DNA from: Streptomyces capillispiralis | GTDB lineage: Bacteria; Actinomycetota; Actinomycetes; Streptomycetales; Streptomycetaceae | DNA: 64,000 nt | Direction of reading: 5' to 3' | Assembly: GCF_007829875.1 (NCBI RefSeq) | Contig: NZ_VIWV01000001.1 | Location: 8,010,001-8,074,000 of the forward strand | Part shown: positions 1-64,000 of the stretch, piece by piece | Layout of the letters: each line of letters opens with the position of its first letter | How positions within the stretch are numbered: the stretch's first letter is position 1 | Program-made: the position numbers and the translations under genes | Notes under the pieces: generated by a model | What the model saw: the letters and a program-made list of their open reading frames with translations, nothing else | What the model was told of the DNA's origin: nothing | Databases searched by the model: none

Positions 1-254
1 GTCGCTGACCAGACGGTGTTGTAGTTGATGGCGCTGGCCATCACCGCGACCAGGACCTCGTCCGGGGCCAGTTCCGGCATGGGCACGTCGCCGACGCGGA
101 TGGACCGGCGTACGTCCTTGTCGCCGCCCTCGGTGAACATGCCGACGTCCTCGGCCCGCAGGTGAGCCGCCGTGTACTGCTCCGGCACCGGCTCCCGTTC
201 CAGCACTTCCGCGGGCGCCCCCGCGAGCACAGCCTCGGTCAGGGAATCCATCAT
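1..254 (-). CDS. ccr: Crotonyl-CoA carboxylase/reductase, N-terminal part (cut by window edge)
   Basis: Only the first 84 codons are inside the window. The translation starts MMDSLTEAVLAGAPAEV and continues with a region matching the start of crotonyl-CoA carboxylase/reductases: an EQYTAAHLRAEDVGMF stretch, then DKDVRRSIRVGDVPMPEL and VLVAVMASAINYNTVWSA, the typical GroES-like MDR entry. Family knowledge: the enzyme reductively carboxylates crotonyl-CoA to ethylmalonyl-CoA with NADPH and CO2, feeding the ethylmalonyl-CoA pathway and polyketide extender pools. The start could be either of two adjacent ATG codons (254 or 251). A strong hairpin at 276-314 lies just upstream. Whether it serves the PKS in this window is unknown; the PKS AT motifs call for methylmalonyl and malonyl, not ethylmalonyl. 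Confidence 0.85.
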   Translation of the reverse strand, partial: MMDSLTEAVLAGAPAEVLEREPVPEQYTAAHLRAEDVGMFTEGGDKDVRRSIRVGDVPMPELAPDEVLVAVMASAINYNTVWSA

Positions 255-275
255 GCTCCAGTCTCGTGAAGTGAC

Positions 276-314
276 AGGCCCCGCGCCGAGCCACGGGGGT
301 ACGGCGCGGGGCCT
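276..314 (-). terminator. 13-bp hairpin between SnoaL-like gene and ccr
   Basis: Perfect 13-bp inverted repeat (276-288 pairs with 302-314, 13-nt loop). It begins 24 nt after the stop of the gene at 338-736 and ends 21 nt before the ccr start. It is either a terminator, giving ccr its own downstream promoter, or an attenuator for read-through into ccr. Confidence 0.6.
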
Positions 315-337
315 GGTCGCGTGGCGAAGGGGGATGG

Positions 338-736
338 TCAGGCGCTGGTCTCGTCTGCCACGGGGCGGTCGACGGCCATGATCCACTTGCCGTCCTCGCC
401 GCGGACGAGGACGTCGGTGCAGGTGCCGTCGATCTTCTGCGGCTTGCCGTCCTCGCCGGTGACCTCGAGGTGGAACTCGACGATCAGCAGGGAGGTGTCA
501 CCGGTGCTGAAGGTGCGCAGCACCTTGGAGCTCAGCTTGGGCTTGGTGGCCAGGAACTCGGTGATGCTCTTCGTGCGGTCCGCCCCGGTGCGCGGCGTGC
601 CGGTGAGGTTGGAGATCGCGTCCTCGCGGTACAGCTGGTCGAAGATGGCGCCCTGGCCGCTGTTGAACGCGGCCACGAACACGTCGTTCTGCTGGTCCGG
701 GTCGTCGGTCAGGGTCAGGTCGAGAGTGTCGCTCAT
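338..736 (-). CDS. SnoaL/NTF2-like fold protein
   Basis: 132 residues with the layout of the NTF2/SnoaL-like superfamily: an N-terminal helix with FVAAFNSGQGAIFDQLY and DAISNLTGTPRTG, then beta strands ending in DGKWIMAVDRPVA. Length and pattern fit stand-alone DUF4440/SnoaL_3 proteins, which act as small cyclases, isomerases or binding proteins; the substrate cannot be told. It is a paralogue of the next gene upstream (768-1163), sharing FNSG, the AxS acid-rich loop and the WxxAxDxP ending. The gap between the two is 31 bp, so they are probably one transcript. A GGAAAGGAACC stretch precedes the ATG. Confidence 0.75.
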   Translation of the reverse strand: MSDTLDLTLTDDPDQQNDVFVAAFNSGQGAIFDQLYREDAISNLTGTPRTGADRTKSITEFLATKPKLSSKVLRTFSTGDTSLLIVEFHLEVTGEDGKPQKIDGTCTDVLVRGEDGKWIMAVDRPVADETSA

Positions 737-767
737 GAGGAGGGGGTTCCTTTCCGGGGGGAGGCGC

Positions 768-1163
768 TCAGAGTTCCTTGCCGTACGGGTTGTCGATGGC
801 GAAGCGCCACTGGCCGTCGGCCCCCAGACGCAGCACGTCCAGGCCGATGCCGGAGATGCTCTCCGCCGGGCTGTCCGCCGTGGCCGGGATGTCGATGGCC
901 CAGTCCGTCACCAGCAGCGCGGTGTCCGACGTCACGTACGACTCGAGGACCTTGTTCTTCAGCACGGGCTTGGCGGAGAGGAACTCGGCCAGCCCCTCGC
1001 GCCGTTCCGCGCCGCTGGCGGGGTGCCCCTTCTCCCACACACTGATCGCGTCGTCCGTGTAGAGCCGGTCCACGGCCGCGGCGTCGCCCGAGTTGAAGGT
1101 GCGCACATAGGTGGCGGCGTGTTCCAGGACCGCCGCGGTGAGCGCGTCGTTGGTCTCTGCCAT
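768..1163 (-). CDS. SnoaL/NTF2-like fold protein, paralogue
   Basis: 131 residues, same fold as its downstream neighbour: YVRTFNSGDAAAVDRLYTDDAISVWEKG near the N-terminus and DGQWRFAIDNPYG near the end. The pattern is that of DUF4440/SnoaL-like NTF2-fold proteins. No catalytic pair can be assigned from sequence alone. The ATG at 1163 has GGGAG about 12 nt upstream. It is the first gene of the leftward pair, so the promoter should lie in 1164-1300. Two tandem copies next to ccr suggest a shared metabolic job, possibly CoA-ester or polyketide related, but that is inference. Confidence 0.75.
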   Translation of the reverse strand: MAETNDALTAAVLEHAATYVRTFNSGDAAAVDRLYTDDAISVWEKGHPASGAERREGLAEFLSAKPVLKNKVLESYVTSDTALLVTDWAIDIPATADSPAESISGIGLDVLRLGADGQWRFAIDNPYGKEL

Positions 1164-1450
1164 GGCAAAACCACTCCCGTTCCGTGAGATGTGCGGTCAC
1201 CGTAGGCGGGCGCAAGCCATCCACCGGTCACTGCCAGGCAATGCGTGGGAGGGGGTCAGGAGGGCACCGTCTGATGGACGTTCGCTGGAGCGGTGCGGAA
1301 CGCCCAGTTCCCGGCGCCGGGTCGCGACGAGCCCGGCGACCGCCCGCGGCGCCGCGTGAGAGGGTGACGGCAGCTCCCGCCCGGCGGTGCGCCGAAGGGG
1401 CCGCACGAGACGCGGGCGGTCGGCAGGAGGCACAGGTGACCGGCCCCGAC

Positions 1451-1982
1451 ATGTCCCGCGGCGCTCGACTGGCCGCCCACGGTGGCGTCTCCACGGCGCT
1501 GGCGCTGTGCAGTGACCGCCGGCTGCGGGAGCTCGTGGACGCCGCCCCGCCGGCCGGTTCCGGCATCGGCGGCAGGACGGCACGCGCTCTCCTCCCGCTT
1601 CGAACTCGCGCCGGACGAGGCCGCCTTCGCCGGCCGGCACCGCGGCTACGACCGGTGGTACACACTGACCCACCTGGTGAACTGGCTGGCCGTCGCGCTG
1701 CACGGGTACGGCCCCGAGGAGCGCCGGGCGTACGTGGACGCCTGCGCCCGGGGAGTGCCCCCGGGGGACATGCCGCCGGCGATCGCGGCACTGCTCGTCC
1801 GTCACGCGTCGGTCGCCGCGGTGATGGGTGACTTCACCCACCGGTTCCGGCGGGAGAGCCGCACGACCGCCTTCCCGCTGGAGGCGATCCGCCGGATCGA
1901 ACGGCGGGACGACCCGCCCGGCGCGCCGGCCGGCGGCACTCCCCGCGGGGACGGTCCCCGGCCGGCCGCGCCGCGTACCTGA
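1451..1982 (+). pseudogene. Relic of a kinase-like protein, internal deletion plus frame change
   Basis: The first part, in one frame, reads MSRGARLAAHGGVSTALALCSDRRLRELVDAAPPAGSGIGG; from about 1587 the sensible reading moves to another frame with SSRFELAPDEAAFAGRHRGYDRWYTLTHLVNWL and continues to HRFRRESRTTAFPLEAIRRI and a stop at 1982. I recognise the two ends as the N- and C-termini of a roughly 350-400 residue Streptomyces protein annotated as a serine/threonine-kinase-like protein; the whole middle, including the catalytic core, is missing. The junction lies near 1582-1590. The second frame remains open as a 166-codon ORF from 1482, which an automatic annotator may call a hypothetical protein. 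Confidence 0.6.
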
Positions 1983-2404
1983 CCGGCGGGCCCCGGGCCG
2001 GGCGCTGCGCCGCGCACCCGGGGCTGCCACGTCCCCCTTCCCGGAAGCGACCGCGACCGCTCGCAGAGGTGCCGGACGAGTCCGGCGTCCTCGCGGGACC
2101 GGTCCCTGCCCCCGGGCAGGCACCGGGGATGCCGAGCGGCGACGAAGCCCGGCCGTGCCGGTCGGTGAACACCGTGACCGGACGGCCGGGCCGTCCGGGG
2201 CCCCAGTCCCCCTCTGGGCTCGCCCCGATCCCTTGCCGCAGTGAGCTTGCCGACATGCGCCGGGCCGGAGCAAGGGTCCGGGTATGTCCCGGACACCGGT
2301 TGCCTGTCCGGCCTGGTCAAAGACGTGTCCGAGACCGCCCCGTCCGCGACGGCCCGCCGTCGACGCGGTCCGCACGCTGCAACCCGCGTGCGACGCGGCG
2401 GCTA
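1983..2404. other. Gene-free stretch
   Basis: No convincing gene, RNA or repeat seen. Several long open frames run through it on both strands, but their residue composition (Arg/Pro/Gly-rich) is that of non-coding high-GC DNA. Confidence 0.5.
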
Positions 2405-2459
2405 TTGACGCAAGGGGGAGCCATCCCTAGCATGACGCCCCGTCATTACATCGATGTAA
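2405..2459 (+). promoter_or_regulatory. Promoter with palindromic operator for the GH43 gene
   Basis: TTGACG at 2405-2410 and TAGCAT at 2428-2433 are separated by 17 nt, a good sigma70-type promoter. A perfect 14-bp palindrome, TTACATCGATGTAA (2446-2459), lies where transcription would start. Such AT-edged palindromes are typical of LacI-family repressors that control secreted glycoside hydrolases in Streptomyces; no LacI gene is in the window, so the regulator would act from elsewhere. The site precedes the GTG start at 2586 by about 130 nt. Confidence 0.6.
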
Positions 2460-2585
2460 AGACGGTGCGGCTCATGACCGCCCCCGCCCCTCCGAGTCGC
2501 CCCGCCCTCCACGACCGTCGATGACCGTCCCGGACCTGCCATGGCCTTCCGGCCGGGATCCGCTCCCGGAAAGGACCCCCCCACA

Positions 2586-4070
2586 GTGCCCTCAAGACGC
2601 CTCCCGCGCCCGCGCGGCCACCTCGGCCTGCTCGCGGCCGCCCTCCTCGCGCTCGTCCTGGGCCTCCTGCCGACGGCGACCGCCCCGGCCGCCGCGGCCG
2701 CGCCCGGAACCACCGGGCCGGCGGCCGCCGTCGCGGCGGCCGGCACCTTCCGCAACCCGCTCAACACCGGCCCCGACCCGTACATGACGCACTGGAAGGG
2801 GAACTACTACCTCACCACCACCCAGGGCAACAGCATCCGCATGTGGCGCTCCCCGTCCCTGGGCACCCTGCTGACGTCCGACCCGGTCACCGTGTGGACG
2901 GACACCGACCCGACCCGCAACCGCAACATCTGGGCCCCGGAGTTCTACCGCTTCGGCGACCGCTGGTACCTCTACTACACGGCCGACGACGGCGTCGACG
3001 AGCACCACCGCCTCTACGTCCTGGAGTCGGAGCGCGACGACCCGGCCGGCCCCTACCACTTCAAGTCCAGGCTGGCCCCGCCCAACCACGCCGACGACTT
3101 CGCCATCGACGCGGGCGTCCTCCAGCTCGGCGGGCGCCTCTACCTCGCCTACAGCGGCATCAACCAGTACCAGCACAACGGGCTCAACATCGCCCCGATG
3201 TCCGATCCGTACACCGTCTCGGGCAACGCCGTCGCGATCGACGCGGCCGGTGGCTGTCCCGAGGTGAGGGAGGGACCGGAGTTCCTGTACCGCAACGGGC
3301 GCGTCTGGATGACGTACTCCGCCTGCGACACGGGCAAGCCGGACTACCAGGTCTGGATGATGTCGATGCCGCTGACCGCCGACCCGCTCGTGCCGGGGAA
3401 CTGGCAGCAGCACCAGGGCGCGGTGTTCTCCCGGGCGGACGACCGGGGCGTGTTCGGACCGGGGCACCACGCCTTCTTCCGCTCCCCGGACGGCACCGAG
3501 GACTGGATCGTGTACCACGCCAAGACCACGTCGGTGAACACCTACAGCAACCGCACGACCCGGGCGCAGAAGTTCACCTGGCGGGCCGACGGGAGCCCCG
3601 ACTTCGGCCGCCCCCTGGCGATGGGAGCCACCCAGGACCTCCCCTCCGGCGACCCGGGATCCGGCACCTACTGGATCAACGACGACGGCCGCTCCAGCGG
3701 CCCCGGCGGTGTCACCTACGGCGGCGCCTGGAACTCGGGCACGGGCTGCGCCACCCAGTGCTTCTGGAGCGACGACCACTGGAGCGACCGGACCGGCGCC
3801 ACGGCCACGTTCACCTTCACCGGCACCCGCATCGTCCTGCTCTCCGTCAAGGACACCGGCAACGGCTACGCGGCCGTGAGCGTCGACGGCGGGCCCGAAC
3901 AGCGGGTGGACTTCCACGGCCCGATCCGCGTCGGAGAAGCGGTGCAGTACACCAGCCCACGCCTGCCGTACGGCAGTCACACCCTCCGCGTCCGGGTGAC
4001 GGGGGAGCGCAACTCCCAGGCCCAGGCGTCCTTCGTGAGCGTCGACCGCGCCGAGGTCTACGTCAACTGA
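2586..4070 (+). CDS. Secreted GH43-family glycosidase (arabinofuranosidase-like) with C-terminal accessory domain
   Basis: The GTG at 2586 is chosen over an in-frame ATG at 2541 because GGAAAGGA sits 9 nt upstream and the product then opens with a clean Sec signal (basic RRLPRPR, then a long Leu/Ala core ending in A-rich APAAAAA). The catalytic domain (about residues 55-350) is a five-bladed GH43 propeller: NTGPDPY supplies the base Asp64, FAIDAG the modulating Asp near 175, and REGPEF the acid Glu near 229-232. Residues about 355-494 (YWINDDGRSSGPGG to AEVYVN) form a beta-sandwich accessory domain, perhaps carbohydrate-binding. Expected role: releasing arabinose or a related pentose from plant polysaccharide outside the cell. 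The exact substrate is not visible. Confidence 0.85.
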   Translation: MPSRRLPRPRGHLGLLAAALLALVLGLLPTATAPAAAAAPGTTGPAAAVAAAGTFRNPLNTGPDPYMTHWKGNYYLTTTQGNSIRMWRSPSLGTLLTSDPVTVWTDTDPTRNRNIWAPEFYRFGDRWYLYYTADDGVDEHHRLYVLESERDDPAGPYHFKSRLAPPNHADDFAIDAGVLQLGGRLYLAYSGINQYQHNGLNIAPMSDPYTVSGNAVAIDAAGGCPEVREGPEFLYRNGRVWMTYSACDTGKPDYQVWMMSMPLTADPLVPGNWQQHQGAVFSRADDRGVFGPGHHAFFRSPDGTEDWIVYHAKTTSVNTYSNRTTRAQKFTWRADGSPDFGRPLAMGATQDLPSGDPGSGTYWINDDGRSSGPGGVTYGGAWNSGTGCATQCFWSDDHWSDRTGATATFTFTGTRIVLLSVKDTGNGYAAVSVDGGPEQRVDFHGPIRVGEAVQYTSPRLPYGSHTLRVRVTGERNSQAQASFVSVDRAEVYVN

Positions 4071-4081
4071 ACCCGCACCCC

Positions 4082-4112
4082 GGCCGTCGGTGACGCCGGT
4101 GCACCGACGGCC
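4082..4112 (+). terminator. Terminator after GH43 gene
   Basis: Perfect 11-bp stem (4082-4092 with 4102-4112), 9-nt loop, starting 12 nt past the GH43 stop codon. No T-run, as is common in Streptomyces. Confidence 0.6.
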
Positions 4113-4201
4113 TCCGGCGCCACCCGTTGCGGGGACCGGGTGGGCACAGGGCCGGAAACTGCCGTTGTCATGTCCCGCGTCTGCGAGAAGGATGGGGGGA
4201 C

Positions 4202-5233
4202 ATGGGGGACTTGGGGGACGGGACGCATGCGCGGCCGCACGAGGTCCGGGATGCCGCGGAGTTCGTCGCGCTGCTGCGGCGGCTGAAGGAACGGTCGGGG
4301 CTGTCGTACCGGCGGCTGGAGGAGCGCGCGGCCGAACGGGGCGAGGTGCTGCCGCGCAGCACCATGGCGGACGTGCTGCGGCACGGTGTGCTGCCGAGGG
4401 CGGAGACGCTGGAGGTGTTCCTCCGTGTCTGCGGGGAGGAGCGCAACGTCCCGGCATGGCTGGAGGCCCGGAACCGGGTCGCCGCCCTGGGCGCCGGCAC
4501 CCGCACGGCGGAGGAGCGGGAGGCGGGCACCGACCACCGGCCGGAGCACGGGGAACCGTCCGCCGCGCCGCGGCCCGGGCCCGACCCGGGAGACGGCGGG
4601 GCGGTGCGGCCCCGCCGGGCGGGCCGGCGGTTCGGCTCGCCGAAGCAGCTGCTCGGCATGGCGGTGGTCCTGCTGGCCCTGTTGGGCGGCGGGTACTTCA
4701 CGCTGGCCGCCGTGCACGGCGGCGGGGGCGCCACGGGGGCGGCGGGCGATTCGGACGCCCCGGGGGCGGGGACGTACCGCATCCGCTCGCTCGCGTCGTC
4801 ACTGTGCCTGTCCGAGCGCGACGGCGAGGACGCGGGCCACGTCTACCAGTCCGCGTGCGCCGGCAGCATCCCGGCCTACGCCCTGGAGGAGAAGGGGGAG
4901 GGCGTCTACCGGATCCGCTCCCTGCACCCCGTCTTCGGCTACGGCTGCCTGGGGGTCGAGAACGCCGGCACCCGGCGGGGCGCGCGGATGATGGACGACT
5001 ACTGCGGTCACCGCGGCACCGCCGAACGCTTCCGCCTGGAGCCGGCCGGCGACCGGGGCTACCGCATCAGGCCGGTGCACACCGACGCCTGCGTCTCGGT
5101 GCCCGGCGGCTCCGTGACGCAGTGGACCCCGATCGTCCAGTCTCCGTGCGTCTCCGGTGACACGGGCCAGGTCTTCCGGTTCGATCCGGTCCCGACGCCG
5201 AGTGCCGTGCCCGACGTCACCGGCAACGGCTGA
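4202..5233 (+). CDS. Membrane protein with XRE-like HTH head and ricin-like lectin tail
   Basis: 343 residues. The ATG at 4202 follows AAGGATGGGGGG; an upstream in-frame start at 4127 has no ribosome site. Residues about 10-100 (EFVALLRRLKERSGLSYRRLEERAAERGEVLPRSTMADVL) are a helix-turn-helix domain of the type found in many Streptomyces regulators. A low-complexity linker follows, then one membrane helix (about 150-172). The outer part, from about 185, has three repeats beginning YRIRSL/YRIRPV with Cys, Trp/Phe spacing like ricin-type beta-trefoils. The design suggests signal transfer from an outside ligand to a cytoplasmic HTH. No partner gene is adjacent, and DNA binding is inferred from similarity only. 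Confidence 0.7.
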   Translation: MGDLGDGTHARPHEVRDAAEFVALLRRLKERSGLSYRRLEERAAERGEVLPRSTMADVLRHGVLPRAETLEVFLRVCGEERNVPAWLEARNRVAALGAGTRTAEEREAGTDHRPEHGEPSAAPRPGPDPGDGGAVRPRRAGRRFGSPKQLLGMAVVLLALLGGGYFTLAAVHGGGGATGAAGDSDAPGAGTYRIRSLASSLCLSERDGEDAGHVYQSACAGSIPAYALEEKGEGVYRIRSLHPVFGYGCLGVENAGTRRGARMMDDYCGHRGTAERFRLEPAGDRGYRIRPVHTDACVSVPGGSVTQWTPIVQSPCVSGDTGQVFRFDPVPTPSAVPDVTGNG

Positions 5234-5236
5234 CCG

Positions 5237-5270
5237 CCGGCCTGCGGCCGGTTCACCCGCCGCAGGCCGG
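5237..5270. terminator. Bidirectional terminator
   Basis: Perfect 11-bp stem (5237-5247 with 5260-5270), 12-nt loop, between two convergent genes; it starts four bases past the rightward gene's stop. Confidence 0.6.
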
Positions 5271-5390
5271 GCCCGCCGCCGGTGGCGCGCCCCACCGTCC
5301 GCCGGGGGTTCCTCCGCTCCGCATCGGGCACTTTCGTCCTGCGTGCGCCCGGTCGGAACCGAGAAGCGTGCGCCTTCTGCCGGGAAGCGT

Positions 5391-6587
5391 TCAGCCCGCG
5401 CGGGCCGGGGCGACCCGGACGGCCCTGCCGAAGGCCCGCATGGCGAGGGCGCCGACGAGGGGTCCGGGCGCCAGCAGGAGGAAGGCGTACCGCCAGCCGA
5501 CGGCCTCGGCCAGCAGCGGAGTGAGCTGGATGCTGAGGACGGTGAGGGCGAAGCCGATCGCGGTCTGGCCGGTGAGCGCCGTCCCGACGTAGCGGTGGTC
5601 GGCGACCTCGCTCAGCGAGGTCGAGAACACCCCGGAGTCCGCGATCACGGCGGCCCCCCACAGCGTGCAGAAGGCGAACAGCAGCAGCGGCGGGGCGTCG
5701 AAGAGGAAGGGGGAGGCCAGGCAGCACAGGCCGCTGAGCAGCAGAGCCGCCAGCGCGGCGGGGGAGCGGCCGAAGCGGTCCGCGCCCCAGCCGCCGAGCA
5801 GGCAGCCGGCCGCCCCGCCGAGTCCCATCGCGAGGAACACCGTGATCTCCACCGAGCCCGGCAGCCCGTCGGTGGCGCCGGTCGCCGACAGGAAGGAGGG
5901 GATCCAGGTCCACAGGGCGTACAGCTCCCACATGTGCCCGAAGTAGCCGAGGTTGGCCAGCCGCGGACCGCGTTGGGTGAACATGGCCAGCGCGTACCGG
6001 GCGTTGCGGGCGGGTGCGGCCGGCGCGGCGTACGGGCCGGTCCGTATCAGGACCAGCGAGACGACGGAGCCCGCGAGCCCGGCCCCCGCCGCGGTGAGCA
6101 GGACACCGCGCCAGGGCAGGGAGCCCAGCCCGGCGATCAGGTGGGGGAGCGTGGAGCCGAGGGTGAGGGCGGCGATGAGGACGCCCATGGTCCTGCCCCG
6201 TCCCGCGCTGCCGGCCCAGGAGGCCATCAGCTTCATGCCGACGGGATAGACCCCGGCCAGGAACATGCCGGTCAGGAAGCGCAGCGGGACCGCGACGCCC
6301 GGTCCGTCCGCGGCCAGGGCCAGCACCACGGTGCAGGCGGCGGCCGACGCGGCACTGGCGGCGAGCAGGCGCTGGGGCGGGAAGCGGTCGGCCAGGTTGA
6401 GGGCGGTCGAGGCCACGGCCCCGGCGACGAAACCGCACTGCACGGAGGCCGTCAGCCACACCGCCCCGCCCGCCGTGAGCCCCCACTCGTGCCGCAGGCT
6501 CGGCACCACCGCCGACATGGAGAACCACACGGCGAGGCCGAGCACCTGCACGGCGGCGATCGCCCCGCGCTGCACACCGACGTTCAC
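5391..6587 (-). CDS. MFS transporter
   Basis: 398 residues with about twelve hydrophobic segments, beginning MNVGVQRGAIAAVQVLGLAVWFSMSAVVPSL. The pattern fits the major facilitator superfamily, close to the CynX/NimT and nitrate/drug exporter branch: a GxxADRF/GGWGADRFGR loop 8-9 signature and an LTGMFLAGVYPVGMKLMASW segment in the first half. It starts at GTG 6587, preceded by GGGAGGGC; the longer open frame up to 6932 lacks a ribosome site. It stands alone between the HTH protein and the hydrolase-like gene, transcribed leftward. Substrate and direction of transport are unknown. Confidence 0.85.
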   Translation of the reverse strand: MNVGVQRGAIAAVQVLGLAVWFSMSAVVPSLRHEWGLTAGGAVWLTASVQCGFVAGAVASTALNLADRFPPQRLLAASAASAAACTVVLALAADGPGVAVPLRFLTGMFLAGVYPVGMKLMASWAGSAGRGRTMGVLIAALTLGSTLPHLIAGLGSLPWRGVLLTAAGAGLAGSVVSLVLIRTGPYAAPAAPARNARYALAMFTQRGPRLANLGYFGHMWELYALWTWIPSFLSATGATDGLPGSVEITVFLAMGLGGAAGCLLGGWGADRFGRSPAALAALLLSGLCCLASPFLFDAPPLLLFAFCTLWGAAVIADSGVFSTSLSEVADHRYVGTALTGQTAIGFALTVLSIQLTPLLAEAVGWRYAFLLLAPGPLVGALAMRAFGRAVRVAPARAG

Positions 6588-6730
6588 AGTTGCCCTCCCG
6601 GACCGATCCCTCGTTCTCCGCGCCCCGCACTCCCGTGGCCGAAGGCCGACCCTACGTGCCCGGCACGTCGAGCGCGGCGGCCCCTCCCGGGGGAGCGGGA
6701 AGGACCGGTGGAACAGGGGCCGGACCGGCG

Positions 6731-7546
6731 CTACGAGGTCCAGAACTCGTCGAGGGCCGCGTTGACGGTGTCCGGCTGCTGGGTGTGCGGGTAGAAACCC
6801 GGAACGCGCAGCAGCCGGGCACCCAGCGCGCCGGTCAGGGTCTCGGCGCAGGCCATCAGCGGTTCGCCGACGTGCCGGCGGTACAGCTCGGGGGCGTCTT
6901 CCCACGTGCCGCAGACCACCAGCGTCGGCCACGGGGCGGACCGCAGGGGTTCGAGCGGGACGTGGGCCTCCCAGATGGGCCGCTCCCGCATCGAGGTGGC
7001 GACCGCGCGCAGCCGTCGCGGGGTCGGTTCCGGCAGGGGCAGCCCGATCCCTTCGGTGGAGGCGCGCAGGAACTCCCGGGGGGTCACGGACTCCGGCAGG
7101 TCGCCGGGTGCCGACTCGGCGACCCGCTCCAGCATCGCCGCGACGGTGGGGTGCCCGGCGGCGGCCGTGAAGGCGGACGGCTGGATGAGCGTCAGCGACC
7201 GGACCAGATCGGGGCGGCGCGCGGCGGCGAGCATCGCGATCACCCCGCCGTTGCCGTGACCGACCAGATGCGCGGTCCCCTCCCGGCCGCCCCGCCCGTG
7301 GTGCGGAGCGCCGAGCAGGCCGACGAGGTCGTCGGCGTCGGTCTCGAAGTCACCGCGTCCGGTCGCCGGGCTGCGGCCGTACCCGCGCCGGTCCACCAGC
7401 AGCAGCCGGTGACGGCCGGCCAGCGGACGCTGCGCCGCGAAGCCGTAGAGGTCGTCACTGCCCCAGGTGAAGATGTTGTGCACGAAGAGGGCGCGTGGTC
7501 CCTGGCCGTCGGTCTCGTCCCAACTCGTCACGTGGATCGCCGTCAA
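6731..7546 (-). CDS. Alpha/beta-hydrolase-fold protein lacking the nucleophile serine
   Basis: 271 residues from a TTG start at 7546, preceded by GGAAGGAG. The fold is clear: oxyanion loop FVHNIFTWGSDDLYGF, LLLVDRRGYGRSP, a lid region, WPTLVVCGTWED (acid position) and a C-terminal FYPHTQQPD (histidine position). At the nucleophile elbow, normally G-x-S-x-G, the sequence is G-H-G-N-G: residue 98 is Gly instead of Ser. The protein therefore probably does not work as an ordinary esterase; it could be a binding protein, a cofactor-free lyase-like enzyme or a decaying hydrolase. It lies 143 bp upstream of the MFS gene on the same strand. Confidence 0.8.
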   Translation of the reverse strand: MTAIHVTSWDETDGQGPRALFVHNIFTWGSDDLYGFAAQRPLAGRHRLLLVDRRGYGRSPATGRGDFETDADDLVGLLGAPHHGRGGREGTAHLVGHGNGGVIAMLAAARRPDLVRSLTLIQPSAFTAAAGHPTVAAMLERVAESAPGDLPESVTPREFLRASTEGIGLPLPEPTPRRLRAVATSMRERPIWEAHVPLEPLRSAPWPTLVVCGTWEDAPELYRRHVGEPLMACAETLTGALGARLLRVPGFYPHTQQPDTVNAALDEFWTS

Positions 7547-7663
7547 CGGATGCGGCTCCTTCCGGTCGCGGACCGACGTACCCGGCCCAGGATGCCCGCC
7601 GGGCGGGGGAGGACGCCACAGGGCCGCTCGCAGCCGTCGCACGGCTCACGGGAGTTCACGGCC

Positions 7664-7707
7664 GGCCCCGAGCCGGCCCCGAACCGGCCCCGAACCGGCC
7701 CCGAGCC
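7664..7707. repeat. Tandem repeat, four 11-bp units
   Basis: Four head-to-tail copies of GGCCCCGARCC (7664-7674, 7675-7685, 7686-7696, 7697-7707), the outer two with G and the inner two with A. It sits in the divergent gap between the hydrolase-like gene and the membrane protein gene. Confidence 0.8.
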
Positions 7708-7785
7708 GGTCACGCCCTCCCGCGCTCCCGCACCGGACCGGTACCGTACGGGGGCTCTTGCAGCACGGCCGAGGGGGACGGGGCG

Positions 7786-8631
7786 ATGAACGCAGTGGGA
7801 GGCAACGCGCAGTGGGGTGCTCCCGGAGGCGGGCCGGTCCCCGGGCCACCGCCCCCGGGGCCGGGATGGCGGCCGGAGCCGCGGCGCCGCATGACCTTCC
7901 GGCGGCTGTTCAACCCGATCGCCGTCGGACGCGCCGTGTTCACCCCCTCCCGCCCGGACCGCGTACGGGACCCGGCGGTGCAACGGGTGCAGACCCTCCG
8001 AGCCGTGCTCGGACTGGCGGCCGTGGTGTGGATGCTGCTCTCCTACGGACTGGCCGCCGACGCCGACGCGGTGATCGACGACCGGTTCGGCCAGATCCGC
8101 ACCAACCTGATCGCCCTGGCGGTCACCCTGCCCGTCGCCGTGGCCGGCTTCGTCACCGCCGCCCGCCCACCCCACAGAGGCGTCCTCCTGCGCCGCTTCG
8201 GCAAGCCGGCCGGCGCCCTGCTCGCACTGACCACGGCGCTCGCCGTGCCCCGCCTCATCACGGGCCTGGGCTACGTCGACGAGGACACGGACTGGACGGC
8301 GTCCCCCTGGCGGGTGCTCCTGCTCTTCGCCCTGGGCGCCTTCCTGCTGTGGCTCGGCCCCTTCGGCCTGTACGGCATCGTGCAGGCCCTGGTGCACGTC
8401 TTCCGCACGGCGGACATCCACGAGACGATCCCGCCGCTCCTGGCGACCCTTCTGGTGTGGGAGCTGGCCGTCATCGACCTGCTGAATGGCTCGTACGAGA
8501 GCATGCCGCTGGGCGTGAGGCTGGTCCTCACCTTCGGCGCGCCCCTGTCGGTGACCGCCGTCGCGCTGTGGGAACTGCGGCGACTGCGCTCCCGGCACGG
8601 CGTCACCGTTCGGGGAGCGCTGGGGAGATGA
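7786..8631 (+). CDS. Multi-pass membrane protein, unknown function
   Basis: 281 residues from ATG 7786 (GAGGGGGACGGGGCG just upstream). After a Gly/Pro-rich cytoplasmic head (about 30 residues) come RRLFNPIAVGRAVFTPSRPDRVRDP and four to five hydrophobic segments (LRAVLGLAAVVWMLL, LIALAVTLPVAVAGFVTAA, ALLALTTALAVPRLI, VLLLFALGAFLLWLGPFGLYG, VLTFGAPLSVTAVALW). I do not recognise the family; similar proline-headed small membrane proteins are common in Streptomyces. It ends 129 bp before the GlxA-type regulator, same strand. Confidence 0.7.
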   Translation: MNAVGGNAQWGAPGGGPVPGPPPPGPGWRPEPRRRMTFRRLFNPIAVGRAVFTPSRPDRVRDPAVQRVQTLRAVLGLAAVVWMLLSYGLAADADAVIDDRFGQIRTNLIALAVTLPVAVAGFVTAARPPHRGVLLRRFGKPAGALLALTTALAVPRLITGLGYVDEDTDWTASPWRVLLLFALGAFLLWLGPFGLYGIVQALVHVFRTADIHETIPPLLATLLVWELAVIDLLNGSYESMPLGVRLVLTFGAPLSVTAVALWELRRLRSRHGVTVRGALGR

Positions 8632-8747
8632 GGGCCGCGCCCGTCCCGGGCACGCGGCTCGCACCGGGCCGGAGCCCCGCGTCGGCGTGACGGCGACCGC
8701 GCCCGGCACGGACGGCCACCGCGGCGACCGCCCGCTCGGGGTTCGCC

Positions 8748-8763
8748 TAGGCTGTCGTCCGTG
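8748..8763 (+). promoter_or_regulatory. Possible leaderless promoter for the GlxA-type regulator
   Basis: TAGGCT (8748-8753) ends 7 nt before the GTG start at 8761 and there is no ribosome site, the arrangement expected for a leaderless transcript. No clear -35 box. Confidence 0.35.
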
Positions 8764-9717
8764 CCAGCCTCCCGCCTGCGCCGCGTCGCCGTCCTCGTCC
8801 GTGAAGGTGCCAAGCCGCTCGACGTGGGCATCCCCGCCCAGGTGTTCACGACCCGGGCGAGCATGCCATACGAGGTGCGGGTGTGCGGCGCGGCACCGGG
8901 GCTGGTCGCCGGCGGTGACGGGCTGTCGTACCACGTCGCCCAGGGGCTCGAGGCGCTGGAGTGGGCCGACATCGTCTTCGTTCCCGGGTACCGGTTCCCC
9001 GACCGGGAGGACCCGCCGCCCGCCGTGGTCGACGCGCTGACCGCGGCCCACGACCGGGGCGCGCGGCTCGCGGCCATCTCCACCGGGGCCTTCGCCCTGG
9101 CCGCCACGGGCCTGCTGGACGGCCGGCGCGCCACGACCCACTGGCACTACACCAAGGCGCTGGCGGCCAAGTATCCCGCCGTCCGGGTCGACGAGAACGT
9201 GCTGTTCGTCGACGAGGGCAGCGTGCTCACCTCGGCCGGCGCCGCCTCGGGCATCGACCTGTGCCTGCACATCCTGCGCGGTGACCTCGGCGTGGCGGCC
9301 TCGAACCATGCCGCCCGGCGCCTGGTCGCCGCGCCCTACCGAAGCGGCGGCCAGGCCCAGTACGTGCCGCGCAGCGTGCCCGAACAACTCGGCGAACGGT
9401 TCGCCGCCACCCGCGAATGGGCGCTGCGCCGCCTCGGCGAACCCCTCACCCTCGACGTGCTCGCCGACCATGCGGCGGTCTCACCGCGCACGTTCTCGCG
9501 GCGTTTCGTCGAGGACACGGGATACACGCCGATGCAGTGGGTCATGCGCGCCCGCATCGACGCGGCCCGCGAACTGCTGGAGCGTTCGCAACGCGGCGTC
9601 GAGCAGATCGCCGCCGACGTCGGCCTCGGCACCGGGGCCAATCTGCGCCTGCACTTCCAGCGCATCCTGGGCACCACACCGAGCGAGTACCGGCGCACCT
9701 TCGCCCGGGCCGAGTAG
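8761..9717 (+). CDS. GlxA-family transcriptional regulator (DJ-1/PfpI domain plus AraC HTH)
   Basis: 318 residues. The N-terminal half (about 5-170) is a DJ-1/PfpI-like domain: VAVLVREGAKPLDVGIPAQVF, ADIVFVPGYRFPD and AISTGAFALAATGLLDGRRATTHW, where the usual nucleophile Cys is Thr in AISTGAF, as in many regulatory GlxA proteins. The C-terminal 100 residues are an AraC-type double HTH (LTLDVLADHAAVSPRTFSRRFVEDTGYTPMQWVMRARIDAARELL and VEQIAADVGLGTGANLRLHFQRILGTTPSEYRRTF). It lies 115 bp upstream of gap on the same strand and may regulate it; that is inference. Confidence 0.85.
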   Translation: MPASRLRRVAVLVREGAKPLDVGIPAQVFTTRASMPYEVRVCGAAPGLVAGGDGLSYHVAQGLEALEWADIVFVPGYRFPDREDPPPAVVDALTAAHDRGARLAAISTGAFALAATGLLDGRRATTHWHYTKALAAKYPAVRVDENVLFVDEGSVLTSAGAASGIDLCLHILRGDLGVAASNHAARRLVAAPYRSGGQAQYVPRSVPEQLGERFAATREWALRRLGEPLTLDVLADHAAVSPRTFSRRFVEDTGYTPMQWVMRARIDAARELLERSQRGVEQIAADVGLGTGANLRLHFQRILGTTPSEYRRTFARAE

Positions 9718-9832
9718 CCCGTCCGGGAGCCCGCCCAGCCCTGGCGCGATCCTTTTGAACCATGGCGTTCGCGCCACTGCCACGGGCCCCCGGCCGGGCG
9801 CGATTCTCGGAGTGGACGAAGGGACACCACTC

Positions 9833-10828
9833 ATGACTCGTATCGCGATCAACGGATTCGGCCGCATCGGACGCAATGTGCTGCGGGCGCTGCTCGAACG
9901 CGACAGCACCCTGGAGGTCGTGGCCGTCAACGACCTGTCGGACCCCGCAACCCTGGCGCGCCTGCTCGCCTACGACACCACCGCGGGCCGGCTCGGCCGG
10001 CCGGTCACCACCGAGGGGAACACCCTCGTCGTCGACGGCCGTCGGATCACGGTGCTGGCCGAGCGTGAACCGGCGAAGCTGCCGTGGGCCGAACTGGGTG
10101 TGGACATCGTGCTGGAGGCGACCGGCCGCTTCACCTCCGCCGACGCCGCCCGGGTCCACCTGGACGCGGGCGCCAAGAAGGTCCTGGTCGGCGCTCCCTC
10201 CGACGGCGCCGACGTCACCCTGGCGTTCGGGGTGAACACCGACGCCTACGACCCGCGGGCGCACACGATCGTCTCCAACGCCTCCTGCACGACGAACGCC
10301 CTCGCGCCCCTGGCGGCGGTCCTCGACCAACTCGCCGGGATCGAGCACGGCTTCATGACGACGGTGCACGCCTACACCCAGGAGCAGAACCTCCAGGACG
10401 GCCCGCACCGCGACGCCCGCCGGGCCCGCGCCGCGAGCGTCAACATCGTGCCGACCACGACGGGCGCCGCCAAGGCGATCGGGCTCGTGCTGCCCGGCCT
10501 CGACGGCAAGCTGTCCGGTGACTCGATCCGCGTGCCGGTCCCGGTCGGCTCGATCGTCGAACTGAACACCACCGTCTCGCGCGAGGTGACGCGGGAGGAG
10601 GTGCTGGAGGCGTACCGGACCGCGGCGCAGGGGCCGCTGGCAGGGGTCCTCGAGTACTCGGAGGACCCGCTGGTGTCGTCCGACATCACCGGAAACCCGG
10701 CCTCCTCGATCTTCGACTCCGCCCTCACCCGCGTCGACGGCCGCCACGTCAAGGTGGTCGCCTGGTACGACAACGAGTGGGGCTTCTCCAACCGGGTGAT
10801 CGACACTCTGGAACTCCTCGCCGCCTGA
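9833..10828 (+). CDS. gap: Type I glyceraldehyde-3-phosphate dehydrogenase
   Basis: 331 residues, normal length. MTRIAINGFGRIGRNVLRAL is the NAD-binding start, SNASCTTNALAP holds catalytic Cys152, and MTTVHAYTQEQNLQDGPH the partner His. WYDNEWGFSNRVIDTLELL closes the C-terminal domain. It converts glyceraldehyde 3-phosphate, phosphate and NAD+ to 1,3-bisphosphoglycerate in the cytosol. The ATG at 9833 follows GAAGGGA; the long open frame upstream belongs to the regulator in another frame. Standing outside the usual gap-pgk-tpi operon, it is probably a second, accessory GAPDH, perhaps a metabolic isozyme under the neighbouring GlxA-type regulator. Confidence 0.95.
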   Translation: MTRIAINGFGRIGRNVLRALLERDSTLEVVAVNDLSDPATLARLLAYDTTAGRLGRPVTTEGNTLVVDGRRITVLAEREPAKLPWAELGVDIVLEATGRFTSADAARVHLDAGAKKVLVGAPSDGADVTLAFGVNTDAYDPRAHTIVSNASCTTNALAPLAAVLDQLAGIEHGFMTTVHAYTQEQNLQDGPHRDARRARAASVNIVPTTTGAAKAIGLVLPGLDGKLSGDSIRVPVPVGSIVELNTTVSREVTREEVLEAYRTAAQGPLAGVLEYSEDPLVSSDITGNPASSIFDSALTRVDGRHVKVVAWYDNEWGFSNRVIDTLELLAA

Positions 10829-10855
10829 CCGGACACCGGAAAGGCCCTCGGCGCC

Positions 10856-10894
10856 GGGCCCGGCCCGCCGCCGTCGGCGGTCGGGCCGGCCCGG
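10856..10894 (+). terminator. Terminator after gap
   Basis: GC-rich near-perfect stem of about 17 bp with single-base bulges and a 3-nt loop, 28 nt after the gap stop codon. Confidence 0.5.
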
Positions 10895-11046
10895 GAGCGC
10901 TGCTCAGCGGCCCGTACCGGCCCACCCCCGCCCGCCTGTCACCTCAGACGACCACGCATCGCACCCCCGGCCCACGACCGCGGCGCTGCTCCGACCGGGT
11001 GACACACGGAGCGCGGTCCGTCCTCCGGGCGGAGACGCTTGGCGTC

Positions 11047-12801
11047 ATGGCACCCTCCACGACAAGGCGGCTCGCCGCCGCACTGCTGGTCTGGCTCGCC
11101 GTCGTCCCCGGGACGGCGGCGGCGTCCCCGGCCGGCGGGGGACCCGACACCCCGGACGGACCCCTCACCACCGCCGACCACGTGCTGCCGGCCCTGGAAA
11201 GGGCCGCCCGGCCCCTGCGCACCGCCGAACCCACGGGCCCCGCCGTCGACCTGGGCCCCTTCGGGCGGGCGGTCGGCGACGCCGTACTGGTCGGCATCGG
11301 CGAGGCGGCCCACGGCTCGCACGACTTCGTCACCTTCAGACACCGGGCCCTGCGGTACCTGGTCGAGCGGAAGGGCTTCCGCTCCTTCGTCCTGGAGGCC
11401 AACTGGAGCGCCGGCGCCCGCCTCGACCACTACCTGCTCACCGGTCGCGGCGATCCCGCCCGGATCATGTCCGAGGAGTTCCAGAACGCCTACCTGCTGC
11501 TGCACAGCCAGGAGTACCTGGACATGATCCGCTGGATGCGCGCGTACAACGTCGCCCACCCCGACGACCCCCTCAGGTTCGCCGGCAACGACAACGGCTA
11601 CGCCGGCCCGGAGCTGTACGACCGGGTCGTCGACCACGTCCGCCGGGCCCACCCCGACCTGCTGCCCGCCGTCACCGAGCTGTACCGGGGACTGCGCCCC
11701 ACCGTGCCCGTCGGCGCGTGGATACGCGCCGCGACGACCGCACCCCTGGGCGAGCGCCGTGCGCGGGCCGAGCGCACCGGCCGCGCCCTCGCGCTGCTCC
11801 GCGCCCGCGCGGCCGCCGGGACCGACGACGACCACGCCTGGGCGGTCCAGCACGCCACCGCCATCGACCAGGTGGCGCGCATGTACGCCTTCGACCTGGC
11901 GGACCCCGGATCCGTACCGGCGGCCATGGCCTACCGGGACACCGTCATGGCGGACAACACCCTGTGGTGGCACCGCCGCACCGGACACCGGCTGGTGCTC
12001 GGCGGCCACAACAGCCACCTCTACACCAGCACCTCCACCCCCACCCTCCCCCTCACCCAGGGACAGGTGCTCCGGCAGCGGCTGGGCGACGGCTACCTCG
12101 CGGTGGCGCTCTCCTTCGGCTTCGGTGCCGTGCACGCCACCGAACAGGGCCTGCAGAACCCGGTCGACGAGGACGTCCGGCGCTACACGGTGGAACCACC
12201 CGCCCCGGGCTCGGTCGAGCACACCCTGGACCAGGTCAGCCACCCGAACTGGTACCTCGACCTGCGCACCGCACCGCCCGCCGCCCGCGCCTGGCTGGAC
12301 ATCCCCCGGCCCAAGCGGGAAATCGGCACGGACTTCCCGCCCCCCGGTGACCAGGTCGCTCTGCTGCGGTCCGCCGACCTGGTGGTGCACCTGCGCGAGA
12401 TCGGCCCCAGCCGGAGGCTGGACCGCGACCCCGGGACGCCCGCCGACCCGCTGCCCGCCCTCCAGGAGGCCGCCCGTCCCCTGCTCACCGTGGAGCCCAC
12501 CGGCCCCTACGACGACCTGGACCCCCTGGGCACGACGGTGGCGGACGCACGGCTCGTCGGCATCGGACAGGCGGTCCACGGCGGACACGACTTCCTCGCC
12601 TTCCAGCACCGGACGTTCGGGTACCTGCTCGAGCGGAAGGGCTTCCGCTCCTTCGTCCTCGAAGCCCCGTGGAGCACCGGGCTCCGTCTGGACGACCACC
12701 TGCTCACCGGCCGCGGCGACCCCGCCCGGATCATGTCCGAGGAACTCCAGGACGCCTACCTGCTCACGCACACCCGCGACGTCCTGGACCTCGTCCGCTG
12801 A
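11047..12801 (+). CDS. Exported erythromycin-esterase-like protein with a second, cut-short copy of the domain
   Basis: 584 residues, Sec signal at the start (TTRRLAAALLVWLAVVPGTAAA). Residues about 40-455 are a full EreA/EreB-like domain: VGIGEAAHGSHDF with Glu86 and His89, the FVLEANWSAGARLDHYL segment, and GGHNSHLYTS. Known family members hydrolyse macrolide lactones or act on other esters. From about residue 470 the domain begins again (PLPALQEAARPLLTVEPTGPYDDLDPLG, VGIGQAVHGGHDF) but the first Glu is now Gln508 and a TGA stops it at DVLDLVR. The two copies share runs of identical DNA, so the duplication is recent. Downstream DNA continues the second copy in pieces. Expected substrate unknown. 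Confidence 0.8.
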   Translation: MAPSTTRRLAAALLVWLAVVPGTAAASPAGGGPDTPDGPLTTADHVLPALERAARPLRTAEPTGPAVDLGPFGRAVGDAVLVGIGEAAHGSHDFVTFRHRALRYLVERKGFRSFVLEANWSAGARLDHYLLTGRGDPARIMSEEFQNAYLLLHSQEYLDMIRWMRAYNVAHPDDPLRFAGNDNGYAGPELYDRVVDHVRRAHPDLLPAVTELYRGLRPTVPVGAWIRAATTAPLGERRARAERTGRALALLRARAAAGTDDDHAWAVQHATAIDQVARMYAFDLADPGSVPAAMAYRDTVMADNTLWWHRRTGHRLVLGGHNSHLYTSTSTPTLPLTQGQVLRQRLGDGYLAVALSFGFGAVHATEQGLQNPVDEDVRRYTVEPPAPGSVEHTLDQVSHPNWYLDLRTAPPAARAWLDIPRPKREIGTDFPPPGDQVALLRSADLVVHLREIGPSRRLDRDPGTPADPLPALQEAARPLLTVEPTGPYDDLDPLGTTVADARLVGIGQAVHGGHDFLAFQHRTFGYLLERKGFRSFVLEAPWSTGLRLDDHLLTGRGDPARIMSEELQDAYLLTHTRDVLDLVR

Positions 12802-13190
12802 CCGTGCGGCAGGAGAAGGCCGGGCGCACCGGCCGCGCCCTCGCGCTGCTCCGCCTCCGCGACCGCGACGGGGCGCACGGCGACCACGCCCGGGCGGTCC
12901 AGCACACCACCGCCATCGACGAGATGGCACGCCGGTACGCCTTCGACTACGACGACCGGCAGGGTGCCCGCGCGGCCCTGGCCCACCGCGACACGGTGAT
13001 GGTGGAGAGCACCCTCTGGTGGTTCCGAAGGTGTTCCGCTCGATGCCCGTCGCTCCCGGCTCGGCCGAACACACCTTGAACCGGGTGGGCCACCCGAACT
13101 GGTACCTCGACCTGCGCACCGCCCCGTCCGCCGCCCGCACCTGGCACCCGGAGCCGCCGTTGCGGCCGTACGGTAGCCGGATCGTCGACA
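12802..13190 (+). pseudogene. Remains of the second erythromycin-esterase-like domain
   Basis: Past the stop at 12801 the homology to the first copy resumes with EKAGRTGRALALLRLRDRDGA, HARAVQHTTAIDEMARRYAFDYDD and HRDTVMVESTLWW (12804-13025), then, after another deletion and frame change, APGSAEHTLNRVGHPNWYLDLRTAPSAARTW (about 13048-13147). The first deletion removes about 90 codons at 12799 and the second the GGHNSHL segment near 13033. It can no longer form a complete enzyme. Confidence 0.75.
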
Positions 13191-13209
13191 CAGGGAGGGG
13201 CACCGGCCC

Positions 13210-14322
13210 ATGAACGCTTCGGCACCGCCACCTGGCACGGACCGTACCGCCGCATCAGCCGTCCGCATCGGCGCGCTCGTTCCGCTGTCCCGCCCCGGCT
13301 GGGTCGAGGCGGGCCGGCACGTGCTCGCCGGACTCGAACTGGCCGTCGGCGACGTCGACCGCGCCGGTGGGATCGACGGCAGACCCCTGGAACTCCTGGT
13401 CCGTGACACCGCCGCCGATCCGCGGCGGGCCGTCGCGGCCGTGGACGAGCTCGCTCGCCTGGGCGTGGCCGCACTGGCCGGGGAGTACCACAGCGTCGTC
13501 GCTCGCGCCGCCGCCACCAGGGCCGACGAACTCGGCGTGCCGTTCCTGTGTTCGTCGGCGGTCCTCGACGACCTGACCGACGAGCCGACGGACTGGGTGG
13601 CACGTCTGCCTCCGCCCCAGTCGCACGGCTGGCAGGTCTACGCGGACTTCCTCCTCGCAGCGGGCCACCACCGGATCGCCGTGGCGACGGAACCGAGCGT
13701 GTACTGGGCGTCGGGCACTCGCGTCCTTCAGGAACGCTTCGCGGCACGCGGCGGCTCCGTGACCGCACTCGACGCGCGTGCGCTGACGCCCGCGGCCCTG
13801 TGCGACGAGCTCGTCGACCACCGGGTGACAGCGCTTCTCCTGCTGGTCGGTCACCCGGAGCCGGCCGTGCCGGTCGTGCGGTCCGTACGCCGCGACCGGC
13901 GCCTCGCCGGGACGCTGATCGGTGCTCCGGCGGGGCAGCCCGAGTTCCTTTCGTGGCTGACGCTGCTGGGCGACGACGGGGCCGGGATCCCGTTCCTGCG
14001 GTACCTGCCCGAGCGTCTCGCCCCCCTCGGTGTCCGGGTCGAGGCGGCCCTGCGGGAGCGGCTGGGACAAACCCCCTCCTTCGTCGCGTTCGAGGGCTAC
14101 GACACCATCGCGGTCCTCGCCGACCTGCTGCGTGCCCACGGCACGGACCGCGAACGCCTGGCCGCCTCGTGGCAGGACGCCGCGGTCGAGGGCACCCGCG
14201 GGCGGATCCGGTTCTCCCGCCCGCCCGGTGCCGGCGTGTGGCAATCGGATCGGACGCCCCTTCAGGTCGTGGACCGCGATCCGGCGCAACCCGCCCGCTT
14301 CCGCGTCCTGCACACCGGCTGA
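13210..14322 (+). CDS. Periplasmic-binding-protein-like (LivJ/LivK type) protein without signal peptide
   Basis: 370 residues from ATG 13210 (GGGAGGGG upstream). The body follows the type I solute-binding fold of branched-chain amino-acid binding proteins: IGALVPLSRPGWVEAGRHVLAGLELAVGDVDRAGGIDGRPLEL, then a VDELARLGVAALAGEYHS loop and AFEGYDTIAVLADLL. There is no signal peptide or lipobox, so it should stay in the cytosol, unlike transporter-bound relatives. No permease or ATPase genes are near. It may be a cytosolic ligand sensor or an orphaned domain, as in AmiC-type proteins; the ligand is unknown. Confidence 0.7.
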   Translation: MNASAPPPGTDRTAASAVRIGALVPLSRPGWVEAGRHVLAGLELAVGDVDRAGGIDGRPLELLVRDTAADPRRAVAAVDELARLGVAALAGEYHSVVARAAATRADELGVPFLCSSAVLDDLTDEPTDWVARLPPPQSHGWQVYADFLLAAGHHRIAVATEPSVYWASGTRVLQERFAARGGSVTALDARALTPAALCDELVDHRVTALLLLVGHPEPAVPVVRSVRRDRRLAGTLIGAPAGQPEFLSWLTLLGDDGAGIPFLRYLPERLAPLGVRVEAALRERLGQTPSFVAFEGYDTIAVLADLLRAHGTDRERLAASWQDAAVEGTRGRIRFSRPPGAGVWQSDRTPLQVVDRDPAQPARFRVLHTG

Positions 14323-14330
14323 GCAGGCGC

Positions 14331-14369
14331 GGCGACCCCACCGGCCCGGGCCGGGCCCGTGGGGTCGCC
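14331..14369. terminator. Terminator
   Basis: 17-bp stem with one mismatch (14331-14347 with 14353-14369), 5-nt loop, 8 nt after the binding-protein stop codon. Confidence 0.65.
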
Positions 14370-14414
14370 GTCGCCCGGTGCCGCCCCGCGGGCACCGGGC
14401 CGCCGGCACCCGGC

Positions 14415-14445
14415 GGGGTGCCGTCACGGGAGGTGACGGCACCCC
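14415..14445. terminator. Terminator for the SH3-like gene
   Basis: Perfect 13-bp stem (14415-14427 with 14433-14445), 5-nt loop, 26 nt beyond the stop of the leftward gene at 14471. Confidence 0.65.
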
Positions 14446-14470
14446 ACCGGCCCGGCCGGACTCCGCCGGA

Positions 14471-14812
14471 TCAGCAGTCGAGGTAGGCGTAGTGGATCCA
14501 GACGCCGGTGCGTCCGCCCACCAGGTCGCCCATGACCCACTCACCTTCCTGGTTGCGGTAGGTGAGCTGCTGTCCCCTGTTCACCTGGCCCAGGACCGGG
14601 TACTGCGTGCCGGGGCCGCCGCGGAAGTTGACCCGGTCGTCGTTGACCGTGCAGACGAAGGCCTGCTGCCCGGCAGCGTGCGGCGCGGAGAGGCCCCGCG
14701 TGGACTGCGCGGACTGCATGGCCTGTGCCGCCTGTGCCGCCTGCGCGACGGGGCCGGCGGTCAGCGTGAGCCCGCTGATCACGAGAGCCGCGGCGAGAAT
14801 GCGCTTCTTCAT
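14471..14812 (-). CDS. Secreted SH3-domain-like protein
   Basis: 113 residues. MKKRILAAALVISGLTLTAGPVAQAAQA is a classic Sec signal; the mature part is one bacterial SH3 domain (VCTVNDDRVNFRGGPGTQYPVLGQVNRGQQLTYRNQEGEWVMGDLVGGRTGVWIHYAYLDC), with the R-x-G-P-G-T-x-Y-P-V-x-G signature and two Cys likely bonded. GAGGAA precedes the ATG at 14812; the longer frame begins in the leader. Such domains bind peptidoglycan peptides or other wall parts, so it probably acts in the cell wall. It is divergent from the nSTAND gene, sharing a relatively AT-rich gap (14813-14959) that should carry both promoters. Confidence 0.8.
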   Translation of the reverse strand: MKKRILAAALVISGLTLTAGPVAQAAQAAQAMQSAQSTRGLSAPHAAGQQAFVCTVNDDRVNFRGGPGTQYPVLGQVNRGQQLTYRNQEGEWVMGDLVGGRTGVWIHYAYLDC

Positions 14813-14959
14813 GGGATTCCTCTTTCCACTCGTCGTCCGGTCCCCGAGCGGGACCTGATGCACCGTTTGTAGCCGCTAATCTGTTGTTCACGGCCGGCCG
14901 GCCGAGGCTGAACAAACGGATGCCGAACAATCCGTGTGACGGCGAGGGAGCGGGCGGGC

Positions 14960-17887
14960 GTGGCACGGGGAGAAAGCCCACTGGACCCGGAATACGGTCC
15001 ACTGTTCGAATTCGCGGCCCGTTTGCGGAAACTGCGGGACCAGGCCGGCCGCCCCACCTACCGGGACCTCGCCCGGCAGGCTCACTACTCGATCGCGACC
15101 CTGTCCTCGGCCGCGGCGGGGCGCCGCCTGCCCAGCCTGGCCGTCACCCTCGCCTACGTCCGTGCCTGCGGCGGCAACGAGCGGGAGTGGGAGGTGATCT
15201 GGCGCCGGACGGCCGACGCGTGCGCGGGCACCCCCGAGACGGCCGCCGCGGAGAACCGGAACAGCGCCGACGCCCGGCCGCCCTACGCCGGACTGGCCGC
15301 ATTCGGGGAATCCGACGCCGGTGTCTTCTTCGGCCGTGAGAAACTCACCGCCGCACTCGTCGAACACCTGAAGGAGAAAAGGCTCCTCGTTCTGTTCGGC
15401 GCGTCGGGTTCAGGAAAGTCGTCGGTACTGCGCGCGGGCGTGCTCCCCGCCTTTTCCGGTGTTTCCACGCTTGTCCTCACGCCCGGTCCGCACCCGCTGG
15501 AGGAATGCGCCGTCCGGCTGGCGGCCCGCGCCGGCGCGGCCGCCGACTCGGTTCGCGCCGACCTCGCGGCCGATCCGGGCGCCTTCCACCGGATGGTGCG
15601 TCAGATCCTCGCCGGGCGGCGGGAGAGCGACCCGGCCACGGACGAGCTCATCGTCGTCGTGGACCAGTTCGAGGAGGTGTTCACCCTCTGCCGCGACGCG
15701 CGGGAGCGGGAGCGGTTCGTCGCCTCGCTCATCCACGCCGCACAGGCCCCCGACAGCCGCACCCGGGTCGCCGTCGCCGTGCGATCCGACTTCTACACGC
15801 ACTGCACGCGGCTGCCCGGCCTCGTGGACGTCCTGCCCCGGGCGCACCACCCCGTGGGCCCGATGACCGCCGAGGAACTGCGGGCGGCGATCGTCCGGCC
15901 CGCCGCCCACGCCCGGCTGACCGTCGAAAGCGCCCTGCTGACGACCCTCATGGCCGACGCCCACGGCCGGCCGGGGGCGCTGCCCCTGCTGTCGCACGCC
16001 CTGCTGGAGACCTGGCGCCGCCGGCGCGGCAACGCCCTCACGCTGGCCGGGTACCGGGCCGCGGGTGGCTTCGAGGGCGCGCTCACGCAGACCGCCGAGG
16101 CGTTCCACCACGCCCTGAGCGACAGCGGGCGGCTCGCCGCGCGGCGCCTGTTCCTCAGGCTCGTCGCCCTGGGCGAGGGCACCGAGGACACCAAGCGCCG
16201 TGTGCCGCGCCACGAACTCGACGACGGCCCCGACACGGCGCCGGTCCTCGAACAGGCCACCCGCGCCCGCCTGCTGACCGTCGACGGTGACCACGTGGAG
16301 ATCGCCCACGAAGCGCTGATCCGCTGCTGGAACCGGCTCGGCGGCTGGCTGGACGAGGACCGCAACCAGCACCGTCTGCTCCGCGCGCTCACCGAGGCCA
16401 CCGCACTGTGGGAGTCCCTGGACCACGACGACGACATCCTGTACCGCGGGGCGCGCCTCGCCGCCGTGAAGGACATCCCGCCGCAGGCGCTCACCGCCCG
16501 GGAACGCGCCTTCGTCGACGCCAGCGAGTCGGCGGCGCAGGAGGCGCACCGCCGCGACCGCCGCAGCCTGCGGCGCCTGCGCAGGCTGGTCGCGGCCCTG
16601 GTCGTCCTCCTCGTGTGCGCCGTGGCCGCCGCCGGTTTCGCCGTACAGGCACAGAGCACCGTCACCCGGCAGCGCAACGAGGCGGTGGTCCTCCGGGCCG
16701 CCGACGAGTCCGTGCGCCTCAGCCCCCACGATCCGTCACTCGCCGCCCAGATCGCGCTGGCCGCCTACCGACAGGCCCCGCGGAAGCGCACCCGGGACGC
16801 CCTGCTCAGCACCCTGTCCGTCGCGTCGGCCGACCCCCGGGCGACCGGCCCCGAACCGGCCGGGCACACCCCGGCCGTGGCCCCCGACGGCCGCACCCTG
16901 GCCATGGCCGACGGCTCACAGGTCTCCCTGTGGGACATCGGCGATCCGCGCCGCCCCCGCCGGCTCGGCATCATCGACGGCGACGGCACCGGCATGAACA
17001 GCATCGAGTTCACCCCCGGCGGCCGGACGCTCCTCGGCGCGGGCGGCGACGGCACACTCCGGTCGTGGGACGTGACCGATCCCCGCCACCCGGTGCTGCT
17101 GTCGAAGCGGCCCACGGGGCACTCCGACGCCATCTACTCCGTCGCCGTGCGCCGGGACGGCCGTATGGCCGCCACCAGCAGCTACGACGACACCGTCCGC
17201 CTCTGGGACGTCACCGACCCGGCGCGCCCCCGTCCACTGGGCACGCTGAGGGGGCACTCCGCCAACGTCAAGCCGCTGGCCTTCAGCCCCGACGGAGCGA
17301 CCCTGGCCTCGGGCTCCGACGACCGGTCCGTCCGCATCTGGGACGTGACCCGCCCGCGGCACGCCGCCACCGTCGCCGTCCTGAAGGGACACCGGCACTT
17401 CGTCGACGCCCTGGCCTACAGTCCCGACGGCCGCACCCTGCTGAGCGGCAGCGACGACCGTACGGCGAAACTGTGGGACATCGGCGACCTCCCGCACCAC
17501 CGTGAGCTGGGCGAACTGGCCAGACACGCCGACATCGTCGCCGGTGTCGCCTTCGCCCCCGACGGCCGTACCGCGGTGACCGTGGGCGTGGACGGCGCGG
17601 TGAACACCTGGGACGTGACCGACCGCGCACGCCCCGCGCCGCTGGCCTCCCTCACCAACCCCGGCGGGTCGGTCAAGGAGGTCCGCTACCTCAGGGCGGA
17701 CGGCACGATCCTCACCGTGACCGCCCACCGCAACGTCCAGGTCTGGTACACCGACCTCGCCCGGGTCCTCGCCGACGCCTGCGACCGCTTCCCCGGCACC
17801 ATCGGCCGCGCCCAGTGGGCCCGTCACTTCCCCCGCCTCGACTACGACCCGCCCTGCCCGCGCCACGCGAGGGCCGACCCGGCCTGA
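14960..17887 (+). CDS. nSTAND-type NTPase with N-terminal HTH and C-terminal WD40 propeller
   Basis: 975 residues from GTG 14960, chosen because GGGAG lies about 10 nt upstream; GTG 14936 is in frame but has none. Residues about 8-80 form an XRE-like HTH (FAARLRKLRDQAGRPTYRDLARQAHYS). From about 110 the STAND NTPase follows: PYAGLAAFGESDAGVFFGREK, Walker A GASGSGKS (147-154), Walker B LIVVVDQFEE (Asp235), then HEALIRCWNRLGGWLDED. A membrane helix lies near 545-565. Seven WD40 blades end in LWDI, SWDV, LWDV, IWDV, LWDI, TWDV, VWYT. Family members are signal-transducing switches, some acting in phage defence or development; ligand and target are not known here. Confidence 0.85.
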   Translation: MARGESPLDPEYGPLFEFAARLRKLRDQAGRPTYRDLARQAHYSIATLSSAAAGRRLPSLAVTLAYVRACGGNEREWEVIWRRTADACAGTPETAAAENRNSADARPPYAGLAAFGESDAGVFFGREKLTAALVEHLKEKRLLVLFGASGSGKSSVLRAGVLPAFSGVSTLVLTPGPHPLEECAVRLAARAGAAADSVRADLAADPGAFHRMVRQILAGRRESDPATDELIVVVDQFEEVFTLCRDARERERFVASLIHAAQAPDSRTRVAVAVRSDFYTHCTRLPGLVDVLPRAHHPVGPMTAEELRAAIVRPAAHARLTVESALLTTLMADAHGRPGALPLLSHALLETWRRRRGNALTLAGYRAAGGFEGALTQTAEAFHHALSDSGRLAARRLFLRLVALGEGTEDTKRRVPRHELDDGPDTAPVLEQATRARLLTVDGDHVEIAHEALIRCWNRLGGWLDEDRNQHRLLRALTEATALWESLDHDDDILYRGARLAAVKDIPPQALTARERAFVDASESAAQEAHRRDRRSLRRLRRLVAALVVLLVCAVAAAGFAVQAQSTVTRQRNEAVVLRAADESVRLSPHDPSLAAQIALAAYRQAPRKRTRDALLSTLSVASADPRATGPEPAGHTPAVAPDGRTLAMADGSQVSLWDIGDPRRPRRLGIIDGDGTGMNSIEFTPGGRTLLGAGGDGTLRSWDVTDPRHPVLLSKRPTGHSDAIYSVAVRRDGRMAATSSYDDTVRLWDVTDPARPRPLGTLRGHSANVKPLAFSPDGATLASGSDDRSVRIWDVTRPRHAATVAVLKGHRHFVDALAYSPDGRTLLSGSDDRTAKLWDIGDLPHHRELGELARHADIVAGVAFAPDGRTAVTVGVDGAVNTWDVTDRARPAPLASLTNPGGSVKEVRYLRADGTILTVTAHRNVQVWYTDLARVLADACDRFPGTIGRAQWARHFPRLDYDPPCPRHARADPA

Positions 17888-17987
17888 GACCCCGTCAGCG
17901 CCGCACCCCGCCGGCCCCGCACCCGCGACACCGACAACGGCACCGCCCCGCCCGGACGCCGCCGGTACGGACCGTCCCGCTCGACGG

Positions 17988-18953
17988 TCAGCGCCCCGGC
18001 CCGGGGTCCGGCCGTACCGCGGTGGCGATCCCGGCGCGCGCCGCCTCCAACTGGGCCGCGAACGCGATGCCGAGGAAGAGCGCGACGGCGGTCAGGTTGG
18101 CCCACAGCAGCAGGGCGACGAAGGCGGTGAGCGGCCCGTACAGGGCGCCGAACGCGCCGCTCCCCTCGACGTACAGTGCCAGCAGCCACGTCGCCGCGAC
18201 CCACAGCAGGATGTGAACGGCCGAGCCGAAGGCGAGCCATGTGTAGCCGGGCTGGACCCGCCGGGGCGACCAGCGGAAGATCACCGCGGAGGCGATCCAC
18301 GCCAGCGCCAGCCCCACGGGCAGGTCGAGCGCGCCCCACCATCCGGTACCGCTGCCCGGCCCCCCGGCCACGCGGGCCACCGCGTCACCGACGGCGTCCC
18401 CGGCGACCAGCACGACGAAGCCGAGCACCAGCGGCAGACCGGCCGTCAGCGCGAGGACGACGGCCCTGCCGTACTTGCGGGGGAAGGGGCGGTCGCGCTC
18501 GATGCCGTAGATGCGGTTGGCGCCGCGTTCGATCTGGCCCATGGCCGAGGCCAGGTTCAGCAGGGCGAACCCCAGACCGAGCCACAGCGCCAGCGTGCCC
18601 CAGACGTCGCCGTGGGCACTGCGCCGCGTCCCGTCGAAGGCCTCCTCCACCAGGTCGGCGCTGGCGCCGGGCACGATCCGGCCGAGGGTCAGCTCGATGA
18701 CCCGGCCCACCCCCTCGGTGTGCACCGAGGTCGCCAGCCCCACCAGCGCCACGGTGCACGGCACCAGGCCGAGCACGACCTGGAAGGCGAGCGCCCGGGC
18801 GTTGGTGAAGCCGTCCGCGTAACGGAAACGGGCGAAGGAGTCGATGAGCAGCCGCAGGCTCCCGTAGTGCCGCAGCGCGGCGAACGCCTCGTCGCCGGAG
18901 AGTTCGTCCCCGATCATGTCCCGGGTCTGCGGGACGTGGACGACGGTTCCCAT
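17988..18953 (-). CDS. YihY/BrkB-family membrane protein
   Basis: 321 residues from ATG 18953 with GAGGAG 7 nt upstream (the longer frame to 18971 lacks one). Six hydrophobic segments and the family's features: FARFRYADGFTNARALAFQVVLGLVPCTVALVGL after the first cytoplasmic part, the conserved N-R-I-Y-G-I-E segment before a membrane span, and a GALYGPLTAFVALLLWANLTAVALFLG ending. The family (UPF0761/BrkB, formerly mis-named RNase BN) is an inner-membrane protein group of unsettled function. Transcribed leftward, convergent with the nSTAND gene. Confidence 0.85.
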   Translation of the reverse strand: MGTVVHVPQTRDMIGDELSGDEAFAALRHYGSLRLLIDSFARFRYADGFTNARALAFQVVLGLVPCTVALVGLATSVHTEGVGRVIELTLGRIVPGASADLVEEAFDGTRRSAHGDVWGTLALWLGLGFALLNLASAMGQIERGANRIYGIERDRPFPRKYGRAVVLALTAGLPLVLGFVVLVAGDAVGDAVARVAGGPGSGTGWWGALDLPVGLALAWIASAVIFRWSPRRVQPGYTWLAFGSAVHILLWVAATWLLALYVEGSGAFGALYGPLTAFVALLLWANLTAVALFLGIAFAAQLEAARAGIATAVRPDPGPGR

Positions 18954-19088
18954 GCGCGCACTCCTCGCCACAAGAGGGTTCTGCTCCAGCTATTGATCGC
19001 CCCTTTTTTTCACCTCACACCTCCCGCGGGGTGAGGGAGGGGGCGGTAGAGGTGGTGCGTGCGGCCCGCCGGTCGCGGACGGCACGGC

Positions 19089-19790
19089 TCAGCCGCGGCC
19101 GACGGGCGGCACGGCGCGCGGGCGGAGGACCATCCGCGAGTCCTCCGGGGCCGCGACCATGGCGAAGGGGAACCGGTCGAGTTCGAGGCAGAGCGCGACG
19201 TCGTCGGGATGGACTCCTTGACGCACACCCTCCCGGAGCTCGGCGGCGGCCCGCGAGGCGCCGGCGCGGCGGAGGAACCCGGCCGCGTCCGTCCCCGCCC
19301 CGGTGGTGCTCCGGGCGATGTACTGGGCGCACGCCAGATCCTCGTCGGCGCGCCCGTCTTCGCCGGTGACCACGAACGTGACCCGGTCGCACCCGTGTGC
19401 GCGCAGGAGCCGAGCCGTTGCCCCCGCCACCACGAAGCCGGCGCACAGCACCAGCGACGCCTCCTTCACCGCGAGGGCGCCGACCGTCCCCGCCGTGGTC
19501 TTCTGCACGACGGTCCGCCCGCCCAGGTCGAGGGACCGCAGCAGGCCCGGTGAGTTGACCAGGTCGAACCCGGGCGCGAGCGGACCGTCCTTGAGCGCCG
19601 CCCACTCCGGGTGGCGGGCTTTGAGCTCCAGGGCTTCGTCCAGCGACTCCGCGAGCACGATCTTCTCGGCCCCTCGGGCGAAGGCCCAGGCAGCCACCGT
19701 GAAAGCACGCATGACGTCGACCACGACCGCCACGGCCGGGGCCTCGGCCAGCTCCGCGATGCCGAGGAAGCGAGTCTCCATGCCGGTCAT
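19089..19790 (-). CDS. 2-phosphosulfolactate phosphatase (ComB)-family protein
   Basis: 233 residues, the family's usual size. Conserved blocks: [28 protein letters not shown] with the metal-binding Asp, [23 protein letters not shown], and [21 protein letters not shown]. The family founder (archaeal ComB) removes phosphate from 2-phospho-3-sulfolactate, a coenzyme M precursor. Streptomyces does not make coenzyme M, so the real substrate is likely different. Start at ATG 19790 (METRFLG at 19781 is the alternative); neither has a good ribosome site. Confidence 0.75.
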
Positions 19791-20001
19791 GATCGCGGAT
19801 GCCCGCCCCAAGGAACGCCGACAGTGACGCGGACCACATGCGGCCCGCTGCTGCGGACCGGAAGCGGCCCTGTGCCCCAGGGCGAGCGCTTCCGGCCCGC
19901 AGCGCCCGGCGGGCGGTGGGCGCTGCCAGACCCATGGCCGGCCCGTCGAGCACGGCGGCACCGTTCGACGCGATCCACCGCCCGGACGCTCGCCCACTCG
20001 C

Positions 20002-20022
20002 GTGTTCGATTTAGTGTTCGAT
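20002..20022 (+). promoter_or_regulatory. Direct repeat, possible damage-response operator
   Basis: GTGTTCGAT occurs at 20002-20010 and again at 20014-20022 (12-bp period), 26 bp before the start of a Y-family polymerase homologue. The right half, TGTTCGA, equals one arm of the actinobacterial LexA box; the left arm TCGATTTA is degenerate, so LexA control is only a possibility. Confidence 0.35.
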
Positions 20023-20047
20023 ATCGTGAGGGTGGGAGGTGGCTGTG

Positions 20048-21055
20048 ATGACCGCAAAGCGAGGACCGGCGCGCGAGGTGCCGACGGTGATGCATGTGCG
20101 CTGTCCGGACCGGCTGCCGGAGGAGATCTACCGGCAGGTCCTGGAACAGCTGGCGGACCTGTCGCCGGTGGTGCAGGCGCTGCCTCCGTCGGCGGCACTG
20201 GTGGAGCTGAAGGGCGCCCTGCGCTACCACGGTCCGGACACCCGGCGGCTGGGCGAGACGCTGAGGGTCCGCACGATCTCCCGCCTCGGCGTCGACGTCC
20301 GCGTCGGCATCGGCCCGACCGTCACCGTGGCGGCCACCGCTTCCGCCCAGGTCCCGGAACCGGGAGGCGTCCTCGTCGTCACCCCCGCCCAGGCCGCCGA
20401 CTGGCTCGCCGCCCTGCCCGTCCAGGCACTGCACGGCATCGGCCCGCGCCAGGCAGAGGCCCTGCACGACTACGGCATCCACACCGTCGGCCTGCTCGCC
20501 GCCGTCCCGCCGGCGACGGTGCAGCGCCTGCTGGGCGGCACGGCCGGCCGGGTGGCCGGTGAGCGGGCCCGCGGCATCGACCCGCGCCCCGTCGTTCCCC
20601 GCTCGCTGCCGCCCTCCGCGGCCGTACGCCGGACCTTCGACCAGCACGCCCTGGACGGCGCCACGGTCCGCGCCGCCCTTCTCGACCTGGTCGTCCAGCT
20701 GGGGCGGCTGCTGCGCCGCCGCGGTCAGGCCGCCCGCGCCCTGACCCTCACCCTGCGCTTCGCGGGCGGGACCGGTTGGGAGAAGTCCCGCCGCCTCGTG
20801 GAACCGTCCGCACACGACGAGGACCTGCGGACCCTCGCCTACCAGCTGATGGACGCGGCGGGCCTGCAACGAGGCCGCCTCACCGGGCTCGCGCTCCGGG
20901 GCGAGGACCTCGTCGACGCCGACCGGGTCGCCCAGCAGATCAGCCTGGACACCGCCCGCGAGGCACGTCTGGTCGCCGAAGCGGCCGTGGACCGCATCCG
21001 CGACAAGTTCGGCCCCGGAGTCATCGGCCCCGCCGCCACCCGCCACGCGTCCTGA
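20048..21055 (+). CDS. Y-family DNA polymerase homologue (DinB/ImuB-like) without the catalytic acids
   Basis: 335 residues from ATG 20048, with GGGAGG 8 nt upstream (GTG 20039 overlaps that site). [36 protein letters not shown] is the finger/thumb HhH region and [50 protein letters not shown] the little-finger (PAD) domain. The palm is shortened and changed: where DinB has D-x-D near the start there is [10 protein letters not shown], and the S-x-D-E motif is replaced by [13 protein letters not shown]. It therefore probably does not polymerise, and may act like ImuB as a clamp-binding adaptor in error-prone repair. No dnaE2 or imuA gene is in the window. Confidence 0.75.
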
Positions 21056-21148
21056 GCATCGCCCGCTGCACCCTGCCGGGCCCGGGCGCCTCACTCAAGC
21101 CGCGTTCACGGCTTCCCGCGTACTGGGTACGGCGGGGCGGCAGTGCCC

Positions 21149-21164
21149 ATACGATGATCGCATG
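21149..21164 (+). promoter_or_regulatory. Possible leaderless promoter
   Basis: TACGAT (21149-21154) ends 7 nt before the ATG at 21162; no ribosome site is present. Confidence 0.3.
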
Positions 21165-21386
21165 ACCGCCCGCCGCACCCTCGGCTCCGGCCCCGACAGC
21201 TCCGCGCCCATCGGCGCGGCCCAGGCCGATCTGCTGGACGACCTCCCCGGTATCCGGCTGCCCGACCTGGCCGAACTGCGCGCCAGGGGAGTCCTCGCAA
21301 CCCACAGCGCCAGGCCCCCGGCCGCCCGCCGGGTGCTCGGTTCGGGCGGCCACCCGGACACCCGGCCCGGCGACACCCCCGCCTGA
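21162..21386 (+). CDS. Small hypothetical protein (74 residues)
   Basis: MTARRTLGSGPDSSAPIGAAQ followed by ADLLDDLPGIRLPDLAELRARGVLATHSARPPAARRVLG. I do not recognise it; the LPDLAELRARGVL segment looks like one amphipathic helix. Support: a -10-like box placed for a leaderless transcript and a hairpin terminator that spans its 3' end (21371-21402). It follows the polymerase homologue by 106 bp. Confidence 0.5.
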   Translation: MTARRTLGSGPDSSAPIGAAQADLLDDLPGIRLPDLAELRARGVLATHSARPPAARRVLGSGGHPDTRPGDTPA

Positions 21387-21402
21387 CGTTCCGGGGGTGT
21401 CG
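21371..21402 (+). terminator. Terminator overlapping the end of the 74-residue gene
   Basis: Perfect 11-bp stem (21371-21381 with 21392-21402), 10-nt loop, spanning the stop codon at 21384-21386. Confidence 0.6.
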
Positions 21403-21533
21403 TACTCACCCAGGGCCTGAGCCCGCGCGGAAGGTCATCCGTCAGCGCCGCGCTCACCGCACTGAGCGCCCACGCCGAGATGCCGCGGAGGCGTGAGCAC
21501 TGCCTCCGACGCTCGATCCGTTGCCGAGGCGGC

Positions 21534-22121
21534 TCAGGCGGCGGTGCGTGTCCGAAGGACTCCTTCGATGCCCTGGAGCAGGGTTTCGCAGACCAGTTGA
21601 GGGTCGAAGAGGCAGCCGGCCGCCATGGCGCCGTCCCGGAGCATGACGACGAGCCGGGCTGCCTCGTCGGCGGGGGAGCAGCCGGTCCGTGCCATCAACT
21701 CCGTGACGGTGTCGAGGAACCATTGCCGGTGGGCCAGTACGGCTTGATGGACGGGGTGGGCCGGATCGGGGTATTCGGCCACCGCGTTGAGGAAGGCGCA
21801 GCCGCGGAATCCCGGGGATTGGATGCCTTCGGCGATGGACCGTCCGACGGCCCTGACCTTGTCGACCGGTGACTCGGCGCTTCCCTGGGCGGCCGTGATC
21901 TGTGCCCGGATTCCCCGGTCGGCCAGGTCGAGGTAGGCGAGGATGAGTTCCTCCTTGCCCGAGAAGTGCCGGTAGAGGGTCGCACGGGTCACCTGCGCCT
22001 CCGCGATGATCCGGTCGACGCCGACGGAGTGGATCCCTTCCGTGTAGAAGATCCTCGTCGCCGTACTGAGCAGCCTGGCCCGCGCCTCGGACGTGCTGCC
22101 GTTTCCTGTGCCCCGACTCAT
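21534..22121 (-). CDS. TetR-family repressor
   Basis: 195 residues. The N-terminal HTH is typical: ARLLSTATRIFYTEGIHSVGVDRIIAEAQVTRATLYRHFSGKEELILAYLDLADRG. The rest is a mainly helical ligand domain ending DPQLVCETLLQGIEGVLRTRTA, as in the QacR/AcrR-like class that senses small lipophilic molecules. It is divergent from the membrane-protein gene at 22340; two identical operator-like sequences in opposite orientation lie in the gap, so it probably represses both itself and that gene. Confidence 0.9.
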   Translation of the reverse strand: MSRGTGNGSTSEARARLLSTATRIFYTEGIHSVGVDRIIAEAQVTRATLYRHFSGKEELILAYLDLADRGIRAQITAAQGSAESPVDKVRAVGRSIAEGIQSPGFRGCAFLNAVAEYPDPAHPVHQAVLAHRQWFLDTVTELMARTGCSPADEAARLVVMLRDGAMAAGCLFDPQLVCETLLQGIEGVLRTRTAA

Positions 22122-22144
22122 GGACCCGAGGGTACCAAAGGCGT

Positions 22145-22221
22145 GAGGGAGAACGTTCGGTCTTGACAGTGACCGCGGCCGCCCTCTTGGATACTCACGA
22201 AGAGACCGAACGTTCTCCCTC
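22145..22221. promoter_or_regulatory. Paired 19-bp operators and promoter of the TetR divergon
   Basis: GAGGGAGAACGTTCGGTCT (22145-22163) is repeated exactly in inverted orientation at 22203-22221, with 39 bp between. Each copy has the palindromic core GAACGTTC. A rightward TTGACA (22163-22168) touches the left copy, and TTGGAT (22187-22192) can serve as -10, leaving the right copy just past the transcription start. Binding at either copy would block RNA polymerase. Confidence 0.75.
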
Positions 22222-22339
22222 GGTCGTCACCGTTCCTCAAGGCCGGCGGTGTCCTCCTCACCACCGCCGACGGCACGTCACCGACATCCACGCACGGCTA
22301 CGTCACTCCCTCCGCGCACGGTTACTGGAAGGCACCCTC

Positions 22340-22906
22340 ATGGACACCGCCCTCATCGACCCGACGACCCCCACCAGCGTTCCCGCCGCCCTGCGGAAGC
22401 TCTACCTCACGCGTTTCGCGTTCGCCGCCGTATGGGCCCTGCTGCTGTTCGCGACCGCCGACACACTCGGCCGGTTGAGCGTGGCGCTCCTGGTGATCTA
22501 TCCCCTGTTCGACGTGGCCTGCGCCGTCGTCGACGTCCGGTCCGCCAAGGCGAACGACGGCCCGGTGCGCCACCTGTACCTGAACATCGCGCTCAGCGCG
22601 CTCACGGGCGTCGGCCTCGCCGTCGCCGCCACCTCCGGCATCCCGGCGGTCCTGAGGGTCTGGGGCGTCTGGGCCGTCACCGCGGGCCTCGTCCAGCTCG
22701 TCGTCGGTGTCGTCCGACGCGGGCTGGGGGGACAGTGGGCGATGATCGCCAGCGGTGCCATCTCCACCGTCGCCGGCGCGTCCTTCTTCGCCCAAGCGGG
22801 CAAGGACGACGCGTCCCTGGTCAACCTGGCCGGCTACGCCTTCCTCGGCGGCGTCTTCTTCCTCGTCTCCGCTCTCCGCCTGAGGCGCGCCGACAGGACC
22901 ATGTGA
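22340..22906 (+). CDS. DUF308/HdeD-like small membrane protein
   Basis: 188 residues from ATG 22340 (TGGAAGG 7 nt upstream; open frame extends further up through the operator region and is not used). Five to six hydrophobic segments: LTRFAFAAVWALLLFATADTLG, LSVALLVIYPLFDVACAVVDV, LYLNIALSALTGVGLAVAAT, VWGVWAVTAGLVQLVVGVV, AMIASGAISTVAGASFF, AGYAFLGGVFFLVSALRL. The pattern matches DUF308/HdeD-type proteins, membrane proteins linked to stress in other bacteria. It is the likely target of the divergent TetR repressor, so an inducer of that repressor would switch it on. Confidence 0.75.
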   Translation: MDTALIDPTTPTSVPAALRKLYLTRFAFAAVWALLLFATADTLGRLSVALLVIYPLFDVACAVVDVRSAKANDGPVRHLYLNIALSALTGVGLAVAATSGIPAVLRVWGVWAVTAGLVQLVVGVVRRGLGGQWAMIASGAISTVAGASFFAQAGKDDASLVNLAGYAFLGGVFFLVSALRLRRADRTM

Positions 22907-22968
22907 TCCGGCTCCGCTCAAGCTCCCCGCGTCCCACGGGAGTTCTCCGGCGCCGACCGCCCCCGCCC

Positions 22969-23016
22969 AGGGCTCCCCGTAGCGCGAGGCCAAGCAGCCG
23001 CGCTGCGGGGAGCCCT
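22969..23016. terminator. Bidirectional terminator
   Basis: 18-bp stem with one G-U pair (22969-22986 with 22999-23016), 12-nt loop, between the convergent genes ending at 22906 and 23062. Confidence 0.7.
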
Positions 23017-23061
23017 TGTGGCCGAGGGGCGAGGTCGTGCACGGGCCCGCCGCTCCGTCGG

Positions 23062-23442
23062 TCAGCCTGTCGTCGGGTCCTGCGGACCCTCCCCTCGCAC
23101 GAACCCATGACTCCGCTCCACTTTCGCCACGTGCAGCGTGTAGCTCTGATACCACTCGGCCCGCCCGCGCTTCTGCGCCGCGCGGTGCTCGGCGTTGGAC
23201 CGCCACTCCGCCAGGGCGTCGGCGTCGCGGAAGTACCCGACGGTGATACCGAGCCCCCCGGGAGTCTGCGCGTGGTCCATCCCCAGGTACCCGGGGACGT
23301 CCTTCACCAGGTCCTCCATGCGGGCGTTCGTCTCGCTGTAGCCGCCCTGCTCCTGGCTGCGCACCGTGGTGAAAACCGCTACGTAGTACGGAGGTTCATA
23401 GGCCCCGACGGGAGTGACAGGTGCTTCTGCGTGATCGCTCAT
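23062..23442 (-). CDS. Antibiotic biosynthesis monooxygenase (ABM)-domain protein
   Basis: 126 residues from ATG 23442. One dimeric alpha+beta barrel domain: PPYYVAVFTTVRSQEQGGYSETNARMEDLVKDVPGYLGMDHAQTPGGLGITVGYFRDADALAEWRSNAEHRAAQKRGRAEWYQSYTLHVAKVERSHGF. The order (strand, helix, PGYLG, GITVGYF, WRxxxEHRxAQKxGRxxWYxxYxxxVxxVER) is that of stand-alone ABM proteins, which oxidise aromatic compounds without cofactor or act in stress and haem handling. The chemistry of this copy is unknown. It is 0.5 kb from the PucR regulator but points away from the PKS. Confidence 0.8.
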   Translation of the reverse strand: MSDHAEAPVTPVGAYEPPYYVAVFTTVRSQEQGGYSETNARMEDLVKDVPGYLGMDHAQTPGGLGITVGYFRDADALAEWRSNAEHRAAQKRGRAEWYQSYTLHVAKVERSHGFVRGEGPQDPTTG

Positions 23443-23877
23443 GGCGTCACTGTAGGGCGGGAGGTGCCCGACGACTCGTCGCCTTTCCTGAACGGATACC
23501 TCGGGACGCCGACTCCTGACCAAGGCGTCCGAGCCGGCGTCCTCGGGCCGCTTCACGGTTGGCCCGGCCTCCCGTTCCTCTGGTCAGCGCAGGGCGATGC
23601 CGTTCGGCCGAGGATGTCGTCCCGCGCCGGCGGCGTCGTCGGCAGGCGGCTGTAGCCGATCCGCCGGCCGACGGCCCGTGTCGAGATGGGCGGCCGCCGG
23701 GTCCGGGACCGGAACGGGAAGCGCGACCGGGGCGGGGTGCACGGGACCGGCTCACTGAGGAGCCGAACAGCGTGACCCCGTCCGGCTTCTGACGGTGGTG
23801 CTCACCGGCCCGCCGTGAACGGTCGCCCCCGCCGGCCGCCCCGGGCGCTCACAGCATCCCCGCAAGCATTCCGCATA
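23443..23877. other. Gene-free stretch
   Basis: No gene, RNA or notable repeat seen; the last part approaches the promoter region of the PucR-type regulator. Confidence 0.5.
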
Positions 23878-23959
23878 GTTGCAGACGCAACAAGATTCAC
23901 TTCAATGTTACGTTCTCACCAGCCGGTCCGTATACACACGGTAGTAGGTTGCATACACA
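23878..23959 (+). promoter_or_regulatory. Candidate operator region of the PucR-type regulator
   Basis: An inverted repeat GTTGC-n4-GCAAC (23878-23891) is followed by two direct copies of GYATACACA at 23930-23938 and 23951-23959, 21 bp apart, i.e. two helical turns. The second runs into the start codon. The stretch is clearly more AT-rich than its surroundings. No ribosome site is present before ATG 23959. Confidence 0.4.
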
Positions 23960-25251
23960 TGAGCACCACCTCGCCCGACAGCCGCCGCGTCACCGCCTTC
24001 GCCGATTGGATCGACAGAAGTCCGGAAGAAGTCGCTGACATGGTGTTCAGAGCCTGCGTCGCGGCCGTCCCCTCCTTCGTCACCAACGGCCCCGAGGTCG
24101 AGCGTGCGTTCCGTACGACGTGCTCAGCGTTCCTGCCGTTCGTCAGCAAGGCCGTTGCCACGGGCGAAATCACCCACGGAGCCGCGCTTCCCCCGGAGGC
24201 GGAACATCTGACGCGCCGGCTTCCCGCGGCGGGGATCAAGCTCGTCGATCTCGTCCTCACCTACGACGTGGCCGGCAACGAACTGCTCGACGCCTTCGGC
24301 AAGGAACTGCGCGCCGGCTCCTGCCGGCCGGAGGGCGACCGCGCCGACACGCTGTCGGTGGTGATGGGCCGGCTGTTCCGGTTCCGTCAGGCCGCGCTGT
24401 CCCAGGCGATGGCGGTCTACCGCCAGGAACAGGAAGTGCTGCGGCGCTGCGAGACCCCCGACGTACGGGAAGCCGTCCGGCAGACGCTGACCGGCGAGCT
24501 GGGCGACGCCGAGGCGGAACAGCGACTGGGCTACCGGATGAACACCCGGCACGTCGGATTCGTGGTGTGGGGCCACGAAGCCACCGAAGCCGCTCTCAGG
24601 CAGGTCGCGGCGCGGTTGTGTGCCTCACTGCGTGCGGGAGCGGACCTGATCGTGCCGTCGGACGGACACGCTCTGCACGGGTGGCTCAGCGTCCCGGAGA
24701 ACGCCCCCGGTGTGGACGTACTGCGGGCCCGCCTGTCCGTGCCCGAGGGCATCCGCATCAGTCTGGGCATGCCCCACTACGGCAGCGACGGCTTCCGGAT
24801 CACCCATCGTGAGGCGCTGGAGACCCAGTCCCTCGCCGATCGGGCCATGCCGCAGCCCGCGCGTCCCGACGCCCCGGCCGAAGCCAGAAGTATCGTTTCT
24901 TTCTGCGACGTCGTCGCGCTGGTCTTCGCCAGCCGCGACGTGGAACTCGCTTCGCACTTCGTCCGCTGCCAGCTCGGCGGCCTCGTCGAGCCGCGCCACT
25001 CGGTCCTGCGCGAGACGCTGCGTGTCTGGTTCGAGGAACTCGGCAGCCCGACCCGGGCCGCCCGACGCCTCAATGTTCACGTCAACACCCTCGTCAAGCG
25101 CCTCAACCGGGTGTCGGAGATCGTGGCCCGGCCCCTGGACGCCGGTGACTTCGCCTTCCGCTTCGCCTTCGAGCTGTCCAGGACCCACCACGCGAACGGT
25201 GTGAGCGAGCCCCATGCGAGGGGCCACCGAGGCACCGGCCCCGGCCGGTGA
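23959..25251 (+). CDS. PucR/CdaR-type transcriptional regulator, likely controlling the PKS
   Basis: 430 residues. The N-terminal part (FADWIDRSPEEVADMVFRACVAAVPSFV) and middle (a degenerate GGDEF-like region around 190-310) match PucR-type regulators, and the end is the family's HTH_30 domain: HSVLRETLRVWFEELGSPTRAARRLNVHVNTLVKRLNRVSEIVARPL. The ATG at 23959 is preferred over upstream in-frame codons, because the residues before it are promoter-like DNA. It is convergent with the PKS gene, separated by a strong shared hairpin. Cluster-situated position suggests it regulates the PKS and the type II thioesterase; direct evidence would need binding data. Confidence 0.8.
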   Translation: MSTTSPDSRRVTAFADWIDRSPEEVADMVFRACVAAVPSFVTNGPEVERAFRTTCSAFLPFVSKAVATGEITHGAALPPEAEHLTRRLPAAGIKLVDLVLTYDVAGNELLDAFGKELRAGSCRPEGDRADTLSVVMGRLFRFRQAALSQAMAVYRQEQEVLRRCETPDVREAVRQTLTGELGDAEAEQRLGYRMNTRHVGFVVWGHEATEAALRQVAARLCASLRAGADLIVPSDGHALHGWLSVPENAPGVDVLRARLSVPEGIRISLGMPHYGSDGFRITHREALETQSLADRAMPQPARPDAPAEARSIVSFCDVVALVFASRDVELASHFVRCQLGGLVEPRHSVLRETLRVWFEELGSPTRAARRLNVHVNTLVKRLNRVSEIVARPLDAGDFAFRFAFELSRTHHANGVSEPHARGHRGTGPGR

Positions 25252-25293
25252 CGCGGAACTCCTGGCGGGAGCAACCGCGTCACCGGCCGGGGC
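25238..25293. terminator. Bidirectional terminator between regulator and PKS
   Basis: Perfect 19-bp inverted repeat (25238-25256 with 25275-25293), 18-nt loop. It overlaps the regulator's stop codon and lies 43 bp beyond the PKS stop. Confidence 0.8.
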
Positions 25294-25335
25294 GCCGGCC
25301 GTACGGGGCCGGCACGTGCCGTCCGATCGCGTCGC

Positions 25336-39750
<14,415 letters not shown>

Positions 39751-40582
39751 TGCACTGTTCCCATCTTGCGGCAGTGACGAAATGCTGGCGGGTCGGTGAC
39801 CCGCGGTGTGGAGAAGCCCAGCGCGAAGGAGGGCACGAAAGGAGGTGCCCATTTCGTCGTGGGAAAAAGGGGACGGCGGGACGAAGGGACGGGTCCGCGT
39901 GTCGTTTTCCGTTCGTTCGCGGCGACGTCATCCAGGAACACGTCATCCAGGAAACGGACACGGACATCACGCGCACTGCCCCATTGCCGTGCCGTGAGAA
40001 GAACAGCGGATTCCGAGCGAGCAACGCATCACAGCGACGCATCACCCGAGAGGTGAGCTTCCCCCTTCAGGTGTCGTGCCGGCCGAACGGCTTTCCGGTG
40101 CGTGCGTGATCAACGTTAGGCATGCCGGCGATACGTCATCAAGGGGCTCTCCCTACACCGCTGGGTGGTGTCAGCCGCCCCCCTGCCTCGGTGTTGTGGA
40201 GGTTGCGTGGACGAGGCACCCGGCACTTCTCACGTCGTCCACGGCAGGACGACCGGCTGTCCCGGACAACTGGACAGACCGGCGGAGCCGTGTGAACAAT
40301 GACCCGTCCCCGCGTCGCCGGACACTGTCGGCCACTCCCGAAACGCCGGCAATTCGGTTCGGACAGCGCTGTCCGGCCGGGTCGACACCCCCAGCCGCCC
40401 GACTTCCTGTCCGCATGCGTCGAAGCACGATCTGCGTTCGTCGCAATGCACCGTCGGTATCGCCGCCGTCCGGCGCAATGCCGGTGCGAAGGAGAGGGAA
40501 CGCGGCGCCCCGACGATCCTCCCGCCGGAGAATGCCCTCGGGCGGGTCTTCAGCCGTCACGGACCCACCGTCGAGGAGCAAC
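39751..40582. other. Divergent control region between PKS and type II thioesterase
   Basis: 832 bp without a gene. It contains two direct-repeat pairs: ACGTCATCCAGGAA at 39925-39938 and 39940-39953 (15-bp period), and ACGCATCAC at 40024-40032 and 40037-40045 (13-bp period). It should hold the promoters for both divergent genes and is a likely binding place for the cluster regulator. Confidence 0.5.
40113..40142 (-). promoter_or_regulatory. Candidate leftward promoter of the PKS gene
   Basis: On the minus strand TTGATG (40142-40137) and TAACGT (40118-40113) are 18 nt apart. A start near 40106 would give a leader of about 350 nt that carries the two direct-repeat pairs. Confidence 0.35.
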
Positions 40583-41344
40583 ATGGTGAGCCACGCCGCC
40601 CGCGTCACGAGCAAGGCAATACAGCGGTTCTCTTCGTCCCCCGGCGCGGAAGCGGCCCTGGTGTGCTTTCCGCACGCCGGCGGTGCCGCGAGTTATTACC
40701 GGCCCTTTTCCACCGAGCTGGGGACCGACATGGACGTCTTGGCCGTCCAGTATCCCGGGCGCCAGAACCGCAGAAGCGAGCCGCTTGCCCGCACCGTCGA
40801 CCAGCTGGTCGACGACAGCGTGGAGGCACTGCGACCGTGGGCCGACCGGCCGCTCTCCCTGTTCGGGCACAGCATGGGAGCGGTGGTCGCCTACGAGGTG
40901 GCCCGACGGCTGACCGCGGCCGGCGGTCCGCCCGTCACCCTCGTCGTCTCCGGCCGTCGCGCCCCCGGTGACGAGCAACGGGGCGAGGTGCACCTGCGGG
41001 ACGACGACGGGGTCCTGGCCGAGATCGGGAGGTTGGGCGGCACGGACCTGCGTCTGCTCGAAAGCCCGGACATGCGCGAGCTGTTCCTGCCGGTCCTCCG
41101 CGCCGACTACCAAGCCGTCGAGACCTACCGGCACACCCAGGGACCGCCGCTTCCCTGTCCCGTGCTCGCCCTGGCCGGCGAGAGCGATCCGGTGGCGTCC
41201 CCGGCCGAGATGCGTCACTGGGCCGGGCGGACATCGGCAGGGTTCGACGTACTCGCCTTCAGCGGGGGCCACTTCTACCTTGCGGAGCACCCCGCGGCGG
41301 TGGCGTCCGCGGTACGCGCCCACATCCTCGCGCTGACCCGCTGA
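40583..41344 (+). CDS. Type II (stand-alone) thioesterase
   Basis: 253 residues from ATG 40583 with GAGGAG upstream. The body matches the GrsT/RifR-type thioesterases: ALVCFPHAGGAASYYRPFSTELGTDMDVLAVQYPGRQNRRSEPL, FGHSMGAVVAYEVARRL with nucleophile Ser97, LALAGESDPVASPAEMRHWA for the Asp, and FSGGHFYL for the His. Family role: hydrolysing wrong acyl groups from ACP domains, sometimes helping release the finished chain. It is divergent from the PKS, which has no thioesterase of its own, so release may depend on this enzyme, on the SDR domain, or on both. The stop codon lies within an 8-bp tandem repeat. Confidence 0.92.
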   Translation: MVSHAARVTSKAIQRFSSSPGAEAALVCFPHAGGAASYYRPFSTELGTDMDVLAVQYPGRQNRRSEPLARTVDQLVDDSVEALRPWADRPLSLFGHSMGAVVAYEVARRLTAAGGPPVTLVVSGRRAPGDEQRGEVHLRDDDGVLAEIGRLGGTDLRLLESPDMRELFLPVLRADYQAVETYRHTQGPPLPCPVLALAGESDPVASPAEMRHWAGRTSAGFDVLAFSGGHFYLAEHPAAVASAVRAHILALTR

Positions 41345-41396
41345 CCCGCTGACCCGCTGACCCGCTGACCCGCTGACTTGCTGACCCGCTGAACCC
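41333..41396. repeat. Tandem repeat of CTGACCCG at the thioesterase 3' end
   Basis: Seven 8-bp units from 41333 to 41388 (the sixth reads CTGACTTG) plus a further partial unit. Since 8 is not a multiple of 3 and each unit holds TGA, the array has stop codons in all three forward frames. Confidence 0.9.
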
Positions 41397-41535
41397 GTCA
41401 GCGAACCGCCACCACGACCGACCACCCCCGTATCGAAAGCACCAGGCCGTCCCCCCTCTCTTCCTGCTGCCTCCGCCGCGTCAATGCCCGCGCGACCTGC
41501 ATGCGATCGCAGTACCTGATCAACGGTCCCGCAGA

Positions 41536-42138
41536 TCATTCGCCCCTCCCGGGCCGTGACGATCTTCCGATGGGTCGTTCCGTCGTGGTGCTCCGGGCAT
41601 CAAGGCGGTCGCCCGCATGCTGCGGATCTCCCAGCGCACCGTCGAGCGATCCGTGAAGGACCAGATCAAGAAACCCCGCCCGGACCTCGCCGCGCGCCTG
41701 GAACGGGAGGTGAAGAAGCGGTGGCAGCCGCAGATCCGGGCCAGTGCCAAGGAGCGCGCGGCGACGACCGGCGGCATCGTCATCGACACCCGCGCCCGGA
41801 TCGGCTGTACCGCGCCGATCGGCTCGACGCCCGGCTCCGGCACCTGACCGTGTGCCGGCGGGCGCGCGACGCGGCGACGACGAACCCACCGTCCGGCAGG
41901 CGGTCCAGGTCCGGCTGCGGGCTCGCACGGCGCTCAGCTCGGTGAGTTCGACGCTGCCGCCCGGATCGACGGAGCCGACCAGCGCGTCGAAGGGCAGGAC
42001 ATCGCCGCCGGGCTGCGGAGCGCGCTCGGCAAGCAGCCAGTGGGCTGCGCCGAAGACGTCGACGGTACTGGTCAGCACGTGGCGGTCGTGGTGCGCTCGG
42101 GGCAGGTGGGCGTAGGGAATGAGGGCTGTCTTCTGCAC
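41536..42138 (-). CDS. Possible small protein, N-terminal half credible
   Basis: GTG 42138 follows AAGGAG by 9 nt. The first 60 or so residues (MQKTALIPYAHLPRAHHDRH, then VLTSTVDVFGAAHWLLAERAPQPGGDVLPFDALVGSVDPGGSVELTEL) look like real protein; beyond about 41900 the frame runs opposite the tpg relic and becomes Arg/Ser/Pro-rich. It may be a truncated gene fused to chance sequence. Not recognised. Confidence 0.3.
   Translation of the reverse strand: MQKTALIPYAHLPRAHHDRHVLTSTVDVFGAAHWLLAERAPQPGGDVLPFDALVGSVDPGGSVELTELSAVRARSRTWTACRTVGSSSPRRAPAGTRSGAGAGRRADRRGTADPGAGVDDDAAGRRRALLGTGPDLRLPPLLHLPFQARGEVRAGFLDLVLHGSLDGALGDPQHAGDRLDARSTTTERPIGRSSRPGRGE
41597..41900 (+). pseudogene. tpg: Relic of a telomere terminal-protein gene (Tpg)
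   Basis: From about 41599 the reading GIKAVARMLRISQRTVERSVKDQIKKPRPDLAARLEREVKKRWQPQIRASAKERAATTGGIVIDTRARIG matches the DNA-binding middle of Tpg, the protein bound to the 5' ends of linear Streptomyces replicons. The N-terminal half is missing: the frame is closed by TGA at 41557. Past TAPIGSTPGS the original reading shifts frame to ARLRHLTV and then dissolves, so the C-terminal part is lost too. A 76-codon open frame (41617-41847) remains. It marks past linkage to a linear replicon end. Confidence 0.75.
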
Positions 42139-42391
42139 GGGCGGGCTCTCCTTGGTGGGCGGTCACGGCCATCGGTCGCTGCGGTGAGTTGCGGTCGGCG
42201 GCGCGCGAGCGGTGGAGAGCGGAGCGGGGTGCCTAGAGGGCATGGCCCTTTCTGGTCGTCATGAGGTGATCGTCGTCGACAGCCAGCCTCATGACAAACC
42301 CTTCCGGCGCACTGCCCTCGTTGAATGAGCGCGGGCCGGCGCCCTCCGCGCGAAGACCGGCGCGTAAGATCACCGCCCGAGGGGTGGTGGC

Positions 42392-43042
42392 ATGACCATG
42401 AGGAACTACCGGTGGTGCGTGGCGACCGCGGCGGCACTGCTGCTGACCGGCTGCGGCGGCGCGGAGAGCGACACCGGGAACGCCAAGGCGGTGGCACTGA
42501 CGAAGGATCAGGTACGGGAGACACTGCCGGACGGCGAGGCCATGGGCGGCTGGAAGGAGTCCGCTCGGCCCACGGCCGTCGAGATGGACAAGCTCTACCG
42601 TTCGCAGGCCTGCCCCATCAAGGACAACGCGGGCTGCGAGAACTCCCGCTTCTACGGCGCCTCGACCTTCCGGCACGACGACACTGCCGCCACCGCCACC
42701 TTTCTGGTCGTCGCCTACGACAGCGAACAGGCCGCCCGGGAAGCGTACGACGTGCTCTGGGACGGCTACTACGGCAAGAGGGCGGGACAGAGGGCGAAGA
42801 CGTTCGAGCTCGGCCCGATCGGCGACGAGCGCGACGCCCGGTTCGGTTCCTCCGGCTTCCGCGGCGAGCCGGGCGCCGTGACCCAGACCCGGGTCGGCAC
42901 AACGCTGCTGTGGACCCTGGCGGCTTCTGCGGACAAGGGCGGCATCGACGAGGACGGTGTCCGTGACCTGGCCACGGTGCTCGCGGAGCGGGCCGAGCAG
43001 GTCCGGAACGGGGACGCGCCCACCGCCGCGCTCGGCGACTGA
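42392..43042 (+). CDS. Secreted lipoprotein, unknown function
   Basis: 216 residues; MTMRNYRWCVATAAALLLTGCGGAES is a lipoprotein signal with lipobox LTGC, so the mature protein should be anchored outside the membrane. GAGGGGTGG precedes ATG 42392. The mature part (VRETLPDGEAMGGWKES, CPIKDNAGCENSRFYGAS, FLVVAYDSEQAAREAYDVLWDGYYG, LLWTLAAS) resembles PknH-sensor-like or other small Streptomyces lipoproteins in pattern only. Two Cys around CPIKDNAGC may pair. Stand-alone gene. Confidence 0.8.
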   Translation: MTMRNYRWCVATAAALLLTGCGGAESDTGNAKAVALTKDQVRETLPDGEAMGGWKESARPTAVEMDKLYRSQACPIKDNAGCENSRFYGASTFRHDDTAATATFLVVAYDSEQAAREAYDVLWDGYYGKRAGQRAKTFELGPIGDERDARFGSSGFRGEPGAVTQTRVGTTLLWTLAASADKGGIDEDGVRDLATVLAERAEQVRNGDAPTAALGD

Positions 43043-43372
43043 CCGCATCCGGTGACCCTGATCGTCGACTCCCCGTCGGTCAAAGGCGCATCCACCGTCG
43101 GCGAGAACTGCTGCGGCTACGAGAGGAGGCGAGCAACCCTGCGAGTCGCTCCTCGGCCGAAGTCCATCTGTCTGCTGCCGCGTGTCCGTTGGCGGTCCAG
43201 CCGTGGGACCATCCCCGTGGTGTGAGTCATGACGAGCATCCTGGCAGCCGCCGTTGACATCACCGTTGGCCATCACCCATTCCCGGCAGGCCGGACTCTC
43301 GTCCGGCCGCCAAAATTCCCCGGAAGACGCTCTTGTGTCGGGGGACGCCACCCGCTGACGACAGTGCCCCGG
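43043..43372. other. Gene-free stretch
   Basis: Convergent gap after the lipoprotein gene; no convincing gene or strong hairpin seen. Confidence 0.45.
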
Positions 43373-43813
43373 TCAGCGGGTGATCAGCGCGGCGGCGAGG
43401 GCGGCAACCGCGACCAGCGACGCATCACCGGCCAGCCGGAGCCGCGTCATCTTCCACAGCACGACCCGGCTGAGAACCTGGACCCGGGCGAGGCGCCGGT
43501 CCTCCTGCATCCCGGCCTGGATCTCGTCCTGGGTCGCGGTGGCCCAGTAGGCGAAGCCGGCCCGGTCCTGGACCCCGGGCGACCCGAGACGGGGCCGGAT
43601 CGCCAACAGGGCCAGCACCACGGAGACGACCAGGGCTACCGCGCTCACCGCGACCAGCGCCAGCGTCACGCCGGTGACCGAACCGAGGAGCCCCAGCGCC
43701 GCGACCAGCAGCCCATCCAACGTCAGCAGTACACCGGCCTTGCTGTCGGTGCGGCCCAGCTCGCTCAGCGTCTGGTCGATGGCGGCCACGAGATTCGCGT
43801 CGGCCTGAGACAT
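43373..43813 (-). CDS. PycTM-like membrane effector (DUF5706/Pycsar effector family)
   Basis: 146 residues from ATG 43813 with GAGGAGGATC upstream. Layout matches the Pycsar effector family: a short helix ending in IDQTLSELGRTDSKAGVLL, two membrane helices (LDGLLVAALGLLGSVTGVTLALVAVSAVALVVSVVLALLAI), RPRLG, an AYWATATQDEI block, an LARVQVLSRVVLWKMTRLRLAGD helix and a final membrane helix. Family knowledge: in Pycsar phage defence, cyclic UMP or CMP made by a PycC cyclase triggers a TM effector that damages the membrane. No cyclase gene lies beside it here, so this copy is an orphan or has another role. Confidence 0.65.
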   Translation of the reverse strand: MSQADANLVAAIDQTLSELGRTDSKAGVLLTLDGLLVAALGLLGSVTGVTLALVAVSAVALVVSVVLALLAIRPRLGSPGVQDRAGFAYWATATQDEIQAGMQEDRRLARVQVLSRVVLWKMTRLRLAGDASLVAVAALAAALITR

Positions 43814-44014
43814 GTGATCCTCCTCGATCCGAAGCGCGTCTCCCGCGGCTCCGGTTCCCCCTCGTGCGCTCCGACGGCCTGTTGCGCGTCGCGGACGCCT
43901 GCGGTGTACTTCCCGCCCTTCCCGGGCGGGGAAACCGCGCGGCTGGACCGGGCAGCCCCATGACACTGAGTGAGCTGTCAGGGGCGGCCGACCGCGGTCT
44001 GGGATGATCGCGCG

Positions 44015-44593
44015 GTGAGTGATGCGAGGCTGCTGGCCGCGGAGGCTGTCGAGTCACATGTCCGGGTGTTCTTCGAGGGGCACTCGGTGGAGGTCGTCGA
44101 CTACGACCTCGGACCGGCACGGCGACAGGTGGCGCCCGATCTGCGCATCCTCGTGGTGGGGCCCGGCCCCCGCAGCGACGGTTGGGCCTATGTGACCGCC
44201 GGGTGCTGGGCCGCGAGGGAGAAGGACGGTCGTGGACTCGAGTTCGTCATGACCGCCCATGTCCGTGACCGGCGGTTCATCGATCTCATGGCGATGATCG
44301 CCCACTACCACTGCGGAGGACATCAGCTCGACCTGGAGCACAGCATGCCGATCGGTGAGCCGTGGGTGCCGGGTTCGACCTGCGATCACCTACTGATCAG
44401 CCTGCCCTACCTCCACGGCCCCGATCTTGAACACTGCCCGCTTCCTGGGGGACACGCTCGGATCCTGTGGACGCTGCCTGTGACGACCGCCGAGATCGAG
44501 TTCCGCAGGCGTCACGGGCACGAGGCGTTGGAGCAGCTCTTCGACGAGGCGCAGATCATCCCCACCGATCCTTTCAGGGCGTCGGTCGCCTGA
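44015..44593 (+). CDS. Suppressor-of-fused (SUFU)-domain protein
   Basis: 192 residues from GTG 44015. Conserved SUFU features: ESHVRVFFEGHSVEVVDYDLGPA at the start, RILVVGPGPRSDGWAYVTAGCWA, FVMTAHVRDRRFIDLMAMIAHYH, LDLEHSMPIGEPWVPGSTCDHLLISLPYLHGPDLEHCPL and WTLPVTTAEIEFRRRHGHEALEQLFDE. In bacteria such single-domain proteins are often immunity proteins or partners in contact-dependent and toxin systems, but function is not proved. It is divergent from the PycTM-like gene and followed at 79 bp by an unrecognised Cys-rich protein, possibly one transcript. Confidence 0.85.
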   Translation: MSDARLLAAEAVESHVRVFFEGHSVEVVDYDLGPARRQVAPDLRILVVGPGPRSDGWAYVTAGCWAAREKDGRGLEFVMTAHVRDRRFIDLMAMIAHYHCGGHQLDLEHSMPIGEPWVPGSTCDHLLISLPYLHGPDLEHCPLPGGHARILWTLPVTTAEIEFRRRHGHEALEQLFDEAQIIPTDPFRASVA

Positions 44594-44672
44594 GTTTCCG
44601 GCCTCCGGCGGTTACTGTTTGTGGGTTCACCTCGGGCCGCTGTCTGACACCGCTGCCGCGGCCGAGGACCTC

Positions 44673-45497
44673 ATGAGGCAAGCCGGAGCCCGCGCATGGA
44701 TTCAGCACCTGTCCGGTGGGTCAGGAACAGGGGCGCCCACACCGGCCGCCATGAGGCGCTTCAATGACCAGGTGGTGAACTGGGCGCCTGTGCGCGACTG
44801 CTACGGGGAGGTCGACCGCGTCCCCGCGCTTCTGGAACAGGTGGAGCTCCAGGACAACCTGGAAGCCTGGCAGGAACTGGGATACCGGCTGGTCCTCGAA
44901 CACGACCTCGTCTTCCCCGCCGGCTTTGCCGCCCTGCCGCGCCTGATACGGCTCGCTTCGGAGAGCGCACCTGCGCGGGGACTGGCCGGGTCGATCCTGC
45001 GGTGCGCGGCAGGGCACCACGGCTGCGACGACTTGCTCGCGGACTGCGCCGACGCGATCGCGGAGTTCCGCGAACTGCTGGACCGGCACCTGCAGACGCG
45101 GCCGGTCGACTACCTCACGCCGTTCCGCGATCTGCTCGCGGCAAAGGAGCAGTACCACTGGAGCGCCGTTCTGGGGGACTTCACGGACGACTGCTACCAC
45201 CTGCCCTGCCCCCACTGCGCCGTGGAAGTGACGATCGCCGTCGGGGACTACGGGCGCTATTCAGCGATCCGGGACTGGCACCAGGGCGACGTGGACCGCC
45301 GTGGTCTAAGGCCGGCGCCCTCCGAGGAACTCTCCGGCATCGGCCGATGGATGCATGAGACCGCCGTCCGCGATGGGCGCGAGGCCCTCGCCGACGGAAT
45401 CGCCCACCTCTTCGGCAGGGCCGAATGCCCACGCTGTGCCAGTGTGTTCAACATCGCCGACGAGTACACGTCCGCCAACTGTCCCGTCCTGCGATAG
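44673..45497 (+). CDS. Unrecognised protein with two CxxC motifs
   Basis: 274 residues if ATG 44673 is used (GAGGA just upstream); TTG 44619 would add 18 residues. The N-terminal two thirds are helical (WQELGYRLVLEHDLVFPAGFAALPRLIRLASES, DAIAEFRELLDRHLQ, YLTPFRDLLAAKEQYHW). The C-terminal third has LPCPHCAVEVTIAVGDY and GRAECPRCASVFNIAD, a zinc-ribbon-like pair of knuckles around a helical insert. I do not recognise the family. It follows the SUFU gene closely on the same strand and may work with it. Confidence 0.65.
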   Translation: MRQAGARAWIQHLSGGSGTGAPTPAAMRRFNDQVVNWAPVRDCYGEVDRVPALLEQVELQDNLEAWQELGYRLVLEHDLVFPAGFAALPRLIRLASESAPARGLAGSILRCAAGHHGCDDLLADCADAIAEFRELLDRHLQTRPVDYLTPFRDLLAAKEQYHWSAVLGDFTDDCYHLPCPHCAVEVTIAVGDYGRYSAIRDWHQGDVDRRGLRPAPSEELSGIGRWMHETAVRDGREALADGIAHLFGRAECPRCASVFNIADEYTSANCPVLR

Positions 45498-45716
45498 TCC
45501 GGGGCGAACCGGAAGCAAGTGGGAAGGGCTCAGGAGCGGAGTCACAGCCAGCCAGTGAACCCCCTGGTCGACCTGAACCGGGCGGCCCCGGGCGAGCGCC
45601 GGGAAGCCCTGCTTGATCACCGGGGTGCACCCGACGTTGCGTCCCGTCAGCGACGCGGAGTTCGGCGATGGCGGTGCGGATCACCAGCGTGGTCGCGATC
45701 ACGGCCGCCGGAAGGA

Positions 45717-46964
45717 TCAGCCCCGTGTCCCTGCCGGCGCCTCCCGGTCGCCGGTCCGGTCGACCAGGCGCCGGTGGTGGCGGCTGCGGCGTCCCAGCAC
45801 CATGGCGGCGATCAGGGCGGCGGCGGCCGAGGCGAGGAGGACGGCGCCCTTGGCGTCGGTGAGGTGCACGTCGCTGCTGTAGGAGAGTTCGGCGATCAGC
45901 AGGGAGACGGTGAACCCGATGCCGCCGAGAATGCCCGTGCCGGCGATGTCAGGCCAGGCCAGCCGCGGGTTGAGGTGAGCACCGGTGAACCGCGCGGTGA
46001 GCCAGGTGGCACCGAAGATGCCGGCGAACTTGCCCGCGAGGAGCCCGGCGAGGACACCCCAGGTGATGCTGGACGTCCAGAAGCCGCCCGCGCCGGACAG
46101 GGAGACACCGGCCGACGTCAGGGCGAAGACCGGCAGCGCGATCCCGGCGGAGAACGGCCGCAGGACCTCCTCCGCCCGGTGCGACGGGGAGACCGTCTCG
46201 CCGTCGCGGGCCCGGGTACGCATGAGCAGGCCCATGGCGACGCCGGCGATGGTGGCGTGCACACCGGAGGCGTGGGTCAGCGCCCAGATGACCACGGCGA
46301 GCGGCCCGAACAGCAGTCGGCCCGGCACTCCCGACCGCAGCCGGGTCACAGCGCGTCCGGCACCGTTCTGCAGGTAGCCGAACACCACGAGGCCCGCCGC
46401 CGCGGCGGCGAGGGCGGCCATGTTCAGGCCGGTGGTGTAGGCGACGGCGATGACCAGAACGGCGCACATGTCGTCGACGGTGGCCAGGGTGAGCAGGAAG
46501 GTCCGCAGCGGGGCCGGCAGGTGCCGGCCGACCACGGCCAGGACGGCGAGGGCGAAGGCGATGTCGGTGGCCATCGGGATGCCCCAGCCCCCGATCGCCG
46601 CCCCGCCCGCGGTCGCGTTCACCGCCAGGAAGACCAGCGCCGGCACTGCGACGCCACCGAGCGCGGCGGCGATCGGCAGCGCTGCCCGCCTCGGGTCGCG
46701 CAGCTCGCCGTGGACGAGCTCCTGCTTGAGCTCGGTGCCGACGATGAAGAAGAACACCGCCAGCAGTCCATCGGCGGCCCAAGCTTCCACGGACAGGTCC
46801 AGGTGCAGGGCGGCGGGGCCGACGGTGAACGAGCGCAGAGCCTCGTACGAGGGGGAGAGGGGTGAGTTCGCCCAGATCAGCGCGGTGAGGGCGGCGCCGA
46901 TCAGGAGCGAGCCGCTGACCGCGTCCGAGCGCAGGGCAGCGGTGATCCACGAACGAGCAGACAT
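45717..46964 (-). CDS. nhaA: Na+/H+ antiporter NhaA
   Basis: 415 residues from ATG 46964 (GGAG about 10 nt upstream; a GTG at 47009 is possible but less likely). About twelve membrane helices with the NhaA hallmarks: FFFIVGTELKQELVHGEL in the helix 2-3 region, WGIPMATDIAFALAVL carrying the helix-4 unwound Asp, and LATVDDMCAVLVIAVAYTT with the Asp pair that binds Na+ and H+. The LNPRLAWPDIAGTGILGGIGFTVSLLIAEL segment is the last conserved block. It exports Na+ against H+ influx and protects from salt and alkaline pH. A 49-residue peptide gene precedes it at 88 bp. Confidence 0.95.
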   Translation of the reverse strand: MSARSWITAALRSDAVSGSLLIGAALTALIWANSPLSPSYEALRSFTVGPAALHLDLSVEAWAADGLLAVFFFIVGTELKQELVHGELRDPRRAALPIAAALGGVAVPALVFLAVNATAGGAAIGGWGIPMATDIAFALAVLAVVGRHLPAPLRTFLLTLATVDDMCAVLVIAVAYTTGLNMAALAAAAAGLVVFGYLQNGAGRAVTRLRSGVPGRLLFGPLAVVIWALTHASGVHATIAGVAMGLLMRTRARDGETVSPSHRAEEVLRPFSAGIALPVFALTSAGVSLSGAGGFWTSSITWGVLAGLLAGKFAGIFGATWLTARFTGAHLNPRLAWPDIAGTGILGGIGFTVSLLIAELSYSSDVHLTDAKGAVLLASAAAALIAAMVLGRRSRHHRRLVDRTGDREAPAGTRG

Positions 46965-47052
46965 GGAGAGACGTCTCCGGAACTGGTGCGAAGGGGCATG
47001 AGAACGCACCGGCGACGGCCGGTGGTGTGCCTCCGCGGAACGCGCGGTGGGC

Positions 47053-47202
47053 TCAGCAGCCCTTCGGTGGGCAGACGCTCGTCACAGCGCCCCACGTGCT
47101 GACGTAGCCGTTCGTACCGATCGGCCGCCGCTCCACGGGTCGCAGGACACGGACGCGGGCGGCCGCCAGCCGCGAGGCGGGCGAAGTGAAACGGTCGGTC
47201 AC
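47053..47202 (-). CDS. 49-residue peptide with a C-terminal VCPPKGC tail
   Basis: GTG 47202 is preceded 7 nt by AAGGAGG, one of the best ribosome sites in the window. The peptide is basic at first (MTDRFTSPASRLAAARVRVL, RPVERRPIG) and ends TNGYVSTWGAVTSVCPPKGC. It could be a RiPP precursor with a Thr/Ser/Cys-rich core, a secreted-independent antimicrobial, or a leader peptide that sets nhaA expression. No lanthionine synthetase or other modifying enzyme is in the window. The family was not recognised. Confidence 0.55.
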   Translation of the reverse strand: MTDRFTSPASRLAAARVRVLRPVERRPIGTNGYVSTWGAVTSVCPPKGC

Positions 47203-47699
47203 GGCGACGCCTCCTTCGCTTCCGGTCCGCGGTGCTCTCGACGACACCCTAACAAGGCCCGGCCGCTCGTTCGGCGGGCCGCAGTCGGAGCAGCGCTACC
47301 AGGCACCGGTGCCAACCGTCGATCGCCGGACCATGCCTCGTCACGCCGGAACGCGTCCGACGGTACTCCCTACTCCTGAGGCGGACGATCCCCACCGGGA
47401 AGCCCCTGCCAACCCGCCATCACGACGCGTCCTGGGACGCCATCCGGAGCTGTTGGACCAGCTGACCGAGGGCATGTCCGGCAGTGAGTGACCTGACCAC
47501 ACTGCTGCTCAAGGTGTTCCGGCGCCGGGCGGACCGGCTCTCGCCCGCAGACGTGATGCGGCGCGCCCTGGCCGTGCCCCATCCCTTCGCCCTCCATCCC
47601 CGCCGCACTCGACGGGCACCCCGGTCCACAGGTGGTGTCACCGGCAGCATGGCGAACCGGACGGGTGGGAAACCGGGCGCCCGTGTCCTCCCCAACCGC
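47203..47699. other. Gene-poor stretch
   Basis: A GTGAGTGA overlap at 47484-47491 joins two short rightward open frames (one ending HPELLDQLTEGMSGSE, the other beginning MSDLTTLLLKVFRRRADRLSPADVMRRALA), which may be fragments of former genes. Nothing recognised with confidence. Confidence 0.35.
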
Positions 47700-48806
47700 T
47701 CAGAAGAGGCCTGCGTACCTGTGCTGCGTGAGGTTCGCGAGGATCTCGCGCAGCCACGGGCTGCGGGCGGGCGGCAACCGGACCAGGGTGCGCTTGAAGA
47801 CCGCTGAATCGATGCGGAACGCGTCGTCGACACTCGGCGGGGGCGGGTCGTCGCGAAGGATTGCGCGGGGCGCGACGTTCGACGCCGGGACAGGCAGCGG
47901 CGTCTCAGGGAAGACGAGCCGGAGCCACACCCCGAACGGCAGAGGTGCCACGTACGGCCGGGCGGCCGGGCCCGCCGGGGCCGTCGGGGTCCAGACCGTC
48001 CCGGTCTGTGGGTGGGACGGCACGAGGAGGATGTCGGCATCGGGGACGGACAGCCCCGGTCCGGCGAAGCCGGCGCGCCGTGCCGGCGGACCGACCGGCA
48101 GCAGGGCGTTCAGGGTGGGTTGGAACACCTTCGCGGGCAGGCCGTCCGGGACGGCCACCGGCCGGCCTTCCGAAGCCGCCAAGAGATGGGCGAGCGCCTG
48201 CCCGGCTGCCGCCTCCCACTGCGGGCTCCAAGCCCACCGGTGGCTCGCCCCGTACAGCGATCCCCAATGGGTGATCGGCTCGAACGGTGGCACACCCGTG
48301 CCCTCCGCCATGAGGTCGTCCCAGGAGAGCGGTACGGCGTCGGCGTCGACGCGGAGCCGGCGTACGGAGTCCGGGGCGAGCCACACCGCCTGCCAGAGCG
48401 AACAGTCGTCGATCCGGATCGCCACCGGCAGACCGCATGCCTCGCAAACCATGTTGGGACCGTCGGATCCGGCCAGGCCGCAGCAGGCGACGCCGCGCTT
48501 CTCCGGAATCAGCACGGCGCCACGGGTGTCTCCGGGTGCGATGACGATCGCGCCGGGTGCGCCGTCGGGCAGGGCGTGGACCGGCGCGTAGATGCCGCGG
48601 GCCTCAGCCTCCCGCGGACCGATGTCCTCCCACCTCCGCCACGGCGGCCCCCAGCGCTCCGGCTCCACGGCGAACGTCCCCGACTCCATCAACACCGGGA
48701 GCTGGAGCCCGTTCCCGTACGACTGATGGGCATGGACCGGCAGGGCCACCTGGGACAGCGGTGCGGTCAGCTCGGCGTCGCACCCCGCACACACGAAAAC
48801 GAACAA
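47700..48806 (-). CDS. Unrecognised protein with Cys-rich head
   Basis: 368 residues from TTG 48806 with GGAGGG a few bases upstream; the longer frame to 49037 lacks a ribosome site and has poor composition. It begins LFVFVCAGCDAELTAPLSQVALPVHAHQSYGN with a CxxC knuckle; a second set lies at KRGVACCGLAGSDGPNMVCEACGLPVAIRIDDC, suggesting a zinc site. Trp-rich segments follow (WGPPWRRWEDIGPRE, CSLWQAVWLAP, ITHWGSLYGASHRWAWSPQWE). I have seen similar conserved Streptomyces hypothetical proteins, but no function is assigned. Confidence 0.7.
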   Translation of the reverse strand: MFVFVCAGCDAELTAPLSQVALPVHAHQSYGNGLQLPVLMESGTFAVEPERWGPPWRRWEDIGPREAEARGIYAPVHALPDGAPGAIVIAPGDTRGAVLIPEKRGVACCGLAGSDGPNMVCEACGLPVAIRIDDCSLWQAVWLAPDSVRRLRVDADAVPLSWDDLMAEGTGVPPFEPITHWGSLYGASHRWAWSPQWEAAAGQALAHLLAASEGRPVAVPDGLPAKVFQPTLNALLPVGPPARRAGFAGPGLSVPDADILLVPSHPQTGTVWTPTAPAGPAARPYVAPLPFGVWLRLVFPETPLPVPASNVAPRAILRDDPPPPSVDDAFRIDSAVFKRTLVRLPPARSPWLREILANLTQHRYAGLF

Positions 48807-49362
48807 ATGCCCTCCGCTCGGGAAACAGGGGCATCCTCGCAGCTCGACGGCGGTCGGCCAACGCGTTTTCCGCACGCTCCTCACCCGCCCCTTGGCCGTC
48901 GTCTGCCTGAGCGACGCGCCAGTCGTACGTGACCCCCTCGGCCCGTACCACGATGAAGTACCTGGTGCGGGAGAGCGAGGCCGTCGCGTCGACACGGACT
49001 GGCCCGCCCGCGTCCAGGCCCTGGTCGAACGGGACATCGCCGCGGGGACCGCCGGGACCAGCTACGCCAGTCTCATCGAGGTGTTGTGGAGCCTTCGGTG
49101 GCCGGCCGGCCTGCCGTGCGGGCACCGTTGAACGGCTGGTGCCGGACGAGCTGCGGGGAGTGGTTCCGGCGGGGGTTCCGGAGGCACCGACCCGCCACCG
49201 GGCCGACGGACATGCGGACGGACGCGGGTGCCGTCGCCGCGGCAGTGCCCCTGAGCGTGTGTCGTCGGCCCGACCTGCCGACGCAGGCGCGCGTTCCGTC
49301 GCGCGCAGCTGCCGTGCCCCGGGCTACACTGCTCCGTTCCATCGCGACTGGAGGTCGTCCGG
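48807..49362. other. Gene-poor stretch
   Basis: Short open frames on both strands (for example 48892-49131 forward) have no recognisable domain. One reverse segment, RTRYFIVVRAEGVTYDWRV, looks protein-like and may be part of a lost gene. Confidence 0.35.
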
Positions 49363-49890
49363 GTGTTCACCGTACGGGTACTCGCCGCTGTTCCACTGAC
49401 TCTGGTTGTTCTCGCCCTGTCCGGCTGTTCTTCCCTCTGGAGCTGCACCGACACGGTGGCGCAGCGCGGTGAGGCCGGTGTCAAGGTGCAGGTCGAGGAC
49501 ACGTCAGGGCGGCCTCTCGGCGTCACCGCCGAGGTGGTCGACTGGAGCCTCGAGCCTCACCCGCAGGTGCCCGCCGAAGGTGACCGGGTCCGCTTCCACT
49601 ACCGCTTCGACGGCGCCGACGCGACGTCCGGCCCTGCGGTGGACGCGTGCGCGGTGGACAAGGAGCGCGTGGCGTTGGGGTGCCAGACGGTCCATTCGTC
49701 CACGGCGCTCGGGCAGGACGGTGACCTCACGGGTGACGACTGGCTCGCCGTCGAGCACCCCGAGCGGGTGGCCGGAGTGCTGTTCATCCCCAACGACCAG
49801 TCCTACGACGGGCGGACCTGCGAGCAGGACATCAAGGACGGCGGCGGGCCGCATCCTCCGGTACCAGCCGGCAGGGGAGACCAACTGTGA
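49363..49890 (+). CDS. Small lipoprotein, unknown function
   Basis: 175 residues from GTG 49363 with GGAGG upstream. MFTVRVLAAVPLTLVVLALSGCSSLWSC has lipobox LSGC. The mature part (VQVEDTSGRPLGVTAEVVDWSLEPHPQVPAEGDRVRFHYRFDG, CAVDKERVALGCQTVHSS, EHPERVAGVLFIPNDQSYDGRTCEQDIK) is beta-rich with Cys pairs and resembles no family I can name. Followed 119 bp later by a membrane-protein gene on the same strand. Confidence 0.7.
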   Translation: MFTVRVLAAVPLTLVVLALSGCSSLWSCTDTVAQRGEAGVKVQVEDTSGRPLGVTAEVVDWSLEPHPQVPAEGDRVRFHYRFDGADATSGPAVDACAVDKERVALGCQTVHSSTALGQDGDLTGDDWLAVEHPERVAGVLFIPNDQSYDGRTCEQDIKDGGGPHPPVPAGRGDQL

Positions 49891-50009
49891 ATCGTCATTC
49901 AGCCCGTCGGTGAACAGGCGGCGGCAGTTGATTGTAGGTGCGGCGAGGTCAAGCCGTCCGTTCCGCCCGCGCACTGACCTGACGGACATGCCGGAGGAGA
50001 AGGCACCGT

Positions 50010-50273
50010 ATGAGCAGGCTGCTGGAAGCGGTGTGTGCGCTGACCGTGGGCGTCCTCGTTGCACTCCTTGTGTGGGGTGCTGACCCTGGCGCCGTGCGGG
50101 TGGCGTGGCGGGAGGGCGAACTGAGCGGTGTGACAGTCGTGTTCGTGGCGGCCTGTTCGCTGTGGCTGGTGCTGTGGCGCAGGCGTACCGGGCGCGGCCG
50201 GCCGGCATGGCCGCTTGTGGTGCTGCTGTGCGGTGCGGCTGTCGCGCTGGTCGTGGCGGCCATGGCCGGTTGA
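50010..50273 (+). CDS. Small membrane protein, three helices
   Basis: 87 residues from ATG 50010 after GGAGAAGG. Hydrophobic segments: LLEAVCALTVGVLVALLVWGA, GVTVVFVAACSLWLVLW and PAWPLVVLLCGAAVALVVAAMAG, with a basic RRRTGRGR loop between the last two. Small proteins of this build are common near Streptomyces genes of unknown role. Confidence 0.65.
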   Translation: MSRLLEAVCALTVGVLVALLVWGADPGAVRVAWREGELSGVTVVFVAACSLWLVLWRRRTGRGRPAWPLVVLLCGAAVALVVAAMAG

Positions 50274-50393
50274 CCGGCGCAGGCAGGCAGGTGGGTTTCT
50301 CGTCCCGGTGGGCGGGAAGCCCCGCTACCCAGCACCCGCTCGCCCACTCGTCCGCTCCCGACGACGTCGCGTCACCGCAGTTTGGCGAAACCG

Positions 50394-51735
50394 CTACGCG
50401 GACGGACTGTCCGTGGCCGGGGACGGATCCGCTTCCGTCGTGGGCGCCGGGGCATGCCCGGTGGAGAGGTGTGCCTTTCGCCATGGCAGAAGGAGCGCGC
50501 TTGCCATGCACAGTACGCCGGCCATGAGCAGGGCACCGCGTACCCCCACTGCGGCGCCGATGAGACCACCGGCGACCAAGAAGACGGCCTGGCATGTCTT
50601 CGCACCGACGGACCACGAGGTGCCGACGCGAGACATGAAAGCGTCCGGTGTGGCCGCCATGCGATACGTGGTGAACGACGGGTTGAAGACCCCCGGCGGA
50701 GAAGAGCAGGCCGAAGTCGGCGGCCACGACGACGGTCACGCCGAGGGCACCGGAGGGTGCCAGCGGCAGGAGGACCGTCCACAGGGTGCGTGCCACACCG
50801 GACAGCAGCAGAATGCGACGCTGCCCGAATCGGCGGGTGAGCAGCGGGGTCAGGCGTGAGCCCAGCACGCCGCCGAGGCACGGCAGTCCCAGAGCGAGTC
50901 CGTACTGCCACGGTGCCAGGCCGAGTTCGTCCAGCATCAGGACGGCTATCAGCGGGGAGGCCATCATGACGGATCCGCCGAAGAGCAGAGCGTTGAGGAA
51001 CAACGGCCGCAGCCCTGGATGCCGCAGGAGGTACTGCCAGCCGGCCGCGATGTCCCGGCCCGGACGAGAGGTGGCGGCTCGTGCCGGTGGCGCGGGTTCA
51101 GGCTGCCGGATGCGACGGATGCCCAGTGCCGATCCGAAAAAGGACAGCGCGTCGACCACCATGGTGGCGGCCGCGCCCAGTGCCCCGATCAGAAGCCCAC
51201 CGACGAGCGGGCCGGCGCTGACACAGATCCAGTTGGTCGTCTCGAACAGGCTGTTGGCGCGAAGACGCTGCTCGGGCGGGACCAGTGCCTTCAGATGCGC
51301 CCCGCTCGCCGCATCGAACGCGACAGAGGCCGCTGTCTGGAGAACGCCGACGACACACAGTTGGTTGAAGGTCAGCCGGTCGAATGCCATGGCGACGGGA
51401 ATGCTCACCAGCGTCACGCAGCGAGCCAGATCGGCGGTGATCATGACCGGCCGCTTGTACTGGTGCTCGATACGCACACCGAGCGGCAGAGCGATCACCG
51501 CACTGGCCATCGCAGACAACGCGGCGAGTACAGAGACCTGCAACGCAGAGGAATCCAGCACCAGGAGGGCGATCAGCGGCAACGCCCCCATGCCGACGGC
51601 ACTGCCCGCTGCGCTGACCGCGTAGGCGGCCCACAACCACCGGAAGTCCTGCCCGAGCGTGCTCCGCCCTACCAACCGAACCTCCCGAGCAGCGAAGGCG
51701 CTCAGCGTAGTGACTCGAACCAACCACCGCCCCAT
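50394..51735 (-). pseudogene. MFS transporter gene with a single-base frameshift
   Basis: The first part (ATG 51735) encodes an MFS exporter: DFRWLWAAYAVSAAGSAVGMGALPLIALLVLD, LPLGVRIEHQYKRPVMITADLARC, ANSLFETTNWICVSAGPLVGGLLIGALGA, and about nine helices to FGLLFSAG. At 50690-50694 a run of five C (G on the coding strand) changes frame; removing one base restores VFNPSFTTYRMAATPDAFMSRVGTSWSVGAKTCQAVFLVAGGLIGAAVGVRGALLMAG to the stop at 50394. Either a real inactivating mutation or a sequencing slip in a homopolymer. The intact protein would have about 446 residues. Confidence 0.75.
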
Positions 51736-51783
51736 GATCAGGCCACCACCGGGCGCACCTCGAAGCTGAGATCGAAAACAGGT

Positions 51784-52650
51784 ACTGAACAGGTCGTCCT
51801 CGGCTTCCACCGCGCGGGCTGGCTCTGTGTGGCGCGAGGCCCGGCGCCGCTGGAGCACCAGGCGGCCCACACGCCGCACCTGCGAGAGGTGGGGGTCAGC
51901 AGCCGGCTGCTGGACCGCTCGGCCGTGCGCGCCCTCGAACCCGCCCTCGGACCCGCCCCGGGGCCCGGCGTCCATGGCGGAGTGCACTACGTCCATGACC
52001 AGTCGATCGACCCCGACCTGGTCAGCCGCACGGCGTGAGGCGGCACGTCCGCACGGTTCCTCGATGCCCGCGTCGTCGAGGTCGTCCGCGACGGCCGGCA
52101 CGTCCGTGCCCTGCGCACGGCGAGCGGCGAGGAGGTCACCGCGTCCGCCTTCGTCGTCGCCGCCGGGGCCGAGAGCAGGGCCGTCGGGCGGCTGTTCGGT
52201 GCCCGCCTGGACGTCGAGCCCGGCTGGGGGTTCAGCGTGGTGCCGTCCAGCGCCGACCCGGTCTGCGACCACCCCTTGATGTCGATCGAGGACCACGTCG
52301 TCGTCAACCCCGTCCCGGGCGCCGTGCGGCAGACCGGAGGCATGGCGTTCGGCGGCGGCACCTTCCGAGTCCCGGACCAGCACGAGGCACGGAAGCCGCG
52401 GGACGCGGCGAACCGGCTGCTCCACGGCCTGGTCAAGATCACGGAAGCGGGCACCGTACGGCGCAGCGCACGTCCGATGACCGCCTCGGGGCTGCCGATC
52501 GCCCGTCCCCTCGGCCCCGACAGGGTCGCCCTCACCGGCCACGGCACCCTGAGGATGACCCTGGCGCCGAGAGCGCCCAGGTCGCCGCCGGGCTTGTCGA
52601 CGACATGAGCGGGCGACGTAGCCCTGTGCGCACCCGCTGGTCCGTTCGCC
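51784..52650 (+). pseudogene. Relic of a DadA-like FAD-dependent oxidoreductase
   Basis: The reading FHRAGWLCVARGPAPLEHQAAHTPHLREVGVSSRLLDRSAVRALEPAL, then FLDARVVEVVRDGRHVRALRTASGEEVTASAFVVAAGAESRAVGRLFGARLDVEPGWGFSVV and MTASGLPIARPLGPDRVALTGHGTLRMTLAP is a D-amino-acid dehydrogenase/DAO-type flavoprotein. The FAD-binding N-terminus is gone, a TGA interrupts at 52036-52038, and after LAP (about 52566) the ending ESAQVAAGLVDDMSG continues one frame over. Three lesions make it non-functional. Confidence 0.75.
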
Positions 52651-52949
52651 GCCGGTCACGGCACGGACCGGGACGGCACCCCCTCCGTCGCCGCGATCAG
52701 TGCCTCGGACGGGGCGGAGGCGACGCCGCGGCCGCGGGCGGCGGGGCGGACGTAGGCGGAGTGCTCGCAGACATGTCCGCGTACACCCACCGGTCCGAGT
52801 CCCCGCTCGCCGCCGCCCAGCCGGGCACCGCCCCGCCTCGCCGTGGACGGTGAAGCGGCACTCCGGCGGTTACGCGGCGTCGAACGGCCTCCCGGGACGG
52901 CGGGTCGGTCTCGAAGACGGTGCCGCCCTCGCCGGTCCCCGCCTGCCGG
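52651..52949. other. Gene-free stretch
   Basis: Nothing recognised; low-complexity GC-rich sequence between the DadA relic and the methyltransferase gene. Confidence 0.4.
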
Positions 52950-54089
52950 TCATGGTGCCGGGGCCAGGCGCCAGAGGGAGGTTGTTTCCGCACGTCGTGC
53001 GGTGTGGAGTGGGTCGGCGGCGTCCTTGGCGCGTGGGTGACGGGGCTTGGTATCGATCTTGTCCACGACGCGGAGCCGTGCTGCCCGGACGGCGTCGAGC
53101 AGTTGCCGACGTGTCCGGAGTCCGAGGTGTTCTGCCAGGTCGGACAGGATGAGCCAGCCTTCCCCGCCCGGCCGGAGATGGGCGGACAGCCCCGCGAGGA
53201 AGCCGTGGAGCATGGTGCCGTCCGGGTCGTAGACGCCTTGTTCGACGGGGCCGGTCGGGCGGGCGGGGAGCCAGGGCGGGTTGCATACGACGAGGTCGGC
53301 GCGGCCTTGGGGGAACAGGCCGGGCCCCGACACCTCGATGCGGTCGGTCAGCGCGAGCCGGCGGACGTTTTCCGTGGCGCAGGTCAGGGCGCGGGGACTG
53401 ATGTCGGTGGCCACGACGTGCTGGATACCGCGGTGTGCCAGGACCGCGGCGAGGACACCGGTTCCCGTGCCGAGGTCGAATGCCGTACTGGTGGCGAGGC
53501 TGTGCCGGGTCGCCGGTGGCAGTGGCGCGTGGGCGACCAGGTCAACGTACTCGTCCCTGATGGGTGCGAACACGCCGTAGTGGGGATGGATACGAGTCCC
53601 GAGCGCCGGCACGACGAGTCCTTTCAGGCGCCATTGGTGAGCGCCGATCACTCCCAGCAGCTCGCGTAGGGAGACGGCGGTGCGCCCCTGTGGGGGGCCG
53701 TACGCCTCCAGGCATGCCTGTCGGACGTCGGGGGCCCGGCGCAACGTCAGTGTGTAGTCGTCGTCCAGCAGCACCAGGAGCTTTCCGAGGACACGGGCAC
53801 GGTGGCTGCTGCGGCGTCGGTGCAGGTGGAAGCTCTCGCTGGGAGACGTACCGGGCCTGGGGGGCTTGCGGTCGAGGCGACGGCCCATCGCCCGCATCAA
53901 TTGCCGGGCGTTGTGGAAATCGCCGCGCCAGAGCAGGGCCGTGCCTTCGCACGCCTGTCGGTAGGCGTCGTCGGCTCTCGTACGGTCGTCGGCGACGACG
54001 GTTAGCCGGGGCACAGGGGCGGCGTTCTCGGAATGCCAGCGGGCGGACTGGGGGGTGCTGTTCTCGGTCCAGTGGATGGTGGACACCAC
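52950..54089 (-). CDS. SAM-dependent methyltransferase of the NPPY class, behind an attenuator-like leader
   Basis: 379 residues. The C-terminal half is a class I methyltransferase: STAFDLGTGTGVLAAVLAHRGIQHVVATDIS (motif I and acidic ribose binder) and DLVVCNPPWLPA with Asn270-Pro-Pro-Trp, the N-P-P-[YW] motif of enzymes that methylate amino groups in nucleic acids or glutamine (RsmC/RlmG, HemK, Dam relatives). The N-terminal half is helical (YRQACEGTALLWRGDFHNARQLMRAMGRRL) and may bind the substrate. GTG 54089 or the next GTG follows GAGGAG; that ribosome site pairs within a hairpin. The leader structure suggests an antibiotic-inducible, perhaps rRNA-modifying, resistance enzyme; substrate unproved. 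Confidence 0.8.
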   Translation of the reverse strand: MVSTIHWTENSTPQSARWHSENAAPVPRLTVVADDRTRADDAYRQACEGTALLWRGDFHNARQLMRAMGRRLDRKPPRPGTSPSESFHLHRRRSSHRARVLGKLLVLLDDDYTLTLRRAPDVRQACLEAYGPPQGRTAVSLRELLGVIGAHQWRLKGLVVPALGTRIHPHYGVFAPIRDEYVDLVAHAPLPPATRHSLATSTAFDLGTGTGVLAAVLAHRGIQHVVATDISPRALTCATENVRRLALTDRIEVSGPGLFPQGRADLVVCNPPWLPARPTGPVEQGVYDPDGTMLHGFLAGLSAHLRPGGEGWLILSDLAEHLGLRTRRQLLDAVRAARLRVVDKIDTKPRHPRAKDAADPLHTARRAETTSLWRLAPAP

Positions 54090-54092
54090 GTA

Positions 54093-54141
54093 CTCCTCGT
54101 GGTCGAGCGTGCGGGGGCACGAAGAGCACTTCGACGAGGAG
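54093..54141 (-). promoter_or_regulatory. Hairpin masking the methyltransferase ribosome site
   Basis: CTCCTCG (54093-54099) pairs with CGAGGAG (54135-54141), and an inner TCGA pairs with TCGA after a 3-nt bulge. On the mRNA the GAGGAG ribosome site of the gene at 54089 is the 3' arm, so in this fold translation would be closed. Confidence 0.6.
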
Positions 54142-54153
54142 CAGACCGAACCG

Positions 54154-54176
54154 ACGCCTGTCCGTCGGACAGGCGT
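54154..54176 (-). promoter_or_regulatory. Leader hairpin 2
   Basis: Perfect 10-bp stem (54154-54163 with 54167-54176) and 3-nt loop, between the upstream ORF and the ribosome-site hairpin. It is stable enough to act as a pause or terminator, but no U-run follows. Confidence 0.65.
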
Positions 54177-54197
54177 GTGCGTTGAAGCAGGTGGCCG

Positions 54198-54254
54198 TTA
54201 CCGCTCTCGCGTCGAAGCGCGAGAGCGGACGTCCCAGACGACCATGCCGAGCAT
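54198..54254 (-). CDS. 18-residue leader peptide upstream of the methyltransferase
   Basis: ATG 54254 is preceded by GAAAGGGA (54269-54262, 7-nt spacing). The peptide is MLGMVVWDVRSRASTRER, ending at TAA. Its last codons make up hairpin 1. R-S-R and R-E-R fit the basic-x-basic pattern known to stall ribosomes with macrolides or ketolides in Erm leader peptides. The layout (short ORF, hairpin inside the ORF, hairpin over the downstream ribosome site) is that of translational attenuators of erm genes. That it responds to an antibiotic is inference. Confidence 0.55.
   Translation of the reverse strand: MLGMVVWDVRSRASTRER
54201..54228 (-). promoter_or_regulatory. Leader hairpin 1, inside the leader ORF
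   Basis: Perfect 10-bp stem (54201-54210 with 54219-54228), 8-nt loop, formed by codons 9-18 of the leader peptide. A ribosome stalled in the ORF would open it. Confidence 0.65.
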
Positions 54255-54382
54255 CAGGTGATCCCTTTCGGAGGAGTGGCAGAAGGTTCGCACAGGTGTT
54301 GTTCTGCCGCCAAGAACACACCCCGAGGCCGGATTTCGCAGAGGGATGCGGTGATCGCGGATCTACGGGTGACGAGCCGGTA

Positions 54383-55054
54383 TCAGGGTGAGGCGGCGCT
54401 GTGGATGTCCCGGTTCTCGAGGACGCGGCGTACGTATCCCCGGCGCGTCAGATTCAGTGCCGCTTGGCCGAGCTGGGCGGTGTCGGTCACCAGAACCGGT
54501 CCCAGGCGCAGAAGCTTCAGCAGCGGAACGATGGGGGTGACCGCGGCGCCGGCCCATCGGTAGGCAGCGGTCTTGGAGCGGGCCCGGTGGGAGGGCAGAA
54601 CGAAGCCGGGGCGCAGAGCGTACCCGTTGGGGAAGGTGGAGAGGATCGCGTTCTCGGTGCGCCCCTTGACGCGGGCCCACCGGAGTCGGCCCCGTTCGGT
54701 GCCGTCCGTGCCGCCGCCGGAGACGTAGACGAAGGTCAGGTCCGGATTGACTTCGTGGAGGGTCTGCGCGGCAGCCGTGGTGTACCCGTAGGTGATGCGT
54801 TCGTAGTCGTCGGGGTCCATGCCGGTGGAGCTGACACCGAGACCCCAGAAGCAGGCATCGGCGCCGGCGAGGTCGCCCTTGATTGCGGTGAAGTCCAGGA
54901 AGTCGGCGTGCACGATCTGACGCAGCTTCGGGTGCGTCAGATCCAGCCGCGTCCGCCCGACGGCGACGACCTGGGCGACATCGTCGGCGCGCAGGCACTC
55001 CTGGAGGAAGCCGTCGCCAATGAGGCCGCTGCCGCCGAAGACGACTACTTTCAC
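54383..55054 (-). CDS. NAD(P)-binding protein (atypical SDR, epimerase-like)
   Basis: 223 residues from GTG 55054 with GGAG 6 nt upstream, two bases after the stop of the SMI1-like gene, so translation is probably coupled. VKVVVFGGSGLIGDGFLQECLRADDVAQVVAVGR is a Rossmann GxxGxxG start; DACFWGLGVSSTGMDPDDYERITYGYTTAAAQTLHE and FVYVSGGGTDGTERGRLRWARVKGRTENAIL follow, with the Tyr-x-x-x-Lys pair replaced by an atypical R-V-K-G-R-T-E segment, as in HTATIP2-like atypical SDRs. It binds a dinucleotide and may be a regulator or reductase; substrate unknown. Confidence 0.8.
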   Translation of the reverse strand: MKVVVFGGSGLIGDGFLQECLRADDVAQVVAVGRTRLDLTHPKLRQIVHADFLDFTAIKGDLAGADACFWGLGVSSTGMDPDDYERITYGYTTAAAQTLHEVNPDLTFVYVSGGGTDGTERGRLRWARVKGRTENAILSTFPNGYALRPGFVLPSHRARSKTAAYRWAGAAVTPIVPLLKLLRLGPVLVTDTAQLGQAALNLTRRGYVRRVLENRDIHSAASP

Positions 55055-55056
55055 GG

Positions 55057-55629
55057 TCAACTCCAGTCGTCGCCGGTGTGCCAACGCCGTACCCACTCCT
55101 CGAAGCCCCATGCCTGGTCGCCGGGCGTCGGGACGGCGCCGACGTCGGCGACCATCCACACCTCGCCGCGGCGGGGGCCCGTGGTCAGCAGGAGCCAGAA
55201 CGACTGCCCGTCCTCGGACCCGAGAACAACGGACCCCTTGTTGAACGTGGCGTCGATCCGCGGGTCCTCGAATCCGACACTGTCATCGTCCTCCCAAACC
55301 CAAGCTGCCTCCAGGGGGAACGGTTCCCCTGGCTGACGCGGGCCGGGATCGGGCCACGTGTCGGGCAGCCAGCCGAGCGGCTGGAGACCGCCGTCGCCGG
55401 CGGGGCCCAGGCTCGATCCGTTGCTGACCTCCGCGATGAAGGTCCTGTACGGCTCCGGCAGGACCACCCCGTTCTCCTGCTCCCACTCCGCGACCGCTTC
55501 ATGCCCGAGCGCCGGCTCGCGCCACTCCGGCGGGAAGACGGAGCGCAGGAAGTCGAGAGTGGCTTCAGCGGGACGCTGATCACGTGTGTCGGTCACGGCA
55601 GCATGCTGCCAGAAGGGGCTGACAGCCAT
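55057..55629 (-). CDS. SMI1/KNR4-family protein
   Basis: 190 residues from ATG 55629 (AAGGCGG close upstream) or, less likely, GTG 55596. The SMI1/KNR4 fold is visible: ALGHEAVAEWEQENGVVLPEPYRTFIAEVSNGSSLGP, GLQPLGWLP, and GSVVLGSEDGQSFWLLLTTGPRRGEVWMVADVGAVPTP. In bacteria this superfamily supplies many immunity proteins against polymorphic toxins, but also housekeeping binders. First gene of a two-gene leftward unit with the NAD(P)-binding protein. Confidence 0.8.
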   Translation of the reverse strand: MAVSPFWQHAAVTDTRDQRPAEATLDFLRSVFPPEWREPALGHEAVAEWEQENGVVLPEPYRTFIAEVSNGSSLGPAGDGGLQPLGWLPDTWPDPGPRQPGEPFPLEAAWVWEDDDSVGFEDPRIDATFNKGSVVLGSEDGQSFWLLLTTGPRRGEVWMVADVGAVPTPGDQAWGFEEWVRRWHTGDDWS

Positions 55630-55739
55630 CGCGGCCGCCTTGCATACGACAGCCCACCAGGAGGGAGAAGGCCACGTGCTGGGGCGGAGGCGGGCCGGCA
55701 GGTGGGGCGTCGAGCAAGCCCCCGCACGGAGACCGGGGC

Positions 55740-55892
55740 ATGGAGCAGCCGGGCGAATGTGACCAGCCCGGCCCCGGCCGGCAGCTCGGAGCTGAAGCGA
55801 TTGCGTACGCCGCCGGTGAAGACGACGGAACCGCGATGGCGCGGATTATGGAGCGGGTGAAGGGCATCTTGGCGTTCGCGCTGAGGCGGTGA
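55740..55892 (+). CDS. Possible 50-residue protein
   Basis: ATG 55740, preceded by GGAGACCGGGG, opens 50 codons ending AEAIAYAAGEDDGTAMARIMERVKGILAFALRR. The last 30 residues have balanced composition with a likely helix; the first 16 are low-complexity. Could also be the tail of a lost gene. Confidence 0.25.
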   Translation: MEQPGECDQPGPGRQLGAEAIAYAAGEDDGTAMARIMERVKGILAFALRR

Positions 55893-56034
55893 ACCTGTCG
55901 CGGGCGCCGGTGAACCGGCTGTCCACGCCGGCCCGGTACGGGCAGCTGAGCAAGGCGCAGAGGACTGAACCTCAAGTCCCCCCGCGTCGCCTGTCGGGCT
56001 GTCCCGTCCATCCGCGCGTCGGCCGACTCGTCGG

Positions 56035-56781
56035 TCAGTCTGTCGGATGGGCGCCTGGTGTGTGGCCGAAGGCGCGCCGGAAGACGTCGATGAACGCGCT
56101 GGCCGATGACCAGCCACACCGGTGTGCCACCACGGTCACCTGTTCCTTCTCGGCCAGAAGGATCAGCGCGCGTTGCAGCCGCAGCTGGGTGCGCCACTGG
56201 GGGAAGGTCATGCCAAGGTCGCTGCGGAACAGCCGGGACAGAGTGCGATCACTCGCGCCGACCTCGCGGCCCAGCTCGGCAAGAGTGCGGGGGTCGGCCG
56301 GATCGGCCAGCAGGATCTCGCACAGGGCGCGCAGTAGGGGAGTGGTCGGCGTGGGCAGGTGCAGCGGCTCCTGGAGGGAGGCCCGCAGCTGGTCGAGGAG
56401 TACCGCGCGCAACCGGGTCCGTTCCGGGCTGTCGTCGTCGGGTGTCTGGGTGTAGGCGATGATCAGTTCACGCAGCAGTGGGCCGACGGCCAGCACGGTC
56501 GGTGCGTCAAGACCGAGGGGATTGTCGGTCGCCGGCAGCCCCACCAGATGCAGTTCGAGTTCCCCGTGGGCCTGGTGGGCATGGACGACGCCGGCAGGCA
56601 CCCAGATGGCGCGGGTGCCCGGGGCGACCCAGGAGCCCGCGCTGGTCGTGGCGGTCAGTACTCCCCGGCCGGCATAGACGATCTGGTGGTCGTCGTGCCG
56701 GTGGGCGTCGATCGCGCTGCCGGGTGCCAACCGCTGGGTCCGCGTCGGAGCGGTCGGCGCATGGCGGATTCGCGTCATCAT
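56035..56781 (-). CDS. AraC-family regulator (cupin head, HTH tail)
   Basis: 248 residues from ATG 56781 (an ATG at 56778 follows directly). An AraC-type sensing cupin (RLAPGSAIDAHRHDDHQIVYAGRGVLTATTSAGSWVAPGTRAIWVPAGVVHAHQAHG, with the His-rich metal-like motif) is followed by LRALCEILLADPADPRTLAELGREVGASDRTLSRLFRSDLGMTFPQWRTQLRLQRALILLAEKEQVTVVAHRCGWSSASAFIDVFRRAFGHTPG, a complete double HTH. It is divergent by 43 bp from a broken MFS gene, which it presumably controlled; this pairing is typical for drug-exporter regulation. Confidence 0.88.
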   Translation of the reverse strand: MMTRIRHAPTAPTRTQRLAPGSAIDAHRHDDHQIVYAGRGVLTATTSAGSWVAPGTRAIWVPAGVVHAHQAHGELELHLVGLPATDNPLGLDAPTVLAVGPLLRELIIAYTQTPDDDSPERTRLRAVLLDQLRASLQEPLHLPTPTTPLLRALCEILLADPADPRTLAELGREVGASDRTLSRLFRSDLGMTFPQWRTQLRLQRALILLAEKEQVTVVAHRCGWSSASAFIDVFRRAFGHTPGAHPTD

Positions 56782-56824
56782 CCGGCAGATTATCGGAAGC
56801 GCGACACGTGGGCGGGTCGGGACC

Positions 56825-57420
56825 ATGGCGGGGTGCGAAGGAAATCCACCGATCACTTTGCTGTCCGTCGGGCAGGCCTGCGTCGACATCTGTCAAGGCG
56901 CCGTGGCGGCCCTGGTGCCGTTCCTCGTCGCCGACCGCTCCTACACCGACGCGGCCGCATCGGGTGTCGTGCTGGCCCCCTCGCTGATGTCCTCGGTGGT
57001 GCAGCCGGTGTTCAGCGTGCTCACCGACCGCTGAGCCATGTCCTGGCCGCTGCCCGTCGGCACGTCGCTCGGCGGTGTCGGCATCGCGCTGAGCGGCTCG
57101 TACGCGCTCACGCTCGTGCCGCTGGACACACCTCAATCACCGCCGTGCCATCGCGGGCGCAAGGTGGGTGCCGGGCCCAGACATCCACCTCTTCTCGCCC
57201 TCGCCTCGGTCAGCCTATACATGCCCTTTTCGCTGCGGGTCGCACTCGACCAGGACCACCTGCCCTCCCAAGTCGGCACCGTCGGCGGGATCACCCTCGG
57301 TCTGACCGTCAGCATCGGCGGCCCGGCCAGCCCGTCATCGGCGGCGTCACCGACGCCACGTCCCTGCACACCGCGCCGGCGCCGCTCGTCCTGATGTCCC
57401 TCCTAAGCCGGCTGCTCTTC
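56825..57420 (+). pseudogene. Broken fosmidomycin-resistance-like MFS exporter gene
   Basis: The N-terminus is well kept (ITLLSVGQACVDICQGAVAALVPFLVADRSYTDAAASGVVLAPSLMSSVVQPVFSVLTDR, stop at 57032-57034). Frame-shifted pieces follow: VSTSLGGVGIALSGSYALTL-like text near 57060-57120, then LLALASVSLYMPFSLRVALDQDHLPSQVGTVGGITLGLTVSIGG and LHTAPAPLVLMSLLSRLLFR near 57185-57415. The middle helices are deleted. Only about half of a 400-residue exporter is left. Confidence 0.75.
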
Positions 57421-57469
57421 CGCGCCAGCGCTGCAACTGACATCTCATTGATCACCGAAGGACGATCCG

Positions 57470-58696
57470 ATGGACACCGAGACCCTTCTGATTCACGCCG
57501 CCCGGCAGACTGCTGCCGTCGCACATTCGGTGAACCCTCCGCTGGTGCGCACGTCGACGACCGTGTTCGACTCGTTCGACGCCTACAAGCAGGCGCAGGG
57601 CACGCTGGTGTTCGACGGTCCGCGTTACGGCCGATCAGGCACGTCGACGACGTTCGAGCTGCAACGCGCCATGGCGCTGCTCGCGCATACCGAGACGTGC
57701 GTCGCGACCAGCAGCGGGCTGTCGGCGATCACCGCCGTGCTTGCCGCACACGCCGGTCCCGGACGCCACATCCTGGTGAGCGGGGGCGTGTACGGGCCCA
57801 CACGGGTCTTCTGCGACAACGAGCTGATCCCGTCCGGGACCGACGTGGAGTACTTCGCCCACGACGCCGACATCTTGTCTCTGCTGCGCGACACCACCAG
57901 TCTCGTGTTCATCGAGACGCCCGCGTCGCTGACGATGGAGATGTGGGACGTGCCCGCCGTCTGTGCGGCGGCGCACGATCGCGGCGTTCCCGTCGCATGC
58001 GACGCGACCTGGGGAACACCGATCTTCTTCGACGCACACGCGCTCGGGATCGATATCTCCATTCATGCCGCGACCAAGTTCATCAACGGCCACTCCGATC
58101 TGCTGCTCGGCCTCATCACCGGAACCCTCGCCGCCCTGGCAGACATTCGTACGTACTGCGACCGCAGCGGCACCCATGCCGCCCCGGACACCTGCTGGCT
58201 GACACTACGGGGGCTGCGCACACTGGCCGTGCGCATGGAACGCCACCAACGCTCAGCTCTCACCGTCGCGCAGTGGCTTCAGTCACGGCCCGGTATCCAG
58301 CGTGTCCTCTTCCCCGCCCTCGCTACCGATCCCGGCCACAAGCTGTGGCGTTCGCAGTTCTCCGGTGCGGCAGGTCCGTTCACCGTCGAGCTGGCCCCAT
58401 GCAGCGAAGAGGCGTTCACCCGGTTCATCGACGGTCTCTCACTGTTCAGCCTCGGCACGAGCTGGGGCGGGTTCGAGAGCCTGGTCATGCCCGCCGTGCC
58501 CCATCACCTGCGAGCCCTGGCCGCCCCGTCGTACGCGCCCCGACCGGTCCGCTTCCACATCGGGTTGGAAAGCCCCCAAGACCTCTGCGACGACCTGGCC
58601 GCAGCACTTGCCGCCGTGCAAGGCGACGGAGACATGGATAGCCAGCTTCAGGAAACGCCCGCACCCTCAAGTGATCAACGCACCACCCACGGTTGA
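57470..58696 (+). CDS. metC: Cystathionine beta-lyase-like PLP enzyme
   Basis: 408 residues from ATG 57470 with GAAGGAC upstream. Cys/Met-metabolism PLP family, MetC branch: NPPLVRTSTTVFDSFDAY, GPRYGRSGTSTTFELQRAMALLAHTETCVATSSGLSAI, DATWGTPIFFDAHALGIDISIHAATKFINGHSDLLLG with PLP-binding Lys203, and LFSLGTSWGGFESLV. It cleaves cystathionine to homocysteine, pyruvate and ammonia, or acts on related C-S substrates. The ending after residue 385 is low-complexity. Stand-alone gene 49 bp after the MFS relic; a regulatory link to the AraC protein is possible but unproved. Confidence 0.88.
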   Translation: MDTETLLIHAARQTAAVAHSVNPPLVRTSTTVFDSFDAYKQAQGTLVFDGPRYGRSGTSTTFELQRAMALLAHTETCVATSSGLSAITAVLAAHAGPGRHILVSGGVYGPTRVFCDNELIPSGTDVEYFAHDADILSLLRDTTSLVFIETPASLTMEMWDVPAVCAAAHDRGVPVACDATWGTPIFFDAHALGIDISIHAATKFINGHSDLLLGLITGTLAALADIRTYCDRSGTHAAPDTCWLTLRGLRTLAVRMERHQRSALTVAQWLQSRPGIQRVLFPALATDPGHKLWRSQFSGAAGPFTVELAPCSEEAFTRFIDGLSLFSLGTSWGGFESLVMPAVPHHLRALAAPSYAPRPVRFHIGLESPQDLCDDLAAALAAVQGDGDMDSQLQETPAPSSDQRTTHG

Positions 58697-59267
58697 TCAC
58701 GTGATCGTGGAGGCACAGGTGCGTGACTACGATGTCTCGTACCAGCGCGGAGGCATCCACCTCTGGAAATAGGGCCCGCTGGCCCCACGGACACCGTCGA
58801 AGAGCTCGAGCGGGAAGCACGAACGGCCCTCGATGTCGCCGCCGTAGCGGTCGGTGCGGCGGTTGAACCGGCGGGAGAGACGTTGGGCGATGACGAACCC
58901 GAAGGCGCCGTGCGACTCGACACCGTCGAAGCCTGCCTGCTGGGCACGGCGGGCGCCGGTGACGAAGTCCTCGCGGCCTTGCACGTGCGCGAGGCAAGCA
59001 CGCGACCGACGGACGAGTGGAGACAACGGGCTCGGACGCGCACAACAACGCGGGGCGCGTACAACGACGGAAACAGAGCCTCTTGGTGCTGCTCGGTTCA
59101 GTTCGCACCTCCGGGCTACCGCGAGGCCCTGTCTTCGAGCGCCGGCCACACTGCGACCACCCGATCAGACCCCGTTCGACCAGCCAACCCCGCTGATCGG
59201 CGGGCGGACGACGGCCCGAGTCCGGCCGGAAAGTCCGCGGACAGCTGCTGTTCCCAGGCGTGGCTGA
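58697..59267. other. Region of decay, no intact gene
   Basis: Contains the Old-Yellow-Enzyme fragment listed separately; the remaining sequence holds only chance open frames. Confidence 0.5.
58772..58988 (-). pseudogene. Fragment of an Old Yellow Enzyme-type flavin oxidoreductase
   Basis: The minus-strand reading REDFVTGARRAQQAGFDGVESHGAFGFVIAQRLSRRFNRRTDRYGGDIEGRSCFPLELFDGVRG is the conserved core of NADH:flavin oxidoreductases (GFDGVEIHGAHGYL...NxRxDxYGGxxExR). About 70 of an expected 370 residues remain, with no start and no flavin-binding N-terminus. Glu-Ser-His stands where Glu-Ile-His is usual. Confidence 0.75.
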
Positions 59268-59780
59268 CTACCACCAGGGCGTGCAGGTGATGCCGGTGTC
59301 CCTGACAGGGATGGCCGCCATCGCGCAGACGCGGAACGCCCGGCTCGTCGAGCTGCTGGTCGGGTAGGCCGGCGTCGTGATCCTGCCGTTGGCCGACGAC
59401 AGGTAGAAGGGGCCGCACTGGATCCACGACTGCTTGTTGTCGTTGGTGACATCCATCCAGACCTGGCCTGTGGCACCGGGGCCCCAGATGCTGCCGCTGC
59501 TCAGGACGCCCCACCCCATCTGCCTGCCACCGACGGTGCCGGTCTGCATCGCGTACGAGACGACGGCGTACGGCACGTTGACGGGGAACTCGACCACCAG
59601 CGCACCGGCCCCCGCCACCCCACGGCCGCTGAGACTGTCGGGGATGTCGGTGAAACCGTTCCTGCCTCCCGTGCAGTCCGATGCCGCCGCCTGAGCCGCA
59701 CCGGAAGAGCCGGCCACGAGCCCTGCCCCGAGCATGAGCGCGGCCGCTCCCACACTGAAGATCCGGCGGATGCTGCGCAT
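59268..59780 (-). CDS. Secreted protein, unknown function
   Basis: 170 residues from ATG 59780 with AAGGAG upstream. Signal peptide MRSIRRIFSVGAAALMLGAGLVAGSSGAAQAAA; mature part starts SDCTGGRNGFTDIPDSLSGRGVAG and contains MGWGVLSSGSIWGPGATGQVWMDVTNDNKQSWIQCGPFYL and CAMAAIPVRDTGITCTPWW. Four Cys, likely two disulfides, and many Trp/Gly suggest a small stable extracellular beta protein, similar in style to secreted Streptomyces proteins of unknown role. Confidence 0.8.
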   Translation of the reverse strand: MRSIRRIFSVGAAALMLGAGLVAGSSGAAQAAASDCTGGRNGFTDIPDSLSGRGVAGAGALVVEFPVNVPYAVVSYAMQTGTVGGRQMGWGVLSSGSIWGPGATGQVWMDVTNDNKQSWIQCGPFYLSSANGRITTPAYPTSSSTSRAFRVCAMAAIPVRDTGITCTPWW

Positions 59781-60104
59781 GTCTACTCCTTATCCGAAGG
59801 GCGGACGGCTCCCGCAGATTGGCTCTTTGCCGTGATGCCCGCCTGCCTGATGCTGTTTCCCGAGCCAGCGCCTCGAACTGTAGATCGCGCCGGGGACGTC
59901 GCGTCCCTGACAGATGTCAGGGTGGCATTCGGCCCTCACCTGCTCGACCACGCCGCGAGGACCGACGAGAGTCGCGGGGCGTCATGGTGGCCTTGTCGGT
60001 CAGTAGCAGTAGTGACGTCGTTTGTCGACGAGTTGGGAAGGCGCCACCTTCCACGGACGGGTCGTGTGGATGAGCTCGGGAGGCACCGCCTCCTTGCACT
60101 GGTA
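59781..60104. other. Gene-free stretch
   Basis: No gene recognised between the secreted-protein promoter region and the terminator at 60105. Confidence 0.45.
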
Positions 60105-60149
60105 AAGGGTGTGTGCCCGTCAGCCAGTGGCCGAGGGGCACACACCCTT
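60105..60149 (-). terminator. Strong terminator after the GlsB-like gene
   Basis: Perfect 14-bp stem (60105-60118 with 60136-60149), 17-nt loop, 8 nt beyond the stop of the leftward gene at 60158. Confidence 0.8.
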
Positions 60150-60157
60150 ACGCAGGT

Positions 60158-60421
60158 TCAGGCGTGTCGTCGTCGAGCCCAAAGGGGAGTGACGAACGCG
60201 ATGAGGAGGGCTGCGACACCGATCTGGAAGATGTGACGGATCCAGTCGATGCCGCCGGTGTCACGCACGCCGAAGGCAGTGGCGAGTGCGTTGCCGGCGA
60301 CGGCCCCGATGATGCCGAGGATGGTCGTCAGCCACAACGGGATGGGCTGGCGCCCGGGAACGACCAGCTTGGCCAGCAGGCCGATGATGAGTCCCGCGAT
60401 GATGGCCCACAGAAACGACAC
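60158..60421 (-). CDS. GlsB/YeaQ/YmgE-family membrane protein
   Basis: 87 residues from GTG 60421, where GGAGAGG sits just upstream; an ATG at 60436 would overlap that ribosome site. MSFLWAIIAGLIIGLLAKLVVPGRQPIPLWLTTILGIIGAVAGNALATAFGV is the family signature (GxxxGxxAkxxxPGxxxxgxxxTxxLGxxGAxxG), followed by a final hydrophobic helix and basic tail ARRRHA. These small transglycosylase-associated proteins are stress-induced in many bacteria. No partner gene. Confidence 0.88.
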   Translation of the reverse strand: MSFLWAIIAGLIIGLLAKLVVPGRQPIPLWLTTILGIIGAVAGNALATAFGVRDTGGIDWIRHIFQIGVAALLIAFVTPLWARRRHA

Positions 60422-60649
60422 GGCCTCTCCTTCCATACAGTGCTGCCGATATTTGGCTTGCCCCACGCGTGCCCCTAGGACACCGTGATACGCCTGCCCG
60501 AAGCGCGTAGTGTGCAGGAAGCCGCGAACCTGGCAGGCACATCGTCGCGTTGCTGGGTGAGGAGTACTAACTCTCCACCGAGCGCACCCCGGGCGGTCCT
60601 GGACGGTCCGGATCGTCGGCCACGGCCACAACTTTGTCTCGGTCACCAG

Positions 60650-60890
60650 TAGCACGGCGGCCTGCCCCTGCCGGATGCCGGCCGCTTCGAGGACCTCACC
60701 GCGCTGCGTGCTTTCGCCGTCCGGCACGCCGCCGCGCACGCGAAGGCGGCCAACGTCCGCCCCAACGCCTGGTACCACTGCGGCTCCCAGCACTGCGGCG
60801 CCCACCCTCGGCGAGGCGCTCAGGCTCGTCAAGCACATCGTCAGCACGGGGTCCTGGCCTGTGGACGCGCGCTGGGTGGCCGACCGCTGA
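60650..60890 (+). pseudogene. Fragments of a mobile-element-type protein
   Basis: One frame reads PDAGRFEDLTALRAFAVRHAAAHAKAANVRPNAWYHCGSQHCGAHP; after about 60800 another frame gives EALRLVKHIVSTGSWPVDARWVADR and a stop. The RPNAWxHCxSxxCxxHP part is of a kind I associate with small proteins of Streptomyces integrative elements. No intact start, and the frame is broken. Confidence 0.4.
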
Positions 60891-60940
60891 GACAGCGGTC
60901 CACTCGGCGACAGCCCGTGTGGCGCTCGTAGGATGCCTAG

Positions 60941-61231
60941 ATGCCCAAGCCGTTACGGATGAGCCGCCGCACGTGGGTTGCCGCGTGGGCGGTGCTGTGC
61001 GCGGCCGGTATCGCCGCCACTGCCGCACTGAACGCCTCCCCGGCGCCTGACCCGCAGCCTGAGAAGCCCGTCAGAGCGGAGTGCGCCGAGTACATCGCGG
61101 ACATCGGGGCGCAACTGGCCAAGGCCAAGGCAGAAGGCAACGACGACGGAGTGCTGGCCTTCAAACGAACCCGGGTCGGCGCGGACGACTGCAGCGAAGA
61201 AGTCCTCGACCACTTCAGCGGCGACCGGTGA
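60941..61231 (+). CDS. Small exported or membrane-anchored protein
   Basis: 96 residues. MPKPLRMSRRTWVAAWAVLCAAGIAATAALNA is a signal or anchor; the outer part CAEYIADIGAQLAKAKAEGNDDGVLAFKRTRVGADDCSEEVLDHFSGDR is helical with two Cys. Its stop overlaps the GTG of the next small gene by GTGA, which suggests translational coupling. Not recognised. Confidence 0.6.
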   Translation: MPKPLRMSRRTWVAAWAVLCAAGIAATAALNASPAPDPQPEKPVRAECAEYIADIGAQLAKAKAEGNDDGVLAFKRTRVGADDCSEEVLDHFSGDR

Positions 61232-61350
61232 GCCGCCGTACAGCGCGCGCCGCGTTAGCGGGGTTGATCTACGTCGGTGCCGTGGCGATCATCGCCGCGG
61301 GTGTCACCGCCGACAGACCGAATCGGCTGTGGACCACCGACTCACCATGA
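61228..61350 (+). CDS. 40-residue membrane peptide, coupled to the preceding gene
   Basis: GTG 61228 overlaps the stop of the 96-residue gene (GTGA). The peptide MSRRTARAALAGLIYVGAVA continues IIAAGVTADRPNRLWTTDSP: a basic head, one hydrophobic helix and a short polar tail. Too short for usual gene finders; the coupling and the helix support it. Confidence 0.45.
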   Translation: MSRRTARAALAGLIYVGAVAIIAAGVTADRPNRLWTTDSP

Positions 61351-61540
61351 TCCCGCCCCAGAGGGACCTTGTAGCTGTCGGCGGTCGGAGACGGGTTCTC
61401 CCGCCGGGTGGTGGCCTGGGAGACCTCCGCCCACGTGGACGCCGACCTGTCATCGCCCCGCCCGGCCAGCCTCACGAGGTCCTTTGTAAAGTTCGTGCGG
61501 TGTGCACTTTTCCGGTGAGGGCTCGTTCAGGAGCAGCGTG

Positions 61541-62401
61541 GTGAACCGATGGACCAGCCTGGCACTCGTACTGGCCCTGGGAGGATTGCTGGGCGCCTGC
61601 GGCACGGCTCCGGCGGAGAGGCACCGCCCGGCGTCGGCCGCGGAGAAGCCCTTCTGGCAGGCCGAGTTCGACGGAGCGGCGGGGACTCGCCCCTCGGAGA
61701 GGTTCTGGAACACCGAGACGGGGAACCGGGAGGCCGAGGGATGGGGCAACAACGAGTTGCAGTACTACACGGACGACGCGGCCAACTCCGCCCTCGACGG
61801 CGAAGGTCACCTCAAGATCTCGGCGCGACCGGCTCCAGCGGGGGCCGAACTCCCTTGTTTCACCGGGGAGTCCTGTCCCTGGACGTCGGCCCGCCTGACC
61901 ACGGAGGGAAAGGTCGCACTGACCCGTGGACGGGCGGAGATCCGCGCGAAGCTGCCCACGGGCACGGGGCTGCTGCCCGCGGTCTGGATGCTGGGCGACA
62001 ACGGAGTCGAATGGCCAGGACAGGGTGAGATCGACATCTGCGAGGTGGTCGGAGGCGAACCGCGGACGGTGTACGGCACCGCCCATGGGCCGACCTACTA
62101 CAACGAGGACGGGATCGGCGAAACCGCCACCCTGACCGCCGACGCCTCGGCGGCCTTCCACACCTACGCGGTCGACAAGCAGCCGCACCGCATCACCTGG
62201 TCCGTCGACGGCAAGCCGTACTTCACCCTGACCCCGTCGAAGCTCCCCTCACCACGCGACTGGGTCTTCGAACAGGACATGCACCTGCTGCTCAACGTCG
62301 CCGTCGGAGGCGACTGGCCGGGCCCGCCCGACGCCTCGACGCCGTCCCCCTCGACGATGACCGTCGACTACGTCCGCTTCTACGGCGAGGGCCACGCCTG
62401 A
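61541..62401 (+). CDS. GH16-family beta-glucanase lipoprotein
   Basis: 286 residues from GTG 61541 (AGGAG 7 nt upstream). The start MNRWTSLALVLALGGLLGACGTAPA has lipobox LGAC, so it is probably tethered outside the cell. The catalytic domain: FWQAEFDGAAGTRPSERFWNTETGNREAEGWGNNELQYYTDDAANS, GRAEIRAKLPTGTGLLPAVWMLG, and GQGEIDICEVVGGEP, the E-x-D-x-x-E motif with nucleophile Glu163, Asp165 and acid Glu168. The E-I-D-I-C-E form with an extra residue is typical of laminarinase-type (beta-1,3-glucan) enzymes. Ends VDYVRFYGEGHA. Likely attacks fungal or plant beta-glucan. Confidence 0.9.
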   Translation: MNRWTSLALVLALGGLLGACGTAPAERHRPASAAEKPFWQAEFDGAAGTRPSERFWNTETGNREAEGWGNNELQYYTDDAANSALDGEGHLKISARPAPAGAELPCFTGESCPWTSARLTTEGKVALTRGRAEIRAKLPTGTGLLPAVWMLGDNGVEWPGQGEIDICEVVGGEPRTVYGTAHGPTYYNEDGIGETATLTADASAAFHTYAVDKQPHRITWSVDGKPYFTLTPSKLPSPRDWVFEQDMHLLLNVAVGGDWPGPPDASTPSPSTMTVDYVRFYGEGHA

Positions 62402-62562
62402 AAGCCCGAGGACCCGCCGTACCGGCGTGAGAGGTCATTGTCGCCCGACGTTCCATCCAGTAATCAGCTGTTCAGGCTGCGGTGTCGGGTCGCGCCAGGA
62501 TGAGCCGTTCACGCCGACGCGGCGGCGGGCTACCGCGCAGTGCCGTGGCTGCTTGCGATGCC

Positions 62563-62760
62563 ACAGCGGCACGCCGACCGGCTGTCAGTGGGCCTATCTC
62601 CCGCACGACCTGCCACAGAAGAGCGCGACGTACTACTACTTCGCCGCCTGGCGTGACGACGGGACCGACCAGGTGATCCATGAACTCCTGCGATGCCAGG
62701 TCCGCGAGCGGGCCCGGCGATTGGAGGACCCAACCCTGGTGGTGCTGGACACCCAAAGTG
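62563..62760 (+). mobile_element. Fragment of an IS5-type transposase
   Basis: The frame TGCQWAYLPHDLPQKSATYYYFAAWRDDGTDQVIHELLRCQVRERARRLEDPTLVVLDTQS is the N-terminal core of transposases common in Streptomyces IS5-group elements. It starts and ends abruptly, with no terminal repeats or C-terminal catalytic part. It abuts the 3' end of the acetyltransferase gene. Confidence 0.8.
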
Positions 62761-62767
62761 AGGGACG

Positions 62768-63442
62768 TCAGCCCACGCACCTCCTCTCGAAAGTTGTCAG
62801 TGTCTGCGGGGGACCGTCACAGACCAGGCTGGTCAGCGGGCCGTGGGTGCGCCAGCCCAGGGACTCGTACAGGGCCTGTCCCTCGGTCGTCGCGGCCAGC
62901 ACAGCAGTCGAGGAGCCGGCGGCAACGGTGGCGTTCTCAAGCGTCCGCATGACGAGGCCGCCAAGTCCCCTACGGCGGTGGGCCGGAGATGTCTCGACCT
63001 GGTCGACGACGGCAGTGCGCCCGGGGCTGGGCACGGCGACCTGGCCACGGGCGGCGAACTCGCCGTCCTCGGTCAGAACGAGAACCCGTGTGACGCCGCC
63101 CCGCGCCCAGGTGCGCACCTGGTACCCCTCGGGAGCTTCGGCGGCGGTCGGGTGCAGCGGTGCCGACATCAGAAAGCCGTCGTCGTCGAAGCGCCAGCCG
63201 GGCGCCACCCACGGGGCGACAGTCTGCGGCGGCAAGAAAAGCTTGAGCCAGGTGCCCGGGGCGGTGGCAGTCTCGGTAAGTTTGCGGACCAGCGACTCGT
63301 TGGCATCAGGCAGCACGTGCCGGGTGACCTGGCCGGTCAGTCCCACGACGACGGTGAGGCCCCAGGCTTCGGCCACTGGCGGCGCGGCTCCGCGTGAGAC
63401 GACCCAGCCCTCCACCCATGAACGTACGAGTTCGGCGTCCAC
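62768..63442 (-). CDS. GNAT-family N-acetyltransferase
   Basis: 224 residues from GTG 63442 with GGAGGG 7 nt upstream; ATG 63472 is in frame but the ribosome site falls after it. The C-terminal part carries the acetyl-CoA site: TAVVDQVETSPAHRRRGLGGLVMRTLENATVAAGSSTAVLAATTEGQALYESLGWRTHGPL (motif A RxxGxG). The N-terminal part is an extra domain (RVDAELVRSWVEGWVVSRGAAPPVAEAWGLTVVVG). Substrate unknown. The gene's 3' end touches the transposase fragment, so the tail may be modified. Confidence 0.85.
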   Translation of the reverse strand: MDAELVRSWVEGWVVSRGAAPPVAEAWGLTVVVGLTGQVTRHVLPDANESLVRKLTETATAPGTWLKLFLPPQTVAPWVAPGWRFDDDGFLMSAPLHPTAAEAPEGYQVRTWARGGVTRVLVLTEDGEFAARGQVAVPSPGRTAVVDQVETSPAHRRRGLGGLVMRTLENATVAAGSSTAVLAATTEGQALYESLGWRTHGPLTSLVCDGPPQTLTTFERRCVG

Positions 63443-63547
63443 GCGGATCCCTCCGTAATAAGTGGAGAACATGACTGCACATTACGCGGGCGGCTCTGCC
63501 GGGAAGTAGTAGTCGGCGACGCCCTGAACAGTTGTCCTGCCCCACCC

Positions 63548-63988
63548 TCACCCGGAAAGGGATATCTGCTCGCGATCCGACCTCTCGGTTCGGTGTCGGA
63601 CGACGATCAGGCCCCCGGCGTAGGCAAGGCAGCCAAGCGCCAGTGCGGGGAGTGCGACAAGGACCGGGTTCACCCAGGCCGGCACCAGGTCGTAGCCCGC
63701 GTGACACTTGTCGTGCAGCGGGAACCAGCGCGTGTACTCCTCGAAGTTCGCCCTGCGGTACGCCCGGTCATAGCTTTCGCCTGCTCGATGACATGCCTCC
63801 TCGGGGTCCAGCGACGCCCCGGCCAGAGACCCCACGAGGTAGGTGACGCCCGCGCACAGCAACAGGAGCAGCGCGCTTGAGGCGAACCAGGCGGGGCTGT
63901 GCCGCCACGACCCGGAGAACAGCGGACGGCTCCACAACCACGCACCGAGGAGGACAGACGAGAGAATCGCGATGAGTATGACGACCAT
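63548..63988 (-). CDS. Small membrane protein, three helices
   Basis: 146 residues, start ATG 63988, close to the window edge. Helices: MVVILIAILSSVLLGAWLW, PAWFASSALLLLLCAGVTYLVGSLAGA and VNPVLVALPALALGCLAYAGGLIVV; between the last two is an outer loop with Cys pair (EEACHRAGESYDRAYRRANFEEYTRWFPLHDKCHAGYDLVP). Not recognised. Upstream control lies partly outside the window. Confidence 0.65.
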   Translation of the reverse strand: MVVILIAILSSVLLGAWLWSRPLFSGSWRHSPAWFASSALLLLLCAGVTYLVGSLAGASLDPEEACHRAGESYDRAYRRANFEEYTRWFPLHDKCHAGYDLVPAWVNPVLVALPALALGCLAYAGGLIVVRHRTERSDREQISLSG

Positions 63989-64000
63989 GTGTCAACTCTG

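Follow-up and report, generated by a model that had tools for sequence, protein, structure and literature searches.

A conserved, predicted ErmC-like translational attenuator with a new leader peptide ahead of a non-Erm NPPW methyltransferase in Streptomyces capillispiralis and other soil actinomycetes

In the attenuators of the ErmC type (ermCL and others), a methyltransferase gene is preceded by a leader ORF that carries a separate ribosome site, and the RNA offers the segment pairings 1:2, 2:3 and 3:4, the last arm hiding the ribosome site of the methyltransferase. The locus described here has all these elements, as well as a predicted stall at about codon 7-9, but its leader peptide (MTLGMVLGD core) is unrelated, the gene behind it is not an Erm, segments 2 and 3 are separated by an additional hairpin, and a compact variant uses another RNA pairing. 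The uORF attenuators of LmrC, TiaA, Are5sc and WblC are likewise drug-responsive switches of Streptomyces, although most descriptions of them concern transcription attenuation, and they have other, often very short uORFs and ABC-F or regulator genes behind (PMC8546547, PMC12421871).

As regards the enzyme, the PrmC/HemK protein glutamine N5-methyltransferases share the N-P-P-aromatic motif and the catalytic domain (192 residues aligned with E. coli PrmC at Z 20.9), while the present enzyme has NPPW instead of NPPY and a different N-terminal half. The guanine N2 rRNA methyltransferases RsmC, RlmG and SasO have, as here, an MTS catalytic domain after a non-catalytic N-terminal half, although it is chiefly over the catalytic half that the structures align; to our knowledge, no leader ORF precedes their genes. 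SasO, an RsmC orthologue, protects the saskemycin producer against saskemycin (PMC12637814), and is thus a precedent for an MTS-type methyltransferase as resistance enzyme.

The window, by which the whole analysed stretch of 64,000 nucleotides is meant, comprises positions 8,010,001-8,074,000 of contig 1 of the S. capillispiralis genome (8.43 Mb in three contigs), and all features of the locus are on its minus strand. The attenuator of this locus is real and conserved, and its logic is a known one, whereas the sensor peptide and the kind of gene that follows it are new; sequence and computation established its conservation, the exclusive association of leader and enzyme, the mutually exclusive helices and a codon-precise switch. 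The leader ORF MLGMVVWDVRSRASTRER, encoding the putative sensor peptide, has 18 codons (54198-54254; ATG at 54254, stop at 54198) and a ribosome-binding site AAAGGGA at 54262-54268, recognised in the sequence, with GAAAGGG kept in the leader alignment. Upstream, a TGTGCGAnnCT element (54284-54294) is a probable -10 region, judging by its recurrence in relatives: elements of TGTGCGA type are found about 40 nt upstream of the uORF in 59 of 77 leaders. A -35-like site, TTGGCG (54308-54313), belonging to the same putative promoter-like element, is also seen upstream of the relatives' uORFs, in many of them as TTTGCC. By eye, this site fails the GAAAWY-plus-3-bp rule for WblC promoters (PMC7157823), so that no claim of WblC control is made.

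The same uORF is found in the same register and at approximately the same distance in most of about 110 homologous loci (77 distinct leaders), lying some 165 nt ahead of the methyltransferase start in most homologues, and it is kept before homologous NPPW methyltransferases in Streptomyces, Kitasatospora, Nocardia, Micromonospora, Streptosporangium and Nonomuraea. The consensus and common form is M-T-L-G-M-V-L-G-D-x-S-S-R-A-S-T-R-E-R, the version present in the window being that of one clade. Within the core G-M-V-[LV]-[GW]-D (MLGMVVWD in the window), the G, M and D are invariant in 76 of 76 aligned leaders, with synonymous changes in the codons for G, V, L and D; the Arg-Ala-Ser-Thr codons of these leaders, by contrast, are nearly fixed as CGC GCT TCG ACG. 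Thus, the 5' half of the uORF is constrained as peptide and the 3' half as RNA. A literature search with the peptide strings found no relevant paper among the matches listed. In Brachybacterium (L059, 2879-2960), the RNA part is partly alike and the peptide, MASIATYGEGLGSSSSRAAPQD, is different; this leader is perhaps a sensor for another drug.

The initial annotation had placed the end of an 18-codon ORF, provided with a ribosome site, inside a first hairpin, followed by a second hairpin and by a third one burying GAGGAG, and this layout was found as described, in an RNA that folds more stably than its dinucleotide shuffles (z -2.3 for 211 nt and -3.25 for 149 nt). Hairpin 1 (11 bp, 54228-54218 with 54211-54201) lies within the 3' end of the ORF. 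Folding and pair counts define its 5' arm as segment 1 (54218-54228), and the consensus fold and pair counts define its loop and 3' arm as segment 2 (GCGCUUCGACGCGAGAGCGG, 54201-54220), the ON-state partner of segment 3. Hairpin 2 (54154-54176, from folding) is a spacer, common but dispensable: stems of at least 7 bp occur in 75% of the leaders, as against 16% of shuffles, and five leaders have too little room for one. Hairpin 3 (54141-54093, also from folding) buries GAGGAG (54098-54093), its anti-ribosome-site arm CUCCUCGUCGAAGUGC, or segment 3 (54126-54141; alignment, consensus fold and pair counts), forming an 8-bp helix with segment 4 (ACGAGGAG, 54093-54100), which carries the ribosome site; 96.7% of the cells of this helix are paired. 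A second anti-ribosome-site arm, GUGCUCUUCGUG (54118-54129), kept in the leader alignment, can pair with CACGAGGAGUAC in the minimum-energy fold with the P site on Asp.

The case is stronger than first annotated, and its key element, a further helix, 2:3 (54220-54204 with 54141-54126), had been missed. In it, the loop and 3' arm of hairpin 1, GCGCUUCGACG, pair with CGUCGAAGUGC, in the arm concealing the ribosome site. The helix was recovered blind by an unconstrained consensus fold of 71 leaders, no structure being supplied; 95.3% of its cells are paired and four of its pairs show two-sided changes, either value being reached by 0 of 500 shuffles, and the G441 locus adds a further two-sided change, CGACG:CGTCG to CGATG:CATCG (C-G to U-A). 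This covariation is support and not proof, because related sequences can beat all shuffles without structure. The OFF helices 1:2 and 3:4 are paired in 92.1% of cells; in the pair counts of the leaders they show no covariation beyond shuffles, as both are nearly invariant, so that of the two signals looked for in the stems of homologues, conservation was found here and covariation was not. Helices 1:2 and 3:4 are mutually exclusive with 2:3, which is the missing helix of an ErmC-type attenuator. Both the ORF and the stems are clearly conserved in relatives, and the conserved leader, the exclusive pairings and the lack of an RrnaAD domain in the product bear out the early proposal of an erm-like translational attenuator before a non-Erm methyltransferase. 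A scan of the region against Rfam gave no match up to E 1. Transcription attenuation was rejected, no hairpin with a U run being seen by eye in the leader.

The effect of a translating ribosome was modelled by removing the RNA under it at each P-site codon and computing the openness of GAGGAG in 76 leaders. Without a ribosome, the site is closed (mean accessibility 0.07); the mean is 0.36 and 0.38 with the P site two codons and one codon before Asp, respectively, and 0.05 or less from the Asp codon onward. The corresponding values in the window are 0.44 and 0.69, and then 0. A contrast above 0.3 was obtained for 59% of 22 real leaders, but for only 0.3% of versions in which the RNA following the Asp codon had been dinucleotide-shuffled. 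The result is stable for footprint edges of 13 to 18, over which the opening in the window shifts by no more than one to two codons; some leaders (L022, L025 and L063) show no switch. The ribosome site is thereby predicted to open only when the P site of a stalled ribosome is immediately upstream of the invariant Asp codon, an arrangement that in the window would place the Trp codon (54236-54234) in the P site and the Asp codon (54233-54231) in the A site (stall region 54231-54236).

Two groups of unusual leaders bear on the peptide. Truncated forms read MTLGMVVG-stop (L108, about 1284-1366), with the stop exactly at the position of the invariant Asp, and MTLGMVLP-stop (L071, about 2753-2835). 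In the compact variant (L073, L077, L080, the last at about 2888-3009, and L152), MTLGMVLGD is retained, the four-segment RNA is absent and the leader ORF runs over the methyltransferase start, the V-L-G codons and the leader start pairing with the CCGAGGAG site and the start codon. L073, L077 and L080 form a single tree branch with full support. The retention of the peptide where the RNA switch has been replaced points to the peptide as the sensor. The simple ribosome-mask model gives no clear stall-dependent opening for the compact form. This form would show the coupling of a single sensor peptide to another RNA switch, and nature seldom provides such an experiment on the evolution of attenuators.

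The gene behind the leader (52950-54086, with a GTG start likelier at 54086 than at 54089) encodes a class I SAM-dependent methyltransferase of 379 residues, with an NPPW motif and an MTS-domain catalytic half, as indicated by Pfam (best match MTS, 3e-11), AlphaFold and the family alignment. Both NPPW and the SAM-binding D-x-GTGTG are invariant in 36 of 36 aligned family members, so the SAM site looks intact; the motif would fit amino-group methylation of RNA or protein. The catalytic half matches MTS and PrmC-like profiles with scores below the equivalog cut-offs, and identification as the PrmC release-factor methyltransferase (55 against a cut-off of 199, and NPPW rather than NPPY) or the RsmC rRNA methyltransferase (19 against 295) was rejected, as was Erm 23S rRNA methyltransferase, since Pfam gave no Erm/KsgA (RrnaAD) domain at E values up to 1. 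Judged by its domains and motifs, the enzyme is not an Erm and has a PrmC/RsmC-like catalytic domain. In the AlphaFold model, which is of high confidence (pLDDT 91.9), the catalytic half taken by itself resembles PrmC, N6AMT1, TrmM, RlmG and RsmC in fold. Many relatives of these types modify ribosomal components, release factors or RNA. The only long fold matches, and the only ones reaching the N-terminal half, are two trypanosome mitoribosomal small-subunit assembly factors, chain FE (Z 25.0-25.6 over 333 residues, full-length, a likeness of fold alone that shows no function) and chain F4 (Z 21), which differ in being eukaryotic organelle factors of 16-19% identity; by the naming of PMC11785013, chain FE would correspond to mt-SAF14. 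For the N-terminal half, a PDB profile search returned catalytic-domain matches only, and a search by sequence, also in profile form, did not find the two trypanosome factors.

The enzyme is 61-88% identical in the 80 loci kept out of 417, and its nearest relatives are almost all from Streptomyces, in which 102 of 393 genomes (about a quarter) carry the gene; it is rare elsewhere in the phylum. The leader covariance model finds one strong copy in the genome of the window and matches 43 of the 393 Streptomyces genomes, each match adjoining the enzyme or a decayed remnant, since the two leaders without a recognised enzyme (G340 and G007) both precede decayed enzyme genes. Among 396 Actinomycetota genomes, the sole true match besides that of the window is G441, again ahead of the enzyme; the weak matches L154-L156 were rejected as chance, lying in long open frames without the leader. 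Every credible match in the two sets thus adjoins the methyltransferase or its remnant, and no leader was found ahead of other genes in these 393 and 396 genomes, in searches whose strict filters weak leaders may escape. The gene is plasmid-borne in several strains and adjoined by an IS5 transposase in one; no phage copies were found. Its tree intermixes Streptomyces with Micromonospora, Nonomuraea, Streptosporangium and Nocardia, and among the loci no conserved neighbour naming a drug was found, nor any neighbour common to more than a few of them. Such a sporadic, sometimes plasmid-borne gene, without conserved neighbours and with a genus-mixing tree, is as expected of an accessory protection gene. 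Leaderless relatives, Proteobacteria among them, cluster near the root of the tree, so that a link between the enzyme and drug induction does not hold in every lineage.

On these grounds, the locus is likely to be an ErmC-type translational attenuator that induces a ribosome-directed methyltransferase against a drug. As the layout should switch the enzyme on only at one exact stalled codon, the enzyme probably serves as an inducible defence against an antibiotic that blocks the ribosome; stalling, a drug class, a ribosomal substrate and resistance are what we infer. Without drug, the leader would be translated or free, with 1:2 and 3:4 paired and GAGGAG hidden. The core MTLGMVLGD (MLGMVVWD in the window) would act as sensor, and a drug-bound ribosome would stall with the P site immediately ahead of the invariant Asp and cover segment 1; segment 2 would then pair with segment 3, segment 4 and the ribosome site would be freed, and the methyltransferase would be made. 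The response would depend on the Asp codon and on CUUCGACG, and the enzyme would most likely methylate an rRNA amino group or a ribosome-associated protein, lowering the binding of the stalling drug.

Several other readings of the same leader must be weighed. The initial annotation had taken R-S-R and R-E-R as a basic-x-basic stall pattern for macrolides or ketolides; the motif is indeed present in the leader of the window, and R-E-R is common in relatives, but R-S-R is largely confined to the clade of the window, the compact variants keep only MTLGMVLGD and lack the Arg part, and the Arg codons lie in hairpin-forming RNA, fixed at the nucleotide level for pairing. Moreover, in the mask folding a ribosome at the Arg codons leaves GAGGAG closed, these codons coming too late for opening, so that the macrolide argument is left unsupported and such stalling is highly improbable. 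A streptogramin B or another exit-tunnel drug as inducer, which would be a narrower form of the preferred attenuator, is suggested by the MVVW-D of the window and by the truncated L108 leader that ends at the Asp position; against it, the P-site position holds Gly, and not a hydrophobic residue, in most leaders, and the etamycin rules are broad, so that this inducer is possible but on the unlikely side. Stall sites described for other drugs include XDK for erythromycin and Gly in the A site for bottromycin (PMC13410324); bottromycin is disfavoured as inducer, since 28 of 76 leaders have Trp instead of Gly in the corresponding position.

Two further explanations concern the nature of the gene as well as that of the signal. 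A genuine attenuator might sense general translation stress or one scarce aminoacyl-tRNA, the enzyme being a methyltransferase for translation repair or ribosome assembly and not a resistance determinant, as its full-length predicted fold, closest to mt-SAF14, and the leaderless proteobacterial homologues would allow. The sporadic, mobile distribution is unlike that of a housekeeping repair gene, and the core lacks the single-amino-acid run typical of amino-acid attenuators, which makes this reading unlikely. It is quite improbable that the uORF is the orthosomycin-sensing ORF that Mangano et al. are said to have described in 2022, with an orthosomycin-resistance methyltransferase behind it: reportedly, the incoming aminoacyl-tRNA there sets drug-dependent stalling on a regulatory ORF that precedes a gene for orthosomycin resistance in various bacteria, which the invariant A-site Asp would fit, but AviRa is a trivial Pfam match to the enzyme (E 0.19).

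Returning to the preferred reading of a drug-induced attenuator, its fuller form is offered only tentatively, as a plausible proposal held with reserve: an undescribed, horizontally spread inducible resistance system in which an antibiotic triggers arrest on a new sensor peptide, MTLGMVLGD, when Asp occupies the A site, and the arrest is coupled to ribosome-modifying methyltransferases of a new family, with mitoribosome-assembly-factor-like architecture. If true, the environmental resistome would gain a resistance determinant belonging to none of Erm, Cfr and ABC-F. The conserved leader would be a ready-made biosensor whose inducer could be found by screening, which makes the target of the enzyme directly testable.

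Some observations were also made on the surroundings of the gene. In the window, an MFS-transporter-like sequence, perhaps decayed, lies behind the methyltransferase in an over-long ORF call on the minus strand (about 50900-51800). Near the methyltransferase of L046, L050, L051, L054, L065 and L074 (Nocardia and one MAG) there is one ORF group, NRPS-like in an example, which is a possible self-resistance setting. In the plasmid collection, the Neisseria gonorrhoeae matches H10 and H11 hold an unannotated relative in two pieces, about 53% over residues 157-378, which suggests a broken or diverged copy in Neisseria. Finally, on a plasmid of S. anthocyanicus (L161, 8505-8678), a stand-alone paralogue of rpmF, the gene for ribosomal protein L32, is found about 370 bp behind the methyltransferase.
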